Shown here: one piece after another, positions 1 to 64,000 of the stretch
Numbering within the stretch: position 1 is the first letter of the stretch
How the letters are laid out: every line of letters starts with the position of its first letter
NCBI RefSeq assembly: GCF_003986935.1
Contig: NZ_RJZE01000004.1
Location: 62,001 to 126,000, forward strand
Source: Paraburkholderia kururiensis JCM 10599 = LMG 19447
GTDB taxonomy: Bacteria; Pseudomonadota; Gammaproteobacteria; Burkholderiales; Burkholderiaceae
Length of the DNA stretch: 64,000 nucleotides
Direction: 5' to 3'
The notes under the pieces: model-generated
What the model was told of the DNA's origin: nothing
What the model saw: the letters and a program-made list of their open reading frames with translations, nothing else
Databases searched by the model: none
Made by a program: the position numbers and the translations under genes

Positions 1-57
1 TTTCGCTGCGGTTGCGCTTTTCTTCGATTGCGTTTTCGACGTCGATTTCGCGGCCAT
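1..57 (-). CDS. N-terminal fragment of a lysine/alanine-rich protein (cut by window edge)
   Basis: A minus-strand ATG at 57-55 follows an AGGAG ribosome binding site eight bases upstream and stays open to the window edge for 19 codons. The visible N-terminus is rich in Lys, Ser, Ala and Thr (MAAKSTSKTQSKKSATAAK). Such basic tails begin several Burkholderia protein types, including SWIB-like, histone-like and DUF3175 proteins, but 19 residues cannot separate these. The ribosome binding site and lysine codon run are seen directly. Any function would be a guess. Confidence 0.6.
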   Translation of the reverse strand, partial: MAAKSTSKTQSKKSATAAK

Positions 58-175
58 GGGGCGTTCTCCTGTCGGTGGGCATCGGGCTGCAAGTCGCGGC
101 GGCGCCATCGGGCACGGCGCGCGGCGTGCTGCGTACGACAGGAAGGCGGGGGGAAAGTGCCGTGCAGGGAGCGGT

Positions 176-240
176 GAAAAAAGCAGCGAAAAAGCAGCGA
201 AAAAGCAGCGAAAAAGCAGCGAAAAAGCAGCGAAAAAGCG
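176..240. repeat. 11-bp tandem repeat, about six copies
   Basis: The unit GAAAAAGCAGC repeats head to tail about 5.8 times; the first unit has one extra A and the last is cut short. It lies between the divergent/convergent small genes at the left edge. The plus-strand frames across it would give a Lys/Ser-rich tail, but no credible gene reads through it. It looks like a slippage-prone microsatellite-like array. Confidence 0.85.
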
Positions 241-328
241 GGGAAGGAGCGTGAAAGACGTGTGAAAGAAGCGGCGATTGCACCGCTTCCCGGTCGACTC
301 GTTCAGCCGCGTCGTTTAGCCGAAGCAC

Positions 329-547
329 TCAATCAAAGCAGTTCCTGAACGCCACCGCGGCGATCACCGGCACGGAAAGCACCAGCGGAATCGCGAAGTA
401 GGGCACTTCGAGGTCCACGACCCAGCTATAGACCAGCCAACCGATTCCGGCACCGAGCGTGGCGAGCCCCACGAGCACCGTGAGGATATTGAGCACGAGG
501 TTCGACGGGCGCCAGCGCGGTCGTTCCTCTTTGGAAGACGTCTTCAT
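329..547 (-). CDS. Small two-TM membrane protein, unknown function
   Basis: This 72-residue protein has a charged N-terminus (KTSSKEERPRWR) followed by two hydrophobic segments at about residues 17-42 and 50-68, which predicts a small inner-membrane protein with a short cytoplasmic head. I do not recognise a named family. No partner gene is adjacent: upstream on this strand is the long empty stretch before pelA. The two clean membrane helices separated by a short acidic loop (VVDLEVPY) argue that it is real rather than a chance open frame. Confidence 0.6.
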   Translation of the reverse strand: MKTSSKEERPRWRPSNLVLNILTVLVGLATLGAGIGWLVYSWVVDLEVPYFAIPLVLSVPVIAAVAFRNCFD

Positions 548-1375
548 CGCAGTTCCGGCGCAATGCGCGGCAAGGGGACAACGGGATATGCGATGAATTT
601 TACTCTGCGGTGAGGCAGCGACGCATGGGGACTATCGGCACGGTCCGGGCGCGGACGTGTCCTCGGGCGTCGACTGAAAGCTATCCGTCGCGGCTTCATG
701 CTCACCGGTTTCTTGCCACGCATGAATCGCAACGCGAAGCGCACGGGTTTCAGCATCGTTTGCGGGCGCGGTCGCCATCACGCGCCGGTTCGCCCCATTT
801 GCGGCTTTTCGGGGACGCATTGACGTATCCGCTCTCGGACTGCCGCCCCATTTCTGGCCACATTTCCGGCCATATTTCCCACGTAATTCCCGGGCTCATG
901 CGAATGGATGTCCGCCAATGCGAAACGCCGGTGTTGTAATGTCGCGACATTTCAAAAGAAAAGGCGCGGTCGAAATGCGCAAATGCGAAAACGTTTGCGC
1001 TTGTTTAGTTTCAAGTATTTGAAGCGGGTTGTTAAAACCGCGTGATGGGCGAAAACCACGTCAGCTAACAAAGTTTGACGCTTGAACAAAATACTCCGCC
1101 ATGCTCATGCGGTTAGAATCCACGCGCAGGACAGAACAGGCGCGAGGCGCGATTCGGTAGGACGAGGCCGGCAGAGGCTCGCCGCGGGGTGCGGCGGGGA
1201 TATTGCCAGCGCACCGGAAAAATGGACGCAGTAGCGAATTTCCGGTGAAATACACGAATTGCGAAGACCTGGATTCACGATAAGCAACATTCCGGACGCA
1301 CGCGGCCGCATTCGAATTTTGCCGCAATCGCATTGCGCGAATTTGATGAGCGCCCGGCGACCATAAAAGGGCAGG
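548..1375. other. Long gap upstream of pelA; no gene seen
   Basis: About 830 bases carry no convincing coding sequence. At 977-1000 there is a dyad (GCGCAAA, ten bases, TTTGCGC). At about 850-880 there is a short imperfect 12-bp direct repeat containing TTTCCGGCCA-like units. The stretch 930-1080 is richer in A and T than its surroundings and is a plausible place for the pel promoter and regulator sites, but I cannot assign -35/-10 boxes with confidence. Confidence 0.5.
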
Positions 1376-4273
1376 ATGTTGACGACGAAGAAGAACGCCG
1401 GGCAATACGGCGGTAATGAGAGCAGGTGCCGGGGGGCTCATTTTCAGCGCGCGGCTGCGGGCTTTTCGGCCGCATTTTTCATTGCGCTGGCTGTCAATGC
1501 CGTGCCGTCGCGTGTGCTCGCTCAAGAAGCGCAGGTGACGGCGGCCGGTGGCGAATCTCGCGCCCACGCAAGCACGCAGGAAAGCAAGGAAAGCCCGCGT
1601 CCGAACATTGCCTTCTTCGACGGTGCCGATCCGCCCGTCGATTTGCTGCAGGCATTCGACGCCGTGGTGCTCGACCCCTCGCGCGGCTTCGATCCCGCCG
1701 CGCACCCCCTGCCGCACACGCTCTGGCTGGCCCGAACCGACACGGCGAACGCGGGCACGCAGGTTCTTCCCTACGTCGAGTCGCTCTGGCAGAAAGGCTA
1801 TCGCGGCTTTCTGCTCGACACGCCCGCCGCCGTCGAAGCCTTCGACGCCATTCACGCCGCGCATCCCGAAGCGCGCCTCATCATCGGCGGCAGTCATCCG
1901 TTGCAGGCCGCGCGGCCTCATGCTGGGGCGGCCGGCGGCCTTCGTGCGGGCGCGGCCGGCGGCCTTCGTGCGAGCGCGGCCGGCGGCCTGTATGCCGTGG
2001 TGGGCGGCTCGCTAGTGAAGGGCGGCGCCTCCGCGGACAACGCCTCTACGGACAACGCATCGGCCGGCACAACAGACCAGCCCCCCACGCTCGCCGAGGC
2101 ACGCGCCTTCACCGAACAAACCGGCGTGCCCGTCATCTCCATCGATTACTGCCAGCGTACCGACCGCGCCTGCGCACGCGACACGGCGGCGAAGGCCCTC
2201 GCGGCCGGCGTGCTGCCCTACGCGACGGACCCGGCGCGCGACATCGTGGGCATCGGCGCCATCGAGGTGCTGCCGCGCAAGGTGCTCGTCGTGCAGGACC
2301 GCGACCCGAAGGCGAATCTCGACATCACGCCGGGCGTGGACTATGTGTCGACGCCGCTTAACTACCTGGGCTACGACGTCGAGTTCGCCGACTTCAACGC
2401 GCCGCTGCCGCGCGACGTGACGCCCGACCGCTACGCGGGCGTCGTGGTGTGGATCACCGGCAACTCGGTGCCGAACCCCGTGCAGTGGGAGCGCTGGCTC
2501 GGCGCGCGCATTGCCGACCACGTGAAGGTGGCGGTGTTCGGCCACTTCGGCTTCGACGCCGCCAACGACATGGGCCCGCAGCTCGACCTGCTGCCGGTGG
2601 CCGGCAGGCCGGCCGGCGCGCTTTCGGTGGTGGTACGCGACCCGATGATGGGCTTCGAAGTGGACCCGCGTGCCGATCCGCGCGACCTCGCAGGCCTGCG
2701 CGCGGGCGCGAAAAGCCGGCCGCTGCTGCGGCTGTCGGCGGGCGACGGCGTGGTCTTCGATCAGGCCGCCATCACGCCGTGGGGCGGCTTTACGCTCGAC
2801 CCCTACGCCGTCTACACGCTCGATGCCATTTCGCAGGACCGCTGGGCCATCAATCCGATGGCGTTCCTCAAGGACGCGCTGCGCCTGTCGCCCATGCCGT
2901 CGCCCAACGTGACCACCGAAAACGGCCGGCGCCTTTTCATGTCGCACGTGGACGGCGACGGTTTTGCCTCGCGCACCGAGTTTCCCGGCCCCGACTTCTC
3001 GGGCGAAGCGCTCTACGAGCGCATCTTCACGAAGTACAAGGTGCCGATGACGCTCTCCGTCATCGAAGGCGAAGTGGGTCCCGCGGGCCTGCATCCCGAC
3101 ATCTCGCCGCGGCTCGAACAGATCGCGCGCAAGATGTTCGCGCTGCCGTACGTGGAGATCGGCTCGCACACGTACTCGCATCCGTTCCGCTGGGACTGGC
3201 TGGACCTCGTCACGGGCAAGCGCATCGACAACGGCGAATCCGACGACGGCTTCTCGCTCAACATCCCAGGCTACAAGTTCAACATCGACCGCGAGATCAC
3301 CGGCACCATCGACTACATCAACTCGCGGCTCGCGCCCCCCGGCAAGCGCACCATGGTGCTGCAGTGGCCTGGCGACTGCCAGCCGCCCGGCGTGATTGTG
3401 CGCAAGGTCTACGCGGCACACGTCTACAACATCAACGGCGGCGACACGATCATCACGAAGTCGGCGCCCAGCTGGACGAACATTGCGCCCATCGGCGTGG
3501 AGAAGGGCACGGGGCCTGACTCGTTCCAGCTCTACGCACCCAACCAGGACGAGAACGTCTACACGAACGACTGGCTCGGCCCGTTCTACGGCTTCACGCG
3601 CGTGCTCGAAACGTTCGACATGACGGATCGCCCGTATCGCTTCAAGCCCATCGACGTCTACTACCACATGTACAGCGGCACGAAGATCGCGTCGCTGCGG
3701 GCGCTCGACCAGATTTTCGCGGCGGTCTTGAAGCAACCCGTGCTGCCCGTGCATATCACCGACTACGCGCGCAAGGCGCTCGACTGGCGCACTTTCGCGG
3801 TGGCGCGCGAGGTGGACGGCAGCGGCTGGCGCGTGCGCGGCAACGGCGAAGTGCGCGAGCTGCGCTGGCCGCAGACGCAGGCGCCGGACCTCGCCACGGC
3901 CACGGGCGTGACGGGCTATAGCGACGGACCGGACGGCACCTACGTGCACATCGACGGCGGTAGCGCGCGCTTTGCGTTCGAACCCGTGGGCACTCAAAGC
4001 GGCACGGATGCAGGCCCGCGCGCGCTGCCCTACATCGCCGAGGCCAACGGCTTCGTGCGCAACTTCCGCCGCACCGCGAACGGCATGACCTTCGACTTCG
4101 GCGGCTACTACGAACCGTTCGTGCGCATTGCCAACGGTGCGCGCTGCACGGCGAGCGTCGCGGGCCGCGCGGTGGCCGCACGGCGCGACGGGGCGTTCCT
4201 GCGCTTCGATACGCCGGGCGTGGCGGGCGAAACGGTGGACTATCAACCCGTGAGCGTGACCTGTGGCAACTGA
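1376..4273 (+). CDS. pelA: PelA: Pel polysaccharide deacetylase with a degenerate hydrolase domain
   Basis: PelA is the periplasmic enzyme that de-N-acetylates Pel exopolysaccharide before export; in Pseudomonas aeruginosa it also has an endo-alpha-1,4-galactosaminidase domain (GH166). Length 965 residues fits (948 there). A signal-like hydrophobic stretch at about 28-49 ends near VLAQE. The deacetylase half keeps its metal site: HVDGDG with Asp526/Asp528 and the HxxxH pair His598/His602. The N-terminal hydrolase half (about 76-300) looks inactive. About 45 residues found in the stand-alone homologue at 14683 are missing, its FLDTLDS motif reads LLDTPAA (146-152), and the position of the catalytic Glu is Gly210/Gly211. 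A three-fold eight-residue repeat (183-205) sits just before that site. The ATG at 1376 has an AGGGCAGG-like site very close to it. The frame overlaps pelB by 11 bases. Confidence 0.93.
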   Translation: MLTTKKNAGQYGGNESRCRGAHFQRAAAGFSAAFFIALAVNAVPSRVLAQEAQVTAAGGESRAHASTQESKESPRPNIAFFDGADPPVDLLQAFDAVVLDPSRGFDPAAHPLPHTLWLARTDTANAGTQVLPYVESLWQKGYRGFLLDTPAAVEAFDAIHAAHPEARLIIGGSHPLQAARPHAGAAGGLRAGAAGGLRASAAGGLYAVVGGSLVKGGASADNASTDNASAGTTDQPPTLAEARAFTEQTGVPVISIDYCQRTDRACARDTAAKALAAGVLPYATDPARDIVGIGAIEVLPRKVLVVQDRDPKANLDITPGVDYVSTPLNYLGYDVEFADFNAPLPRDVTPDRYAGVVVWITGNSVPNPVQWERWLGARIADHVKVAVFGHFGFDAANDMGPQLDLLPVAGRPAGALSVVVRDPMMGFEVDPRADPRDLAGLRAGAKSRPLLRLSAGDGVVFDQAAITPWGGFTLDPYAVYTLDAISQDRWAINPMAFLKDALRLSPMPSPNVTTENGRRLFMSHVDGDGFASRTEFPGPDFSGEALYERIFTKYKVPMTLSVIEGEVGPAGLHPDISPRLEQIARKMFALPYVEIGSHTYSHPFRWDWLDLVTGKRIDNGESDDGFSLNIPGYKFNIDREITGTIDYINSRLAPPGKRTMVLQWPGDCQPPGVIVRKVYAAHVYNINGGDTIITKSAPSWTNIAPIGVEKGTGPDSFQLYAPNQDENVYTNDWLGPFYGFTRVLETFDMTDRPYRFKPIDVYYHMYSGTKIASLRALDQIFAAVLKQPVLPVHITDYARKALDWRTFAVAREVDGSGWRVRGNGEVRELRWPQTQAPDLATATGVTGYSDGPDGTYVHIDGGSARFAFEPVGTQSGTDAGPRALPYIAEANGFVRNFRRTANGMTFDFGGYYEPFVRIANGARCTASVAGRAVAARRDGAFLRFDTPGVAGETVDYQPVSVTCGN
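1922..1990. repeat. 24-bp in-frame tandem repeat inside pelA
   Basis: Nearly three copies of a 24-base unit encode AGAAGGLR, AGAAGGLR and ASAAGGL (PelA residues 183-205). The array lies inside the decayed hydrolase domain, just before the position where active homologues carry the catalytic glutamate. Copy-number change would keep the reading frame. Confidence 0.85.
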
Positions 4274-7200
4274 GCGCTCATCCCTTCGTCCCGTCCAGGG
4301 CGCGCATGGCGCCGTGCAGGTGCGCGCGGCGTTGCCCGCGAAGCGCCCGCGCATCGCACCGCTCTGGCTCGTGCTGCTGATGGCCGGCGTGGTGGTGCTC
4401 ACGCTCTACGCCGCGTGGCCGGGCGGCGGCCTGCGGGCGCGCGTGGCCACGTCGCCCACGAGCGCGCTGAGCGTCGCCTATCTCGAAGCGTGGCTGCGTG
4501 TACAGCCCGACAATGAGGAGTTCCTGCAACTGCTCGGCACGCAGTATCGCGAAGTGGGGCGGCTTGACGACGCGCTTCGCGTCGCGCAGCGCATGGCGCG
4601 CTCGCAGAGTCCCGACATGCGGCGCGCGGCGCTGCTGCTGCGCCTTGGCATCGACGAGCAGAAAGCCTTTGCGTACCCCGAAGGCAGCCGCGAGCGCGAG
4701 GAAGCGCTCGAACAGGTGCGCGAGGAACTGCACGCCGCCGCGGCCATGCAATGGGACACGGACGACCTGCAACACCTCGCGTCGCGCGCCGCGGCCACGG
4801 GCACGCCCGCGCTCGCACGCGATCTGTATGCGCGGCTTTCGCAGCAGGACGCGGCGGGGCGCCGCCAGTGGGATGAAGCGCTGGTCCGCTACGCTGTGGA
4901 AACGGGCGCGTATCGCGAAGCGGCCGACGCGTACTTCCGCCTGCAAGACAGCGCGACGACGCTCGACGCGCGGCGCAGCGCATTCCTCTCCGGCATTCGT
5001 ACGCTGCAGGCGGGCAATCTGCTCGCCGATGCGCTCGAGGCGGCCCAGCAACACGCGGGCGCGCTCGAAAACGACAAAGCGACGCTGATCGTGCTGCTCA
5101 ACCTGGCGCGTGCCGCGCAGCGGCCGGATCTCGTGGACCGTTATGCGAAGGCGCTGGCGAAATACGCGGCAGCGCGGCCATTGCCATTGCCGGAAGACAC
5201 GCAGCGTGCGGCGCGGTTTGCTTACATGGATGGCCCGGTCGTGGTGGCGAACGCGCGCGGCATGCGCGAGCCGGCGGGCCTGTACGTCGCAGCGTGGCGT
5301 GAGGGATTCGGCGCGCGCATCGTGCGGGTAGCGGCGTCGGCACCGGCACCGCAGGCCTCGGCCGCAGCGCCGGCTTCGGCTGCGTCCGCCAACACAGCCG
5401 CCACTGCAGCCGCCAACACAGCCGCCACCGCAGCCGCCACGGCAGCCGCAAAGCCCGCCGCTTCCAGCGCCCCCGGCTCGACCGACGACGTCGCGAGCCT
5501 CGTCTTCACCTCGTTTGTCGAATCGCGCGATCTCGACAACGCGCAGAAGATCGCCGAACAACAGGTGGCGCGGCATCCCGATTCGGCGCTGTGGTTAAAG
5601 CGCCTCGCGCAGGTGGCCGAGTGGAACCACGCGCCCGCGCTCGCGCTGAAGACGTGGCTTGCCTACGCGCGCACCTCAAACGATGCCGAGGCGTGGCAGA
5701 CCGTGCAGCGCATGGCGCCCATGCTCAACGACGACGAAGCGTACCTCGCCGCCATGATCCACGCGTCGGCCGCCGCGCCCGCCGACATGAAGCTCGTGGA
5801 CGCCGTGACCTCCACCTACGAGCGGCTGGGCCGCCCCGAGGACGGGCTCGCGTTCCTGCGCGCCCATCCGCGCGACGGCGCGGGCGATGCCGTTGACGAA
5901 CGCATCGCCACGCTCGCCGAGCGCGCGGGCCATGACGATCAGGCGCTCGCCGTCTACCGGCAGCTGCTGGCGCGTCATCCGGGCAACACGCTCTATGCCG
6001 TGCGGGCCGCGAGCCTGCTCTTTCGCCGCAGCGACTTCGCGGGTGCCTACGCGACGCTGCAAAAGTCGTACGACGCGGCGAAAGACGACGACGTGCTCTA
6101 CTGGCGCAACTACGCGCAGGTCGCGCGGCTGCTGCAAAAGGACAGCGGCGCGAACGACGCCTACCGCCATCTGCTCGCGGGCGGCAAGGAAAGCCCCGAC
6201 GACCTCGCCGCGATGACCTACTTCTACAGCGCCTGGCCGCTCGATGCGGGCCGCACCGCCGAGCTTCAGTACCGGCGCGACGGCACCGTGCGCGCGCTGC
6301 AGCTCGCGCTCTTCAACTACACGAGTGCGCGTGCCTGGGACCGCGCGGCCGCGCTGCTCGCAAGCCTCACGCCGAAGCAGCGCGAGCAGGCCGAAGCGTC
6401 GGTGGAATTTCTCACCACGCGCGCCGAGTACGAACGGCAGATCGACCACGTCGCGGACGCACTACGCGACCTCGAACGCGCGGTCACGCTGCCGGGCGCC
6501 ACGGACGACGCCCGCGCCGCGCTCTTGTGGACGCTCGTCGACGACGGCAACGACACCGCGCTCAAGAGCGCGCGCTGGCAGTGGTGCGAGAACGCGCAGC
6601 AGTTGCCCGCGCTGTGGGGACCGTGCGCGGCGGCCCTGATGCGCATGGACCGACCTGTGGCGGCATTGCGTCTGTTGCGCCTGCAATCGGCCACGATGCA
6701 GCGCGACCCGCTCTGGCTGCTCACCTACGCCGATGCCGAGGAACAGGCGGGGCACCCCGACCTCGCGCGCTCCATTCGCCGTCATGTGTGGCGCCGGCTG
6801 CAGCGCGAGAACCCGGCGACGCTCGCGGCAACCGGGCAGGTGGCGAAGACCGGGCTGCTGCAGGACGAAGACATGCGCGAGCAGTTGAGCGGCCGGCGCG
6901 TGACGCTCGCGCAGACCTTCGAGCGTGCCGATGTTTCGCTGGCGCTGCTCGATGACCTGATTGCGTCGGACGCGGGCCGCGCCGGGAGCGGCAAGGGCGG
7001 CAACGGCCAGCCGCAGCCGGAGCAGCGCACGCTGCTGGGCAACACGCCGGGCCTGCTGCCGTTGCATCCGGCGAACACGGGCGGCAAAGCAGCCGCTCAA
7101 CCCGTCGACCCCCAACGCCTGAAGTCGGCGGTCGCCAAGGACGTGGCGCTCGCGTGGGCGCTCTCGCAGGAAGCGAATCCGCTTGCCAAGCGCTGGCTCG

Positions 7201-8375
7201 CGCAGCAGTATGCGAACCGGCTCGCGCAGCCTGCCGACGCACGGCTCACGCTCGCGCTCGCCGACGGCGACACGGCCACGATGGAACGTCTGCTCGACGA
7301 GGAGGGCGGCAAGCTGCCCGTCACGTCGCGCATCGACGCGTCGATTGCCGTGGATCGTCCCACCGATGCCGAGCAGCTCGCCTTCAATGCGCTCGAAGGC
7401 GCGCCGGACAACACGGACTACCAGACGCGCCTGACCGACACGGCGCTCGCCTGGCCGCAATCCATCGACGCCGACATCTCGAACCACATCGAGCATCCGC
7501 TCGACTACACGGAGCTAGCTCTGTCGGCGAGCCGCAAGCTGACGGGGCGCTACCTCGTGGGCGTGACGAGCGTGCAGCGCTTCCAGCATTCGGCCGACGA
7601 GACCCAGCTCGTGAACGTGCCCGCGCAGGACCGCTCGATCGGCTTCTACGTGGAGCGGCGCACCAACGACACGTCGGTCACGCTCACGGGCGGCCGGCGC
7701 GAAGGGCTCGACAGCTTCTATACGGCCAACGTCGAGGCGGAAGTGGGCCGCAACTCGCCCGTCACCTTCACCGTGCGCGCGGGCCGCAACCAGACGGCGA
7801 CCGAATCGCAGGCGCTGCTGGTGGGCGGCATGAAGGACAACGTGGCCGGCACGCTGCTCTGGAACGTCACGCCGCGCTGGTACGTGTCGGGCAACGTGGA
7901 GGCCGACCGCTTCTACAGCCAGGCGCGCAACTACCTGGGCAGCGGCGTGCTGACGACCGGCGAGATCGGCTACCGCATTCGCACCACGTACCCCGACTAC
8001 ACGCTGCGCGTGGTCGGCACGCGCGGCAGCTACGGCGCAAGCGGCGCCGCGGACGCGCTGATTTCGCGGCTCCTGCCCGCTACGGCCGGGCCCGCGACGG
8101 CCGCGACCTTCGTGCCCCAGACCTACGCGCAGTACGGCTTCTTCGCCAGTGTGGGCGGCGCACTGCGCGAGCAGTACACGCACGCGTGGCGGCCGTTTGC
8201 GGAAGTGGGCATCGTCCACGACTCGCTGCAGGGCTGGGGCCCGCAACTGAGCGCGGGCGTGGCGGGCAGTGTGTTCGGCGGCGACCATGCCGCTGTCTAC
8301 GTGGAGTATCAGCGCGTGTCGCAACTCGGCACTTCGGTGCGGGTGATCGGCGGGCGCTACAGCTGGTTCTATTGA
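4263..8375 (+). CDS. pelB: PelB: outer-membrane export porin with TPR superhelix
   Basis: PelB links the periplasmic modification step to export: an N-terminal membrane anchor, a long tetratricopeptide scaffold that binds PelA, and a C-terminal beta-barrel through which Pel leaves the cell. Here there is one TM helix at about residues 36-55, TPR-like helical pairs from about 65 to 1070, and a beta-rich tail from about 1090 that ends in aromatic residues (SWFY), as outer-membrane barrels do. At 1370 residues it is longer than the P. aeruginosa protein (1193). Part of the extra length is an Ala/Thr-rich linker at about 360-400 made of AATAA repeats. The start is GTG at 4263, inside the end of pelA. 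Confidence 0.93.
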   Translation: MATERSSLRPVQGAHGAVQVRAALPAKRPRIAPLWLVLLMAGVVVLTLYAAWPGGGLRARVATSPTSALSVAYLEAWLRVQPDNEEFLQLLGTQYREVGRLDDALRVAQRMARSQSPDMRRAALLLRLGIDEQKAFAYPEGSREREEALEQVREELHAAAAMQWDTDDLQHLASRAAATGTPALARDLYARLSQQDAAGRRQWDEALVRYAVETGAYREAADAYFRLQDSATTLDARRSAFLSGIRTLQAGNLLADALEAAQQHAGALENDKATLIVLLNLARAAQRPDLVDRYAKALAKYAAARPLPLPEDTQRAARFAYMDGPVVVANARGMREPAGLYVAAWREGFGARIVRVAASAPAPQASAAAPASAASANTAATAAANTAATAAATAAAKPAASSAPGSTDDVASLVFTSFVESRDLDNAQKIAEQQVARHPDSALWLKRLAQVAEWNHAPALALKTWLAYARTSNDAEAWQTVQRMAPMLNDDEAYLAAMIHASAAAPADMKLVDAVTSTYERLGRPEDGLAFLRAHPRDGAGDAVDERIATLAERAGHDDQALAVYRQLLARHPGNTLYAVRAASLLFRRSDFAGAYATLQKSYDAAKDDDVLYWRNYAQVARLLQKDSGANDAYRHLLAGGKESPDDLAAMTYFYSAWPLDAGRTAELQYRRDGTVRALQLALFNYTSARAWDRAAALLASLTPKQREQAEASVEFLTTRAEYERQIDHVADALRDLERAVTLPGATDDARAALLWTLVDDGNDTALKSARWQWCENAQQLPALWGPCAAALMRMDRPVAALRLLRLQSATMQRDPLWLLTYADAEEQAGHPDLARSIRRHVWRRLQRENPATLAATGQVAKTGLLQDEDMREQLSGRRVTLAQTFERADVSLALLDDLIASDAGRAGSGKGGNGQPQPEQRTLLGNTPGLLPLHPANTGGKAAAQPVDPQRLKSAVAKDVALAWALSQEANPLAKRWLAQQYANRLAQPADARLTLALADGDTATMERLLDEEGGKLPVTSRIDASIAVDRPTDAEQLAFNALEGAPDNTDYQTRLTDTALAWPQSIDADISNHIEHPLDYTELALSASRKLTGRYLVGVTSVQRFQHSADETQLVNVPAQDRSIGFYVERRTNDTSVTLTGGRREGLDSFYTANVEAEVGRNSPVTFTVRAGRNQTATESQALLVGGMKDNVAGTLLWNVTPRWYVSGNVEADRFYSQARNYLGSGVLTTGEIGYRIRTTYPDYTLRVVGTRGSYGASGAADALISRLLPATAGPATAATFVPQTYAQYGFFASVGGALREQYTHAWRPFAEVGIVHDSLQGWGPQLSAGVAGSVFGGDHAAVYVEYQRVSQLGTSVRVIGGRYSWFY

Positions 8376-8516
8376 GGCAGGCGAGCGGAGCGGCGAAGGC
8401 GAAGGTTCGCGGGACCGCTCCGGCAGAAACTGGCAGAAACGGGCAGACCCGGGCAGACCGTCGAACGGCGCTGCCCGCGAGCCGGCCAGATGCGAAGTAT
8501 CTTGAGGAGAATATCA

Positions 8517-9086
8517 ATGAAAGAAGAACGTGGTTCGTGGTTCGCGCGGTTTGTTCCGATGGTCTCGCGCGCGTCGTTGTTCGTCGCCGCGGCGGCACTG
8601 ATCGCCGCGTGCGGCACCGTCCGGCAGACCAGCGCGCCGGCTCTTTCGGCACGCGATGCAGTGGCTGTGGCGTCTATCGCCAACTACACTGAAACGCCCG
8701 CGGCGGGTCGCAGCACCGAAGCTATCGCGGCCAGCGTGCTGCGCGCCAACGGCTTGACCGACGTGCGCGTGGCGCCCGCCGGCACGGGCGGCGGCGCAGC
8801 GCTCTTCGATACGGCGCAGCGCGCGGACATGGACCAGCAGCTCGAATGGGCGCGCTCGCAGCAGGTCCGCTACGTGCTGACGGGCGCGGTGGAAGAGTGG
8901 CGCTACAAGGCCGGCGTGGACGGCGAGCCCGTGGTGGGCCTCACGTTCGAACTCGTCGACGTGCAGTCGGGCCACATCGTGTGGAGTTCGACGGGTTCGA
9001 AGAGCGGCTGGAGCCGTTCGAGCCTCGCGAGCGTGGCGACGTCGCTGATCGGCAACGTGCTCTCGCCGCTCTCGGTGCGCCGTTGA
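8517..9086 (+). CDS. pelC: PelC: outer-membrane lipoprotein of the Pel exporter
   Basis: PelC forms a lipoprotein ring on the periplasmic face of the outer membrane that funnels Pel toward the PelB barrel. I chose ATG 8517 because GAGGAG lies eight bases upstream; an in-frame ATG at 8490 lacks such a site. The 189-residue product has a signal peptide ending in a lipobox (LIAAC, lipidated Cys32). Its mature region has the PelC/TolB-N-like alternating pattern, including VRYVLTGAVEEW and GHIVWSS. It follows pelB after about 140 bases, where a 10-12 bp repeat (about 8423-8460, GGCAGAAAC-like units) is found. Confidence 0.92.
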   Translation: MKEERGSWFARFVPMVSRASLFVAAAALIAACGTVRQTSAPALSARDAVAVASIANYTETPAAGRSTEAIAASVLRANGLTDVRVAPAGTGGGAALFDTAQRADMDQQLEWARSQQVRYVLTGAVEEWRYKAGVDGEPVVGLTFELVDVQSGHIVWSSTGSKSGWSRSSLASVATSLIGNVLSPLSVRR

Positions 9087-9198
9087 TCTTGCTTCTCGTG
9101 GGACGTTGCGCGGTGCCTCATATGCCACATGAGGTGGCACATCAGCCGGTGCCGCGCGGCGCACGCCCCGTTGTCCGATCGCTCACAGGAAATCAGCC

Positions 9199-10656
9199 GT
9201 GAACAGCGCTGCTGCCTCAACCGAAACCCGCGAGTCCAGGGCGCGTAGCGCCAACCCGCTGGGCAACCTCAGCCCCGTGCGCCGCTTCGTGGCGCCCGCG
9301 GTGCCCGGCCCGTTCGCCATCGTCGAGACGGTGCTGTTCATGGCGATCGCGATCGGCCTCGCCTGGGCGTACGACCACGCCGACCCGCTGATGCTGCACG
9401 CCGGCTTCGCGTGGCTGTGGCTCGCGCCGCTCGTCGTCGCGCTGCGCTACGGCACCTTGCTGGGGCTGCTCGCGGGTGGCGTGGTGGTGGCGGCCTGGTA
9501 CGGGCTCTATCCGCGCGGCAGCGCGTGGCCGCTCATGTACTTCACGGGCGGCTTCATCCAGAGCATCGTGGCGGGCCATTTCGGCGACACGTGGGGCAGC
9601 CGCGCGGCCCGTTCGCGCGCACTCAACGACTACCTGAACGACCGGCTCGTCGCGATCACGAACAGCCACTATCTGATGCGCCTCTCGCACGAGCGCCTGG
9701 AAAAGGACCTGCTCTCGAAGCCCACCACGCTGCGCGATTCCATTACCGAACTGCGCCGGCTGTCGGTGGCCCAGTCGGTGGGGCAGTCGAACGGCGGGGG
9801 GCAGCCGGGCGTTGCGCCGGCAGTTCGTGCGGACGCGCTGCCCGGTGCGCAGCCGCTGCTCGAATTCGTCGCACAGGCGTGCCAGATCGAAATCGCCGCG
9901 CTGCATCCCGTGCGCGGCGGCCGTATCGCGGAGCAGGCGGCGGCGCGCATCGGCGAGCCGTTCGATCTGGACATGCACGACGAACTCGTCGCGCACGCGG
10001 TCGAAACGCTGGGCGTGGCGCATCTGAAGAGCGTGCAGAACGGCACGAACGGGGAAGCCACCATCACGAGCACGCGCTACGTGGTCTGCGCGCCCGTGGT
10101 CTCCGCCGACGGCGAACTCATCGCGCTCGTCGTCGTGAAGCGCATGCCGTTCCTCTCGCTCAACTACGACAACCTCCAGCTGCTGCTCGTGCTGCTCGGC
10201 TACTACGCGGACGGCGTGGAGCACACGAGCCTCGTGCAGGGCGTGCTGGACGCCGTGCCGGGCTGCCCCTACGACTTCGCGCTCGACCTCGCGCGGCTTG
10301 CGCGCCTCAAGCGTTCGGCGGGCATCGATTCGTCGCTCGTCGCGCTCACGTTCATGCGCGACGAAGCGGGCGAGTCGCTCTTCGAGCACGTCATGCGCCG
10401 GCGCCGCGCGCTCGACGTGATGTGGCCGGTGCAGAGCAAAGACCGCTCCGTGCTCATCAACCTGATGCCGGCAACGGACACCACGGGTATCGACGGCTAC
10501 CTCGCGCGCATCGAGGCGAGCCTGAAGGCCCAGTTCGATACGGACCTCGAAGGCGCACGCATTGGCGTGCATACGCTGCATCTGGAACACGGCGATCCGG
10601 GGCCGGCGCTCGGGCGTCTTCTGAAACGGGCGGGCGTCGATGCCGAAGCCCGCTGA
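9199..10656 (+). CDS. pelD: PelD: inner-membrane c-di-GMP receptor for Pel synthesis
   Basis: PelD turns Pel polymerisation on when cyclic di-GMP binds. This 485-residue protein has hydrophobic helices between about 38 and 128, a connecting helix, a GAF domain at about 215-340 and a degenerate GGDEF domain at about 345-480. The GGDEF active site is absent, but the inhibitory-site-like RxxD is present as Arg403-Ala-Leu-Asp406, with a second arginine (Arg437) at the spacing expected from the P. aeruginosa binding site. Ligand binding is therefore likely retained. The start is GTG with AGGA ten bases upstream. Its 3' end overlaps pelE by 17 bases. Confidence 0.92.
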   Translation: MNSAAASTETRESRARSANPLGNLSPVRRFVAPAVPGPFAIVETVLFMAIAIGLAWAYDHADPLMLHAGFAWLWLAPLVVALRYGTLLGLLAGGVVVAAWYGLYPRGSAWPLMYFTGGFIQSIVAGHFGDTWGSRAARSRALNDYLNDRLVAITNSHYLMRLSHERLEKDLLSKPTTLRDSITELRRLSVAQSVGQSNGGGQPGVAPAVRADALPGAQPLLEFVAQACQIEIAALHPVRGGRIAEQAAARIGEPFDLDMHDELVAHAVETLGVAHLKSVQNGTNGEATITSTRYVVCAPVVSADGELIALVVVKRMPFLSLNYDNLQLLLVLLGYYADGVEHTSLVQGVLDAVPGCPYDFALDLARLARLKRSAGIDSSLVALTFMRDEAGESLFEHVMRRRRALDVMWPVQSKDRSVLINLMPATDTTGIDGYLARIEASLKAQFDTDLEGARIGVHTLHLEHGDPGPALGRLLKRAGVDAEAR

Positions 10657-11653
10657 TCTCGCCATGACGGTATTCGCCGTCGTCGTTGCGCTCGTCGCGC
10701 AATTCGTGGCGCTGGCCGCGGTGCTGCGTCCGCCTGCGGGCATCGATCCGCTGCTCGCGTTCGTGCCGCTGCAACTCGCCGCGGGCCTGATCCAGGCCTT
10801 CGCGCTGCGCCGCGTATTGCCGGCGCGCTACCGCGAGCCGCGCACGGCGGCCATCGTGCTGCTGTGGGCGCTCTGCACGTTCGTGCCGCTCGCGGGCGGC
10901 CTCGTCGTGCTGGCAAGCGCGATCTGGGCCATCTGGCTGCCGGCTTCGCACAAGAGCGAGCGCCTGGCTGAAGTGCCGCGTCCCGAGTTCGTTTCGTATC
11001 TCGTCTCGCGCGTCACGCACGGCGGCGGCGCGCGCCTGCAGGCGCGCCTCGTCAATACGCGCGTGGCCTCGGACGACCGGCTCTCCGCGCTCGTCGCGAT
11101 CCAGGGCATGCCCACGCGCACCACGGGCACGCTGCTGCGCGAGCTGCTGGCCGATCCGCTCGAAGACGTGCGGCTCATCGCGTACGGCACGCTCGACAAG
11201 GCCGAGAACGAAATCATGCAGCAGATCTTCGAGGCGTCGAACACGCTGCAAACAGCCACGAGCGGCACGGAGCGCCATGCGCTGAACCGTCACCTCGCCG
11301 AGCTCTATTTCGAACTCATCTATCAGAATCTCGTGCAGGGCGCCGTGTATCGCCACACGCTCGAACAGGCGGACCGCCATGCCGAAGCGGCGCTTGCGAG
11401 CGACGGCCGCGATGCCGCGCTGTGGCTGATTCGCGGACGGCTCGCGCTCGCTAACGGCAAGCCCGATGAAGCGGCGGCCTACATCGAACTCGCGCAACAA
11501 CTCGGCTTTCCGCGCGAACGCCTGATTCCGTGGCTGGCCGAGGCCGCCTACCTGCGCGGCGACTACCGGCAGGTGACCGCGCTCGTCGCCTCGCTCGGCC
11601 ATGCCGCGGCGCTGCCGACGTTGAAACCCGTTGCGAGGTACTGGCTGTCATGA
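10640..11653 (+). CDS. pelE: PelE: inner-membrane TPR partner of PelD/PelF/PelG
   Basis: PelE is part of the inner-membrane synthase complex PelDEFG. The 337-residue product starts with two or three hydrophobic helices (about 8-35, 38-60 and 68-95) and continues as a soluble alpha-helical domain with TPR-like repeats (for example HLAELYFELIYQNLVQGA and ALWLIRGRLALANGKPDEA). It overlaps the end of pelD, and its stop shares an ATGA with the pelF start, so the three are probably translationally coupled. Confidence 0.9.
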   Translation: MPKPADLAMTVFAVVVALVAQFVALAAVLRPPAGIDPLLAFVPLQLAAGLIQAFALRRVLPARYREPRTAAIVLLWALCTFVPLAGGLVVLASAIWAIWLPASHKSERLAEVPRPEFVSYLVSRVTHGGGARLQARLVNTRVASDDRLSALVAIQGMPTRTTGTLLRELLADPLEDVRLIAYGTLDKAENEIMQQIFEASNTLQTATSGTERHALNRHLAELYFELIYQNLVQGAVYRHTLEQADRHAEAALASDGRDAALWLIRGRLALANGKPDEAAAYIELAQQLGFPRERLIPWLAEAAYLRGDYRQVTALVASLGHAAALPTLKPVARYWLS

Positions 11654-13257
11654 AAGAGTCGCTCAAACGCCGCGCCGATGCCGTGGACGTCTGCCTGCTG
11701 CTGGAAGGCACGTTTCCGTTCGTGCGCGGCGGCGTGTCGAGCTGGGTCAACGAGATGCTGCGCGCGTACCCGTCCATTCGCTTCGGCATCGTGTTCATCG
11801 GCAGCCGCCCGGAAGACTATGCGGGCGCGGCCTATGCGCTGCCCGACAACGTCGTGCACTTCGAGGCGCATTACCTCTACGAAACGGCGGCAGCCGAGGC
11901 GCTCGCCACGAACGCCGTGCCCGGCGACGCGGCGGCCTTCGCGCGCTCCGCGGAATTGCACGCGGCCCTGCGCCACGGCGACGACGCCGGCTCGCTGCTG
12001 GTCCACATGATGCCGATGCTGGGCGAGCACGGCGCGCTCAACGAAGCGCAGTTCACCTCGAGCCGGCGCGCGTGGGACTACATCGTCGAGCAGTACAACA
12101 CGCACTGCACGGACCCGTCGTTCACCGACTACTTCTGGACCGTGCGCATCATGCACAAGCCGCTGTGGCTCCTCGCGCGCGTGGCGGAAAAGCTGGTGCC
12201 GGCGCGCGTCTATCACACGGTGTCCACGGGCTATGCCGGTTTTCTGGGCGCGCTCATGCACTACCGCACGGGCCGGCCGCTGCTGGTGTCCGAGCACGGC
12301 ATCTATACGAAGGAACGCAAGATCGACCTGCTGCAAAGCGAATGGATTCGCGACAACCGCGGCGCGTTCGAGCGCGACATCTCGCAGATCAGCTACTTCC
12401 GCGAACTCTGGGTTCGCTTTTTCAGCACGCTCGGCAAGCTTGCCTACGACGCCGCCGACGACATCGTCGCGCTCTACGAGACCAACCGCCAGCGCCAGAT
12501 TGCGGACGGTGCGCCCGCCGAGCGCACGCAGAACATTCCGAACGGCGTGGACGTGGAAGGCCTCGCGCCGCTCGTCGCGAAGCGCCAGGGGGGCCCGCAT
12601 CGCGTGGTGGGGCTGATTGGCCGCGTGGTGCCCATCAAGGACATCAAGACTTTCATTCGCGCCATCTTCATCGCGTCGCGCAGCATGCCGGAGATCGAAG
12701 GCTGGATCATCGGGCCCGAGGAAGAGGACAAGGCGTACGCACTCGAATGCCGGGCGCTCGTCGAGAGTCTGGGGCTGGCTTCGACGGTGAAGTTCCTGGG
12801 CTTTCAGCGCATTGACGACGTGTTGCCGAAGGTGGACGTGATTGCGCTCAGCTCGATCAGCGAGGCGCTGCCGCTCGTGGTGCTGGAAGGCTTCGCCGCA
12901 GGCGTGCCGTCGATCACGACGGACGTGGGCTCGTGCCGCCAGCTGATCGAAGGCATGGACGAGGAAGACCGCGCGCTCGGCGTAGCCGGAGCCGTGGTGC
13001 CCATCGCGAACCCCGCCGCATTTGCAACCGCCGTGCTCGATCTCTTCGCCGACGACGCGCGCTGGCAGGCGGCGCAACAAGCGGGGCTCGCGCGCGTGCG
13101 CCGTTATTACACGAAGCCGCAGATGATCGACCGTTACCGGGCGCTTTACGAACGCTTGTCCGCGGCACCGGATCGCGGACGCGCGTCCGGTTCGGCGGCC
13201 CGCGCCGCAGGCTGCCCCGTGCACGGCGGCGCTTCGCACGGGCAGGAGGCACGCTAA
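11650..13257 (+). CDS. pelF: PelF: cytosolic GT4 glycosyltransferase for Pel
   Basis: PelF polymerises the Pel chain from UDP-linked N-acetylhexosamine in the cytoplasm. I place the start at ATG 11650 in the ATGA overlap with pelE, giving 535 residues; an upstream in-frame ATG lies inside pelE. The N-terminal Rossmann half carries the conserved LEGTFPFVRGGVSSWV motif near residue 18. The C-terminal GT-B half carries IGRVVPIKDIKTF and the EX7E motif of family 4 (Glu405 and Glu413 in SEALPLVVLEGF). The end overlaps pelG by one base (TAATG). Confidence 0.93.
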   Translation: MKESLKRRADAVDVCLLLEGTFPFVRGGVSSWVNEMLRAYPSIRFGIVFIGSRPEDYAGAAYALPDNVVHFEAHYLYETAAAEALATNAVPGDAAAFARSAELHAALRHGDDAGSLLVHMMPMLGEHGALNEAQFTSSRRAWDYIVEQYNTHCTDPSFTDYFWTVRIMHKPLWLLARVAEKLVPARVYHTVSTGYAGFLGALMHYRTGRPLLVSEHGIYTKERKIDLLQSEWIRDNRGAFERDISQISYFRELWVRFFSTLGKLAYDAADDIVALYETNRQRQIADGAPAERTQNIPNGVDVEGLAPLVAKRQGGPHRVVGLIGRVVPIKDIKTFIRAIFIASRSMPEIEGWIIGPEEEDKAYALECRALVESLGLASTVKFLGFQRIDDVLPKVDVIALSSISEALPLVVLEGFAAGVPSITTDVGSCRQLIEGMDEEDRALGVAGAVVPIANPAAFATAVLDLFADDARWQAAQQAGLARVRRYYTKPQMIDRYRALYERLSAAPDRGRASGSAARAAGCPVHGGASHGQEAR

Positions 13258-14630
13258 TGGCCGGCATTGGTTTCGAACTGCGCAAGATCATGAAGCGCGA
13301 GACGCTCACGGGCGTCGCGCGTGCGTACGCGTATGCGGGGTTGATCAGCTCGGGCCCGCTGATTCTCTCGATCGTGGGCATTCTCGTGATCGGCGTGATG
13401 AGCCTGGCGTTCGTGATTCCGCAATACGCGATCGTGCAGTTTCAGGTGTCCGTCACCTATCTGATCGCGTTCAGCCTGATTCTCACGGGGCCGCTGCAGC
13501 TTTCGTTCACGCGCTTCATCTCCGACCGCCTCTTCGAGAAGCGCCGCGACCTCGTGCTCTCGAACTACAACGGCGTCGTGCTGGTGGCCACGCTCGCCGC
13601 GGGCGTGATCGGCGTGGCCGTGATGGCGATCGGTTTTCGCGCCGAGCCGCTCGGCTACCGGCTCTTGATGGTGGCGGGCTTCGTGCTGCTCAGCAACATC
13701 TGGATCGCGGTGATCTTTCTGTCGAGCGTGAAGCAGTACCGCGAGATTCTGCTGGCGTTCTTCGTGGGCTATGCGTGCACGGTGGGCTTTGCGCTGATGC
13801 TGAACCGTCACGGCATTGTCGGGCTGCTGGGCGGTTTCGTGGCGGGGCACCTCGTGCTGCTGGGCGGGCTCTCGGGGCTTATCTATCGCAACTTCGTGAG
13901 CCCGCGGTTGATCTCGTTCGAAGTGTTCGAGCGCCGCTACGCGTACCCGCGCCTCGCACTCGTGGGGCTGCTCTTCAACCTTGGCGTGTGGATCGACAAG
14001 CTGATGTTCTGGTACGCGCCGGCTACGGGCTCGGTCGTGATCGGGCCGCTGCATGCGTCGGTGATCTACGACATTCCGGTGTTCATCGCCTACGTGTGCG
14101 TGATGCCGGGCATGGCGGCGTTTCTCGTGCGCATCGAGGCGGATTTCGTCGAATACTACGACGCGTTCTACGACGCCGTGCGCAGCGGCGCCACGCTGCA
14201 CCACATCAGCGAGATGCGCGACATGATGGTGACGAGCGTGCGCGCGGGCCTCTACGAGATCATCAAGGTGCAGGCCGTGGTGCTGCTGCTCATCTTCGCG
14301 TTCGGCGCGGGGCTGCTGGAAGAGCTGCACATTTCGGTGCTCTACATGCCGCTTCTGATCGTGGACGTGGTGGCCGCGAGCCTTCAGGTGCTGTTCCTCG
14401 GGCTCCTGAACGTCTTCTTCTACCTCGACATGCGGCGCACGGTGCTGAGGCTCTGTGCGGCGTTCGTCGTGCTGAACGGTGTGCTTACGGCCATCACGCT
14501 CCGGCTTTCGCCGAACACGTATGGCTACGGCTTCGCCTTCGCGCTGATGATTCTCGTGATTGCGGCGGTGCAATTGCTGGACCGCAAGTTCGCGGCGCTC
14601 GAATATGAAACGTACATGCTGCGGGCGTGA
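13257..14630 (+). CDS. pelG: PelG: multi-pass inner-membrane Pel transporter
   Basis: PelG is the flippase-like membrane subunit thought to move the growing Pel chain across the inner membrane with PelD, PelE and PelF. The 457-residue product matches the family length (456 in P. aeruginosa) and begins with the characteristic MAGIGFELRKI. About twelve hydrophobic helices follow through the whole length. The start at 13257 shares the TAATG junction with pelF and has AGGAGG about 11 bases before it (GCAGGAGGCACGCTAATG). This is the last canonical pel gene. Confidence 0.93.
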   Translation: MAGIGFELRKIMKRETLTGVARAYAYAGLISSGPLILSIVGILVIGVMSLAFVIPQYAIVQFQVSVTYLIAFSLILTGPLQLSFTRFISDRLFEKRRDLVLSNYNGVVLVATLAAGVIGVAVMAIGFRAEPLGYRLLMVAGFVLLSNIWIAVIFLSSVKQYREILLAFFVGYACTVGFALMLNRHGIVGLLGGFVAGHLVLLGGLSGLIYRNFVSPRLISFEVFERRYAYPRLALVGLLFNLGVWIDKLMFWYAPATGSVVIGPLHASVIYDIPVFIAYVCVMPGMAAFLVRIEADFVEYYDAFYDAVRSGATLHHISEMRDMMVTSVRAGLYEIIKVQAVVLLLIFAFGAGLLEELHISVLYMPLLIVDVVAASLQVLFLGLLNVFFYLDMRRTVLRLCAAFVVLNGVLTAITLRLSPNTYGYGFAFALMILVIAAVQLLDRKFAALEYETYMLRA

Positions 14631-14682
14631 AGTGGAGGCTGATGGCGAGCCTCGTGGTGAGCGCGGCGTGGCGGATGCAACG

Positions 14683-15702
14683 ATGCGTTGGCTGATGTGC
14701 GTCCCGAGGCGTGTCCTGATGCGCGTCTTCGGGCGACGCCTCGTTGGTCACGCGATGGCGTGCGGGGCCGGGCTCGTGGCGAGCGCCGCGGTGGCCGTTG
14801 CCCAGCCTGGTCCGGCTGGCGGTGCAGCGGGCGCCACGGCGGCGCAGCCCGAAGCGTCGGTCGGCAGCGCGAGTGCGCCGCTGCCTTCGATCGCGCTCTA
14901 CTACGGCGTGCAACCGCCCGTGGACCAGCTCGCCGCATTCGACACGGTGGTGGTGGAGCCGGACAGCGGCTTCGATCCGGCGGCACAGCGCACGCCGTGC
15001 ACGCAATGGTTCGCGTACGTGAGCGTAGGCGAGGTGACGAAGGAGCGCAGCTACTACACGGCCGTGCCGAAGCACTGGTTGCTGGCGAGCAATACCGTGT
15101 GGGAATCGACGGTGGTGGACCAGAGCGCGCCGGGCTGGCCCGCGTTCTATCTGAAGCACGTGATCGCGCCGCTCTGGGCGCGCGGGTATCGCGGCTTCTT
15201 TCTCGATACGCTGGATTCGTATCAACTTGCCGCGAAGACCGACGCGGCGCGCGCGCGGCAGCAGGCGGGGCTCGTGGCCGTGGTGCGCGCCATCAAGGCC
15301 CGCTATCCCGATGCGCGGCTCGTTTTCAATCGCGGCTTCGAGATCCTGCCGCAGGTGCACGGCCTCGTGTATGCCGTGGCGTTCGAGTCGCTTTTCAGCG
15401 GCTGGGATCAGGCGAAGAAGCGCTATGTCGCGGTGCCGGCCGACGACCGCGCATGGCTGCTCGGGCAGGCCCGCACGATTCGCGAGCGGTACGGCCTGCC
15501 GGTGATATCGATCGATTACTGCGATCCGCAGGACCGTCAATGCGCGCGCGACACAGTGGCGAAGATTCGCGACGCGGGGCTTGTGCCGTATGTGACGGAT
15601 GGCGGGCTTACGACGGTGGGCGTCGGTGTGCCGGGGCACTGCGCTGTAGGCGCTGCGTCGGAGACACCTTCGGCCACGCCCGCGAGCGCGCCATTGCCCT
15701 GA
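14683..15702 (+). CDS. Stand-alone secreted PelA-like endo-galactosaminidase (GH114/GH166 fold)
   Basis: This 339-residue protein is homologous to the hydrolase half of PelA and lies 52 bases after pelG in the same direction, as if an eighth gene of the operon. A signal peptide ends near AVAVA/QP (about 40). The hydrolase domain (about 68-315) is intact where PelA is not: YVSVGEV (112-118), GFFLDTLDS with Asp175 and Asp178, FNRGFE, and AFESLFSGW with Glu235, which I align with the catalytic Glu218 of P. aeruginosa PelA. It has no deacetylase domain. The start is uncertain: ATG 14683 has no clear ribosome site, and ATG 14719 has GAGG upstream and also keeps the signal peptide. Expected role: cutting Pel in the periplasm or outside the cell. 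Confidence 0.85.
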   Translation: MRWLMCVPRRVLMRVFGRRLVGHAMACGAGLVASAAVAVAQPGPAGGAAGATAAQPEASVGSASAPLPSIALYYGVQPPVDQLAAFDTVVVEPDSGFDPAAQRTPCTQWFAYVSVGEVTKERSYYTAVPKHWLLASNTVWESTVVDQSAPGWPAFYLKHVIAPLWARGYRGFFLDTLDSYQLAAKTDAARARQQAGLVAVVRAIKARYPDARLVFNRGFEILPQVHGLVYAVAFESLFSGWDQAKKRYVAVPADDRAWLLGQARTIRERYGLPVISIDYCDPQDRQCARDTVAKIRDAGLVPYVTDGGLTTVGVGVPGHCAVGAASETPSATPASAPLP

Positions 15703-15758
15703 ATCTGCTTTAGCGCAGTGGTGTGCAATTGCCTGGCGAAGGCGACTGCGTGACGGAC

Positions 15759-15809
15759 GTAACTGCGTTGGGTACGTAACCGCGTTAGGCACGTAACCGC
15801 GTTAGGCAC
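15759..15809. repeat. 17-bp tandem repeat in a convergent gap
   Basis: Three head-to-tail copies of GTAACCGCGTTAGGCAC occur: two identical and one with three changes. Degenerate relatives (GCAACT, TTAGGTACGC, CACGCAATT) continue to about 15893, into the end of the exporter gene. The array lies between the 3' ends of the Pel hydrolase gene and the exporter. Confidence 0.85.
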
Positions 15810-15879
15810 GCAACTGCGTAACTGCATTGAGCACGCTTAGGTGCGCAACTTTAGGTACGCGACTTTAAGCACGCAATTT

Positions 15880-16530
15880 TTACGCACGCAATTGCGCGAC
15901 GGCCAGCACCAACACCATGCTGCCGATCGCGCCATCCAGCACGCGCCACGCCGCGGCCCGGCGGAACAGCGGCGCCAGCGCCCGCGCGCCGTACCCCAGT
16001 CCCACGAACCACACCGCGCTCACGGCCATCGCGCCGAGCGCGAAAGCGAGCCGCGCGCCTTCCGGCTCGCGTGCGCCCGCCGTGCCGATCAGCAGGAACG
16101 TGTCGAGATAGACGTGCGGGTTGAGCCACGTGAAGGCCAGCGTCATCAGCACGATGGGCAGCGCGGCCTGCGCCGCGGGGGCCACCGCACTCGTTGCCGC
16201 AGGCGCCGGAGTGCCGCGCGCATCGACGTCGAGCACGGCATGGCCCGGTTGCACCGCGCGGCGCAGCGCGCTCAACCCGAACCACGCGAGATATGCGAGC
16301 CCGACATAGAGCAGCGCGTGCACGAAGGTGGGATAGCGCGCTACCAGCACCGAGGCACCGCCCACGCCCGCGCCGATCAGCACGAAGTCCGACAGCGTGC
16401 AGAGCGCCACGATCTTGCCCACGTGCGAACGCATGATGCCCTGCCGCAGCACGAACGCGTTTTGCGCTCCGATGGTGACGATCAGCGACGCGCACAGCGC
16501 GGCGCCGTGCGAAAAAGCGCTCCAGTTCAT
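15880..16530 (-). CDS. LysE/ArgO-family basic amino acid exporter
   Basis: LysE/ArgO proteins export lysine or arginine when internal levels are high. The 216-residue product has about six hydrophobic segments and the family signature near the start, LCASLIVTIGAQNAFVLRQG (11-30), with the conserved GxQNAF. I start at ATG 16530 (MNWSAFSHG); an in-frame start 51 bases further upstream would add a non-hydrophobic leader that runs into the regulator's promoter. It is transcribed divergently from the LysG/ArgP-like regulator at 16633, the standard arrangement for this exporter. The name lysE or argO cannot be decided from sequence alone. Confidence 0.88.
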   Translation of the reverse strand: MNWSAFSHGAALCASLIVTIGAQNAFVLRQGIMRSHVGKIVALCTLSDFVLIGAGVGGASVLVARYPTFVHALLYVGLAYLAWFGLSALRRAVQPGHAVLDVDARGTPAPAATSAVAPAAQAALPIVLMTLAFTWLNPHVYLDTFLLIGTAGAREPEGARLAFALGAMAVSAVWFVGLGYGARALAPLFRRAAAWRVLDGAIGSMVLVLAVAQLRA

Positions 16531-16608
16531 AGCGGGTCCGGTGAGTAGACGAACAACATGAGATGGCGCTAGTCTGCGCAATCGGCTGTCGTAAGAGAAG
16601 CTAATTTA

Positions 16609-16624
16609 CTTAAACTGGATTAAG
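16609..16624. promoter_or_regulatory. Candidate LysR-type operator in exporter/regulator gap
   Basis: A perfect dyad CTTAA-ACTGGA-TTAAG lies in the AT-rich 102-base divergent gap, eight bases upstream of the regulator start. LysR-type regulators bind interrupted dyads of about this size in such gaps. The assignment is inference from position and symmetry. Confidence 0.35.
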
Positions 16625-16632
16625 GAACGCTA

Positions 16633-17526
16633 ATGCTCGACTACGCCTTGCTCGATGCGCTGGCGGCCGTGGTGCGCCACGGTTCGTTCGACCGTGCCGC
16701 CAGCGCGCTCAACGTCACGCCGTCGGCGGTGTCGCAGCGCGTCAAGCTGCTGGAGGAGCGCATGGGCAGCGTGCTCGTGAAGCGCGGGCAGCCGTGCGTG
16801 GCGACCGCGTCGGGTGCGTTGCTGTGCCGGCATACCGAACGCGTGCGGCTGCTCGAAGCGGAACTCACGGGGCACGTGCCGGCGCTTTCGGCCGCGCTCG
16901 GCGAGGCCTGGCCCACGCTGCGCGTGGCCGTGAACGATGACAGCGTGGGCACGTGGTTCATCGACGCCGTGGCGGCGTTCTGCGTGGAGCGCGAGATGCT
17001 GCTCGACCTTGTGATCGACGATCAGGACCACACGGCGCAGCGCATCCGCGACGGCAGCGTGCAGGGCGCGGTGACCACGCAGGCCGAGCCGGTGCAGGGC
17101 TGCCGCTCCACGCGGCTTGGCCGCATGCGCTACCTCGCCGTGTGTTCGCCGGCCTTCATGGCGCGCTACTTCGCCGAGGGCGTGACGCGCGATTCGCTGC
17201 GCCGCGCGCCGTGCATCGAGTTCAACCCGAAAGACCAGCTGCAAAAGCGCTTCGTGCGGCGCATCACGCGCGCCGAGGTGGACCCGCCGCTGCACTGGAT
17301 TCCGCACGTCGCGGGCTTTCTGCGCAGTTGCCTGAACGGCATGGGATGGGGAATGTGCCCGGAGCGCATGGTGGCGGAGCACCTCGCGCGCGGCGAACTC
17401 GTCGAGATGGCAGCGGGCCGCCATCTCGACGTCGATCTCTACTGGCAGAGCTGGCGGCTTTCCATCGGCTGGCTTGACGACTTCGGCACCATGCTCAAGC
17501 GCCGCGCGTCGCAGTTTCTGGATTGA
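16633..17526 (+). CDS. LysR-type regulator of the ArgP/LysG (IciA) family
   Basis: ArgP/LysG proteins sense lysine or arginine and activate the paired exporter. The 297-residue product has an N-terminal winged helix (about 1-60, with RAASALNVTPSAVSQRVKLLEE) and a periplasmic-binding-type effector domain. The N-terminal motif LDYALLDALAAVVRHGSFDRAA is typical of IciA/ArgP rather than generic LysR proteins. The divergent exporter and the dyad in the gap support a dedicated regulator-exporter pair. The gene ends 68 bases from the convergent MFS gene; a GAGGCC/GGCCTC dyad at 17531-17544 lies in that gap. Confidence 0.9.
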   Translation: MLDYALLDALAAVVRHGSFDRAASALNVTPSAVSQRVKLLEERMGSVLVKRGQPCVATASGALLCRHTERVRLLEAELTGHVPALSAALGEAWPTLRVAVNDDSVGTWFIDAVAAFCVEREMLLDLVIDDQDHTAQRIRDGSVQGAVTTQAEPVQGCRSTRLGRMRYLAVCSPAFMARYFAEGVTRDSLRRAPCIEFNPKDQLQKRFVRRITRAEVDPPLHWIPHVAGFLRSCLNGMGWGMCPERMVAEHLARGELVEMAAGRHLDVDLYWQSWRLSIGWLDDFGTMLKRRASQFLD

Positions 17527-17594
17527 TGAGGAGGCCTGGGCCTCGGGTTTCGCCGGGGCTTCGTGCGTGCCCGCACGGCTCAGCCGGGTTCGGC

Positions 17595-18878
17595 TCAGCG
17601 CGCTTTGCCCGGCGAGGCCTCGCTGGCGTCCACGGCCGGCACGCCCGCGCCTTCTTCGGCGAGCACCGCGTCGCGCGTTTCCGGCATGGCGGCCCACACG
17701 AGCAGCACGGCAAGCGCACCGGCGCCGGCAAGCCCGAAGAAGCTGATCGCGTTGCCGAAGTGATCGGCGATGAAACCGGCCACCGCTGTGCTGAGCGTGG
17801 CCCCAATGCCCGCCGAGAGTCCGAAGAGCCCGATGCAGAGGTTGTAGCGCCCTTTGCCGCCTGCCACGTCCGCGGCGATGAGCGGCATCAGCACACCGAA
17901 CACGGCGGCGCTGATGCCGTCGAACATCTGGATCGGCACGAGCAGATACGGGCTTGCCACGCCGGCGAACAGCAGCGCGCGCACGGGCAGCGCGGCGAAG
18001 CCCAGCAGCAGGATGGGCCGGCGGCCCCAGCGTTCCGCGGACCGTCCCACCCACGGCGACATGAGCGCGACGATGGCCTGCGGCACGATGATGCACGCGG
18101 CGATCACGAGTTGCACGTTGTCGCCCATGCTCGCCGTGACTTCGCCCGCGGCGAGGTTGAGCATGGCCGCATTCGAGAGATGGAACAGCACGACGCACGC
18201 CGCGAAGATCAGCATGCGGCGGTCGCGCAGCAGATCGAGCAGCGACTCGCGTTCCTCGGCGGGCGGCTTCGGCACGTCTTTCGGGCCGCGGTGCAGCAGG
18301 CGCGAGGGCGGCCCCGTGTGCTCGATCATCGCGAGCGCGACGAGCGCGGGCAGCGCGAGCGCGGCCGTGAGCCAGAACACCGCGCGCGCCGAAAAGTACT
18401 GCCCTGTGAGACCCATCAGCCCCGCAGCCACCGCGCTGCCGATCGACGCCCAGCGCGCGTTGCGGCCCAGCCGGTCGCCCAGATCGTGGCGTCCGACGAG
18501 CGTGAGCGAAATCGCGGCCATGGCGGGCACGAGCATGCAGCTCGCGAAGCCGTGAAAGACTTCGGCCGCCATGACCGGAACCACCGTGGGGCTCGATGCG
18601 AGCAGCACCGCGCAGAGAATGATGGCGCCGATCGCCCACGCGGCAGCGGCCTTCTTGTTGCGCAGCGCGTCCACGGCGGCGCCGCCCGGCACCTGGCTCA
18701 CCATCGCGCTGATCGTGCCCACCGAAAGCGCGAGCCCGATCTCGCCCTGGGTCCATTTGTGCGAGGCGAGATACGACGCAATGAACGGACCGAAGCCCGT
18801 CTGCACGTTGGCGACGAAGAAGTTGACCCAGTCGAGAGCGCGGAGACTGCGTGCGTTGACCATGGCGCCGCCCGTCAT
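17595..18878 (-). CDS. MFS transporter, translationally coupled to a lipoprotein
   Basis: The 427-residue product has twelve hydrophobic helices in two halves joined by a charged loop at about residues 205-230, the standard major facilitator layout, with MFS-like loop motifs (DALRNKK after helix 2; GRSAERWGRRP in the second half). The substrate is unknown; drug or metabolite export is the usual role. Its start ATG (18878) overlaps the stop of the lipoprotein gene as ATGA, so the two are almost certainly co-translated. A second in-frame ATG at 18863 is possible. Confidence 0.85.
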   Translation of the reverse strand: MTGGAMVNARSLRALDWVNFFVANVQTGFGPFIASYLASHKWTQGEIGLALSVGTISAMVSQVPGGAAVDALRNKKAAAAWAIGAIILCAVLLASSPTVVPVMAAEVFHGFASCMLVPAMAAISLTLVGRHDLGDRLGRNARWASIGSAVAAGLMGLTGQYFSARAVFWLTAALALPALVALAMIEHTGPPSRLLHRGPKDVPKPPAEERESLLDLLRDRRMLIFAACVVLFHLSNAAMLNLAAGEVTASMGDNVQLVIAACIIVPQAIVALMSPWVGRSAERWGRRPILLLGFAALPVRALLFAGVASPYLLVPIQMFDGISAAVFGVLMPLIAADVAGGKGRYNLCIGLFGLSAGIGATLSTAVAGFIADHFGNAISFFGLAGAGALAVLLVWAAMPETRDAVLAEEGAGVPAVDASEASPGKAR

Positions 18879-19957
18879 TTCGGATTGCGCGCCACGGCGG
18901 CGCCTTTGTCGCCCTCGCCTGGGGAGGCAGGCGGGGCGGGCGCAGCGGGTGGCGGCGACGCGGTGGTCACGGCGGGCACGGCCGGTGAAACGGCCTGGAT
19001 CGGCCGGTTCGCGGCATAGGGCGGCGACGCGTTGATCTGCGCCTCGGACAGATCGATGAGCGGATGCAGCTCCTTGTCTTTCGTGACGAAGCGCAGCGCC
19101 GACCAGTTCGCCGCAATCGTGCGCCGCTGCTGGATCAGGCCGCTCACGTCGAGCACGATGGCCTGCGGCTGCGCGGCGCCGTCGATCAGCACGTCCACCA
19201 CGCGGCCTACCTTCGCGCCGTTGGGGCGCTCCACGGTGGCGTCGAGCATCGGCAGTTGTACGGGCGTGACCGGCAGTTGGCCCCCTTGCGGCGCCGTGGG
19301 CGTGGGCGCAGGGCGCGGACGGTCCGGCACGGGCAACTGGCCGGGCGACGGATTGAGCGTGATGGGCGCCGTTTTGGCGGCCGGGTTCACGCGGATCGCG
19401 CTCCACGGGAAGCTCGCCTTGCGGTCGCCAATACCCATGAAGCCTTGCAGATTCACGACGATCTGCACGGGTTTGCCGTTCGCGTCGGCGACCATGTCCA
19501 CAGCGCGGCCCACCACCTTGCCGTCGGGCTTCTGCACTTCGGCGTCGAGCAGCGTGCGCGTGGTGGCGCGATCGATCATGCGCGTCGTGATGAGCGGCGC
19601 CGGTGCGGGCGGGGGAGGCGCCGGCGCGGGCGGCGGCGGAGCCGGCTCGGGCTTGCGCGGCTTGAAGATGGTGTGGTGTGGCTTCTTCGGCGCGGGTGCC
19701 CTGGTTTCCTCCGGCGCGCTCGCTTCCTCCATGGGCTCGGCGACCACGGGTTCGCTCGCGGGCTCTTCGGGCTCCAGCACTTCGGACTTGTCGATCACGG
19801 GCGCGGGCGGCCCCAGCCGCACCATGCTGCAACCGGACAGCAGCGCGAACGCGGCGACCACGAAAGCCAACCAGACTGCGTTGAGAAGCGAACCACCGTG
19901 AACATCACCCGAAACACAACCAGGAACGCTGCCGGGACGTGTGAGACCGCGTCTCAT
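18875..19957 (-). CDS. Proline-rich lipoprotein with two PRC-barrel-like repeats
   Basis: The 360-residue product starts at ATG 19957 after AAGGAG (nine bases). A hydrophobic signal ends in the lipobox LLSGC (Cys43). An acidic/proline-rich tether follows (about 55-135; APAPPPP runs), then two related segments of the PRC-barrel type at about 140-205 (LLDAEVQKPDGKVVGRAVDMVAD) and 230-300 (MLDATVERPNGAKVGRVVDVLID), and a Pro/Ala tail. The tether could span the periplasm from an outer-membrane lipid anchor. It precedes and overlaps the MFS gene. Function is not known; a structural or surface role is inference. Confidence 0.8.
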   Translation of the reverse strand: MRRGLTRPGSVPGCVSGDVHGGSLLNAVWLAFVVAAFALLSGCSMVRLGPPAPVIDKSEVLEPEEPASEPVVAEPMEEASAPEETRAPAPKKPHHTIFKPRKPEPAPPPPAPAPPPPAPAPLITTRMIDRATTRTLLDAEVQKPDGKVVGRAVDMVADANGKPVQIVVNLQGFMGIGDRKASFPWSAIRVNPAAKTAPITLNPSPGQLPVPDRPRPAPTPTAPQGGQLPVTPVQLPMLDATVERPNGAKVGRVVDVLIDGAAQPQAIVLDVSGLIQQRRTIAANWSALRFVTKDKELHPLIDLSEAQINASPPYAANRPIQAVSPAVPAVTTASPPPAAPAPPASPGEGDKGAAVARNPK

Positions 19958-20376
19958 CAACTGACACTCCTTGAGCCGGGCCCGTCGCGCGAGGTGCGCG
20001 CCGCGGCCGGTGCAATTGAAACGTAACGTGCGGGAGAGTTTAACCCGCGTAGGTGTAAACACGCGGAGCCGCCGCGTGTGCCGCCGTGCGGGCGGCGATA
20101 TAAGCATCGCGGCATGGCCGGCATGCGGACCCTGCGATGGGAGCCCCTATTGTGTTCGCCTACGCTCCGTAACAACGCAAAAACAACACGAAAACGGCAC
20201 CGGACGCGTTTTGTCCGACGTGGCGGGCGGGAGCGGACATCGCAGGGCAGGGCGATTGTAGACGAAGAATCGCCCGCCGCAGCCTGCGGTTGAAAACACT
20301 AAACGAAACGGGACACCCCTGACGACGGTGCGCCGCGGCGCGCCGTTTCAGCATGCTCATCAAGGAGGCACGCATC
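19958..20376. other. Divergent gap between lipoprotein and permease
   Basis: No gene is visible. Small dyads are present: GCGGG/CCCGC around 20031-20050 and CCGCAG-C-CTGCGG near 20277-20289. Divergent promoters for the lipoprotein/MFS pair and the permease must lie here, but I cannot pick them out. Confidence 0.4.
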
Positions 20377-21765
20377 ATGATGGAACCCCAGGCCCAGTCG
20401 ATTGCAGACGCCGGCGCAAAGCACGCAGAGCATTTCGGCGGCGGGATCGTCGAGCGCTACTTCGGCATCGCGGCGCGCGGCAGCACCGTGCGGCAGGAAG
20501 TCGTGGCGGGCGTCACGACGTTCTTGTCGATGGTGTACTCCGTGTTCGTCGTGCCCGGCATGCTGGGCAAGGCCGGCTTCGATACGAGCGCGGTGTTCGT
20601 CGCCGTGTGTCTTACCACGGCATTCGGCTCGCTCCTGATGGGCCTGTGGGCGCGGCTGCCCATTGCGATTGGCTGCGCGATCTCGCTCACGGCGTTCACC
20701 GCGTTCGGACTCGTGCTGGGCAAGGGGCTGCATCCCGGCGTGGCGCTGGGCGCCGTGTTTCTGATGGGCATCGTCTTCACCGCGATTTCAGTAACAGGCG
20801 TGCGCTCGTGGATCCTGCGCAATCTGCCGCACGGCATTGCGCATGGCACGGGCATCGGCATCGGGCTGTTCCTGCTGCTCATTGCGGCCAATGACGTGGG
20901 GCTCGTCGTCAAGAACCCGGGCCCGGGGCTGCCTGTTTCGCTGGGGCACGTCACCGCGTTGCCGGTACTGATGTCGGTGGCGGGGCTCGCGGCCATCTTC
21001 GGCCTCGTGCGGCGCCGCGTGCCGGGCTCGATCCTGCTCGTGATCGTCGCCATCTCGGCGCTGGCGCTCGTGCTCGATCCGGGCGTCGCGTTTCACGGCG
21101 TCTTCGCGTGGCCTTCGCTTGCGGCGCCCGGGCATGCGTCGCTGATCGGCGCCATGGACATCAAGGGTGCGCTCTCGCTCGCCGTGCTGCCGAGCGTGCT
21201 CGCGCTCGTCATGACCGCCGTGTTCGATGCGACGGGCACCATCCGCGCGGTGGCGGGCCAGGCCGGCCAGCTCGACGCGAACGGACGCATCGTCAACGGC
21301 GGACGCGCGCTGACCGCGGATTCGCTGTCGTCCATCTTTTCGGGCTTCATGGGCGGTGCGCCCGCAGCGGCCTACATCGAATCGACGGTGGGGGTGGCGG
21401 CGGGCGCGAAGACCGGGCTCACGGCGGCCGTGGTGGGCTTGCTGTTTCTCGTGGTGATGTTCTTCGCGCCGCTTGCGGGCCTCGTGCCTTCGTACGCGAC
21501 GGCGCCTGCGCTCATGTACGTGGGGCTCATGATGCTCGCGAACGTGAGCCGGCTCGACATGGCCGATACCATCGACGCCATGTCCGGACTCGTCTGCGCC
21601 GTGTTCATCGTGCTCACGGCCAACATCGTCACGGGGATCATGCTGGGCTTCTGCACGCTCGTGATTGGCCGCGTGGTGAGCGGCGAGTATCGCAAGCTCA
21701 ACGTGGGGACGGTCGTGATTGCCGTGGCGCTCGCGGCGTTCTATCTGGGCGGCTGGGCCATCTAG
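20377..21765 (+). CDS. AzgA/PbuG-type purine permease (NCS2 family)
   Basis: This 462-residue integral membrane protein has about twelve to fourteen hydrophobic segments and belongs to the AzgA/PbuG branch of nucleobase permeases, which import adenine, guanine or hypoxanthine with protons. Visible signatures are the N-terminal [37 protein letters not shown], the [13 protein letters not shown] segment and the [24 protein letters not shown] region. ATG 20377 is chosen because AAGGAGG lies eight bases upstream. It stands alone. The exact base transported cannot be read from sequence. Confidence 0.87.
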
Positions 21766-21837
21766 CCCCGGTTCGATCTCTTTTCCCCACGGCGCGACCG
21801 CGCGGCTATCGCCCTGACGCTCAAACCAGAAGCAAAA

Positions 21838-22020
21838 CTAAAGCGAAAGGGCGAACGCCGGCTTCAGCAGTTCCTCGATGGCCATCACGATCAGCCCCAT
21901 GGCGCCCGCGGCCAGCGTCAGCGTGCCGTACTCGTCGTGGTACGAGTCATAGACGCACGCCACCACGAACAGAATCGCGAGCAGGTTGGTCAGCCATTCG
22001 AAATTCAACTCGAGCGTCAT
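21838..22020 (-). CDS. Small two-helix membrane protein, unknown
   Basis: The 60-residue product has two hydrophobic helices (about 9-24 and 34-54) separated by an acidic, Tyr-rich loop (YDSYHDEYG). It is convergent with the purine permease (72 bases between stops) and starts about 415 bases upstream of hutH on the opposite strand. I do not recognise the family. The membrane-like composition and the GC-rich third codon positions suggest a real gene; no function is proposed. Confidence 0.55.
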   Translation of the reverse strand: MTLELNFEWLTNLLAILFVVACVYDSYHDEYGTLTLAAGAMGLIVMAIEELLKPAFALSL

Positions 22021-22191
22021 CTCAGCATCCGGGCAACGGAAGCGCCGCTTCGTTTTCGATCAAGCGGACAAGGCCGTAGGTCGCCCGGATTCTAGTCTGT
22101 CCACATTACGGAACGGCAACACCGGCAGCCCGCGCGGTGCGGTCTTTCATCGGGGCCGAATTTTGTCGGCTTGCGGCCTGGTCGGCCGATG

Positions 22192-22203
22192 TGTATATAC
22201 AAG
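22192..22203. promoter_or_regulatory. Candidate distal HutC operator
   Basis: TGTATATACAAG resembles the hutH-proximal sites and the TGTATATACA-type core described for HutC in Pseudomonas. It lies about 230 bases before the hutH start. It could serve the opposite-strand gene or allow DNA looping. This is inference from motif similarity. Confidence 0.45.
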
Positions 22204-22379
22204 TGATGAGGCAGCGCGAAGTGCTTTTGAGCCACCGCCCCGAGCCGCCACTGCGCGCCCGACGCGACCCTCCGCCCATCTCCAGAAAATCGTGCCGTAA
22301 CCGTGGGAGAAGGGCGAGAGTGTCACGGCGACGTCTTCATCTCATGGAAATCCCCAGGCCGGGATTTTTGAAAAACCGG

Positions 22380-22408
22380 TTGTATAGACAAGCTCGGCCC
22401 GCTAGACT
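22380..22408 (+). promoter_or_regulatory. hut promoter overlapping a HutC operator
   Basis: TTGTATAGACAAG at 22380-22392 is a HutC-like operator. Read as a promoter, TTGTAT (22380-22385) and TAGACT (22403-22408) are separated by exactly 17 bases, a sigma-70 layout. Repressor bound here would cover the -35 box, which fits induction of the operon when urocanate releases HutC. Confidence 0.5.
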
Positions 22409-22416
22409 TTCGCCAA

Positions 22417-22430
22417 CTTGTATAGACAGG
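22417..22430. promoter_or_regulatory. hutH-proximal HutC operator
   Basis: CTTGTATAGACAGG repeats the operator at 22380 almost exactly, 38 bases downstream, and overlaps the ribosome binding site of hutH (AGGA before ATG 22436). Two near-identical sites in register suggest cooperative repression. Confidence 0.6.
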
Positions 22431-22435
22431 ACGCG

Positions 22436-23986
22436 ATGACGATGATTCTCACCCCCGGCCACCTCACCTTGCCCCAGCTGCGCCAGATCGCGCGCGAAGC
22501 GGTTACGTTGCAGCTCGACCCCGCGAGCTTCGCCGCCATCGACGCCGGCGCGCGCGCCGTTGCCGAGATCGCCGCGAAGGGCGAACCCGCCTACGGCATC
22601 AACACGGGCTTCGGCCGGCTCGCGAGCACGCATATTCCGCACGACCAGCTCGAACTGCTGCAACGCAATCTGGTGCTCTCGCATGCGGTGGGCGTGGGCG
22701 AGCCGATGTCGCGGCCGGTGGTGCGTCTGCTCATGGCGCTCAAGCTATCGAGTCTCGGCCGTGGTCACTCCGGCATTCGCCGCGAGGTCATGGACGCGCT
22801 CATCACGCTCTTCAACGCCGACGTGCTGCCGGTTATTCCGGTGAAGGGATCGGTGGGCGCCTCGGGCGACCTCGCGCCGCTCGCGCACATGTCGGGCGTG
22901 CTGCTCGGCATCGGCGAAGTGTTCATTCGCGGCGAGCGGGCCAGCGCTCAGGAGGGCTTGCGCGTAGCGGGCCTCAAGCCGCTCACGCTGCAGGCGAAGG
23001 AAGGCCTCGCGCTGCTCAACGGCACGCAGGCTTCCACGGCGCTTGCGCTCTACAACCTCTTCGCTATCGAAGACCTGTATCGCACGGCGCTTGTTTCGGG
23101 TGCGCTCGCGGTGGATGCGGCAGCCGGCTCGGTGAAACCGTTCGATGCGCGCATTCACGCGCTGCGCGGCCATGAAGGACAGATCGAAGCGGCGGCCGCG
23201 TATCGTGCGCTGCTGGAAGGCTCGGCCATCAATCTCTCGCATCGCGATTGCGGCAAGGTGCAGGACCCGTATTCGCTGCGCTGCCAGCCGCAGGTGATGG
23301 GCGCGTGCCTCGACCAGATGCGCCACGCGGCGCGCGTGCTGCTTGTGGAAGCCAACGCGGTATCGGACAACCCGCTCATCTTCCCGGACACGGGCGAGGT
23401 GCTCTCGGGCGGCAACTTCCACGCGGAACCGGTGGCCTTCGCCGCGGACAACCTCGCGCTTGCCGCCGCGGAAATCGGCGCGCTCGCCGAACGCCGCATC
23501 GCGCTCCTGATCGATGCCACGCTCTCGGGCCTGCCGCCTTTCCTCGTGAAGGACGGCGGCGTGAACTCGGGCTTCATGATCGCGCACGTTACGGCCGCGG
23601 CGCTCGCGTCGGAAAACAAGACGCTCGCGCATCCCGCCTCGGTGGATTCGCTGCCCACGTCGGCGAATCAGGAAGACCATGTTTCGATGGCGACGTTCGC
23701 CGCGCGCAAGCTCGCCGACATCGCAGACAACACCGCGAACATTCTCTCCATCGAACTGCTCGCGGCCGCCCAGGGCGTGGACCTGCGCGCGCCGCACGCC
23801 ACGAGCCCCGCGCTGCAGCGCGTGATGCACGCGGTACGCAGCGAGGTGGCGCACTACGAACTGGACCACTACTTTGCGCCCGACATCGCCGCCATCACGC
23901 GCCTCGTGCAGAACGGCGCGATTGCCTCGCACTGCCCGTTCGCGTTCGAGTCGGAACAGATGCAAGCGACACAAGAGGCGCAATAA
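22436..23986 (+). CDS. hutH: HutH: histidine ammonia-lyase
   Basis: HutH removes ammonia from L-histidine to give trans-urocanate, the first step of the hut pathway, in the cytoplasm. The 516-residue product has the family length (about 510). The Ala-Ser-Gly triad that forms the MIO electrophile is at 142-144 ([13 protein letters not shown]), catalytic Tyr53 lies in AYGINTGFG, and the [25 protein letters not shown]-type region is conserved (about 363-386). The start is ATG 22436 behind AGGA. The next gene, hutC, starts four bases after the stop. Confidence 0.97.
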
Positions 23987-23990
23987 CAGC

Positions 23991-24686
23991 ATGAACGCAC
24001 CGGCCTACCAGGGCATCAAGGACTTCATCCTTGCGCGCATTCATGCGGGCGAATGGGCGGAGGGCCACCAGGTGCCGTCGGAAAACGAGCTTGCGCGCGA
24101 GTTCAAGGTGGCGCGCATGACCGTGAACCGCGCGCTGCGCGAACTCACGGCCGAACAGGTGCTCACGCGTGTGCAGGGCGCGGGCACCTTCGTTGCGCGG
24201 CCCAAGTACGAGTCGACGCTCGTGGCCATTCGCAGCATCTCCGACGAAATCGCCGCGCGTGGCCATCGCTATCGTGCGGACGTGCTGCTGCTGGGCGCGG
24301 CCATTGCCGACGAAACGCTCGCGCCCGAAATGGAGATGAAGCCCGGCAGCCCGGTGTTCCACTCGCGCGTGCTGCACTTCGAAAACGACGAGCCGGTGCA
24401 ACTGGAAGAACGCTGGGTGAACCCCGCGGTGGCGCCCGACTATGCCTTGCAGGACTTCACGAACACCACGCCGAACCAGTACCTCGTGCGCGTGGCGCCG
24501 CTGCAGCGTGTGGAATACCGCATCGAGGCACTCGCCGCCGACGCCGCCACGCGCGCGCTGCTGACCATGGAGGAAGGCGAGCCGTGTCTCGTGCTGCACC
24601 GTCGCACGTGGTCGAAGGGGCAGGTGGCGTCGGTGGCCAACCTTTGGCATCCGGGCAGCCGCTACCGCTTTACCGGTCACTTTTGA
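23991..24686 (+). CDS. hutC: HutC: GntR-family histidine utilisation repressor
   Basis: HutC represses the hut genes until urocanate binds it. The 231-residue product has an N-terminal winged helix (about 1-72, VPSENELAREFKVARMTVNRAL) and a C-terminal UTRA ligand domain (about 92-230). The ATG at 23991 follows hutH by four bases, so the repressor gene is inside the operon it controls. The TTGTATAGACA-type sites before hutH are its expected targets, which implies autoregulation. Confidence 0.95.
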   Translation: MNAPAYQGIKDFILARIHAGEWAEGHQVPSENELAREFKVARMTVNRALRELTAEQVLTRVQGAGTFVARPKYESTLVAIRSISDEIAARGHRYRADVLLLGAAIADETLAPEMEMKPGSPVFHSRVLHFENDEPVQLEERWVNPAVAPDYALQDFTNTTPNQYLVRVAPLQRVEYRIEALAADAATRALLTMEEGEPCLVLHRRTWSKGQVASVANLWHPGSRYRFTGHF

Positions 24687-24739
24687 GCGGCGCTTGAGCG
24701 ACACAAAGCCCGCATCGTGATTGCGCATCGAGCCGAACC

Positions 24740-24771
24740 GAACTCACTGAACTGAACTCACTGAACTGAAC
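24740..24771. repeat. 14-bp direct repeat between hutC and hutU
   Basis: GAACTCACTGAACT occurs twice in tandem followed by a partial copy. A separate GAGCCGAACCGAAC element occurs on each side (about 24730 and 24783). The array fills most of the 126-base gap before hutU. Confidence 0.8.
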
Positions 24772-24812
24772 GAACCCGCCTGAGCCGAACCGAACCTGAG
24801 AGAGCCGACATC

Positions 24813-26501
24813 ATGAACGACCCGAAGCACATTGATCCGCGTTTCGATCCCACCCGCACCATTCGCGCGCCGCGCGGCAGCGAGCGCGTCTGCAAGAGCT
24901 GGCTTACCGAAGCCGCGTATCGCATGATCCAGAACAATCTGGATGCCGAAGTGGCCGAGCATCCGCACGCGCTCGTGGTGTACGGCGGCATTGGCCGGGC
25001 CGCGCGCAACTGGGACTGCTTCGACCAGATTCTGGCGTCGCTCAAGGACCTGAACGACGACGAGACGCTGCTCGTGCAGTCGGGCAAGCCGGTGGGCGTG
25101 TTCCGCACGCATGCCGACGCGCCGCGCGTGCTCATTGCGAATTCGAACCTCGTGCCGCACTGGGCCACGTGGGACCACTTCCACGAACTCGACCGCAAGG
25201 GCCTCATGATGTACGGCCAGATGACGGCGGGCAGCTGGATCTATATCGGCTCGCAAGGCATCGTGCAGGGCACCTACGAAACGTTCTTCGCGGTGGCGAA
25301 CCAGCATTTCAAGGGCGACCCGAAGGGCCGCTGGATTCTCACGGGCGGTCTCGGCGGCATGGGCGGCGCGCAGCCGCTCGCGGCCACCATGGCGGGCTTC
25401 TCGATGATCGCCGTGGAATGCGACGAGACGCGTATCGACTTCCGCCTCAAGACGCGCTACGTGGACCGCAAGGCGAAGACGCTCGACGAAGCGCTCGCGA
25501 TGATCGACGAGGCGAAGCGCACGGGCCAGCCGGTCTCGATCGGCCTGCTCGGCAACGCCGCGGACGTGTTCGCCGAACTCGTGGCGCGCGGCATCACGCC
25601 GGACTGCGTGACGGACCAGACGAGCGCGCACGATCCGATTCACGGCTACTTGCCGCAGGGCTGGAACATCGAAGACTGGCGTGAGCGCCAGAAGACCGAC
25701 CCGCAGAGCATCGTGCAGCCCGCGAAGCAGTCGATGGCGCACCAGGTGCGCGCGATGCTCACGCTGCAGCAGCGCGGCGCGGCCACGCTCGACTACGGCA
25801 ACAACATCCGTCAGATGGCGCTGGAAATGGGCGTGCAAAACGCGTTCGACTTCCCGGGCTTCGTGCCGGCGTACATCCGGCCGCTTTTCTGCGAGGGCAA
25901 GGGGCCGTTCCGCTGGGTGGCGCTGTCGGGCGACCCCGAGGACATCTACCGCACCGACGCGAAGGTGAAGGAGCTGATTCCCGACGACGCACATCTGCAC
26001 AACTGGCTCGACATGGCGCGCGAGCGCATCGCGTTCCAGGGGCTGCCCGCGCGCATTTGCTGGGTGGGCGTAAAGGATCGCTATCGTCTGGGCCTTGCGT
26101 TCAACGAGATGGTGAAGAAGGGCGAACTGAAGGCGCCCGTCGTGATCGGCCGCGATCATCTGGACACGGGCTCCGTGGCGAGCCCGAACCGCGAAACCGA
26201 GGCGATGAAGGACGGCTCGGACGCCGTGAGCGACTGGCCGCTGCTGAACGCGCTGCTCAACACCGCGGGCGGCGCGACGTGGGTTTCGCTGCACCACGGC
26301 GGCGGCGTGGGCATGGGCTTCTCGCAGCACGCGGGCGTCGTGATCGTTTGCGACGGCACGGACGCAGCCGCGAAGCGCATCGAACGCGTGCTGTTCAACG
26401 ACCCGGCCACGGGCGTGATGCGCCACGCGGACGCCGGCTACGAACTCGCGCAGCAGACCGCGCGCGAAGTGGGCCTCAAGCTGCCGATGCTGGGCCGGTG
26501 A
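24813..26501 (+). CDS. hutU: HutU: urocanate hydratase
   Basis: HutU (urocanase) adds water to urocanate with tightly bound NAD+ to give 4-imidazolone-5-propionate. The 562-residue protein fits the family (about 556). It carries the glycine-rich NAD-binding stretch [13 protein letters not shown] and the conserved Cys416 in ARICWVG, matching catalytic Cys410 of the Pseudomonas putida enzyme. The [15 protein letters not shown] signature lies near the C-terminus. It follows hutC across a repeat-filled gap and precedes hutD by 40 bases. Confidence 0.97.
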
Positions 26502-26541
26502 GGGCTTCGGCGTGCAGCCCGCGGATTGCAATCGCCTCGCC

Positions 26542-27141
26542 ATGAACGACATCACGCTGGTGCGTGCCGCGACGCTCGTCGCGTCGCCGTGGAAGAACGG
26601 CGGCGGCGTGACGCGCGAAGTGGCGGCCGCGCCGGAAGGCGCCGGCTTCGATACGTTCGCGTGGCGCGTGAGCATCGCCGACGTGGCCGCGGCCGGGCCG
26701 TTCTCGCGTTTTCCGGGCATCGACCGCACGCTGGTGTTGCTCGCGGGCGCGGGCATGCTGCTCGACGCGCACGCTGATGACACATCCAGCACGACGCACA
26801 CGCATGCGCTCGATGAGCCGCTCGACGTCGCGCGTTTCGCGGGCGAGGCCCGCATCGACGCAAGGCTCGTGAACGGTCCCACGCGCGACTTCAACCTGAT
26901 GGTGCGCCGCGGTGCGGCCACGGCGAGCCTCGACGTATGGCGCGGCAACGTGCAGCGCGAGCTTTCGGGCGACACGGTGCTGCTGTTCTGCGCGGTGGGC
27001 CCCATGCGCGTCACGCTGCGCGGCATGGCGCCTGTCGAACTTTCGACCGACGACACGTTGCGCGTGGACCGCACGCAAGCTTTGCACGTCAGCGCCGAAG
27101 GCGAGGGCGCGCTGCTGGCCGTGACGGTGCGGCATGTCTGA
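26542..27141 (+). CDS. hutD: HutD family protein of the hut operon
   Basis: HutD is a small bicupin-like protein found in hut operons of proteobacteria; in Pseudomonas it is thought to limit hut expression or buffer urocanate rather than catalyse a pathway step. The 199-residue product has the signature SPWKNGGGVTREVA near its N-terminus and FSRFPGIDRTLVLLAGAGM. I prefer ATG 26542, which places the WKNGGG motif about 15 residues from the start as in homologues. An in-frame GTG at 26512 has a better ribosome site (GAGGG) and would add ten residues. Confidence 0.88.
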   Translation: MNDITLVRAATLVASPWKNGGGVTREVAAAPEGAGFDTFAWRVSIADVAAAGPFSRFPGIDRTLVLLAGAGMLLDAHADDTSSTTHTHALDEPLDVARFAGEARIDARLVNGPTRDFNLMVRRGAATASLDVWRGNVQRELSGDTVLLFCAVGPMRVTLRGMAPVELSTDDTLRVDRTQALHVSAEGEGALLAVTVRHV

Positions 27142-27216
27142 CGCGGCGCGCCCTCGCGCGTTCGCGCGGGCCGCCGGGCGCCCCTCAATCCGAATCCGAC
27201 GAACTCCAGGAACGCC

Positions 27217-28470
27217 ATGAACCAGACTGTCTGGCATCACCTGAATCTCTGCCCGCAGGGCGACCCCGGCGAGTCCATCGCGGATGCGGCGCTCGCGGTG
27301 CAGGACGGCACGATCGTATGGCTCGGCGCACGCGCAGCCTTGCCTGCCGAATACGCGGCGTGGCCGCGCGAAGATCTGGCCGGCGCGTGGGTCACGCCGG
27401 GACTCGTGGATTGCCACACGCATCTCGTCTATGGCGGCCAGCGTGCCGACGAATTCGCGATGCGGCTTGCGGGCGCGAGTTACGAGGAGATCGCGCGTCA
27501 GGGCGGCGGCATCGTCTCGACGGTGCGCGCCACGCGTGCGGCGAGCGAAGACGCGCTCTACGCGGCCGCGGCCGCGCGACTCGAACCGTTGCTCGCCGAA
27601 GGCGTGACGGCCATCGAGATCAAGTCGGGCTACGGCCTCGACCTCGCCGGCGAGCGCAAGACGCTGCGCGTGGCGAGGCAACTGGGCGAGCGCTATCCCG
27701 TGACCGTGTACACGACGTTTCTTGGCGCTCACGCCTTGCCGCCCGAGTTCGCGGGCCGCGCCGACGACTACATCGACGAGGTCTGCCACAGCATGCTGCC
27801 CGCACTCGCGGACGAAGGCCTGGTCGATGCCGTGGACGTGTTCTGCGAGCGCATCGGCTTTTCGCTCGCGCAGAGCGAGCGCGTTTTCGAAGCCGCGGCG
27901 CGGCGCAACCTGCCGGTGAAGATGCATGCCGAGCAGTTGTCGCTCTCGGGTGGCGCAGCGCTTGCGGCGCGCTACCGTGCGCTTTCGGCCGACCATCTCG
28001 AATTCCTCGACGAAGCCGGCGTGATCGCGATGAAGGAAGCGGGCACCGTGGCCGTGCTGCTGCCGGGCGCGTACTACTTCATTCGCGAAACGCAGTTGCC
28101 GCCGCTCGATCTGCTGCGCCGCCACGGCGTGCCCATGGCCATTTCGACGGACAGCAATCCGGGCACGTCGCCCGCCACGTCGCTGCTGCTCATGATGAAC
28201 ATGGCGGCCACGCTGTTTCGCATGACGGTGCCCGAGGCGCTGCAAGGCGTGACGCGCCACGCGGCGCGTGCGCTCGGCAAAGCCGACGTGCACGGCGCGC
28301 TCGCGGTGGGGCGGCGCGCGGATTTCGCGGCGTGGCGCGTCGATACGCTCGCGGAACTCGTGTACACGATGGGGCATCCGCTGTGCGCGCGCGTAGTGCG
28401 CGGCGGTGCGACCGTTTATGAGCGGCCCGCGTATGGCGTTGCGCGGCACGAACTGCCCTTCGGGCGCTGA
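27217..28470 (+). CDS. hutI: HutI: imidazolonepropionase
   Basis: HutI hydrolyses imidazolone propionate to N-formimino-L-glutamate, the third step. The 417-residue amidohydrolase-fold protein has the metal-binding [10 protein letters not shown] motif at about 66-75, the [14 protein letters not shown] segment, KMHAEQLS with a metal-ligand histidine, and [10 protein letters not shown] with the catalytic/metal aspartate. It lies 75 bases after hutD and 73 bases before hutF in the same direction. Confidence 0.96.
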
Positions 28471-28543
28471 ACCGCGCAGCGCCTTCGACACAGACAGGCC
28501 CGCGAGCTTTTACGATCAAGCGCCTCACAAGGCACACCTCACC

Positions 28544-29929
28544 ATGACACAGCAATCCCTGTTTGCCGCGCACGCGTTCCTGCCCGACGGGTGGCGCCGC
28601 AACGTCCTGCTGCAATGGGACAGCAACGGCACGATCACGGCGATTACGCCCGACTGCTCCGCGCCCGCCGACGTGCCGCACGCTGCGGGCCCGGTGTTGC
28701 CCGGCATGCCGAACCTGCACTCGCACGCATTCCAGCGCGCCATGGCGGGGCTCACCGAATATCGGGCCAACGCCACGGACACCTTCTGGAGCTGGCGCGA
28801 CCTCATGTACCGCTTCGCTGCGCGCATCACGCCCGATCAGCTGGCGGCCATCGCGCGCTGGCTCTATGTGGAGATGCTCAAGGCGGGCTACACGTCGGTG
28901 TGCGAATTCCATTACGTGCACCACGCCGAAGACGGCGCGCCGTATGCGAGCGTGGCCGAACTCGCGCAGCGCGTGGTGGGCGCGGCACATGAAACCGGCA
29001 TCGGCATGACGATGCTGCCCGTGCTCTATCAGTACAGCGGATTCGGCGCGAAGCCTGCGCGCGAGGATCAGCGCCGCTTCATCAACACGCCCGAGCGCCT
29101 GCTTGCGCTGCTCGACGGCTTGCGCCGCGCGTGTCCCGAACATGCGGGCCTGCGCTACGGCGTGGCGCCGCATTCGTTGCGTGCGGTGTCGGAGGCGTCG
29201 CTGCGCGAAGTGCTCGAAGGGCTCGACGCGCACTTTCCCGGCGCGCCCGTGCATATCCACATCGCCGAGCAGACCGCCGAGGTGCATGCGTGCCTCGCGA
29301 CGGAAGGCGCGCGCCCGGTGCAATGGCTGCTCGATGGCTTCGACGTCGATGCGCGCTGGTGCCTCGTGCATGCCACGCACGTCGATGCGCACGAGGTGGA
29401 GTCGCTGGCGAAACGCGGCGCCGTGGCGGGGCTCTGTCTGACCACGGAGGCCAATCTGGGCGACGGCATTTTCCCCGCGCACGATTACCTCGCGGCGGGC
29501 GGCCGCTTCGGCGTGGGGTCGGACAGTCACATCGCAGTGGACTGGCGCGCCGAATTGCGGCTGCTCGAATACGGGCAACGTCTCGCGCGGCGCGAGCGCA
29601 ACGTGCTGGCGTCGGCTCAGGTCACGCACGTGGCCGACCGGCTCTTCGCCGATGCCCTCGCCGGCGGCGCGCAGGCCACGGGCCGCGCCGTGGGGGCACT
29701 CGAAGTGGGGCGCCGCGCCGACTGCATCGTGCTCGACGGCGAACACGCGAGTATCGCGGGGCACGAGCCGCGTGCATGGCTTTCGGGCGTGGTGTTCTGC
29801 GAGCACGGCGAATCGCCGGTGCGTGACGTCTACGCGGGCGGCGCGATGGTGGTGGAAAACCGCCGCCATCGCGACGAGCACGAGGCCTATGCGCGCTACC
29901 GTGCAGCGCTCGCGGCGTTGTTGCAGTAA
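28544..29929 (+). CDS. hutF: HutF: formimidoylglutamate deiminase
   Basis: HutF converts N-formimino-L-glutamate to N-formyl-L-glutamate and ammonia, which marks this as the five-step (Pseudomonas-type) route rather than the HutG-formamide route. The 461-residue amidohydrolase has the metal motif NLHSHAFQRAMAG, CEFHYVHH, HIHIAEQ and GSDSHIAVDW. The ATG at 28544 is chosen to place the conserved ALLP/AFLPDGW-like N-terminus correctly; a much earlier in-frame ATG would overlap hutI. Its stop is followed at once by a 12-bp repeat array. Confidence 0.94.
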   Translation: MTQQSLFAAHAFLPDGWRRNVLLQWDSNGTITAITPDCSAPADVPHAAGPVLPGMPNLHSHAFQRAMAGLTEYRANATDTFWSWRDLMYRFAARITPDQLAAIARWLYVEMLKAGYTSVCEFHYVHHAEDGAPYASVAELAQRVVGAAHETGIGMTMLPVLYQYSGFGAKPAREDQRRFINTPERLLALLDGLRRACPEHAGLRYGVAPHSLRAVSEASLREVLEGLDAHFPGAPVHIHIAEQTAEVHACLATEGARPVQWLLDGFDVDARWCLVHATHVDAHEVESLAKRGAVAGLCLTTEANLGDGIFPAHDYLAAGGRFGVGSDSHIAVDWRAELRLLEYGQRLARRERNVLASAQVTHVADRLFADALAGGAQATGRAVGALEVGRRADCIVLDGEHASIAGHEPRAWLSGVVFCEHGESPVRDVYAGGAMVVENRRHRDEHEAYARYRAALAALLQ

Positions 29930-29936
29930 GGTGCCC

Positions 29937-29972
29937 GGTAAGTTGCCAGGTAAGTTGGCAGGTAAGTTGCTG
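29937..29972. repeat. 12-bp tandem repeat after hutF
   Basis: Three head-to-tail copies of GGTAAGTTGCCA (second and third with one to two changes) begin seven bases after the hutF stop. They occupy the gap before hutG and do not form an obvious terminator. Confidence 0.85.
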
Positions 29973-30105
29973 CAATGAGCGAGCGCAATTGAGCGGCAGA
30001 CGTAAATTGCCCAGGCAAACCGCGCATGCAGCATGACCTGCGCAAGTCTCCCATGCTGCGCATTCACAGCTGCGTGTTTGCGCACTTCGCCGTTACTGGA
30101 CCGAC

Positions 30106-30924
30106 ATGAACGCATCCTCAATCGCAACTGCCGCACCGGTTTTTTCGCTGCAACGCGGCAGCGCGCCGCTGCTGATCTCCATTCCGCACCTGGGCACGCG
30201 CATTCCCGACGACATCGCGGCCACCATGACGCCCGCCGCGGCGCGCGTGGACGACTGCGACTGGCATCTGGACCGTCTGTACGCGTTTGCGAAGGCACTG
30301 GGCGCGTCGATTCTCACGCCTGTCTACGCGCGCTACGTGATCGATCTGAACCGCCCGCCCGACGGCGCGAGTCTCTATCCGGGCCAGGACACCACGGGGC
30401 TTTTGCCCGTGGACACGTTCGACAAGGCACCGCTCTACCGCGATGGACACCTGCCCGACGACGCCGAAATGGCGCGGCGCCGCGAGGCGTACTGGCGTCC
30501 GTATCACGACGCGCTGAAGAACGAACTGGCGGCGTTGAAGGGGCAGCATGGCCGCGTGCTGCTGTGGGAGGCGCATTCCATCCGTTCGCACGTGCCGCGA
30601 TTCTTCGAGGGACGTCTGCCCGATTTCAACTTCGGCACGGCGAACGGTGCGAGCGCGCTGCCGGGACTTGCCGAGGACATGGCCGCGCTCGTGACGCAGC
30701 ACGGCGGCTATACGGCGGTGGCGAACGGCCGTTTCAAAGGCGGCTACATCACGCGCGAGTACGGCAAGCCCGCCGAGGGTGTGCACGCCATCCAGCTCGA
30801 ACTCACGCAGATCACCTACATGCAGGAGCAGATGCCGTACGCCTACGACGAAACGCGCGCGGCACAGGTGGCGCCGCTCATCGAGTCGCTCGTGAAGGCG
30901 GCGCTCGCGCGGGTAACGGCGTAA
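30106..30924 (+). CDS. hutG: HutG: N-formylglutamate deformylase
   Basis: HutG (formylglutamate amidohydrolase) releases formate from N-formyl-L-glutamate to give L-glutamate, the last step of the pathway. The 272-residue product carries SIPHLGTRIP near residue 27, DWHLDRLY, RYVIDLNRPPDG, LLWEAHSIRS with its conserved His and Glu, and GRFKGGYITREYG. Together with HutF it completes the five-enzyme route. It lies 176 bases after hutF, so it may have its own ribosome site but probably shares the transcript. Confidence 0.95.
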   Translation: MNASSIATAAPVFSLQRGSAPLLISIPHLGTRIPDDIAATMTPAAARVDDCDWHLDRLYAFAKALGASILTPVYARYVIDLNRPPDGASLYPGQDTTGLLPVDTFDKAPLYRDGHLPDDAEMARRREAYWRPYHDALKNELAALKGQHGRVLLWEAHSIRSHVPRFFEGRLPDFNFGTANGASALPGLAEDMAALVTQHGGYTAVANGRFKGGYITREYGKPAEGVHAIQLELTQITYMQEQMPYAYDETRAAQVAPLIESLVKAALARVTA

Positions 30925-31039
30925 TGATGTCGGGCTGCTGAGCGGCCCGCCGATCGTCTGTCCCCGCCGGGCGGTTGCGTGCCGCACCGCAAAACGGCTA
31001 CCCTTTCACGACGAAGCGCCGCGCGGACCTGCCGGAGTG

Positions 31040-31072
31040 TGACCCCGAGGTATGACCCCGAGGTATGACCCC
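31040..31072. repeat. 13-bp tandem repeat
   Basis: TGACCCCGAGGTA repeats twice with a partial third copy in the 195-base gap between hutG and the HTH protein gene, about 50 bases before that gene's start. It could overlap a promoter, but nothing more specific is visible. Confidence 0.8.
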
Positions 31073-31119
31073 ATTGCGCGGGCGCCCAGCCTCTTTGGCA
31101 AAAACCTGGACGGACCCAC

Positions 31120-31800
31120 ATGGACGACCCAGCAATGGACGAATCCGGTGAATCGCTGCTTCCGGTCTGGCGTGCCAACCTCGTGCTGCTCACGCGCAAG
31201 GTCGGCGCGGCGACGCGCCTCGCGCGCATGATGACGTTCTCCGAGTCCTATCTCAAGCTCATCCTCGCGGGCCAGCGCGACTTCAGCGACGAGTTCGTGC
31301 GCGGTGTGGAGGCGGTGACCGGCTTGCCCGCGGGCTGGATGGACGCGCCCCGCGAAGACGCCGACATTCCCGACGACACGCGCGCCTCCATCGACAACGA
31401 AATCCCGCACGCGCGCTTTCGCGGCACGGCGGCGCCGGTGCGCAAGAAGTCGGTGCTGCGCGCGCCCGAGCCCATCTTCGGGCAGCCCGCGCCCGCGAAG
31501 CGCGACGACCCGCCCGCCGACGTCGAAGCGCACCGCCGGCTTGCCGGTCTGCGCAAGGTGCGCGAGCTTGCCGTGCAGGACGTGAAGCGTATCGAGCGGC
31601 ATCTCACGCTGCTGCCTGTCGAGCATGCAGCGTTGCGTACTCGCATCGACGACGTGATCGCCGCCGCCGACCCTGACGCGCGCGTGCGCGCCGATCTCGC
31701 GGGGCGGCTCGAGCAGATCGAGAAGCATCGCGAGTTGCTGCTGCGGCATGTCGAAAAGCTGCATGCGTTGCTCGCGCGGGTGGGCGAGAACGAACCGTGA
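31120..31800 (+). CDS. HTH-like plus coiled-coil protein, unknown
   Basis: The 226-residue protein has an N-terminal segment (about 15-75) that reads like a Cro/CI-type helix-turn-helix, with RLARMMTFSESYLKLILAGQ as candidate helices followed by a typical last-helix sequence ending GLPAGWMD. A basic, proline-containing linker (about 90-130) follows. The C-terminal half is strongly helical and charged (about 135-222), with heptad-like leucines suggesting a coiled coil. No membrane segment or enzyme motif is visible. A DNA-binding or nucleoid-associated role is inference. Confidence 0.7.
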   Translation: MDDPAMDESGESLLPVWRANLVLLTRKVGAATRLARMMTFSESYLKLILAGQRDFSDEFVRGVEAVTGLPAGWMDAPREDADIPDDTRASIDNEIPHARFRGTAAPVRKKSVLRAPEPIFGQPAPAKRDDPPADVEAHRRLAGLRKVRELAVQDVKRIERHLTLLPVEHAALRTRIDDVIAAADPDARVRADLAGRLEQIEKHRELLLRHVEKLHALLARVGENEP

Positions 31801-31855
31801 CCGGCCGACGAACGCGCGCCGCGCCGGCACATCGATTGCGACGGCGTGGCCCGCT

Positions 31856-32797
31856 TCAGCGCCTCAATCCTGTCAGGATCTGTTCCGCGAGGAAGTCGCA
31901 GGGCGGCCGGTTCGAACGGCCGCTGCGCGCGAGCACGATTTCGAGTTCGGGGAGCTTCGGCAGACCCTGCGCGCGGCCGAGTTGCGTGAACGCCTCTGGC
32001 ACGGCGCAGCGCGCGAGCGGCGCAATCGCAAGACCCGCGGCCACCATGCTGCACAGGCCCATCAAGCTCGGGCTCTCGTAGGAGGTGCGGTAGGGAATGC
32101 GGGCCCGCTCCAGGGCGCGCAACGCATTCGCGCGTGCGACGCTGCCCGTGCCGAACACGGCGATGGGCAACGGCCTTTCCTTCCAGATTTCACGGCCTGT
32201 CGTCGTTGCTGCCGCAGAGCCTGCCAGGCCCGGACCTGCGCGGCCCGGACCGGCCCACACCATCGGCTCCAGGCGGATGAGTTCGCCGGGCAGTCCCTTC
32301 ATGCGCGTCACGCAGGCGAGATCGATGCGATTGTCCTTGATGAGCGGGGCGAGCGCGTGGCTCGGCAGCCCGATCACCTGGATCTCCACCTTCGGCCAGC
32401 TCGCCGAGAACTGGCGCAATACCGGCGGCAGCAGCGACGACGCGTAGTCGTCCGGCACGCCAATCGACACGCGCCCCTTCACCTCGGGGTGCGCCATCGA
32501 CGCCCAGGCTTCGTCGCGCAGCGCGAGCATGCGGCGCGCGTAGCCGATCAGCATCTGGCCGTCCTGAGTGGGCACGGCGTTGCGCGGGCCGCGTACGAAC
32601 AGCGTTTTGCCGAGCGACGTTTCGAGCGAACGGATCTGCATGCTCACCGCGGATTGCGAGCGATGCACGAGCGTGGCGCCGCGCACGAAGCTGCCCGCGT
32701 CGGCGACGGCGACCACCATCGCGAGTACATCGAGATCGAGAGCCTTCATGAGCGGGAAATCGGGTTGGATAACGGAGAAGGGCGTTGAATCTGCCAT
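31856..32797 (-). CDS. LysR-type transcriptional regulator
   Basis: The 313-residue product has the LysR winged helix near the N-terminus (FVRGATLVHRSQSAVSMQIRS, about residues 37-57) and a two-lobed effector domain. An Ala/Gly/Pro repeat (AGPGRAGPGLAG, about residues 181-192) sits inside the effector domain and matches a short DNA repeat at about 32215-32260. A later start at 32749 (MKALDLD) would give the more usual short lead before the helix-turn-helix; neither start has a clear ribosome site. It is divergent from the aminotransferase gene at 32910, which it may control. Confidence 0.88.
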   Translation of the reverse strand: MADSTPFSVIQPDFPLMKALDLDVLAMVVAVADAGSFVRGATLVHRSQSAVSMQIRSLETSLGKTLFVRGPRNAVPTQDGQMLIGYARRMLALRDEAWASMAHPEVKGRVSIGVPDDYASSLLPPVLRQFSASWPKVEIQVIGLPSHALAPLIKDNRIDLACVTRMKGLPGELIRLEPMVWAGPGRAGPGLAGSAAATTTGREIWKERPLPIAVFGTGSVARANALRALERARIPYRTSYESPSLMGLCSMVAAGLAIAPLARCAVPEAFTQLGRAQGLPKLPELEIVLARSGRSNRPPCDFLAEQILTGLRR

Positions 32798-32909
32798 CAG
32801 GAAATCTGATTGCAGCGTTCAATATAACGCGTTTGCCTGAATCCGCCGGCGACTTGCATACTGGCCCGGTCCTGACAACGTGCCGCTGCCGCGGCGGGAG
32901 ACCGATGCA

Positions 32910-34160
32910 ATGCCGATGAGTTACGACGAGTTTCGCCAACGGGGCATGCGCCTCGACATGTCGCGCGGCAAGCCCGCGCCCGAACAGCTTGCGCTTTCGC
33001 AGGCGCTCGTGGACGACGCGCCGCGCGCAGGCTGGCTGTCGCGCGACGGCATCGACTGCCGCAACTATGGGTACTTGCCTGGTCTACCCGAGGCGCGCGA
33101 ATTCGGCGCGGCGTTTCTCGGCGTGCCTGCAGCGCAGGTCGTGGCGGCGGGCAACTCGAGCCTCGAACTCATGCACGACGCGATCGCCTTCGCGATGCTG
33201 CGCGGCATGAGTGGCACGAGCGGCGCAGCAGGTTCGGCCGGTTCAGCCTGTTCAGCCCCATGGCGCGCGCAGGGCGACGTCGCGTTCCTGTGCCCCGTGC
33301 CCGGATACGACCGGCACTTTGCGATCTGCGAGGCGCTGGGCATTCGCATGGTCAGCGTGCCCATGCAAGACGACGGTCCCGACATGGACGCGGTCGAACG
33401 CGAACTCCGTCGCGACCCCGCCATCAAGGGCATGTGGTGCATGCCGCTCTACAGCAACCCGAGCGGCGCAATCTGGTCGGACGCGACGATCCGGCGCCTC
33501 GCCGCGATGCCGGCCGCGCCCGATTTCAGGCTCTTCTGGGACGACGCGTATCGCGTCCACCACCTCACCGGTACGAAGCACGAGACGCTCGACGTGATCC
33601 GCGCCTGCGCCGAGGCGGGGCACCCTGACCGCGCGCTCGTGTTCGCGTCGCTCTCGAAGGTGACGTTTAGCGGCGGCGCCGTGGCGTTTCTGGCATCGTC
33701 GCCGCGCAATGTCGAGTGGTGGCAGCACTGCGTATCGGTGCGCACCATCGGGCCGGACAAGCTCAACCAGTTGCGTCACGTGCGCTTTCTGCCGGACCGC
33801 GCCGCGCTGGATGCGCTCATGGCGCGGCATCGCGCGCTGCTGCAGCCGAAGTTCGATGCGGTGCTGGAAGCGTTCGGCGAGCGGCTGGCCGGCGTGCCCG
33901 GCGTCACGTGGACGCGGCCCGCAGGCGGCTACTTCATCAGCCTCTACGCGCCGCATGGGCTCGCGAAGCGCACGGTTGCGCTCGCGGCCGAGGCGGGGCT
34001 CGTGCTCACGCCCGCAGGCGCCGCGTTTCCGTACGGGCGCGATCCGCACGACACGCATCTGCGCATCGCGCCGTCGTTTCCTTCGCTCGACGAGGTTCGG
34101 CTCGCGGCGCAGGGCATTGCGGTGTCGCTGCTGCGGGCGATCGACGAGGCGCGTGATTGA
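32910..34160 (+). CDS. PLP aminotransferase, MocR-type/aspartate aminotransferase-like
   Basis: The 416-residue product belongs to the class I/II PLP-dependent fold, in the subgroup annotated as aspartate aminotransferase-like with N-terminal RGMRLDMSRGKPAPEQL. The cofactor region is visible: NPSGAIWS (substrate side), FWDDAYRVHH with the PLP-contacting Asp and Tyr, and the Schiff-base lysine Lys250 in SLSKVTFSGG. A Gly/Ser/Ala insert at about residues 96-112 contains short repeats and looks like a disordered loop. ATG 32910 is preferred over an in-frame GTG at 32880. The amino donor is not deducible. Confidence 0.85.
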   Translation: MPMSYDEFRQRGMRLDMSRGKPAPEQLALSQALVDDAPRAGWLSRDGIDCRNYGYLPGLPEAREFGAAFLGVPAAQVVAAGNSSLELMHDAIAFAMLRGMSGTSGAAGSAGSACSAPWRAQGDVAFLCPVPGYDRHFAICEALGIRMVSVPMQDDGPDMDAVERELRRDPAIKGMWCMPLYSNPSGAIWSDATIRRLAAMPAAPDFRLFWDDAYRVHHLTGTKHETLDVIRACAEAGHPDRALVFASLSKVTFSGGAVAFLASSPRNVEWWQHCVSVRTIGPDKLNQLRHVRFLPDRAALDALMARHRALLQPKFDAVLEAFGERLAGVPGVTWTRPAGGYFISLYAPHGLAKRTVALAAEAGLVLTPAGAAFPYGRDPHDTHLRIAPSFPSLDEVRLAAQGIAVSLLRAIDEARD

Positions 34161-34218
34161 AGCGGTGGGCTTGAAGTAGGGTGAACGAAGCGGTGCATCC
34201 GACGCACCGCGCAGCCAT

Positions 34219-34845
34219 TCACCCCCGCATGCGTGTTGCGACGAAATCGCCGCCCACTTTCCACGTCGCGCCGTCTACGTCCAGCGACGTGCCGGTCCAG
34301 CGAAACGTGTCGGCCGTGATGTCGGTGAAGTTCCAGCGGATCGGCGTGCCGTCCGCGCGCGTGCCGATCTGCACGATATCGTTGCCCACGCGGCGGCCGA
34401 TCAGCTCGCTGCGCTGGCCGTCCACAGGGTCGATCCACGTGACGCGCCATGCACGCAGCGCGGCGTCCCAGACACGCAGCGTCGTGCCGTAGCCAAGCGG
34501 GCCGTTGGCTTGCGTGTCGCGCGTGCGGCCTTGCCATTCGCTTCGCGCGGGAAAGATCCAGACGTCCTGAATCGCGCGGCCGCCCAGCACCCGGCCGAAG
34601 TGCGCCTCGGCCTTCATCGGTGCGGTGCGCATGTCGGTGCGCATGTTGGTGCGGTAGTGCAGCACCTCCAGCGTCCAGCTGCCCAGGAGCCAGCCGTAGA
34701 GGTCGTCGCTTGCGGCGATGTCGGCAGCGCGCGCTCGTGCGCCGAGTGCGGGCCACAGCGCGCCCTCGCATGCGTCGGCGCGCAGCGGATTCAATGCGTG
34801 CGAAGTGGAATCGAGGCGCGTGGCCTCGGCGTTCTGCGGGCTCAT
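34219..34845 (-). CDS. Lipocalin-like (DUF1579-type) protein, unknown
   Basis: The 208-residue product starts at ATG 34845 after AAGGAG. Its core (about 48-205) shows the alternating pattern and spaced Trp/Gly of a small beta-barrel, similar to DUF1579-like proteins (LLGSWTLEVLHYR, RAIQDVWIFPAR, GYGTTLRVWD, FRWTGTSLDVDGATWKVGGDF). There is no signal peptide, so it is probably cytoplasmic. A short repeat encodes RTNMRTDMRTAP. It is divergent from the AraC regulator and convergent with the aminotransferase. Confidence 0.7.
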   Translation of the reverse strand: MSPQNAEATRLDSTSHALNPLRADACEGALWPALGARARAADIAASDDLYGWLLGSWTLEVLHYRTNMRTDMRTAPMKAEAHFGRVLGGRAIQDVWIFPARSEWQGRTRDTQANGPLGYGTTLRVWDAALRAWRVTWIDPVDGQRSELIGRRVGNDIVQIGTRADGTPIRWNFTDITADTFRWTGTSLDVDGATWKVGGDFVATRMRG

Positions 34846-34938
34846 TCGGCAGTCTCCTTGAGGGTGCGTGCCGGGCGTCACGCCGGCCGCGTCGATGTGC
34901 TAAAAACGAGCATACGAGACCTCGCGGGGGACTTCCTG

Positions 34939-35913
34939 GTGAAAATTGCGGCGGATCTGCAGCAGGCACTGGCGATGCGCGTACGCGACGGCGCGGCCGG
35001 CCGCACGACGGCGCGCCACCTGGCGGCGGCCGAGGGCTGGCGCGTGGACGACGTGCTCTGCACCTTCGGCCCGCGCGATCAGCCGTTCGAGGAACGGCAC
35101 GGCAGCGTTTGCATTGCGGTCGTGGCGGCGGGGTCGTTCGGCTATCGGTCGGAAGCGGGGCGCGAGTTGATGACGCCGGGTTCGCTGATGCTCGGCAACG
35201 CCGGCGCCTGCTTCGAATGCGGCCATCGCCATGGGGCCGGCGACCGCTGCCTGTCGTTTCACTACACGCCCGCATGGTTCGAACGGCTCGCCGCCGACCT
35301 CGGTGTGCGCAGCGGCAGCCTGGCCTTTCGCGCCACGCGCGTGCCGCCCACGCGCAGACTCGCGCCGCTGGTTGCGCGGGCGATGGTGGGCGCCGCGGCA
35401 CCGGCCGGCGTCGCCTGGCACGAACTCGCCGTGCAGATTGCCGCGGTCACGCTCGCGGTGATGAACGAGCACGAGAAGGGACGCGCCACGTCCCATGCCT
35501 CGCGCGGCACGGCCACGGCGTGGTCGCGGGTGGCGCAGACCGTGCAACTCATCGAAGCGACGCCGGGCGAAGACCACACGCTCGCCACGCTTGCCGCTCG
35601 TGCCGGCGTGAGCGAGTTCTACTTCCTGCGCACGTTTTCGCAGGTGACGGGCATCACGCCTCATCAGTACGTGCTGCGCACCCGTCTGCGGGCCGCGGCG
35701 CTGCGCCTGCGTCGCCCGGAGGCGGGCGGGACGACGGTGCTCGATATCGCGCTCGATTGCGGCTTCAACGACGTCTCCAATTTCAATCACGCGTTTCGCG
35801 CCGAGTTCGGCATGAGCCCGCGCGCCTGGCGTGCCGCGGCGCGAGGCCCATCGGCGAGCGTCAGTGCCGCGGACGCGGTCACGGCAGAACCGCCCGGGAC
35901 GCCGCGCGCATGA
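34939..35913 (+). CDS. AraC-family transcriptional regulator
   Basis: The 324-residue product has an N-terminal AraC-type sensing domain (about 30-190) and a C-terminal double helix-turn-helix (about 205-305), with SEFYFLRTFSQVTGITPHQY and DIALDCGFNDVSNFNHAFRA as conserved parts. I use GTG 34939 with a GGGGGA stretch upstream; ATG 34975 is an alternative. The stop overlaps the next gene's start as ATGA, so regulator and transglutaminase-like protein are co-translated. Confidence 0.82.
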   Translation: MKIAADLQQALAMRVRDGAAGRTTARHLAAAEGWRVDDVLCTFGPRDQPFEERHGSVCIAVVAAGSFGYRSEAGRELMTPGSLMLGNAGACFECGHRHGAGDRCLSFHYTPAWFERLAADLGVRSGSLAFRATRVPPTRRLAPLVARAMVGAAAPAGVAWHELAVQIAAVTLAVMNEHEKGRATSHASRGTATAWSRVAQTVQLIEATPGEDHTLATLAARAGVSEFYFLRTFSQVTGITPHQYVLRTRLRAAALRLRRPEAGGTTVLDIALDCGFNDVSNFNHAFRAEFGMSPRAWRAAARGPSASVSAADAVTAEPPGTPRA

Positions 35914-37946
35914 ACCGCGCGCCGACGATGCCGACGCCGCATGCGGCCGCACGGTCTCGCGCCGGCATCGCATCGATGCCACGTTTTGCGGGCCTCTTCG
36001 TGTGCGCCTTCGTGCGTCCATTCGTGCGTCCACTCGTGCGCCCATTCACGCGCGCGCTCGCCGCCGTGATGTTCGCGCTGCTCGTCCTGCCGTGTGCACA
36101 CGCCGCTTCGGCACCTGAGCCCGAGCCCGAAGACGTGCCGCCTTCCACGGTCGAACGCGACGTGCATCTCTTCGTCGTCCAGAAAGACGGTTCCGTGGAA
36201 GAGCACGACGACACCGTGCTGCGCGCCAACACGAACGCGGGCGTCGACGAAATCGCCCAGCGCTACGTCTGGTTCAACAAGGACACGGAGCGCGTGGCGC
36301 TGCTCGCCGCCGAAACCATCGAGCCCGACGGCACGGTGCGGCGCGTGGAGCCCGAAGGCATACGCGACGTGCAGGAGCCGCGTTCGTCGGGCGCGCCCAC
36401 CTTCGAAGACGGCGTGCTGCGTACCGTGATCTTTCCGGGCGTCCAACCCGGCGCGCGCGTGCATCTCGCGTTTCGCAAGACGCGCGTGGCGCCGCGAACG
36501 GGCGCGACGTTTGCCTACTTCGTGGAGCCCACGGGCGGTCCCGTCGAGTTCCAGCAGCTGATCTACGACCTGCCCGAAGACGTGCCGCTATACGCGGACG
36601 CACGCGGCTACGTGGCGCTTGCGCCCGTCACCGCGAACGGCCGCACCCGCTACACGTTCGAGTACCGCCACGGTCCCTATGCGCCGCAGGAGGCCGGTGC
36701 GGCGGGCTACGTCACGTGGGGCGACCGCCTGATGGTCTCGACGGTGCGCGACTACGCGGCGTTCGCAGCGCTCTATCGCGATGCCGCCGCGGACCCCACC
36801 GCGACCGATCCGCAAGTGGCCGCGCTGGCGGCCGCGCTCACGGCGCATGCGGCCACGCCGCGCGAGAAGGCCCGCGCGATCTACGACTGGGTGCGCTTCA
36901 ACATCCGCTACGTGGCGCTGTTTCTGGGCGAAACGGCGACCGTGCCGCATCGCGTGACGGATGTTCTGCGCAACCGCTACGGCGATTGCAAGGACCACGT
37001 CGCCGTGTTCACCGCGCTGCTCGCGGCGGCCGGCATTCGCGCCGAGGCTGCGCTGATCGGGCTCGGGTCCGTCTATACGCTGCCTTCGGTGCCGGGCTAT
37101 GGCTCGGGCGCGATCAATCACGTGATCGTCTGGATGCCTGACCTGCAGTTGTTCGCCGACACCACGGCAGGCGGCACGGCATTCGGCTATCTGCCCGGTA
37201 TCGTGATGGACCGGCCCGCGCTGCTCGTGGACGAAGGCGTGCTCACGCGCACGCCGGCCACGCAACCGCGTGCTCGCAGCGTGCATCTGTCGATCGACGT
37301 GGGCGCGGACGGCAACGCGGCCTACGCGTATCACGTGGACGACGACGGCGTGAGCGCCGAACTGGAGCGCAACATGTTTCGCCGCGCCACACGCCAGCGC
37401 GCGCAGCAGATAGCGGCGGACCGTCTGCGGCAAACGGGGTTCACGGGCACCGCGAAGATTCGCACGGCGCCGCTCGCGCCCACGGAGGGCCCGTTCTCCA
37501 CGACGACGACGGGCACCATCGAGCACGCCGTCTGGCCCGACGGCACCACGGCGATGCCGGCGCTGTCGAGCCTCGCCGGCGGCATCGCGAGCCAGGTTCA
37601 GGCGTGGCTCGCCGTGCCGCGGCGCACGCAGCCGTTCGTTTGCATCGACGGCGATTTCGACGAGACCGCGCAGATTTCGCTGCCTCGCACCGTGCATGTG
37701 GAAGATCTGCCCACGGACACCGAAGCGCGTGACGGCTTCGTGGACTATGCCTCGCACTATGTGTTCGACGCAGCGTCGCAGACGCTGCAGATCGAGCGCC
37801 GGCTGCATACGCACTTCGGGCGCCAACTCTGCACGCCCGAAACGTTCGACGCGATGCGCGCCTCGCTCGTCGCAATTGAACGCGACGCGCTCTCGCAGAT
37901 CGTGGTGCGGGCGAAGCCGGGTGGTCCGGCTCACGCTCCGCATTGA
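35910..37946 (+). CDS. Secreted DUF3857/transglutaminase-like protein
   Basis: The 678-residue product has an N-terminal signal-type hydrophobic segment (about 48-66, ending CAHAASA), a beta-rich DUF3857 domain (about 78-270) and a transglutaminase-like domain (about 290-425) with a full triad: Cys360 in RYGDCKDH, His404 in INHVIVW and Asp417 in LFADTTAGG. A beta-rich C-terminal part follows. The signal region is preceded by VRPF/VRPL/VRPF from a 12-bp DNA repeat. It starts in the ATGA overlap with the AraC regulator. Likely a periplasmic or outer-membrane thiol peptidase or amide-forming enzyme; the substrate is unknown. Confidence 0.85.
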   Translation: MNRAPTMPTPHAAARSRAGIASMPRFAGLFVCAFVRPFVRPLVRPFTRALAAVMFALLVLPCAHAASAPEPEPEDVPPSTVERDVHLFVVQKDGSVEEHDDTVLRANTNAGVDEIAQRYVWFNKDTERVALLAAETIEPDGTVRRVEPEGIRDVQEPRSSGAPTFEDGVLRTVIFPGVQPGARVHLAFRKTRVAPRTGATFAYFVEPTGGPVEFQQLIYDLPEDVPLYADARGYVALAPVTANGRTRYTFEYRHGPYAPQEAGAAGYVTWGDRLMVSTVRDYAAFAALYRDAAADPTATDPQVAALAAALTAHAATPREKARAIYDWVRFNIRYVALFLGETATVPHRVTDVLRNRYGDCKDHVAVFTALLAAAGIRAEAALIGLGSVYTLPSVPGYGSGAINHVIVWMPDLQLFADTTAGGTAFGYLPGIVMDRPALLVDEGVLTRTPATQPRARSVHLSIDVGADGNAAYAYHVDDDGVSAELERNMFRRATRQRAQQIAADRLRQTGFTGTAKIRTAPLAPTEGPFSTTTTGTIEHAVWPDGTTAMPALSSLAGGIASQVQAWLAVPRRTQPFVCIDGDFDETAQISLPRTVHVEDLPTDTEARDGFVDYASHYVFDAASQTLQIERRLHTHFGRQLCTPETFDAMRASLVAIERDALSQIVVRAKPGGPAHAPH

Positions 37947-37956
37947 GACGGGCGAG

Positions 37957-37980
37957 GCGGGGACTGCGCGAGCTCCCCGC
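37957..37980. terminator. Possible bidirectional terminator
   Basis: A stem GCGGGGA/TCCCCGC with a ten-base loop lies 10 bases after the transglutaminase gene and about 50 bases from the convergent DUF4397 gene. It is followed by a weak T-rich stretch (TTGTCGTT), so termination is plausible but not certain. Confidence 0.45.
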
Positions 37981-37994
37981 TTGTCGTTCGGCTC

Positions 37995-38042
37995 ATGAAG
38001 CTGCGTATGAACCTGCCTATGAACCCGCTCATGAACCCGTCA
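37995..38042. repeat. 12-bp tandem repeat overlapping the DUF4397 gene end
   Basis: Four copies of a 12-base unit beginning ATGAA(C/G)C (ATGAACCCGCTC-like) lie head to tail and run over the last codons and stop of the lipoprotein gene on the opposite strand. Confidence 0.8.
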
Positions 38043-38814
38043 GCGTATTCGTCAGCTCCAGCGCTGGTGTGGTGGTGTTGCCGCCCTGCGCGACGAGCAG
38101 ATGGATCTGGTTTGGCGCGAGCTGGCTCAATACGCCGGCAACGGGCACCGTGGTGATGAGCCAGTCCGCGTTGTTGGCGAGGCTGAAGGTGCTGGACTGG
38201 AAGATCGGCGTCTTGCTGCCCGCGGTGGTCGCGATGGCGACGTAGTTGCCGCCCGAGAGATAGATGGAGTCCTGGCCGCTTGCCGGCACTGCGTTCTTGA
38301 ACGACACGCCGGCCATTGTCGGGCTCACGGTGTTGATGTTGGTGTTGGGCGGCACGATGTAGAGGTCGACGTTCTGCGCGTTGGCCGTGGCGTTGAAGGC
38401 GCGCACGCGGGCGTCGTTGGAGAGCAGGCCCTTATCGAACGGATCGTCGATCAGGCCGATGTCGGGCGCGGCGAGCCCCGGCAGCGCGAGCACGGTGTAC
38501 TCGTGGCCCTTGGCAACGTCGGGGAAATTGCCGCTCGCAAGTGCGGTCGTGGTGCCCGTGTTCGCATAGGCGACTGCCGTTGCGCCCGTATTGATGTTCG
38601 CGAAGTTCGTGACCTGCTTGTACGAGATGCCGGTCTGCAACGGACTGCCGTTCACGAGAAAGTCGACGGTCGGGCCGCCTGCGATGGCGTGCACGAAATG
38701 AATCTCGGGGTTTTGCAGTCCCAGTTCCTTGCCCACGTCGTGGCCACTGCCGCCGCATGCGGCCACGAGCGCAGCCACGGCCACGACCGAACCCAATGTA
38801 CGAAATGCCTTCAT
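38029..38814 (-). CDS. DUF4397 lipoprotein
   Basis: The 261-residue product has a signal peptide with lipobox (ALVAAC, Cys20) followed by a Gly/Ser spacer and DUF4397-type beta-rich repeats: FVHAIAGGPTVDFLVNG (about 40-56) and RVRAFNATANAQNVDLYIVP (about 137-156), each with the 'xxHA...xVDxxV' pattern of that family. It is predicted to be anchored in the outer membrane or surface. Function is unknown for the family. A tandem repeat covers its last codons. Confidence 0.85.
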   Translation of the reverse strand: MKAFRTLGSVVAVAALVAACGGSGHDVGKELGLQNPEIHFVHAIAGGPTVDFLVNGSPLQTGISYKQVTNFANINTGATAVAYANTGTTTALASGNFPDVAKGHEYTVLALPGLAAPDIGLIDDPFDKGLLSNDARVRAFNATANAQNVDLYIVPPNTNINTVSPTMAGVSFKNAVPASGQDSIYLSGGNYVAIATTAGSKTPIFQSSTFSLANNADWLITTVPVAGVLSQLAPNQIHLLVAQGGNTTTPALELTNTLTGS

Positions 38815-39269
38815 GTTGTCACCTCATCGAAGAGGGCGAGCCGCCCATGTTTGTCGTGCGGCCGTCGCTGCCAGGTGCCATGCGTGCATAGGCACGCGTG
38901 TTGTCCCCCTGGCAGCATCGCAAATGGACGGCGCGCGTTCTTATCCCTGTTGTTCGTCGCGCGAAAGGCTGCGGGAGCGGCGCTCGACGAACATCGTTTG
39001 GACGGCGGCAAAAGCGCAATCGGTGTGCCACGCATGGCACGAGCGCGTGCGCGGAGGGTGCAACGCGAGGCGGCGCAAGGGGGAAGAGGGCACCGAAAGG
39101 ACGTTCTAATCGGGGTATTGCGGTGCGCAATGGCAGCGGCGGCGGACAGTGGCTCTGCAATTCCGCCAGGGGTTTTGCAAGAAAGGGTAAGGAATTGACG
39201 TGGAGGAATGAATGCCGAGGAATGAATGCGGAGGAATAAGCGCGGCGCCCCGAAGACATTGCCCGCGCG
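38815..39269. other. Gap between lipoprotein and liv terminator
   Basis: No gene is seen. The stretch must hold the promoter of the minus-strand lipoprotein. A GGAATGAATGC(C/G)GA repeat is present at about 39205-39237 (GAGGAATGAATGC units). Confidence 0.5.
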
Positions 39270-39303
39270 AAAAAAACGGGCGGCCCGTGAACCGGGCCGC
39301 CCG
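39270..39303 (-). terminator. Intrinsic terminator of the branched-chain binding protein gene
   Basis: On the minus strand an 11-bp perfect stem CGGGCGGCCCG/CGGGCCGCCCG with a five-base loop is followed by seven Ts. It begins about 74 bases after the stop of the gene at 39377. This is a textbook rho-independent terminator. Confidence 0.92.
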
Positions 39304-39348
39304 CTTCGTCTGACCAGGACTGCCGTGACCTGGAGCGATCCGGACGGC

Positions 39349-39378
39349 AGCCGCAGATCAGCCGCAGATCAGCCGATC
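39349..39378. repeat. 11-bp tandem repeat at a gene end
   Basis: AGCCGCAGATC occurs twice with a partial third copy that runs into the stop codon of the branched-chain binding protein gene. Confidence 0.8.
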
Positions 39379-40522
39379 AACTGCCTTTGGTCACGACGGT
39401 CACCCACGCACCGTTCTTCACCTGGTACATCGTGGACGAGCCGTGCTTCAGCGCGCCGGTGCTCTCGAACGCGATGTGGCCCGTCACGCCGTCGAAGCTG
39501 ATGTTCTTGAGCGCGGCGCGATAGACGTTCGGCGAGGTCGACTTTGCCGCTTCCATCGCCTTGATGGCGGCCCACGCCGCGTCGTAGCCGAACGGCGCGT
39601 ACGAGAGGATGTCGACGCCGAAGCGCTTCTTGAACTTCTGCGAGAAGTCCTTGCCGCCGGGCAGTGCCGCGAGCGGACGCCCGTATTCCCAGGCCATCAC
39701 GCCTTCGGCTGCGTCGCCCGCGAGCTTGATGAACTCGGGGTCCATCACGCCGCCGCCGCCCACGAGCTGCGCGCGCAACCCGAGCTGCTTCATCTGCTTG
39801 GCGACCGATGCCGCCTGCGTGTCGAGTCCGCCGAAGAACAGCAGGTCGGCATCCGTCGACTTGATCTTGGTGAGCTGCGTGCGGAAGTCCACGGCCTGGT
39901 TGTTCGTGTACTCGTGCGTGACGATCGTGCCGCCCTTGGCCTTCACGGCCTTCTCGAATTCCTCGGCCTCGCCCTGGCCGAAGGCCGTGCGGTCGTCGAG
40001 AATCGCGATGCGCTTGGCCTTCGTCACCTCGACAGCGTAGGCGCCTGCGGTGCCGGCGTTCTGCGCGTCGGTGGAGATCACCATGAACGCATTGGCGAAG
40101 CCCTGGCTCACGATGGTCGGATTGGTGGCGGCGGGGTCGATCATCGGAATGCCGGCGCCTTCATAGATGCGCGAGGCCGGAATCGTGGTGCCCGAGTTGA
40201 AGTGGCCCACCACGGCGGACACGTTCTGGTCCACCAGCTTCTGCGCGGCCTGCACGCCGATGCGCGGGTCGGCCTGGTCGTCTTCGGCCACGAGCACGAA
40301 GTGCGCGACCTTGTCGCCGATCTTGATCTTCTGCGCGTTGGCCTCGTCGAGCGCAAGCTGCACGCCGTTCTGCAGGTCCTTGCCGTAGCCGGCGTTGGCG
40401 CCCGTGAGCGGTGCGGCGAAACCGATCTTGACGTCGGTGTCCTGCGCGTGTGCCGCGAGCGGCGACATCGCAAGCGCGCCCAGCAGCACGGCGAAGGGTT
40501 GGAGGGTCTTGCGAAGACTCAT
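39377..40522 (-). CDS. Branched-chain amino acid ABC transporter substrate-binding protein (LivK-like)
   Basis: The 381-residue periplasmic protein binds leucine, isoleucine, valine or a related amino acid for an ABC importer. A signal peptide ends at about residue 26 (AHA/QDTDVKIG). The mature protein is a type I periplasmic binding fold with FAAPLTGANAGYGKDLQNGVQLA, VVGHFNSGTTIPAS (ligand contact region) and SYAPFGYDAAWA near the C-terminus. ATG 40522 has AAGGAG ten bases upstream. No permease or ATPase gene is next to it, and a strong terminator follows, so it is a single-gene unit. Confidence 0.94.
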   Translation of the reverse strand: MSLRKTLQPFAVLLGALAMSPLAAHAQDTDVKIGFAAPLTGANAGYGKDLQNGVQLALDEANAQKIKIGDKVAHFVLVAEDDQADPRIGVQAAQKLVDQNVSAVVGHFNSGTTIPASRIYEGAGIPMIDPAATNPTIVSQGFANAFMVISTDAQNAGTAGAYAVEVTKAKRIAILDDRTAFGQGEAEEFEKAVKAKGGTIVTHEYTNNQAVDFRTQLTKIKSTDADLLFFGGLDTQAASVAKQMKQLGLRAQLVGGGGVMDPEFIKLAGDAAEGVMAWEYGRPLAALPGGKDFSQKFKKRFGVDILSYAPFGYDAAWAAIKAMEAAKSTSPNVYRAALKNISFDGVTGHIAFESTGALKHGSSTMYQVKNGAWVTVVTKGS

Positions 40523-41070
40523 GTTGTGCTCCTTCTTGTCGGCGGTTCGTGAAAGACGCGATTGCAGCTGCGCCGGGCCGCATGCGCGGCGCCCCCCTGA
40601 GGCGTCGCGGCACGTCGCGGTCATGCAGTGCGCGCAGGCAGTCTGCCAGCAGGGCACGGACGGTGTTATCCAGACGTCCCCTGGGGGAGCGCAACGGAGC
40701 GAAACGGAATGAAACGATTTCGTATCCCGATTCGCCGCGCGTCGTGCCGTGCGTGTGGTCTCGTCGCCGGTGCCTGGCTGGCAGTCTGGCACGAATATAG
40801 GAAGCCAAATTGTTTGCGTCTTGGTCGAAGCCCTCGTTTTGGCTGCGCATTTCGGCACAGCGTACGAGGGCGCAAAGAGGCAGGAAGAAGAGGTGTTCGC
40901 CGCGGACTTGCAGGCGGTGCGGGAAGCGGGGGCCTGGAGGCGTGGCGCGAGCGAAGGGGCGGCGGGGAGAAGTCAGGTAAAGCGGTGTGACAAAGCGGCG
41001 CAGACCGAAGTGGCGCAGACCGAAGTGGCGCAGACCGCCGCGTCGCTACCCGCCCAATAGCATGACGATT
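40523..41070. other. Gap upstream of the liv binding protein; no gene
   Basis: About 550 bases without a credible gene. On the minus strand a TATATT hexamer (about 40795-40800) could be a -10 box, but no good -35 box is paired with it. A 15-bp tandem repeat is listed separately at its right end. Confidence 0.4.
40998..41037. repeat. 15-bp tandem repeat
   Basis: GCGCAGACCGAAGTG occurs twice in tandem with a partial third copy, about 35 bases beyond the end of the acidic protein gene on the opposite strand. Confidence 0.85.
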
Positions 41071-41532
41071 TCAGCGGTCCGCCTGAAGTTCGAGCAGCGT
41101 CTCGCGCAGACGCATGAGCGGCTCTTTCGTATCGTCGGAGGCCCAGGTATCGAGGTCATCGAGCGCGCGCTGGCAGCCGTCGAGCACCACGTCGAGATCG
41201 ACGGCCACGCCGTTGGCGAGCGCAAAGCGCAGCGTCGCGGCAAAACGCTCGCAGTCGTCGTCGCCATAGGCGATGTCGAGGTTTTCTGCGATCACGGCGG
41301 CGATGTCGCTGCGTGCGCGATCTTCTTCAGGGACGAAGTCGATGATGCCGCGCGCCACGTCGGGCGCGTGATAGAGCGCGATGTCGAGCCACTGCGCGGC
41401 GTCGAACTCTTCGCTCTCCATCTGGCTCTCGAAGTATTCGATCGCCTCTTGCTCGTGCGTTTCGCCCGCGTCCACGTTCAGGCACAACTGCTCGAAATAC
41501 TCTTCCTGTTCGCTGCGGATGGGATGGCTCAT
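41071..41532 (-). CDS. Acidic cytoplasmic protein, unknown
   Basis: The 153-residue product is strongly acidic, helical and has no signal peptide or membrane segment. It contains EEYFEQLCLNVDAGETHEQEA and DDCERFAATLRFALANGVA. I do not recognise a named family, though its composition resembles small conserved Burkholderiaceae proteins. It lies between the pdxY and liv genes on the same strand, with an independent-looking gap on both sides. No function is proposed. Confidence 0.75.
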   Translation of the reverse strand: MSHPIRSEQEEYFEQLCLNVDAGETHEQEAIEYFESQMESEEFDAAQWLDIALYHAPDVARGIIDFVPEEDRARSDIAAVIAENLDIAYGDDDCERFAATLRFALANGVAVDLDVVLDGCQRALDDLDTWASDDTKEPLMRLRETLLELQADR

Positions 41533-41731
41533 CGTGAATCTCGTCGTCTGATGCGTGAAGCGGGGGAACGGTGGAATGCGGCGGTGGAGCGCGTGGGGAG
41601 CCCTTATGGCGCGCGGCCCGCATTATAGGCGGTCCGCCCGAATGCCGGCGCCGACGCTGTTCAGCCCTTCAGCGGCATTAGCGCCTTCAGCGCAATTCGC
41701 GCCTTCAGCACCATTAACACCATCTGCGCCT

Positions 41732-42595
41732 TCAAGGCGCATCGGGCCGCCATGCCTCGAACCAGTCGCGCGGCTGCGCAATCTCGTTCTGCGCGGCCAC
41801 GAGTTCGAGTTCGTAGCGGCCCGCGTCCCACGTCTCGCGCATCACGGCGTTGACGGCGGCGAGGGTGTGCTCGAATGCCACGCGCAACGTGTTGCCGTTC
41901 ATCAGGCAGGCCACGAATACGGCGCTCGTGAGGTCGCCTACGCCCACGGGCTGTCGCGCGAACGGATAAAGCGGACGCTGCCCGACCCACGCTTCGCGCG
42001 CGGTCACGACGAGCATGCTGTAGGTATCCGCGGGGCTGTTACGGTCGAGCAGCTGCTTCACGAATACCGTTTTCGGTCCACGCTGGATCAGTTCGCGGCA
42101 GGCCGCTACGGCCTCGTCCGCCGTTTCGAGTTCGCGGCCCGCGAGGCGTTGCAGCTCTGCATGGTTGGGCAGCAGCACGTCGGCGGCAGCGGGCATGTGC
42201 TCGGCGATGAAGGCCGCCATGCCGGGATCGGGGTCGCTGCCCGCGCTCGCGCTCATGACGGGGTCGCAGAAATAGAGCGCGCGCGGATTGACCGCTTTCA
42301 CGAGCCGCACGATCTCGAGCACAGCTTCGGCTTGCCCCGGCGTGCCGAGATAACCCGAGAGCACGGCGTCGCAGCGCGGCAGCATGCCGATGGCGCCGAT
42401 GCCTTCCACGAGGTCCTGCATCTGCGGCGGATCGATGACGCTGCCGGTCCAGTGGCCGTACTGCGTGTGATTCGAGAACTGCACGGTGTTGAGCGGCCAG
42501 ACGTTCACGCCGAGCCGCCGCATCGGAAACACGGCCGCGCTGTTGCCGGCGTGTCCGAAGACGACGTGGGGCTGGATGCTGAGAACGTTCTTCAT
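41732..42595 (-). CDS. pdxY: PdxY: pyridoxal kinase
   Basis: PdxY phosphorylates pyridoxal to PLP in the vitamin B6 salvage pathway. The 287-residue product matches the family (about 286). It begins [24 protein letters not shown], has [13 protein letters not shown] (substrate loop), FCDPVMS, and the [10 protein letters not shown] anion-hole loop with catalytic Asp. I start at ATG 42595, which aligns with the family N-terminus; the frame is open 14 codons further upstream. It is a single gene. Confidence 0.93.
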
Positions 42596-42940
42596 GATGC
42601 GCTCATGGCCATGCGGCTTCGTTGGTCTGGAGTCCATCGTGAGTGGGGCCCGCTGGCGTGGCGGGGGCGGGTCGGGCCGACTGGCGGGCGCCGCTCAAAC
42701 GTGTGACCAGAGCTTGCCGCCGTCTGTGCTGCTTGACTCGAAACGCCTGCGGTATGCGGTGAACGATACCCGAAAACCGCACCGCAAGGCGCTTCCGGCT
42801 GCCGGTGTTGTACGGAAACTTCAGGAATGTTCAAGCCATTTGAGGCTCGGGCCGGCGTGACGCATGTACGACATCGGTGCTGCCTCGCCAGGGCAATCTG
42901 CTCAGGTGATCCGCTCAGTTGGCCGGCTCAGTTGGTCCGC
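42596..42940. other. Gap between pdxY and glgA
   Basis: No gene is seen in these 345 bases. The right end (about 42895-42940) contains imperfect repeats of the type CCGCTCAGTTGG and adjoins the glgA stop. No clear terminator is visible. Confidence 0.4.
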
Positions 42941-44401
42941 TCAGGCAAGCTCGCGGTAGAGCGCGAGATACCGCTGCGCCGAGGCGCCCCAGCCGAAGTC
43001 CTGACGCATGGCGCGCTGCTGCGTGACGCGCCATTCGCGGTGGCGGCCATACAGCGCGAAGGCGCGGCGGATCGCCGCGGTGAGCGCGTCGGGCTCGAAG
43101 CGTTCGAACACGAAGCCGGTGGCGAGGTCGTCGGCCAGATTTTCGAGCGAGGCGTCAATCACCGTGTCCGCGAGGCCGCCCACGCGATGCACGAGCGGCA
43201 GCGCGCCGTAGGCGAGCGCGTAGAGCTGCGTAAGACCGCAAGGCTCGAAGCGCGAGGGCACGGCCATCACGTCGCTGCCGGCCACGATCTGATGCGCGAG
43301 CGCTTCGTCGAACCCACGCTCCACGGCCACTGCCTCGGGATGCGCGTGGGCCGCGCGCACGAGCCCTTGCTCCAGCGCCGGGTCGCCGGTGCCGAGCACG
43401 ACGAGTTGCCCGCCGCGCGAGACGATCTCGGGCAGCGCGGCGAGCAGCAGGTCGAGGCCCTTTTGCTCGGTGAGCCGACTCACGACGCCGAACAGTAGCG
43501 CATCGCTTTTCTCCGCGAGCCCGAACCGGCTTTGCAGCGCGGCCTTGCAGGCGCCTTTGCGCGCAAGTCGTATGGGCGTGTAGCGCGCGGCGATCAGCGT
43601 ATCCGTCGAAGGATTCCACACGCTGTAGTCCACGCCGTTGAGAATGCCCGTGAGGTCGCGCGCGCGTCCGCGCAATAACGCATCGAGCCCGCCGCCCTGC
43701 GCGAGCGTCTGGATTTCGCGGGCGTAGGTGGGGCTCACCGTGGTGAGCCGGTCTGCGTAGTAGAGGCCGGCTTTCAGGAACGAAAGCTGACCGTAGAACT
43801 CGACGCCGTGCATGTCGAAGAAGGCTGGCGGCAGACCAAGCTGGCCGAACTGATGGGCCGGGAAGATGCCCTGGTAGGCGAGGTTGTGCACGGTGAACAC
43901 CGAGCGCGCCGGGGCATGCCCGCGCTCCTGTGCCGCGGCGGCGAGGTAGGCGGGCGCCATGCCCGCGTGCCAGTCGTGAGCGTGCACGATCTGCGGTGCC
44001 CAGGCTGCATCGAGATGCTGTGCGAGCTGTGCCGCGGCCCAGCCGAGCAGCGCGAAGCGCTGGGCGTTGTCCCCGTAGGGCACGTGCTCGTTGTCGAGAT
44101 AGGGATTGCCTGGGCGGTTGTAGAAGTCGTCGGCGCGGATCACGTAGACGGCTACGCCCGTGCCCGGCAGCTTGCCCAGTTCGAGCGTGGCTTCGCGTGC
44201 GCCGAAGCGGCGTGCGAGCGGCGCGACGGGGCGTAGATCCGCAAGGCCCGCGAGCACGGGAGGAAAGCCGGGCAGCAGCGCGCGCACGTCGGCGCCCAGT
44301 TCGACGAGCGCGGGCGGCAGCGCCCCCGTCACATCGGCGAGTCCGCCGGTTTTCAGCAGCGGATACAGCTCGCTCGCAACGTGCAGGGCGCGGATCGTCA
44401 T
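42941..44401 (-). CDS. glgA: GlgA: bacterial glycogen synthase
   Basis: GlgA adds glucose from ADP-glucose to glycogen (GT5, GT-B fold). The 486-residue product carries the ADP-glucose-binding KTGGLADV motif (Lys17), AHDWHAGMAPAYL, and in the C-terminal half VSRLTEQKGLDL and PSRFEPCGLTQLYALAYG with the EX7E glutamate. It is 34 bases downstream of glgC on the same strand, so substrate and polymer formation are co-transcribed. Confidence 0.95.
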   Translation of the reverse strand: MTIRALHVASELYPLLKTGGLADVTGALPPALVELGADVRALLPGFPPVLAGLADLRPVAPLARRFGAREATLELGKLPGTGVAVYVIRADDFYNRPGNPYLDNEHVPYGDNAQRFALLGWAAAQLAQHLDAAWAPQIVHAHDWHAGMAPAYLAAAAQERGHAPARSVFTVHNLAYQGIFPAHQFGQLGLPPAFFDMHGVEFYGQLSFLKAGLYYADRLTTVSPTYAREIQTLAQGGGLDALLRGRARDLTGILNGVDYSVWNPSTDTLIAARYTPIRLARKGACKAALQSRFGLAEKSDALLFGVVSRLTEQKGLDLLLAALPEIVSRGGQLVVLGTGDPALEQGLVRAAHAHPEAVAVERGFDEALAHQIVAGSDVMAVPSRFEPCGLTQLYALAYGALPLVHRVGGLADTVIDASLENLADDLATGFVFERFEPDALTAAIRRAFALYGRHREWRVTQQRAMRQDFGWGASAQRYLALYRELA

Positions 44402-44435
44402 CGGGCAAGGCTCCTTGCGGGCTTGGGGTGGCGGC

Positions 44436-45722
44436 TCAGTGCGCCTGCTGGCGCCTGAGCGCTTCTTCCGTCACGAGCACCACGCCGCTTTCGGTGCGAT
44501 AGAAGCGCTCGGCGTCGCGCACGGGGTCTTCGCCGATCACCGTGCCGTCCGGCACCGTGCAGCCGCGGTCGATCACGACCTTGCGCAGCCGGCAGCTCGC
44601 GCCCACGGTGACCTGCGGCAGCAAGACTGCCTCAGCGATGTTACAGAACGATCTCACGACCACGTTCGACGACAGCACGGAGCGCGAAATCTGCGAACCC
44701 GAGATCACGCAGCCGCCGCAGACGATGAGGTTCGTGGCCGACCCTTGCAGACCGTTGAGGTCGCGCACGAACTTGGCGGGCGGCAGTTGCTCCTGGTGCG
44801 TCCAGATGGGCCAGTTGCGGTCGTAGAGGTCGAGCGCCGGAATGGTGGAGGCGAGGTCGAGATTGGCGGACCAGTAGGCGTCCACCGTGCCCACGTCGCG
44901 CCAGTACGGCTCGACGGCCGGCGCCGACGGGTCGGTGGGCCGCGTGGAGACGCACGACAGGCTGAACGGATGCGCCAGCGCTTCGCCCTGGGTCACCACG
45001 CGCGGAATGATGTCCTTGCCGAAGTCGTGATCGGTGGCCACGCTTGCGATGTTTTCTTCGAGCAGGCGGTAGAGGTAGTCGGCGTTGAACACGTAGATGC
45101 CCATGCTCGCGAGCGCCACGTCGGGGTGGCCGGGCATGGCGGGCGGGTCGGCGGGCTTTTCGACGAAGCCGGTCACGCGGCGGTTTTCGTCTACGGCCAT
45201 TACGCCGAACGCGGTGGCCTCCATGCGCGGCACCTCGATGCAGCCCACGGTGCAGTCCGCGCCGCTCGCCTCGTGGTCCGCGATCATGCGCGTGTAGTCC
45301 ATCTTGTAGACGTGGTCGCCCGCCAGCACGATCACGTACTTCGGCCCGATCGAGCGGACGATATCGAGGTTCTGGAACACGGCGTCCGCCGTGCCGCGAT
45401 ACCAGTGCGCGCCCTCCACGCGCTGCTGCGCGGGCCACAGGTCGATGAATTCGTTGAACTCGCCGCGCAGGAAACCCCAGCCGCGCTGCAGATGGCGCAG
45501 CAGCGAATGCGCCTTGTACTGCGTCACGACGGCGATGCGCCGGATGCCTGAATTCAGGCAGTTCGAGAGCGCGAAGTCGATGATGCGGAATTTGCCGCCG
45601 AAGTAGACGGCCGGTTTTACGCGCTTGTTGGTGAGCGGACCGAGCCGCGTGCCGCGTCCGCCGGCGAGGACGATGGCGAGCGTCGTGCGCTGCAGATCGT
45701 TGAGGCGTGCCGGAGTGTCCAT
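44436..45722 (-). CDS. glgC: GlgC: glucose-1-phosphate adenylyltransferase
   Basis: GlgC makes ADP-glucose from ATP and glucose-1-phosphate, the controlling step of glycogen synthesis. The 428-residue product has the nucleotidyltransferase signature [24 protein letters not shown], the [11 protein letters not shown] segment, [10 protein letters not shown] (metal Asp), GFVEKPADP and a left-handed helix C-terminal domain. ATG 45722 follows AAGGAGACACCC. Branching enzyme, phosphorylase and debranching genes are not in the window. Confidence 0.95.
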
Positions 45723-46059
45723 GGGTGTCTCCTTGTTGTGCCCCCGGGATCAGGTCTGCGGCGGTGCGGCTGCCGGTTGTTCTTGTTGTGCGGAATCGTC
45801 GTGCGTGCTTTGGGCGTTTCGTTGTTTCGTCGGGTGTTTTGTCACGGCGCAGCCACGTCCGTTAGTTCTAGCACCGAATGCCCGCCCACGGAAAGGCGGA
45901 TTTGCCACGGGCAGGCGGTCGTTGCGGCGCAACACGCGGCGCTGCGGGAGCGCTGCGGGGACGCTGCACGCCGCTGCAGGAGCGGGCGAGGCCCGCTAGA
46001 ATCGGCGCGGTCGTTCTGGCTGATACCCGTGCTGTCGTTCGTCAGGAGTCTGTGCCCTC
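45723..46059. other. Divergent gap between glgC and a hydrolase gene
   Basis: No gene is seen. The T-rich stretch at about 45778-45850 is the likeliest place for the glgC promoter on the minus strand, but I cannot name boxes. Confidence 0.4.
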
Positions 46060-47175
46060 ATGTCCGTGTCTTCTTGCTTCGCCCGGTTGCGCCGTCCGTT
46101 GTGTGCGGCATCTTTTGGTGCGGCATCTTTTGGTTGGGCATCTTTGGGTGCGCGCGTTGCCGTTTGCCTTCTCGTATGCGCAGCGACCGCGCCGGCCGCT
46201 TTCGCCGCCTCGCCGGTTGCCAACGAGGGCCCCGCCTATGGCCCCGAGTTGCAGGGCTTCGACTATCCCGCGCCCGTGCAGCAGTTCGAGTTCACCTCGC
46301 AAGGCGTGGCGTTGCACATGGCCTACATGGACGTGGGGCCCGCGCAGGCCAACGGCCGCACGGTGGTGCTGCTGCACGGCAAGAACTTCTGCGCGGCGAC
46401 GTGGGAAGGCACGATCCGCAGACTTACCGGCGCGGGCTACCGCGTCATCGCGCCCGACCAGATCGGCTTCTGTAAATCGAGCAAGCCCGCGCACTACCAG
46501 TTCAGCTTCCAGCAGCTCGCCCGCAATACGCATGCCTTGCTCGCTTCACTGGGCGTCGCGCGCGCCACTGTCGTCGGACACTCGACGGGTGGCATGCTCG
46601 CCGTGCGCTACGCGCTCATGTACCCGCGCGAGACGGAGCAACTGGTGCTGGTGAATCCGATCGGACTGGAGGACTGGAAGGCGAAGGGCGTGCCCTCGCT
46701 TTCCGTGGACGACTGGTACGCGCGCGAACTGAAGACCACCGCCGAGGGCATTCGCCGCTACGAGCAGGCCACTTACTACGCGGGCGAGTGGCGCAGCGAC
46801 TTCGAGCCGTGGGTGCAGATGCTGGCGGGCCTCTATCGCGGGCCCGGGAAGGAACAGGTGGCGTGGGACTCGGCGCTGCTGTACGACATGATCTACACGC
46901 AGCCGGTGGTCTACGAGTTCGGACTGATCGAACCGCCTACGCTGCTGCTGATCGGCGACAAGGACACCACTGCCATCGGCAAGGACGCAGCGCCGCCCGA
47001 GGTGCGCGCGAAGATCGGCCATTACCCCGAGCTTGCGAAGGCGGCGGCGCGGGCTATTGCGCATGCAACGCTCGTCGAGTTCCCCGATCTGGGTCACGCG
47101 CCGCAGATGCAGGACCCGCAGGCGTTCCACAAGGCGTTGCTCGAGGGACTCGCGCAGTTGCCCGCGGCGCGCTGA
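46060..47175 (+). CDS. Secreted alpha/beta hydrolase
   Basis: The 371-residue protein has a signal peptide (hydrophobic about 33-50, cut near FAA/SPVA) and a full alpha/beta hydrolase domain: LLHGKNFCAATW (oxyanion region), GHSTGG nucleophile elbow with Ser175, GDKDTTAIG (acid) and DLGHAPQMQ (His). The closest types are small-molecule esterases, haloperoxidase-like proteins or epoxide-hydrolase-like proteins; the substrate is unknown. A 15-bp DNA repeat within the signal region encodes AASFGAASFGWASLG. It stands alone and converges with the monooxygenase gene. Confidence 0.87.
   Translation: MSVSSCFARLRRPLCAASFGAASFGWASLGARVAVCLLVCAATAPAAFAASPVANEGPAYGPELQGFDYPAPVQQFEFTSQGVALHMAYMDVGPAQANGRTVVLLHGKNFCAATWEGTIRRLTGAGYRVIAPDQIGFCKSSKPAHYQFSFQQLARNTHALLASLGVARATVVGHSTGGMLAVRYALMYPRETEQLVLVNPIGLEDWKAKGVPSLSVDDWYARELKTTAEGIRRYEQATYYAGEWRSDFEPWVQMLAGLYRGPGKEQVAWDSALLYDMIYTQPVVYEFGLIEPPTLLLIGDKDTTAIGKDAAPPEVRAKIGHYPELAKAAARAIAHATLVEFPDLGHAPQMQDPQAFHKALLEGLAQLPAAR
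46104..46148. repeat. 15-bp tandem repeat in a signal-peptide coding region
   Basis: Three copies of TGCGGCATCTTTTGG (third with four changes) lie in frame in the N-terminal part of the alpha/beta hydrolase gene and encode (A)ASFG units. Confidence 0.85.
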
Positions 47176-47225
47176 GTTTCGACGGTCGTTCGATGGTGGT
47201 TCGACGGTCGTTCGATGACCCGATA

Positions 47226-48230
<1,005 letters not shown>

Positions 48231-49061
48231 GGAAAGGGCGAGCCGGATCGTTTGCCGTGCGTGGTCCGTGAGCCGTTGATCGCGTCCGGGCTTGAGCAAA
48301 AGGGCGCAGAGGCGGCACCTGTGGACCCGAAGCGGTGGCGAACGGCCGGCGCAGCGCAGCAGGGTGAAGGAAAACCGATTGTGCCAAAGCGGCCCTGATC
48401 GCGCTGACGGCCGCCCGATGCCCCTGCGGGCTTCAGGGTCGGCGAGCCGGAATAGGGCGGCTCGAGGGGTGCCCACTACGCTCGCCCATAAAAGCGAGGC
48501 GATAAAACGGTTGTCTATGCGGGCAGGAATTTTTCGCCATTTCATCCGTGCGATTTTGGAAACTAATCACGCCCGATTTAGCCGCGTTGTTGCACCGTTG
48601 TAAAAAGTGCGAAAAAAGTCGTGTAAAAGCCTCAGTTCATGCGGGCCATCAGGCAAGCCGCGCGCGGCCCTGTTAAAATTTCGCCACCATGAATGGGCGT
48701 GCGGTTGCCATTCAACAGGAAGTGCGGCGCGAAGTGGGTCTGCACTGCCTGCCCCGTATTCGTAGCCCCTTTTTCCGTCGAGCCACGGAAAGCGCGTTGA
48801 GCCCGTCCGCCCATCCGGCAGGACCGAGCGCCGTTGTGCTTTCATTTGCCTGTCAGGTGGCCGAATCAATATTACGGTCAATTACGGGAACGCGGATCGC
48901 ACGCCTTCAACCCGGCAGGCTGCCGGCGCCATGCCGGCGCGGCAGCTCATGTGCGGGGCGCAAGCAGAAGGAGTCGGGATCGTGCGAAAGAGCATTCCCA
49001 GCAATGTTTTACCGAACGGCCGTGCGGCCCGAGGGCGGCGCGCCGTGCGGGGTAGCGGCCA
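48231..49061. other. Long gap upstream of hpnI; no gene
   Basis: About 830 bases with no convincing gene. The middle (about 48480-48690) is noticeably richer in A and T than the rest of the window, with AAAAAGTGCGAAAAAAGTCG and TGTTAAAATTTCG stretches, so the promoter of the hopanoid operon and perhaps a leader RNA may be here. I can assign no specific boxes. Confidence 0.45.
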
Positions 49062-50294
49062 ATGACGCTTCCATCGTTGCCTGTTTTGGAGTGGCTCGCC
49101 ATTGCGCTGTGCTGCGTGGCCACGCTCTACGCCGTTGTCGCGGCGCTCGCCATGCCGTCGTTCGGTACCGCGCGCTTCACGCGCGAAGCCGTGCGGCGTG
49201 CCCGCGCCCAAACGCCGATGTCGGTCAGCGTGCTCAAGCCCTTGTGCGGCGCGGAGCCGCGTCTTTACGAAAACCTTGCAAGCTTCTGCGAGCAGTCGCA
49301 TCCATGCTTCCAGCTGCTGTTCGGCGTGTCGTCGCCTGCGGACCCCGCGATTGCCGTGGTGCGCCGGCTCGAAGCCGCCTATCCGCACCTCGACATCGAA
49401 CTCGTGGTGGACCCGCGCGTGCACGGCAGCAACCTCAAGGTCAGCAACCTCATGAACATGGTGGCGCGGGCGCGTCATGAGGCCATCATCATCGCGGACA
49501 GCGACATCGCCGTCGAACCGGACTACCTGAGCACGGTTACGGCGCCGCTCGCCAACCCCGAGGTGGGCGTGGTCACGTGCCTGTACCACGCGAAGAGCAT
49601 TGGCGGCTTCTGGCCGCGCGTGGGCTCGCTTTTCATCAACGAGTGGTTCGCGCCCTCGGTGCGGGTGGCCCACGCGGCCGGTTCCCGCGATTTCGGCTTT
49701 GGCGCCACGCTTGCGCTGCGCCGCTCGACGCTCGCGAAGATCGGCGGCTTCGAGGCGCTCAAAGACTGCCTCGCCGACGACTACATGCTGGCCGAACACG
49801 CGCGCGAGCAAGGCCTTGCCACCGTGCTCGCGCCCGTGATGGTGGAAACCGACGTCATCGAGCCGAGCCTGCGCACACTCTGGCTGCGCGAAACGCGCTG
49901 GTTGCGTACCATCCGCTCGGTCAACCCGTCCGGGTTTGCGTTCCTGTTCATCACGTTCACGTCGCCGTGGCTGCTCGCGGGTGCGCTGTTCGCCTGGCTG
50001 CTGGATGGCAGCGGTGCCACGGCGGGGCAGCCGTTTGCGGCGAATCTGCTGGTGGCGAGCACGGTTGCGGGTATCATCGCGCGTGTTTTGCTGCATGCGC
50101 GCAGCGCGCGGCATGCCCGGGCGTTCTGGCGCGACCTGCCGCTCGTGCCGCTGCGCGATGGTTTGCTCGCGCTGCAGTGGCTCGGCGCGGTGTTCGGCAC
50201 CCACGTGGTGTGGCGCGGCGCCCGGATGGCGGTGGCCAATCCGGTGACCGCGCAGCCGCGGCCTTCCGTGGTCGAGGTGTCGGACGGTCGCTGA
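49062..50294 (+). CDS. hpnI: HpnI: hopanoid biosynthesis glycosyltransferase
   Basis: HpnI adds N-acetylglucosamine to bacteriohopanetetrol, the first step of the glucosamine/cyclitol side chain of hopanoids. The 410-residue protein has an N-terminal TM helix (about 10-31), a GT2-type catalytic domain with SVLKPLCGAEPRLYENL, ADSDIAVEPDYL (metal Asp) and LRETRWLRTIR (QxxRW-like), and C-terminal hydrophobic helices (about 285-345). It leads the hpnIJKL set; a 297-base gap separates it from hpnJ. Confidence 0.93.
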   Translation: MTLPSLPVLEWLAIALCCVATLYAVVAALAMPSFGTARFTREAVRRARAQTPMSVSVLKPLCGAEPRLYENLASFCEQSHPCFQLLFGVSSPADPAIAVVRRLEAAYPHLDIELVVDPRVHGSNLKVSNLMNMVARARHEAIIIADSDIAVEPDYLSTVTAPLANPEVGVVTCLYHAKSIGGFWPRVGSLFINEWFAPSVRVAHAAGSRDFGFGATLALRRSTLAKIGGFEALKDCLADDYMLAEHAREQGLATVLAPVMVETDVIEPSLRTLWLRETRWLRTIRSVNPSGFAFLFITFTSPWLLAGALFAWLLDGSGATAGQPFAANLLVASTVAGIIARVLLHARSARHARAFWRDLPLVPLRDGLLALQWLGAVFGTHVVWRGARMAVANPVTAQPRPSVVEVSDGR

Positions 50295-50591
50295 GGGGCA
50301 GCGCTTGGGGGCGGCGCTTAGGGGCAAAAGGTCCCGAAGGCGAGGGCGGCCAGCTGTCGCAAGGCGCTGGCGCCACGCCCGAAGCGCGATCCCGAACACG
50401 AGGCCGCAGTGCGCCGCGCGCCCATCAGCATCGGTTAAGCAGGACGACGTAGGCTGCCCCTTCAGGCGCCCGCACCCCACGTGCAGGCAAGCGCCGCGAA
50501 GCCGAGGCACGACGTCGATAAAAGCAGGCGCGCCCGCACGGGCGCCATTCAACAAGAGTCTTCAGTTACAACGCAGGTTGCCGGAGCATTC
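50295..50591. other. Gap between hpnI and hpnJ
   Basis: Nearly 300 bases without a gene. No clear terminator or promoter is visible; the first part contains GGGGCAGCGCTTGGGGGCGGCGCTTAGGGGCA, a short GC-rich repeat. The genes may share one transcript or hpnJKL may have its own promoter. Confidence 0.4.
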
Positions 50592-52013
50592 ATGAAAACG
50601 CTGTTTTTGCAGGCACCGTCCTACGACGGTTTCGACGGCGGCGCGGGTTCGCGCTATCAGGCCAAGCGCGAGATCCGCTCGTTCTGGTATCCCACCTGGC
50701 TCGCCCAGCCGGCTGCGCTCGTGCCTGGTAGCCGTGTCGTCGATGCGCCGGCCGACGGCCTGTCGGTCGAGGAAACGCTGAAGATCGCCAACGACTACGA
50801 CCTCGTGATCATCCACACGAGCACGCCGTCGTTCCCGACCGACGCGATGTTCGCGCAGGACCTGAAGAAGATGAAGCCGTCGCTGCTGGTCGGCATGGTG
50901 GGCGCGAAGGTGATGGTCGATCCGCACAACTCGCTCACGGCGAGCGACGCAATCGACTTCGTGTGCCGCGAGGAATTCGACTACACCTGCAAGGAACTCG
51001 CCGAAGGCAAGCCGTTCTCCGAGATCAAGGGCTTGAGCTGGCGCGCGAAGGACGGCTCGATCGAGCACAACGAAGCGCGTCCGATCCTCGAGAACATGGA
51101 CGAGCTGCCGTTCGTCGCGCCCGTCTACAAGCGCGACCTCAAGATCGACAACTACTTCATCGGCTACCTGAACTATCCGTACGTGTCCATCTACACGGGC
51201 CGCGGCTGCAAGTCGCGCTGCACGTTCTGCCTGTGGCCGCAGACGGTGAGCGGCCACCGCTACCGCACGCGCTCGGTCGAAAACGTGCTGGAAGAAGCGA
51301 AGTGGATCCGCGACAACATGCCGGAAGTGAAGGAACTGATGTTCGACGACGACACCTTCACCGACGACCTGCCGCGCGCCGAAGCCATCGCCATTGGCCT
51401 CGGCAAGCTCGGCATGACGTGGTCGTGCAACGCGAAGGCCAACGTGCCGTACAAGACGCTGAAGGTCATGAAGGAAAACGGCCTGCGCCTCTTGCTGGTC
51501 GGCTTCGAATCCGGCGACGATCAGATCCTCGTGAACATCAAGAAGGGCGTGCGCACCGATTTCGCGCGCCGCTTCAGCGCGGACTGCAAGAAGCTCGGCA
51601 TCAAGATCCACGGCACCTTCATTCTCGGCCTGCCGGGCGAGACGCAGGAAACCATCAAGAAGACGATCGAGTACGCGAAGGAAATCAATCCGCACACCAT
51701 CCAGGTGTCGCTTGCCGCGCCGTATCCGGGCACGACGCTCTACAAGCAGGCCGTCGAAAACGGCTGGATGGAAGAGAACAAGACGATCAACCTCGTGAGC
51801 AAGGAAGGCGTGCAGCTTGCAGCCATCGGCTACGCGCACCTCTCGCGCGAGGAGATCTACCACCACCTCGAGCAGTTCTATCGCCAGTTCTACTTCCGTC
51901 CGTCGAAGATCTGGGAAATCGTGCGCGAGATGCTGACGAGCTGGGACATGATGAAGCGGCGTCTGCGCGAAGGCGTGGAGTTCTTCCGCTTCCTGCGCGC
52001 GCACGAGGCGTAA
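50592..52013 (+). CDS. hpnJ: HpnJ: radical SAM enzyme of hopanoid side-chain synthesis
   Basis: HpnJ converts glucosaminyl bacteriohopanetetrol into the cyclitol ether form by radical ring contraction. The 473-residue product has an N-terminal B12-binding-like domain (about 40-140) and a radical SAM domain with CxxxCxxC at Cys206, Cys210 and Cys213 (GRGCKSRCTFCLWP), LMFDDDTFT, LLVGFESGDD and GTFILGLPGETQE. It shares TAATG with hpnK. Codon use includes fewer GC-only runs than the neighbours, but nothing suggests foreign origin. Confidence 0.95.
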   Translation: MKTLFLQAPSYDGFDGGAGSRYQAKREIRSFWYPTWLAQPAALVPGSRVVDAPADGLSVEETLKIANDYDLVIIHTSTPSFPTDAMFAQDLKKMKPSLLVGMVGAKVMVDPHNSLTASDAIDFVCREEFDYTCKELAEGKPFSEIKGLSWRAKDGSIEHNEARPILENMDELPFVAPVYKRDLKIDNYFIGYLNYPYVSIYTGRGCKSRCTFCLWPQTVSGHRYRTRSVENVLEEAKWIRDNMPEVKELMFDDDTFTDDLPRAEAIAIGLGKLGMTWSCNAKANVPYKTLKVMKENGLRLLLVGFESGDDQILVNIKKGVRTDFARRFSADCKKLGIKIHGTFILGLPGETQETIKKTIEYAKEINPHTIQVSLAAPYPGTTLYKQAVENGWMEENKTINLVSKEGVQLAAIGYAHLSREEIYHHLEQFYRQFYFRPSKIWEIVREMLTSWDMMKRRLREGVEFFRFLRAHEA

Positions 52014-52891
52014 TGCAGTCCACCGGGCTCGCGCCGCAGCGTCCTTCCGGCCGGGTCCGCACGCTGATCATTACGGCGGACGACTTCGGCCTGCACGAGC
52101 GCGTGAACGAGGCCGTAGAGCGCGCGCACCGCGACGGCGTGCTCACGGCGGCAAGCCTCATGGTCGCCGCACCGGCGGCGCGCGACGCGGTGGAGCGCGC
52201 GCGCCGTCTGCCGCACCTGCGCGTGGGCCTGCACCTGGCGCTAGCCGACAGCGACGCCATGCTGCCGCCCGCGCAGATTCCCGCACTCGTCGATGCCAAC
52301 GGCCGTTTCGGCAGCAACATGGTGCTGGACGGCGTGCGCTTCTTCTTTCTTCCGCATGTGCGTCGCCAGCTCGCGCGTGAAATCCGCGCGCAGTTCGAAG
52401 CGTTTGCCGCCACGGGCCTCACGCTCGATCACGTCAACACGCACAAGCATTTCCATCTGCATCCCACGGTGCTTTCGCTGATCCTCGAGATTGGCCGCGA
52501 CTACGGCATGCGCGCCATGCGCCTGCCGTGCGAGGCCGATGCGCCGGCGTGGCTGCGGCCGTGGATCAGTCTCGTGCGGGCGCGGCTCGTGCGCGCCGGT
52601 ATCGACCACAACGACTACGTGGTGGGCATGGCCAACACGGGCGGCATGGACGAGCAGGTCTTGCTCGACACGCTCGCGCGGCTGCCCGACGGCGTGGGCG
52701 AAATCTACTGCCATCCGGCGGCGCCTGCGGATTCGGGCGAGGGCCCGATCACGGCCTCCATGCATGCCTACCGCCACGCGGACGAACTCGCGGCCCTGCT
52801 GTCGCCGCGCGTGGCCGCCGCCATCGAAGCTGCGGGTGCGGTGCGCGGCGGCTTTGCCGACGTGTTCGCGCGAGGAGCACGCGCGTTATGA
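52013..52891 (+). CDS. hpnK: HpnK: YdjC-type deacetylase for hopanoids
   Basis: HpnK removes the acetyl group left by HpnI to give the free glucosamine headgroup. The 292-residue YdjC/ChbG-fold protein has LIITADDFGLHERVNEAV (metal Asp pair, about 18-35), GLHLALADSD, DHVNTHKHFHLHP (His ligands) and EIYCHPAAPAD. It starts in the TAATG overlap with hpnJ and its stop overlaps hpnL as ATGA. Confidence 0.94.
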   Translation: MQSTGLAPQRPSGRVRTLIITADDFGLHERVNEAVERAHRDGVLTAASLMVAAPAARDAVERARRLPHLRVGLHLALADSDAMLPPAQIPALVDANGRFGSNMVLDGVRFFFLPHVRRQLAREIRAQFEAFAATGLTLDHVNTHKHFHLHPTVLSLILEIGRDYGMRAMRLPCEADAPAWLRPWISLVRARLVRAGIDHNDYVVGMANTGGMDEQVLLDTLARLPDGVGEIYCHPAAPADSGEGPITASMHAYRHADELAALLSPRVAAAIEAAGAVRGGFADVFARGARAL

Positions 52892-53994
52892 AATGGCTCA
52901 AGTGGATGGGCTTTCCCGTCGGTATTGCGATCCTGATCGCCCTCGTCGTGCACGAAGGCGCAAGCGACGTGGTGCACGTGATCGGGCAGGCCGGCCCCAC
53001 GCTGCTGTGGCTCGTGCCGTTCCACGCGCTGCCGCTGCTGCTCGACGCCCACGCATGGCGGCTCTTGCTGGGCGGCCGCGCGCCGCTCGCGTTCCTCTGG
53101 TGGGTCGCGACGGTGCGCGAGGCTGTTTCGCGCCTGCTGCCTTCCGTGGGGGTGGGCGGCGAGATCGTCGGCATCCGGCTCGCGCGCTGGCAGGTGCGCG
53201 ATGCGAGCCGCGTGAGCGCGTCCGTGATCGTCGAGGTGCTGATTACCATCGCGGTCCAATACGCGTTTTCGGCGCTCGGTCTCGTGTTGATCGTGGCGAG
53301 CACGCATCACTCGGATTCGCTGCGCACCATCGGGCTCGCGCTGCTGCTTTCGCTGCCGGTGCCGGTCATTACTGTGGCGCTGCTGCGTCGCGGCGGCATC
53401 TTTCACGCCATCGAACGCTGGGCGGGCCGGTTGCTCGGCGACGCGCATCCGCTCCTGCAAGGCATAGACGGCCAGAAGCTCGACGCCGACATCGACGCGT
53501 TGATGTGCCGTACAGGGCTCCTGTTCCGCTCGTTCGCGTGGCAGCTGGGCGGCTACATGCTGGGCGCGCTGGAGACCTACTGGGCGCTGGCGCTGCTCGG
53601 GCACCCCGTATCGATTGGCGGCGCGCTCGCCATCGAGGCGCTCACGCAGGCCGTGCGCCACGCGGCATTCATGGTGCCCGCAGGGCTCGGCATCCAGGAG
53701 GCCGCCGTGGTGCTGCTCGCGCAGATGTTCGGCGTGAACCACGAGGTGGCGCTCTCGCTCGCGCTCGTGAAGCGCATGCGCGAAGTGGTGTTCGGCTGCA
53801 TGGCGTTGGCGTCGTGGCAACTGGCCGAACTCGTGCGCGGCCGGCGGCACGTGCGGCCGGCAGGCGCGACGCTGGCGGTTGCCGCGGCGAGCGCGGATGC
53901 GTCGCACACGGCCGGCGGCACGCGTGCCGCCAGCGAATCGCAACGCGCGGCGGGCCGCGACGACGAACAGCGCACGCGCGAGCAGGTCCGGTAG
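52888..53994 (+). CDS. hpnL: HpnL: membrane protein of the hopanoid cluster
   Basis: HpnL is a multi-pass protein of the flippase-like (lysylphosphatidylglycerol synthase TM-type, DUF2156/UPF0104-like) group, thought to help move or place hopanoids. The 368-residue product has about seven hydrophobic segments, the VGVGGEIVGIRLARW motif (about 87-101) and PAGLGIQEAAVVLLAQMFG near the C-terminus, both typical of the fold, then a charged, Ala-rich tail. Its start is within the hpnK stop (ATGA). Confidence 0.9.
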   Translation: MKWLKWMGFPVGIAILIALVVHEGASDVVHVIGQAGPTLLWLVPFHALPLLLDAHAWRLLLGGRAPLAFLWWVATVREAVSRLLPSVGVGGEIVGIRLARWQVRDASRVSASVIVEVLITIAVQYAFSALGLVLIVASTHHSDSLRTIGLALLLSLPVPVITVALLRRGGIFHAIERWAGRLLGDAHPLLQGIDGQKLDADIDALMCRTGLLFRSFAWQLGGYMLGALETYWALALLGHPVSIGGALAIEALTQAVRHAAFMVPAGLGIQEAAVVLLAQMFGVNHEVALSLALVKRMREVVFGCMALASWQLAELVRGRRHVRPAGATLAVAAASADASHTAGGTRAASESQRAAGRDDEQRTREQVR

Positions 53995-54527
53995 TTTTTC
54001 AGTACGTCCTTTCTGTGCTATCTGCACTATCTGGGCTTCGATCAACCCGTGCGGTGATCGTCCCCTCGTCTTTGTTGCCCTCGGCGGCGGCATCCCGTCT
54101 CTCACCTGAAACACGACGTGCGATCCGGAACGATATCGGCGCGCAGCTCATTGCGCACGCCGCGCTGTGCGGTGCGGAAATTGCGACGGCCTATCGCACA
54201 CGGACCCCGCGCCGCTGTGTGGACCGCGCGCGAAAGCGGTGCGCAAAAACGCCTTTAAACAGGCATGGTCGATGCTTGAATGCCTCGCATCGGTGACATA
54301 CGACGCCTGAACAGGGCTGTTCGACGCTCTGGGGTGACCGCGCACGGTCCGCATTCACGCTGATGGTGCATACGTCGCCGCGGCGGGTTTCGCCGGTGTC
54401 TTGCTCAGTACCGCGCCCGTGCCGCTGGGCGGGCCGAGGCAAGACGCCAGACCGAACCCTTGTTTCCCGCTATTTCGAAGCACGTGTTGCCGACTCTCTG
54501 GAACATTTCGAAGGAGCTTTCCGCGTC
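53995..54527. other. Gap between hpnL and the rhodanese gene; no gene
   Basis: About 530 bases with no convincing gene on either strand. A short CTATCTG(C/G) direct repeat is near 54017-54030. The region before the rhodanese start contains AAGGAG but I see no clear promoter. Confidence 0.45.
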
Positions 54528-56123
54528 ATGACCCGATTCAACACCCGTTCTTTTCAGGACGTGCGCCGCACACTGATCGAACGACGCGAAATTGCGTTGC
54601 TCGACGTGCGCGAGGAGCATCCGCACGCACAGGGCCACCCGCTTTTCGCTGCCAATCTGCCGTTGTCGAGGCTCGAACTCGACGCACCCGTGCGCCTGCC
54701 GCGCCGCTCGGTCCCCATCGTCGTGCTCGACAGCGGCGAAGGACTTGCCGCGCGCGCTGCGCAGCGTTTCGTCGAACTCGGCTATACCGACGTAGCGCTG
54801 TTCGAAGGCGGCCTGAAGGGCTGGACCGCCGCCGGCGGCGAACTTTTTCGCGACGTCAACGTGCCGAGCAAGGCGTTCGGCGAACTCGTGGGCACGGAGC
54901 GCCGCACGCCGTCGCTCGATGCGCGCACCCTGCAGGCCATGCTCGACCGCGAAGAGAACGTCGTCGTACTCGACGCGCGCCGCTTCGACGAATACCAGCT
55001 CATGAACATTCCGGGCAGCATCAGCGTGCCCGGTGCGGAACTCGTGCTGCGCGCGCGGCAGATTGCGCGCGATCCTACGACGCACATCGTGGTCAACTGC
55101 GCGGGCCGCACGCGCAGCATCATCGGTGCGCAGTCGCTGATTAACGCCCGCGTGCCGAATCCAGTCAGCGCGCTGCGCAACGGCACCATCGGCTGGAGCC
55201 TGGCGGGGCAGCCGCTCGCGCATGGCAGCGCGCGCCGCTATGACGCAGCGCTCGACGACGTGCTGCGCCTCGAAGCCGCGGACCACGCCCGCGCCCTCGC
55301 GGACCGCGCCCGGGTGGGCCGCACGACGCGCGACGAGGCACGCCGCTGGGCCGACGAGCGCGTGCGGACGATCTATCGCTTCGACGTGCGCTCGCAGGAG
55401 GAGTACGAAGCGGGCCACGTGCCCGGCTTTCGCCATGCACCCGGCGGGCAGCTCGTGCAGGAGACCGACACGTTCGCGCCCGTGCGCGGCGCGCGCGTGA
55501 TTCTTGCGGACAACGACGGCGTGCGCGCGAACATGACCGCGTCGTGGCTCGCGCAGATGGGCGTGGAGGTCTATGTGGCCGACGGCCTCACGCGCGGCGA
55601 TTTCAGCGAGGAGGGACCCACCACCGCCGTGCGCGATGCACTCGCGGCCCCCGTCGCTCAGGAGGTGACCCCCGCGGAACTCGCGTCGTGGTTACACGAG
55701 CCGGGCACCGTCGTGATCGATCTGACCACGAGTACGAACTACGTGAAGCGCCACATTCCGGGCGCCTGGTTCGCCATTCGCTCGCTGCTGGCCGATGCCG
55801 TGCATCAGCTGCCGCAGGCGCGCCGCTACGTGCTCACGTGCGGCACCAGTACGCTTGCGCGCTTCGCCGCGCCGGAACTCGCGGCGCTCGTGGACGGCAA
55901 GCCCGTGCACGTGCTCGCGGGCGGCACGGCTGCGTGGATCGACGCGGATCTGCCGGTGGAAGCGCGCGAGACGCGGCTCGCTTCGCCGCGCATCGACCAT
56001 TACCACCGTCCTTATGAAGGCACCGACGTGTCGCGCGACACGATGAACGCCTACCTCGAATGGGAGTGCGGGCTCGTCGCGCAACTCGCGCGCGACGGCA
56101 CACATGGTTTTTTCGTGATCTGA
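54528..56123 (+). CDS. Four-domain rhodanese-like protein
   Basis: The 531-residue protein consists of four rhodanese domains (about 10-115, 128-235, 275-365 and 380-480). Domains 2 and 4 keep the active-site cysteine (Cys191 in NCAGRTRSI and Cys438 in TCGTSTLAR), while domains 1 and 3 have Ser or Asp in that loop (VLDSGEG and ADNDGVR) and look inactive. Rhodanese domains carry persulfide sulfur to acceptors; the acceptor is unknown. I place the start at ATG 54528 after AAGGAG (spacing about 12). There is no signal peptide, so it is cytoplasmic. It ends with a short linker domain (DHYHRPYEGTD). Confidence 0.85.
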   Translation: MTRFNTRSFQDVRRTLIERREIALLDVREEHPHAQGHPLFAANLPLSRLELDAPVRLPRRSVPIVVLDSGEGLAARAAQRFVELGYTDVALFEGGLKGWTAAGGELFRDVNVPSKAFGELVGTERRTPSLDARTLQAMLDREENVVVLDARRFDEYQLMNIPGSISVPGAELVLRARQIARDPTTHIVVNCAGRTRSIIGAQSLINARVPNPVSALRNGTIGWSLAGQPLAHGSARRYDAALDDVLRLEAADHARALADRARVGRTTRDEARRWADERVRTIYRFDVRSQEEYEAGHVPGFRHAPGGQLVQETDTFAPVRGARVILADNDGVRANMTASWLAQMGVEVYVADGLTRGDFSEEGPTTAVRDALAAPVAQEVTPAELASWLHEPGTVVIDLTTSTNYVKRHIPGAWFAIRSLLADAVHQLPQARRYVLTCGTSTLARFAAPELAALVDGKPVHVLAGGTAAWIDADLPVEARETRLASPRIDHYHRPYEGTDVSRDTMNAYLEWECGLVAQLARDGTHGFFVI

Positions 56124-56526
56124 GTGTCGAACGGCCGGTGGCCGGCGTGTGTGTCCGCATGCACGCGTGTACGCGGGTGATGCGCGAAATTGGTGTAAAC
56201 GCGGTCTCGATAAATGCCGGTGTTGAGTCTAGATTGTGGGGCACCGAGACACACCGAATAGTCGAGGGACCAGCAAGCCGCGTGAGACGGCCCATCAATC
56301 ACGGGGATGGCGCGCAGGTCGGAGGCATTCGCCTCCGACCGTGTGCGTCATCTGCGCTCATCCGCTTTCCGCCGCCCGGTTCGCGCATGTCGCGAGCCTG
56401 AAGCGTTCGTCGCTTCTTCGTCGCTTCTTTGTCCCTCCTTCGTCCCTTCTCGCTGTTTTCCCCCGCACACGGTTATGCTGTCGGACATTGCGTTTGGCGC
56501 ACGCCCGTTCGTGCATGCATTCGACC
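56124..56526. other. Gap before the BamE-like lipoprotein; no gene
   Basis: About 400 bases without a credible gene. A TTCGTCGCTTCT/TTCGTCCCTTCT-type short repeat lies at about 56403-56450, near the likely promoter of the lipoprotein gene. Confidence 0.4.
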
Positions 56527-57102
56527 ATGTTCAACCCACACCCTCGCAGGTGGTTCGCGCGCGTGATGCTCATGACCGCGCTGGCCGCCAGCGTCACGCT
56601 AGGCGGCTGCGATAGCCGCGAAGGCGACCGGCTCGTGCAGAAACTCAAAGCAATCTTCAACGCCATCAAGCCCGACTTCCTGTTGCTGCGCGGCCTCACG
56701 CCCGGCGTTTCCACTGAAGAGCAGGTGCGCGACCAGATGGGCCGGCCCGAGACCGAACGCGTGTTTACCGACGGCTCGAAGCGCCTCGAATATCCGCGCG
56801 GCCCGCAAGGGCTCAACACCTACATGGTCGATATCGATCGGGACGGCAAGCTCAGCGCCATCACGCAGGTGCTCACGGCCGAAAACTTCGCGAAGATTCG
56901 CCCCGGCATGAGCGAGGACGAAGTGCGCCGCCTGCTCGGCAAGCCCGGCGAGATCGCGGTGTATCCGCTCAAGCCCGAAACGGTGTGGAGCTGGAAGTGG
57001 CGTGAAGGCGGGGTCAACGAAGAAGCGTTCTTCAACGTGCACTTCGGGCCCGATGGCCGCGTCTCGACCACCTCGCGTTCCGACATCATCCGCGGACATT
57101 AG
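56527..57102 (+). CDS. BamE/SmpA-like lipoprotein
   Basis: The 191-residue product has a signal peptide with lipobox TLGGC (Cys28). The mature part contains two SmpA/OmlA (BamE)-type repeats: LTPGVSTEEQVRDQMGRP (about 58-75) and IRPGMSEDEVRRLLGKP (about 122-138), each the 'xGxs.eeV...G.P' motif. BamE proteins assist outer-membrane barrel assembly, but this longer two-repeat type is a relative, not the essential 110-residue BamE, so its role is uncertain. It precedes the patatin gene by 77 bases in the same direction. Confidence 0.85.
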   Translation: MFNPHPRRWFARVMLMTALAASVTLGGCDSREGDRLVQKLKAIFNAIKPDFLLLRGLTPGVSTEEQVRDQMGRPETERVFTDGSKRLEYPRGPQGLNTYMVDIDRDGKLSAITQVLTAENFAKIRPGMSEDEVRRLLGKPGEIAVYPLKPETVWSWKWREGGVNEEAFFNVHFGPDGRVSTTSRSDIIRGH

Positions 57103-57179
57103 CGATACTGGCAGCGTACCGGCGACATGTGGGGATAGACCCGCGACCTACGCCTGATCGAAGAGGACCACACAGACTC

Positions 57180-58133
57180 ATGCAACGCAGAATTCGACCT
57201 CCGCGCATCGCGCTCGTGCTCGGCGGCGGCGCCGCACGCGGCTGGGCTCATATTGGCGTGATCCGCGCGCTGCACGAGGCAGGCATCAAGCCCGACGTCG
57301 TGTGCGGCACGTCGATTGGCGCACTGGTGGGCGCCGTGTACGCGAACGGCGACCTCGACTGGCTCGAAGAATGGGTGGGCCGGCTCACGTGGCAGGCCGT
57401 GGTGCGCCTGCTCGACCCGCGCTTCACGGGTGGCGGCCTGCTGGGCGGCCGCAAGCTCATCAATCTCTTCGCCAACCGCTTCGACGGCTGTCTGATCGGC
57501 GAGTTGAAGATGCCGTTCACGGCCGTGGCCACCGAACTCGATACGGGCCGCGAGGTGTGGCTCCAGGAGGGCAGCGTGGTGGACGCGGTGCGCGCTTCCA
57601 TTGCGATTCCGGGCATCTTCACGCCGATCTGGCATGACGGCGCCTGGCTCGTGGACGGCGGGCTCTCGAATCCGGTGCCGGTTTCGGCGGCGCGCGCGCT
57701 GCGCGCCGACTGCGTGATCGGCGTGGATCTCAATCACGACATCCTCAATGGCCGCGATCTGGGCGGCGCCGTGGACGACACGCCCGTGCCCGACCCCGAC
57801 GCGCCGCCGCCCGTCGCGCTGCGCCGCAACGGCAAGCCGTTTCCGCGCTGGCTCCAGCCCGGGCCGCAGACTACTGATGTGCGCGTGCGGCCCGCGCCGG
57901 GCGCACGCGTGCCGTCGCTGCTCAACTCCATTGCGCAGAGCATCGACATCATGCAGGTGCGCATCACGCGCAGCCGCCTTGCGGGCGAGCCCGCGGACAT
58001 CATGATCCAGCCGCGCCTGGGCGGCATGGGCATCTTCGATTTTCACCGCGCGGCGCCTGCCATCGAAGAGGGCAAAGCCGCTGTGGCCTACATGATGCCG
58101 GCCATCCGCGCGCGGCTGGGGCTGGACGGCTGA
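57180..58133 (+). CDS. rssA: RssA-like patatin phospholipase
   Basis: The 317-residue product is a patatin-fold serine lipase of the RssA/NTE type. It has the oxyanion loop GGGAARGWAHIG (about 15-26), the nucleophile motif GTSIG with Ser45 and the dyad aspartate Asp159 in DGGLSNPVPV. A linker (about 195-250) rich in Pro and Asp follows. No signal peptide, so likely cytoplasmic or inner-membrane associated. It follows the lipoprotein gene; both may concern the envelope. The symbol follows the usual annotation of this subfamily. Confidence 0.85.
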   Translation: MQRRIRPPRIALVLGGGAARGWAHIGVIRALHEAGIKPDVVCGTSIGALVGAVYANGDLDWLEEWVGRLTWQAVVRLLDPRFTGGGLLGGRKLINLFANRFDGCLIGELKMPFTAVATELDTGREVWLQEGSVVDAVRASIAIPGIFTPIWHDGAWLVDGGLSNPVPVSAARALRADCVIGVDLNHDILNGRDLGGAVDDTPVPDPDAPPPVALRRNGKPFPRWLQPGPQTTDVRVRPAPGARVPSLLNSIAQSIDIMQVRITRSRLAGEPADIMIQPRLGGMGIFDFHRAAPAIEEGKAAVAYMMPAIRARLGLDG

Positions 58134-58549
58134 GGCCGAAGCCGGAAAGCAAGCGGGCCAGGAAACCGGAAGAACACAAGGCGGCGCGGGCCCTCCGGTG
58201 GGCTCGCACCCGTTGCCGGTCTATCGAAAAAGCGACCGCAAACTTGCGAATTTGCGGCGCGCCGACAATGGCTGCAGTCGCTTGACGGCGCGGTGAAGCC
58301 CGCCGTGGCGCGGCCTGGCGAGCCGCCATCGCGTCACGCGAACTTATTGCGTTGCAGCATCGCAACCGCGTCCGATTGAGCAATTCATTTTCGCTTGCGA
58401 GTATCCGCGCCATGCAGCACGGTGGCCCGTTGCGGCAAGGCCTACACGGCCTGCGTGGCCCGGCCTGCGTGGCCCGGCCTGCGAGGCCCGGCCTGCGAGG
58501 CTCGACCTACGCAACCCGCCCCGAACAAAATACCCACGGAGACAACCCA
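58134..58549. other. Gap upstream of hisQ
   Basis: About 416 bases without a gene. Near 58448-58503 a 14-bp tandem repeat, listed separately, occupies the space just before the hisQ ribosome site. The binding-protein gene that usually precedes hisQ is not here. Confidence 0.55.
58448..58503. repeat. 14-bp tandem repeat upstream of hisQ
   Basis: Four copies of GGCCTGCG(T/A)GGCCC, with a degenerate fifth to about 58517, lie head to tail. They end about 47 bases before the hisQ start. GGCC inverted symmetry within the unit could allow stem formation. Confidence 0.88.
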
Positions 58550-59239
58550 GTGTTCCTGTACGGCTTCGGCCCGATACTTCTTGCCGGCACGGTCCAGACC
58601 ATCGAGCTTTCCGTGCTCTCGCTCGCTGCGGCCGTGTTGCTCGGCCTCGTGGGCGCCGCGGCGAAGCTCTCGTCGAACCGGCCGCTCGCCGCGGCCGGCA
58701 CGGCCTACACCACGCTGATCCGCTCGGTGCCCGACCTCGTGCTGATGCTGTTGCTCTTCTACAGCATCCAGATTGCGGTGAACAACGTGACGGACCTGCT
58801 CGGCTGGGACCAGATCGACATCGACCCGTTCGTGGCCGGCGTGCTCACGCTCGGCTTCATCTACGGCGCGTACTTCACCGAGACCTTCCGCGGCGCCTTT
58901 CTCGCCGTGCCGCGCGGCCAGCTCGAAGCGGGCTACGCCTACGGCATGAGCGGCGCGCGCGTGTTCGCGCGCATCCTCTTTCCACAGATGATGCGTTTCG
59001 CGCTGCCCGGCATCGGCAACAACTGGCAGGTGCTCGTGAAGGCCACGGCGCTCGTCTCCATCATCGGGCTCGCCGACGTCGTGAAGGCCGCGCAGGACGC
59101 GGGCAAGAGCACCTTCAACATGTTCTTCTTCATTCTCGTGGCGGCGCTCATCTATCTCGCCATCACGACGGTTTCGAACGTCGTGCTGCTGTGGCTGGAA
59201 CGCCGTTATTCGACCGGCGTGCGGCACGCGGAACTGTAA
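58550..59239 (+). CDS. hisQ: HisQ/AotQ-type ABC permease
   Basis: This inner-membrane subunit of a polar/basic amino acid ABC importer has about five hydrophobic segments in 229 residues. It begins FLYGFGPILLAGTVQTIELS, has the GFIYGAYFTETFRGAFLAVPRGQLEAGYAYGMSG-type EAA loop (about 103-136), and VLLWLERR at the end. The start is GTG 58550 with GGAGA upstream. It is followed 14 bases later by hisM. The pairing with hisM, hisP and an ArgR-type regulator points to arginine/ornithine (Aot-like) uptake. Confidence 0.9.
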   Translation: MFLYGFGPILLAGTVQTIELSVLSLAAAVLLGLVGAAAKLSSNRPLAAAGTAYTTLIRSVPDLVLMLLLFYSIQIAVNNVTDLLGWDQIDIDPFVAGVLTLGFIYGAYFTETFRGAFLAVPRGQLEAGYAYGMSGARVFARILFPQMMRFALPGIGNNWQVLVKATALVSIIGLADVVKAAQDAGKSTFNMFFFILVAALIYLAITTVSNVVLLWLERRYSTGVRHAEL

Positions 59240-59253
59240 AGGCTCAGGCGACC

Positions 59254-59967
59254 ATGATCGAAATCCTCACGCAATTCGGGCGCGCGTTTCTCTACTGGGA
59301 CGGGCAGCGCCTCTCCGGTCTTGCCGTGACGCTGTGGCTGCTGGTGGCTTCGGTGGGCATCGGCTTCGTGATGGCCGTGCCGCTCGCCGTGGCGCGCGTC
59401 TCGAAAAAGCGCTGGATCTCCACGCCGGTGCGCTTTTACACGTACGTGTTTCGCGGCACGCCGCTCTACGTGCAACTGCTGCTCATCTACTCGGGGCTCT
59501 ACAGCCTCGAGTTCGTGCGCTCGCACACCGTGCTCGACGCGTTCTTTCGCAGCGGCTTTCACTGCGCCATTCTCGCGTTCGCGCTGAACACCTGTGCCTA
59601 TACGACCGAGATCTTCGCGGGCGCCATTCGCGCCACCTCGCACGGCGAGGTGGAAGCGGCGCGCGCCTACGGCATGACGTGGCTCACGATGTACCGGAGG
59701 ATTGTGTTACCGTCCGCGCTGCGCCGCGCCCTGCCGCTGTACAGTAACGAGGTGATCCTGATGCTGCATGCCACCACCGTTGCGTTCACGGCCACCGTGC
59801 CGGACGTGCTCAAGGTGGCGCGCGATGCGAACTCCGCCACTTACGCCTCGTTCGAGTCGTTCGGGCTCGCGGCCTTGATCTACTGCGCCGTATCGTTCGC
59901 GCTCGTGGCGGCGTTTCGCCGCGCCGAACGCCGCTGGCTCGGCTATCTCGCCGTGCGGCGGCACTGA
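59254..59967 (+). CDS. hisM: HisM/AotM-type ABC permease
   Basis: The second permease of the importer has 237 residues and about five hydrophobic segments. GLAVTLWLLVASVGIGF, YVFRGTPLYVQLLLIYSG and the EAA loop GEVEAARAYGMTWLTMYRRI-type region (about 131-150) are typical. It starts at ATG 59254, 14 bases after hisQ. It is paired with hisQ and the ATPase downstream. Confidence 0.92.
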   Translation: MIEILTQFGRAFLYWDGQRLSGLAVTLWLLVASVGIGFVMAVPLAVARVSKKRWISTPVRFYTYVFRGTPLYVQLLLIYSGLYSLEFVRSHTVLDAFFRSGFHCAILAFALNTCAYTTEIFAGAIRATSHGEVEAARAYGMTWLTMYRRIVLPSALRRALPLYSNEVILMLHATTVAFTATVPDVLKVARDANSATYASFESFGLAALIYCAVSFALVAAFRRAERRWLGYLAVRRH

Positions 59968-60053
59968 GATTCAAGACACCGAAGCAGTGAGTCAACGGGT
60001 TGACCCTGCCGGCCCATATGGCTGCCGGCCCGCATTCTGACTGGGAGAGCATC

Positions 60054-60845
<792 letters not shown>

Positions 60846-60967
60846 GGGCGCGCGGCGGTGGCCGTTACCACCGTTACCACCGTCGCCGCTGTTGCCGCTG
60901 TTGCCTTTTGAGCAGCATTCCCCATCGCTGTTTTCCCACTCCACACCGCACTCGCGCTGACTTCACG

Positions 60968-62050
60968 ATGGCCCGCACGTCCAGCCCCGCTCGCACCACG
61001 CAGGTGGCCATCGTCGCCTTGCCGCCCGTGTCGATGTCGGGCGTGGGGCCCATTGTCGATACGCTCAATCTCGCCAACGAGATCGATGGCCGCGCGCTGT
61101 ACCGCTGGCAGGTATGCTCGTGGGACGGCCGGCCCGTGCCGCTTGCGGGCGGCGCGCACTGGGCCGCGGACGCCGCGTTCGGCGACGCGCTCGCGTGCGA
61201 CTGGCTGATCGTCGTGAGCGAGCGCTTTCAGCAGTTCGCCGACTATCGCCTCTTTCTCGCGAGCCTTGCGCGCGTGGGGCAGCGCACGCCGCTCGTGTCG
61301 GGCATTCATCACGGCGTCTGGTGGCTCGCCATGGCCGGACAACTGTCGGGCTACCGCGTGAGCGTGAACTGGGAGGCTTACCAGCAATTCGCCGAGCAGT
61401 TCGAGCGCTCCATCGTCACCCAGCAGATCTTCGAGATCGACCGCGATCGCGCCACCTGCGCGGGCGGCCAGGCCACGCTCGACTTCATGCTCGCGATGAT
61501 CGGCCGCGAGCACGGCCCGGAGCTGGCCGAGCGCATTGCCGATGCAATGGGCACGGGCGCGATTCGCAGCGGCGAGGAGCGTCAGCGCATTCCGTTCGTG
61601 ACGGCGCCCGGCGAGCGGCATCCGCGCCTGAACGACGCGCTGCTGCTCATGGAAGCGAACATCGAAGACCCGCTGACCACCGACGAAATCGCGAATCTCG
61701 TCGGCGTATCGCGCCGGCAGCTGGAGCGGATTTTCCGGCAGTACCTCGGGTCCATGCCGTCGAAGTACTACCTGGGCTTGCGGCTCGCCAAGGCGCGCAC
61801 GCAGTTGCAGCGCACGAGCAAGTCGGTGGTGCAGATCAGTCTCGCGTGCGGGTTTTCGTCGGCGGCGCATTTTTCGAACGCGTACCGCGAGCGCTTCGGC
61901 GTGACGCCGCGCGAGGACCGGCGCAACTGGATCGAAAAGCAGCACGGCGGGGCGGCGGGCGAGGGCGGCCGGCCAACCCGGTTGACGGCCGACGAGCCGC
62001 GCGCCACGGCGCTGATCGAACGGCCCGACGAAGACGGCTTCGAGCGCTGA
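60968..62050 (+). CDS. argR: ArgR-like regulator: GATase-1-like domain plus AraC helix-turn-helix
   Basis: In Pseudomonas, ArgR of this type activates arginine uptake (aot) and succinyltransferase (aru/ast) genes with arginine. The 360-residue protein has an N-terminal DJ-1/PfpI-like domain (about 10-185) and a C-terminal AraC helix-turn-helix pair (about 218-318), with TTDEIANLVGVSRRQLERIF and ISLACGFSSAAHFSNAYRERFG. Position between hisP and astC gives the same gene order as in Pseudomonas. The usual short name argR is used by analogy; it is unrelated to the E. coli ArgR repressor. Confidence 0.85.
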   Translation: MARTSSPARTTQVAIVALPPVSMSGVGPIVDTLNLANEIDGRALYRWQVCSWDGRPVPLAGGAHWAADAAFGDALACDWLIVVSERFQQFADYRLFLASLARVGQRTPLVSGIHHGVWWLAMAGQLSGYRVSVNWEAYQQFAEQFERSIVTQQIFEIDRDRATCAGGQATLDFMLAMIGREHGPELAERIADAMGTGAIRSGEERQRIPFVTAPGERHPRLNDALLLMEANIEDPLTTDEIANLVGVSRRQLERIFRQYLGSMPSKYYLGLRLAKARTQLQRTSKSVVQISLACGFSSAAHFSNAYRERFGVTPREDRRNWIEKQHGGAAGEGGRPTRLTADEPRATALIERPDEDGFER

Positions 62051-62183
62051 GGGTGCATCGCGCATCGCGGCATGCAGGAACGGCAAGCCCGATAGAACGC
62101 GTCGCCTTCACGCAAGACGGTACCGGCAGGGTTTCCTACACTACTTTCATTAGCGCCTCGCGCGACTTCCCACAGGATTGGCC

Positions 62184-63431
62184 ATGAACGACCTGACAGT
62201 GACCCGACAGACCTTCGACGAAGTGATGGTGCCCGTGTTCTCGCCCGCGGCTTTCGTGCCGGACCGCGGCGAGGGCTCGCGCGTGTGGGACACCGAAGGC
62301 CGCGACTACATCGACTTCGCTGGCGGCATCGCGGTCACGGCGCTCGGCCACGCGCATCCGGCCCTGCTCGACGTGCTGCGCGAGCAGGGCGGCAAGCTCT
62401 GGCACATCGGCAACGGCTATACCAACGAGCCCGTGTTGCGCCTCGCGAAGCGTCTCGAAGCGCTGACCTTCGCCGACCGCGCGTTCTTCGCGAACTCGGG
62501 CGCGGAGGCGAACGAGGCCGCGCTCAAGCTCGCGCGCCGCGTCGCGTTCGACCGCTTCGGCGCCGACAAGTACGAGATCGTTTCCTTCACGCAGTCGTTT
62601 CATGGCCGCACGTTTTTCACCGTGAGCGTGGGCGGCCAGCCCAAGTATTCCGAGGGCTTCGGCCCGGTGCCCGAGGGTATTCGCCATCTGCCGTACAACG
62701 ACATCGCGGCGGTGAAAGAGGCGATCGGCGCGAAGACGTGCGCCGTGATCGTGGAGCCGGTGCAGGGCGAGGGCGGCGTGATTCCTGCCGACCCCGTGTT
62801 TCTGCGCACATTGCGCGAGCTGTGCGACGCGCACGGCGCCGTGCTGATTTTTGACGAGGTACAAACGGGCGTGGGCCGCACGGGCCACTTCTACGCGTAT
62901 CAGGGCACGGGCGTGACGCCCGACATCCTCACCACGGCGAAGGCGCTCGGCAACGGCTTTCCGATCGGCGCGATGCTCACCACGAACGAACTCGCCGCGC
63001 ACTTCAAGGTGGGCGTGCACGGCACGACGTACGGCGGCAATCCGCTCGGCGCGGCTATCGCGGAAAAGGTGGTGGAGATCGTGAGCGACCCCGCAGTGCT
63101 CGCCGGCGTGAACGAGCGCGGCGAAGCGATTCGCGCGAAGCTCGCGGCGCTCAACGCGCGCTTTGGCATCTTCCGCGAGGTGCGCGGCAAGGGTCTGTTG
63201 ATCGGCGCGGAACTGACCGAAGCGTGGCAAGGCCGCGCGAAAGACTTCCTCACCGCTGCGGCGAAGCGCGGCGTGATGATGCTGATTGCCGGCCCCGACG
63301 TGCTGCGCTTCGCGCCGTCGCTCATCATGCCGATGGACGACCTGAACGAAGGCTTCGCGCGCATCGAACAGGCTATCGAAGACGTGGTCGGCACCGCTTC
63401 GAGCGTTGCGGCCGAAGCCGCGGCGCGCTGA
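62184..63431 (+). CDS. astC: AstC/AruC: succinylornithine (acetylornithine) aminotransferase
   Basis: This PLP enzyme acts in the third step of the arginine succinyltransferase pathway, converting N2-succinylornithine to the semialdehyde, and can also act on acetylornithine. The 415-residue class III aminotransferase shows [44 protein letters not shown] and the Schiff-base lysine Lys253 in [13 protein letters not shown], all expected for the ArgD/AstC group. Neighbours ArgR-like and AstA favour the catabolic role over argD biosynthesis. The start is ATG 62184. Confidence 0.92.
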
Positions 63432-63483
63432 ACGGCACGCCGAACGGCGCGCTTCGCGCATTCATCCACCTACTGGAACGACG

Positions 63484-64000
63484 ATGCTATTCGTACGCCC
63501 CGCGCGACTGGCCGATCTGGACGCGATCGCCCACATGGCACGCACCGCGCAGCCGGTGCTGCATTCGCTGCCGCACGACCGGCAGGCGCTGGAGGCGCGC
63601 ATCGCGCTCTCCGAAGATTCGTTTCGCGCCGACGTCGATTTCCCCGGCGAAGAGTTCTACCTGTTCGTGCTCGAAGACAGCGAGACGGGCCACCTGCTCG
63701 GCACGGCGAGCATCGTGGCGGCGGCCGGTTACTCCGAGCCGTTCTACGCGTTTCGCAACGACGCGCTGATTCACGCGTCGCGCGAACTGCACGTGAACCG
63801 CAAGATTCACGCGCTCACCATGTCGCACGAACTGACGGGCAGGAGCCGGCTGGCGGGCTTCTATATCGAGCCGTCGTTGCGGGCAACGGCGGCGGCGCAT
63901 TTGATGTCGCGCGCCCGCATGATGTACATCGCGGCGAACCGCAAGCGCTTCACGCCCGAGGTCTTCTCGCTGCTGCTCGGCGTGACGGACGAATCGGGCG
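63484..64000 (+). CDS. astA: AstA/AruF: arginine N-succinyltransferase (cut by window edge)
   Basis: AstA transfers succinate from succinyl-CoA to the alpha-amino group of arginine, the first step of the pathway. The window holds the first 172 residues of about 340. The start is MLFVRPARLADLDAI; LPHDRQALEARIALSEDSFR, EEFYLFVLED, AFRNDALIHASRELHVNRKIHALTMSHELTG and AGFYIEPSLRA match the family. Arginine succinyltransferases may occur as two paralogous subunits (AruF and AruG in Pseudomonas); a second gene may follow outside the window. Confidence 0.92.
   Translation, partial: MLFVRPARLADLDAIAHMARTAQPVLHSLPHDRQALEARIALSEDSFRADVDFPGEEFYLFVLEDSETGHLLGTASIVAAAGYSEPFYAFRNDALIHASRELHVNRKIHALTMSHELTGRSRLAGFYIEPSLRATAAAHLMSRARMMYIAANRKRFTPEVFSLLLGVTDESG

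Follow-up and report, generated by a model that had tools for sequence, protein, structure and literature searches.

The window that we analysed, a stretch of 64,000 nucleotides from Paraburkholderia kururiensis (contig NZ_RJZE01000004.1, positions 62,001 to 126,000), carries a complete pel operon in which pelA to pelG (1376-14630) lie on the plus strand and are followed by a gene, here referred to as S, that encodes a free-standing protein of the PelA hydrolase type (Table 1). S starts 52 bp past the stop codon of pelG, and a search of the gap between these two genes for promoter- or terminator-like sites found none.

Table 1. Genes and domains of the pel operon in the window.
Feature	Position	Strand	Remarks
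pelA	1376..4273	+	965 aa; signal peptide, pseudo-hydrolase barrel (~75-300), remaining PelA including CE21-type deacetylase
Degenerate GH166/GH114-type hydrolase domain in pelA	1589..2302	+	Alignments, AlphaFold2 model; no Pfam GH114 match
Deacetylase motifs HVDGDG and SHTYSH in pelA	2945..3184	+	Intact; H524, D526 and D528 in the first motif, H598 and H602 in the second; residue roles per PMC12022489
pelB	4263..8375	+	TPR repeats and outer-membrane barrel; Pfam B-barrel_PelB_C 9e-74
pelC	8490..9086	+	Position and similarity across pel operons; no match in Pfam search
pelD	9199..10656	+	Pfam PelD_GGDEF 1.4e-46
pelE	10640..11653	+	TPR
pelF	11530..13257	+	Glycosyltransferase; Pfam DUF3492 and GT1 domains
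pelG	12933..14630	+	Pfam PelG 2.9e-150
S, free-standing PelA-type hydrolase gene	14683..15702	+	339 aa from ATG 14683; Pfam Glyco_hydro_114 8e-21; PDB 5tcb 6e-47

The PelA protein encoded in the window matches PDB entry 9cgy, the PelA protein of P. thermotolerans (E=5.6e-136), while an NCBIfam search with it gave no match. An AlphaFold2 model computed with 36 relatives (pLDDT 82, pTM 0.84) displays the four-domain architecture of PelA; in Foldseek it aligned to 9cgy with a TM score of 0.85 by target and to 5tcb with 0.56. The residues that characterise the CE21 deacetylases (the catalytic base, the metal triad and H526, E723 and H761 in the numbering of P. aeruginosa) are all in place: D526, D528, H598 and H602 correspond to D528, D530, H600 and H604 of P. 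aeruginosa PelA, and H524, E726 and H764 to H526, E723 and H761. These positions are invariant or almost so across the PelA proteins that we compared, and the alignment confirms the initial annotation, which had listed the two aspartates and two histidines as kept, and extends it by three residues.

A different picture emerges for the N-terminal hydrolase-like domain (window positions 1600-2280, PelA residues ~75-302), with which a Pfam search (residues ~75-300) yielded no GH114 match. The initial annotation had regarded this domain as apparently dead in catalysis on account of a FLDTLDS motif changed to LLDTPAA and a catalytic glutamate replaced by Gly210/Gly211. Both changes are borne out by alignment to P. 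aeruginosa PelA and to S: LLDTPAA occupies residues 146-152, and G211, next to G210, aligns with the acid/base residue E218, which forms the catalytic pair with D160 in the literature (E218 in PMC9894940; PMC12054363 prints Asp160/Glu223). The nucleophile D160, a point that the initial annotation did not raise, is retained as D148, and the equivalent of D260 as D257, so that the pocket may still contain two acidic side chains. A retained acidic pair had been named in advance as counter-evidence to a dead domain; two such residues are indeed present, but the equivalent of E218 is a glycine, and the D160/E218 pair of GH166 enzymes is hence incomplete. The beta-3 insertion with its aromatic lid is likewise missing, although the (beta/alpha)8 barrel fold of this family is recovered in the model and in its best PDB matches. 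According to PMC12054363, this insertion is presumed to be important in ligand binding, and one of its loops shuts the active site off.

The spacing between the 'FDxVV' and 'LDT' motifs (strands 2-4) is 53 residues in the window PelA protein versus 88 in S and 91 in P. aeruginosa. The previously proposed loss of about 45 residues is therefore roughly right in total, but it falls into two pieces, a block of ~35 residues that represents the beta-3 insertion and the helix that follows FLDT. The length is restored by a short peptide repeat in the loop after the LDT region: in-frame units of ~27 bp at window positions 1918-1995 encode an AAGGLRAG-like peptide, which lengthens the loop before strand 6 and is absent from a relative with 92% identity (L004). 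A frameshift or sequencing artefact can be ruled out, since the deletion is common to 45 further PelA proteins and dN/dS of the domain is low.

The S protein of the window, in turn, possesses every active-site residue that we checked, i.e., the equivalents of E218, D160, D260, E101 and W126, and with them the Asp/Glu pair and the beta-3 insertion of GH166/GH114-type enzymes; an NCBIfam search returned only a sub-threshold TM1410-type match. Its N-terminus is signal-like, and a hydrophobic, signal-like N-terminus is found in nearly all S proteins. Those of two Trinickia-group loci (L062 and L204) carry a lipobox-like LAALGC/LASFGC motif, which suggests that these variants might be lipoproteins.

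For a wider comparison we combined a PelF scan of named genomes, a PelA search of the genus and searches with PelG in samples at the family, order and class level; 100 operon regions were fetched, and duplicates were removed before counting. This yielded 46 degenerate PelA proteins (that of the window and 45 others, among them the frame-broken L159). Residues 104-131, including W126, are missing in all 46, and R200 is changed in 45 of them, while E218, D160, D163, R200 and D260 are invariant in 76/76 intact PelA proteins and in 57/57 S proteins. The tyrosine preceding the SVGE motif, found in essentially all intact sequences, is an arginine in 91% of the degenerate group (R120 in the window). 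Column 218 holds D, P, E, G, Q or A, and most members have changed from Glu; the loss of this residue as the sole defining mark of the group was ruled out, because a glutamate still aligns in 6/46 proteins, three of which also retain D160. What the group has lost in common is consequently the beta-3 insertion together with the active-site residues around it, not Glu218 alone.

The distribution of S mirrors that of the PelA variants. S is absent from all 76 operons whose PelA hydrolase is intact, but it lies in or beside 43 of the 45 whose PelA hydrolase is degenerate (Fisher p 8e-31, not corrected for relatedness; the co-occurrence stems mainly from one clade, and the small p value thus overstates the independent evidence). 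Both exceptions (L189 and L194) have an intact hydrolase elsewhere in the genome: the first in a second operon with intact PelA (L188), the second as an S gene on another replicon, adjoining a permease gene. The comparison across the Burkholderiaceae that had been proposed as a check agrees with a hydrolase site dismantled throughout the clade. S usually follows pelG, but it can also be situated directly upstream of pelA (L196 and L197) or on another replicon. Locus L058 of P. xenovorans LB400 is among those that combine a degenerate PelA with S. L069 was rejected as a further exception, as S is present on its contig immediately upstream of pelA (L197); the reading of L154 as a split gene was set aside, because its two open reading frames lie in one frame and are separated by a stop codon. 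At L121, PelA has no hydrolase domain; S was not found in the fetched stretch near the contig end, and one GH114-family gene is present elsewhere in this genome.

When the deacetylase part is used for a tree, the 46 degenerate PelA proteins all group in a single clade (SH-aLRT 100) with the intact Ralstonia PelA as its sister. Its members occur in Paraburkholderia, Burkholderia, Caballeronia, Trinickia, Robbsia, Pandoraea, Chromobacterium and relatives. Some Burkholderiaceae possess a second type of pel operon (L172-L174, L187, L188, L190, L193, L205-L210), in part alongside the degenerate type, that encodes an intact PelA; its hydrolase domain falls among the S proteins in the hydrolase tree, whereas its deacetylase part branches elsewhere, a pattern that may reflect a past exchange of domains between PelA paralogues. 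This placement blurs the picture of where S came from; a single origin was not rejected, and S as several lineages was discarded because the nesting is non-significant (AU p 0.39).

Among class-level relatives, two loci (L129 and L130) encode a PelA without any hydrolase domain next to a free-standing, S-like GH114-type gene, so that the two activities seem to have become separated independently here; L131 resembles them, except that pelA was not detected. A Burkholderia pel locus (L214; G793:C1:2545000-2564900) has a hydrolase-only protein ahead of pelB, an oppositely oriented pelDEFG and a second GH114-type gene close by (1207-2448); the region fetched here yielded no PelA deacetylase. Clusters of PelD/E/F/G in Pandoraea- and Cupriavidus-group genomes (L110, L166-L168, L180, L182, L183, L211) contain neither a detectable PelA nor a full-length PelB within the fetched regions; in L180, a gene that is GalE-like by its N-terminal motif lies just after pelG.

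We consider it probable, at roughly 0.8, that the PelA protein of this clade is a Pel deacetylase with a conserved pseudo-glycosidase scaffold, that S trims Pel, and that this split arose once. According to this proposal, the split would have occurred in the ancestor of the degenerate clade, with Pel hydrolysis residing in a separate enzyme, secreted or periplasmic, that is the product of the operon's last gene; the PelA active site, including the substrate-clamping beta-3 insertion, would have decayed thereafter, and the N-terminal barrel would have been kept as a scaffold beside a working deacetylase. Sequence, models and comparative genomics together support the proposition of the initial annotation that PelA is a deacetylase only and that hydrolysis has been handed to another protein; the absence of PelA hydrolase activity, the action of S towards Pel and the function of the barrel as a scaffold are what we infer from them.

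The N-terminal domain might instead be roleless and merely decaying, kept only because its reading frame continues into the deacetylase. Compared with the remainder of PelA, it shows weaker conservation and, in most pairs, a somewhat higher dN/dS, and it tolerates a species-specific expansion of a loop repeat. Nevertheless, dN/dS of informative pairs is far below 1 throughout this deep clade (domain, 0.10-0.27; rest of PelA, 0.03-0.22; S, 0.05-0.26), and many residues are invariant; the domain is under purifying selection. Moreover, eight barrel strands are still modelled (78-81, 96-99, 116-120, 144-147, 167-170, 205-210, 253-258 and 280-284), and the isolated domain again finds 9cgy and 5tcb as its nearest PDB folds. 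The eight-stranded model and the low dN/dS indicate that the barrel has been retained while its chemistry has apparently been dropped. Since the domain can be dispensed with, as in the PelA proteins of L129, L130 and Gram-positive bacteria, and yet is kept by the degenerate clade, we regard mere decay as unlikely.

Rather improbable, too, is that the domain still works, weakly or in an altered manner, as a hydrolase or transglycosylase that uses D148 with D257 or another acidic residue, with S as an additional enzyme. The D160 equivalent persists in 39/46 members of the clade and an acidic residue at 260 in 46/46, some carry D or E at 218, and purifying selection would suit an active domain. 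Such chemistry would have to proceed, however, without the beta-3 insertion, W126, R200, D163 and the SVGE motif, in the window protein with a glycine at 218, and next to an S gene that never accompanies an intact PelA. The replacement of the tyrosine before SVGE also weighs against it. That S acts on a substrate other than Pel and merely hitch-hiked in one lineage would accord with linkage by descent in a single clade and with its variable position, but it is very improbable given that S is a close homologue of a characterised PelA hydrolase with identical active-site residues, is absent beside intact PelA and is kept in the genome even where it has moved (L194, L196, L197).

With a retained scaffold as the preferred reading, a tentative possibility is that the barrel has taken on a new job that accounts for its retention, for example as a platform on which S or PelB docks, or as a module that guides Pel or senses its length. 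If so, a separable subunit acting in trans would control the cutting of Pel in this clade. Fixed changes specific to the clade, among them that from Tyr to Arg at the end of strand 3 (R120 in the window), fit a reworked pocket.

The natural separation of the two PelA activities would offer a clean genetic system for the role of each, and the S group would supply Pel hydrolases that are already free-standing and, by prediction, secreted. It also follows that many PelA proteins of Burkholderiaceae now annotated as bifunctional probably carry the wrong label. The PNAG systems offer a parallel, in that the deacetylase PgaB has a second, hydrolase-type domain which IcaB lacks (partly after PMC5933820); the polymer and the protein families differ from those of PelA.

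The PelA proteins of P. aeruginosa and P. thermotolerans (9cgy, 5tcb; CE21 and GH166) share with the window protein the domain architecture and the deacetylase active site, but they are bifunctional and unite both activities in one polypeptide. In P. aeruginosa, the hydrolase gives rise to the low-molecular-weight Pel that is secreted, and it keeps the adherent biomass in check (PMC9894940); the balance between hydrolase and deacetylase is proposed to be tuned by PelB (PMC12022489). The hydrolase active-site residues were described as conserved in the full-length PelA homologues aligned in the latter study; judged by their sequences, the dozens of species in the degenerate clade depart from this generalisation. 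We found no published account of the Burkholderia-type split in the open-access literature (subscription papers and preprints lay outside the scope of this search). The closest counterpart is the pelDEA(DA)FG cluster of B. cereus with its divergent pelAH gene (BCE_5582), whose product is an active PelA-type hydrolase (PMC7112168). In both cases, deacetylase and hydrolase are separate genes of one locus, with the activities deduced from sequence in ours. PelA(DA) of B. cereus, however, lacks any hydrolase domain and pelAH is divergently transcribed, whereas the Burkholderia-type protein keeps its dead domain under selection and the hydrolase gene usually sits in the operon after pelG. The split described here is thus best read as a new, Gram-negative variant of the division of labour known from Bacillus cereus.
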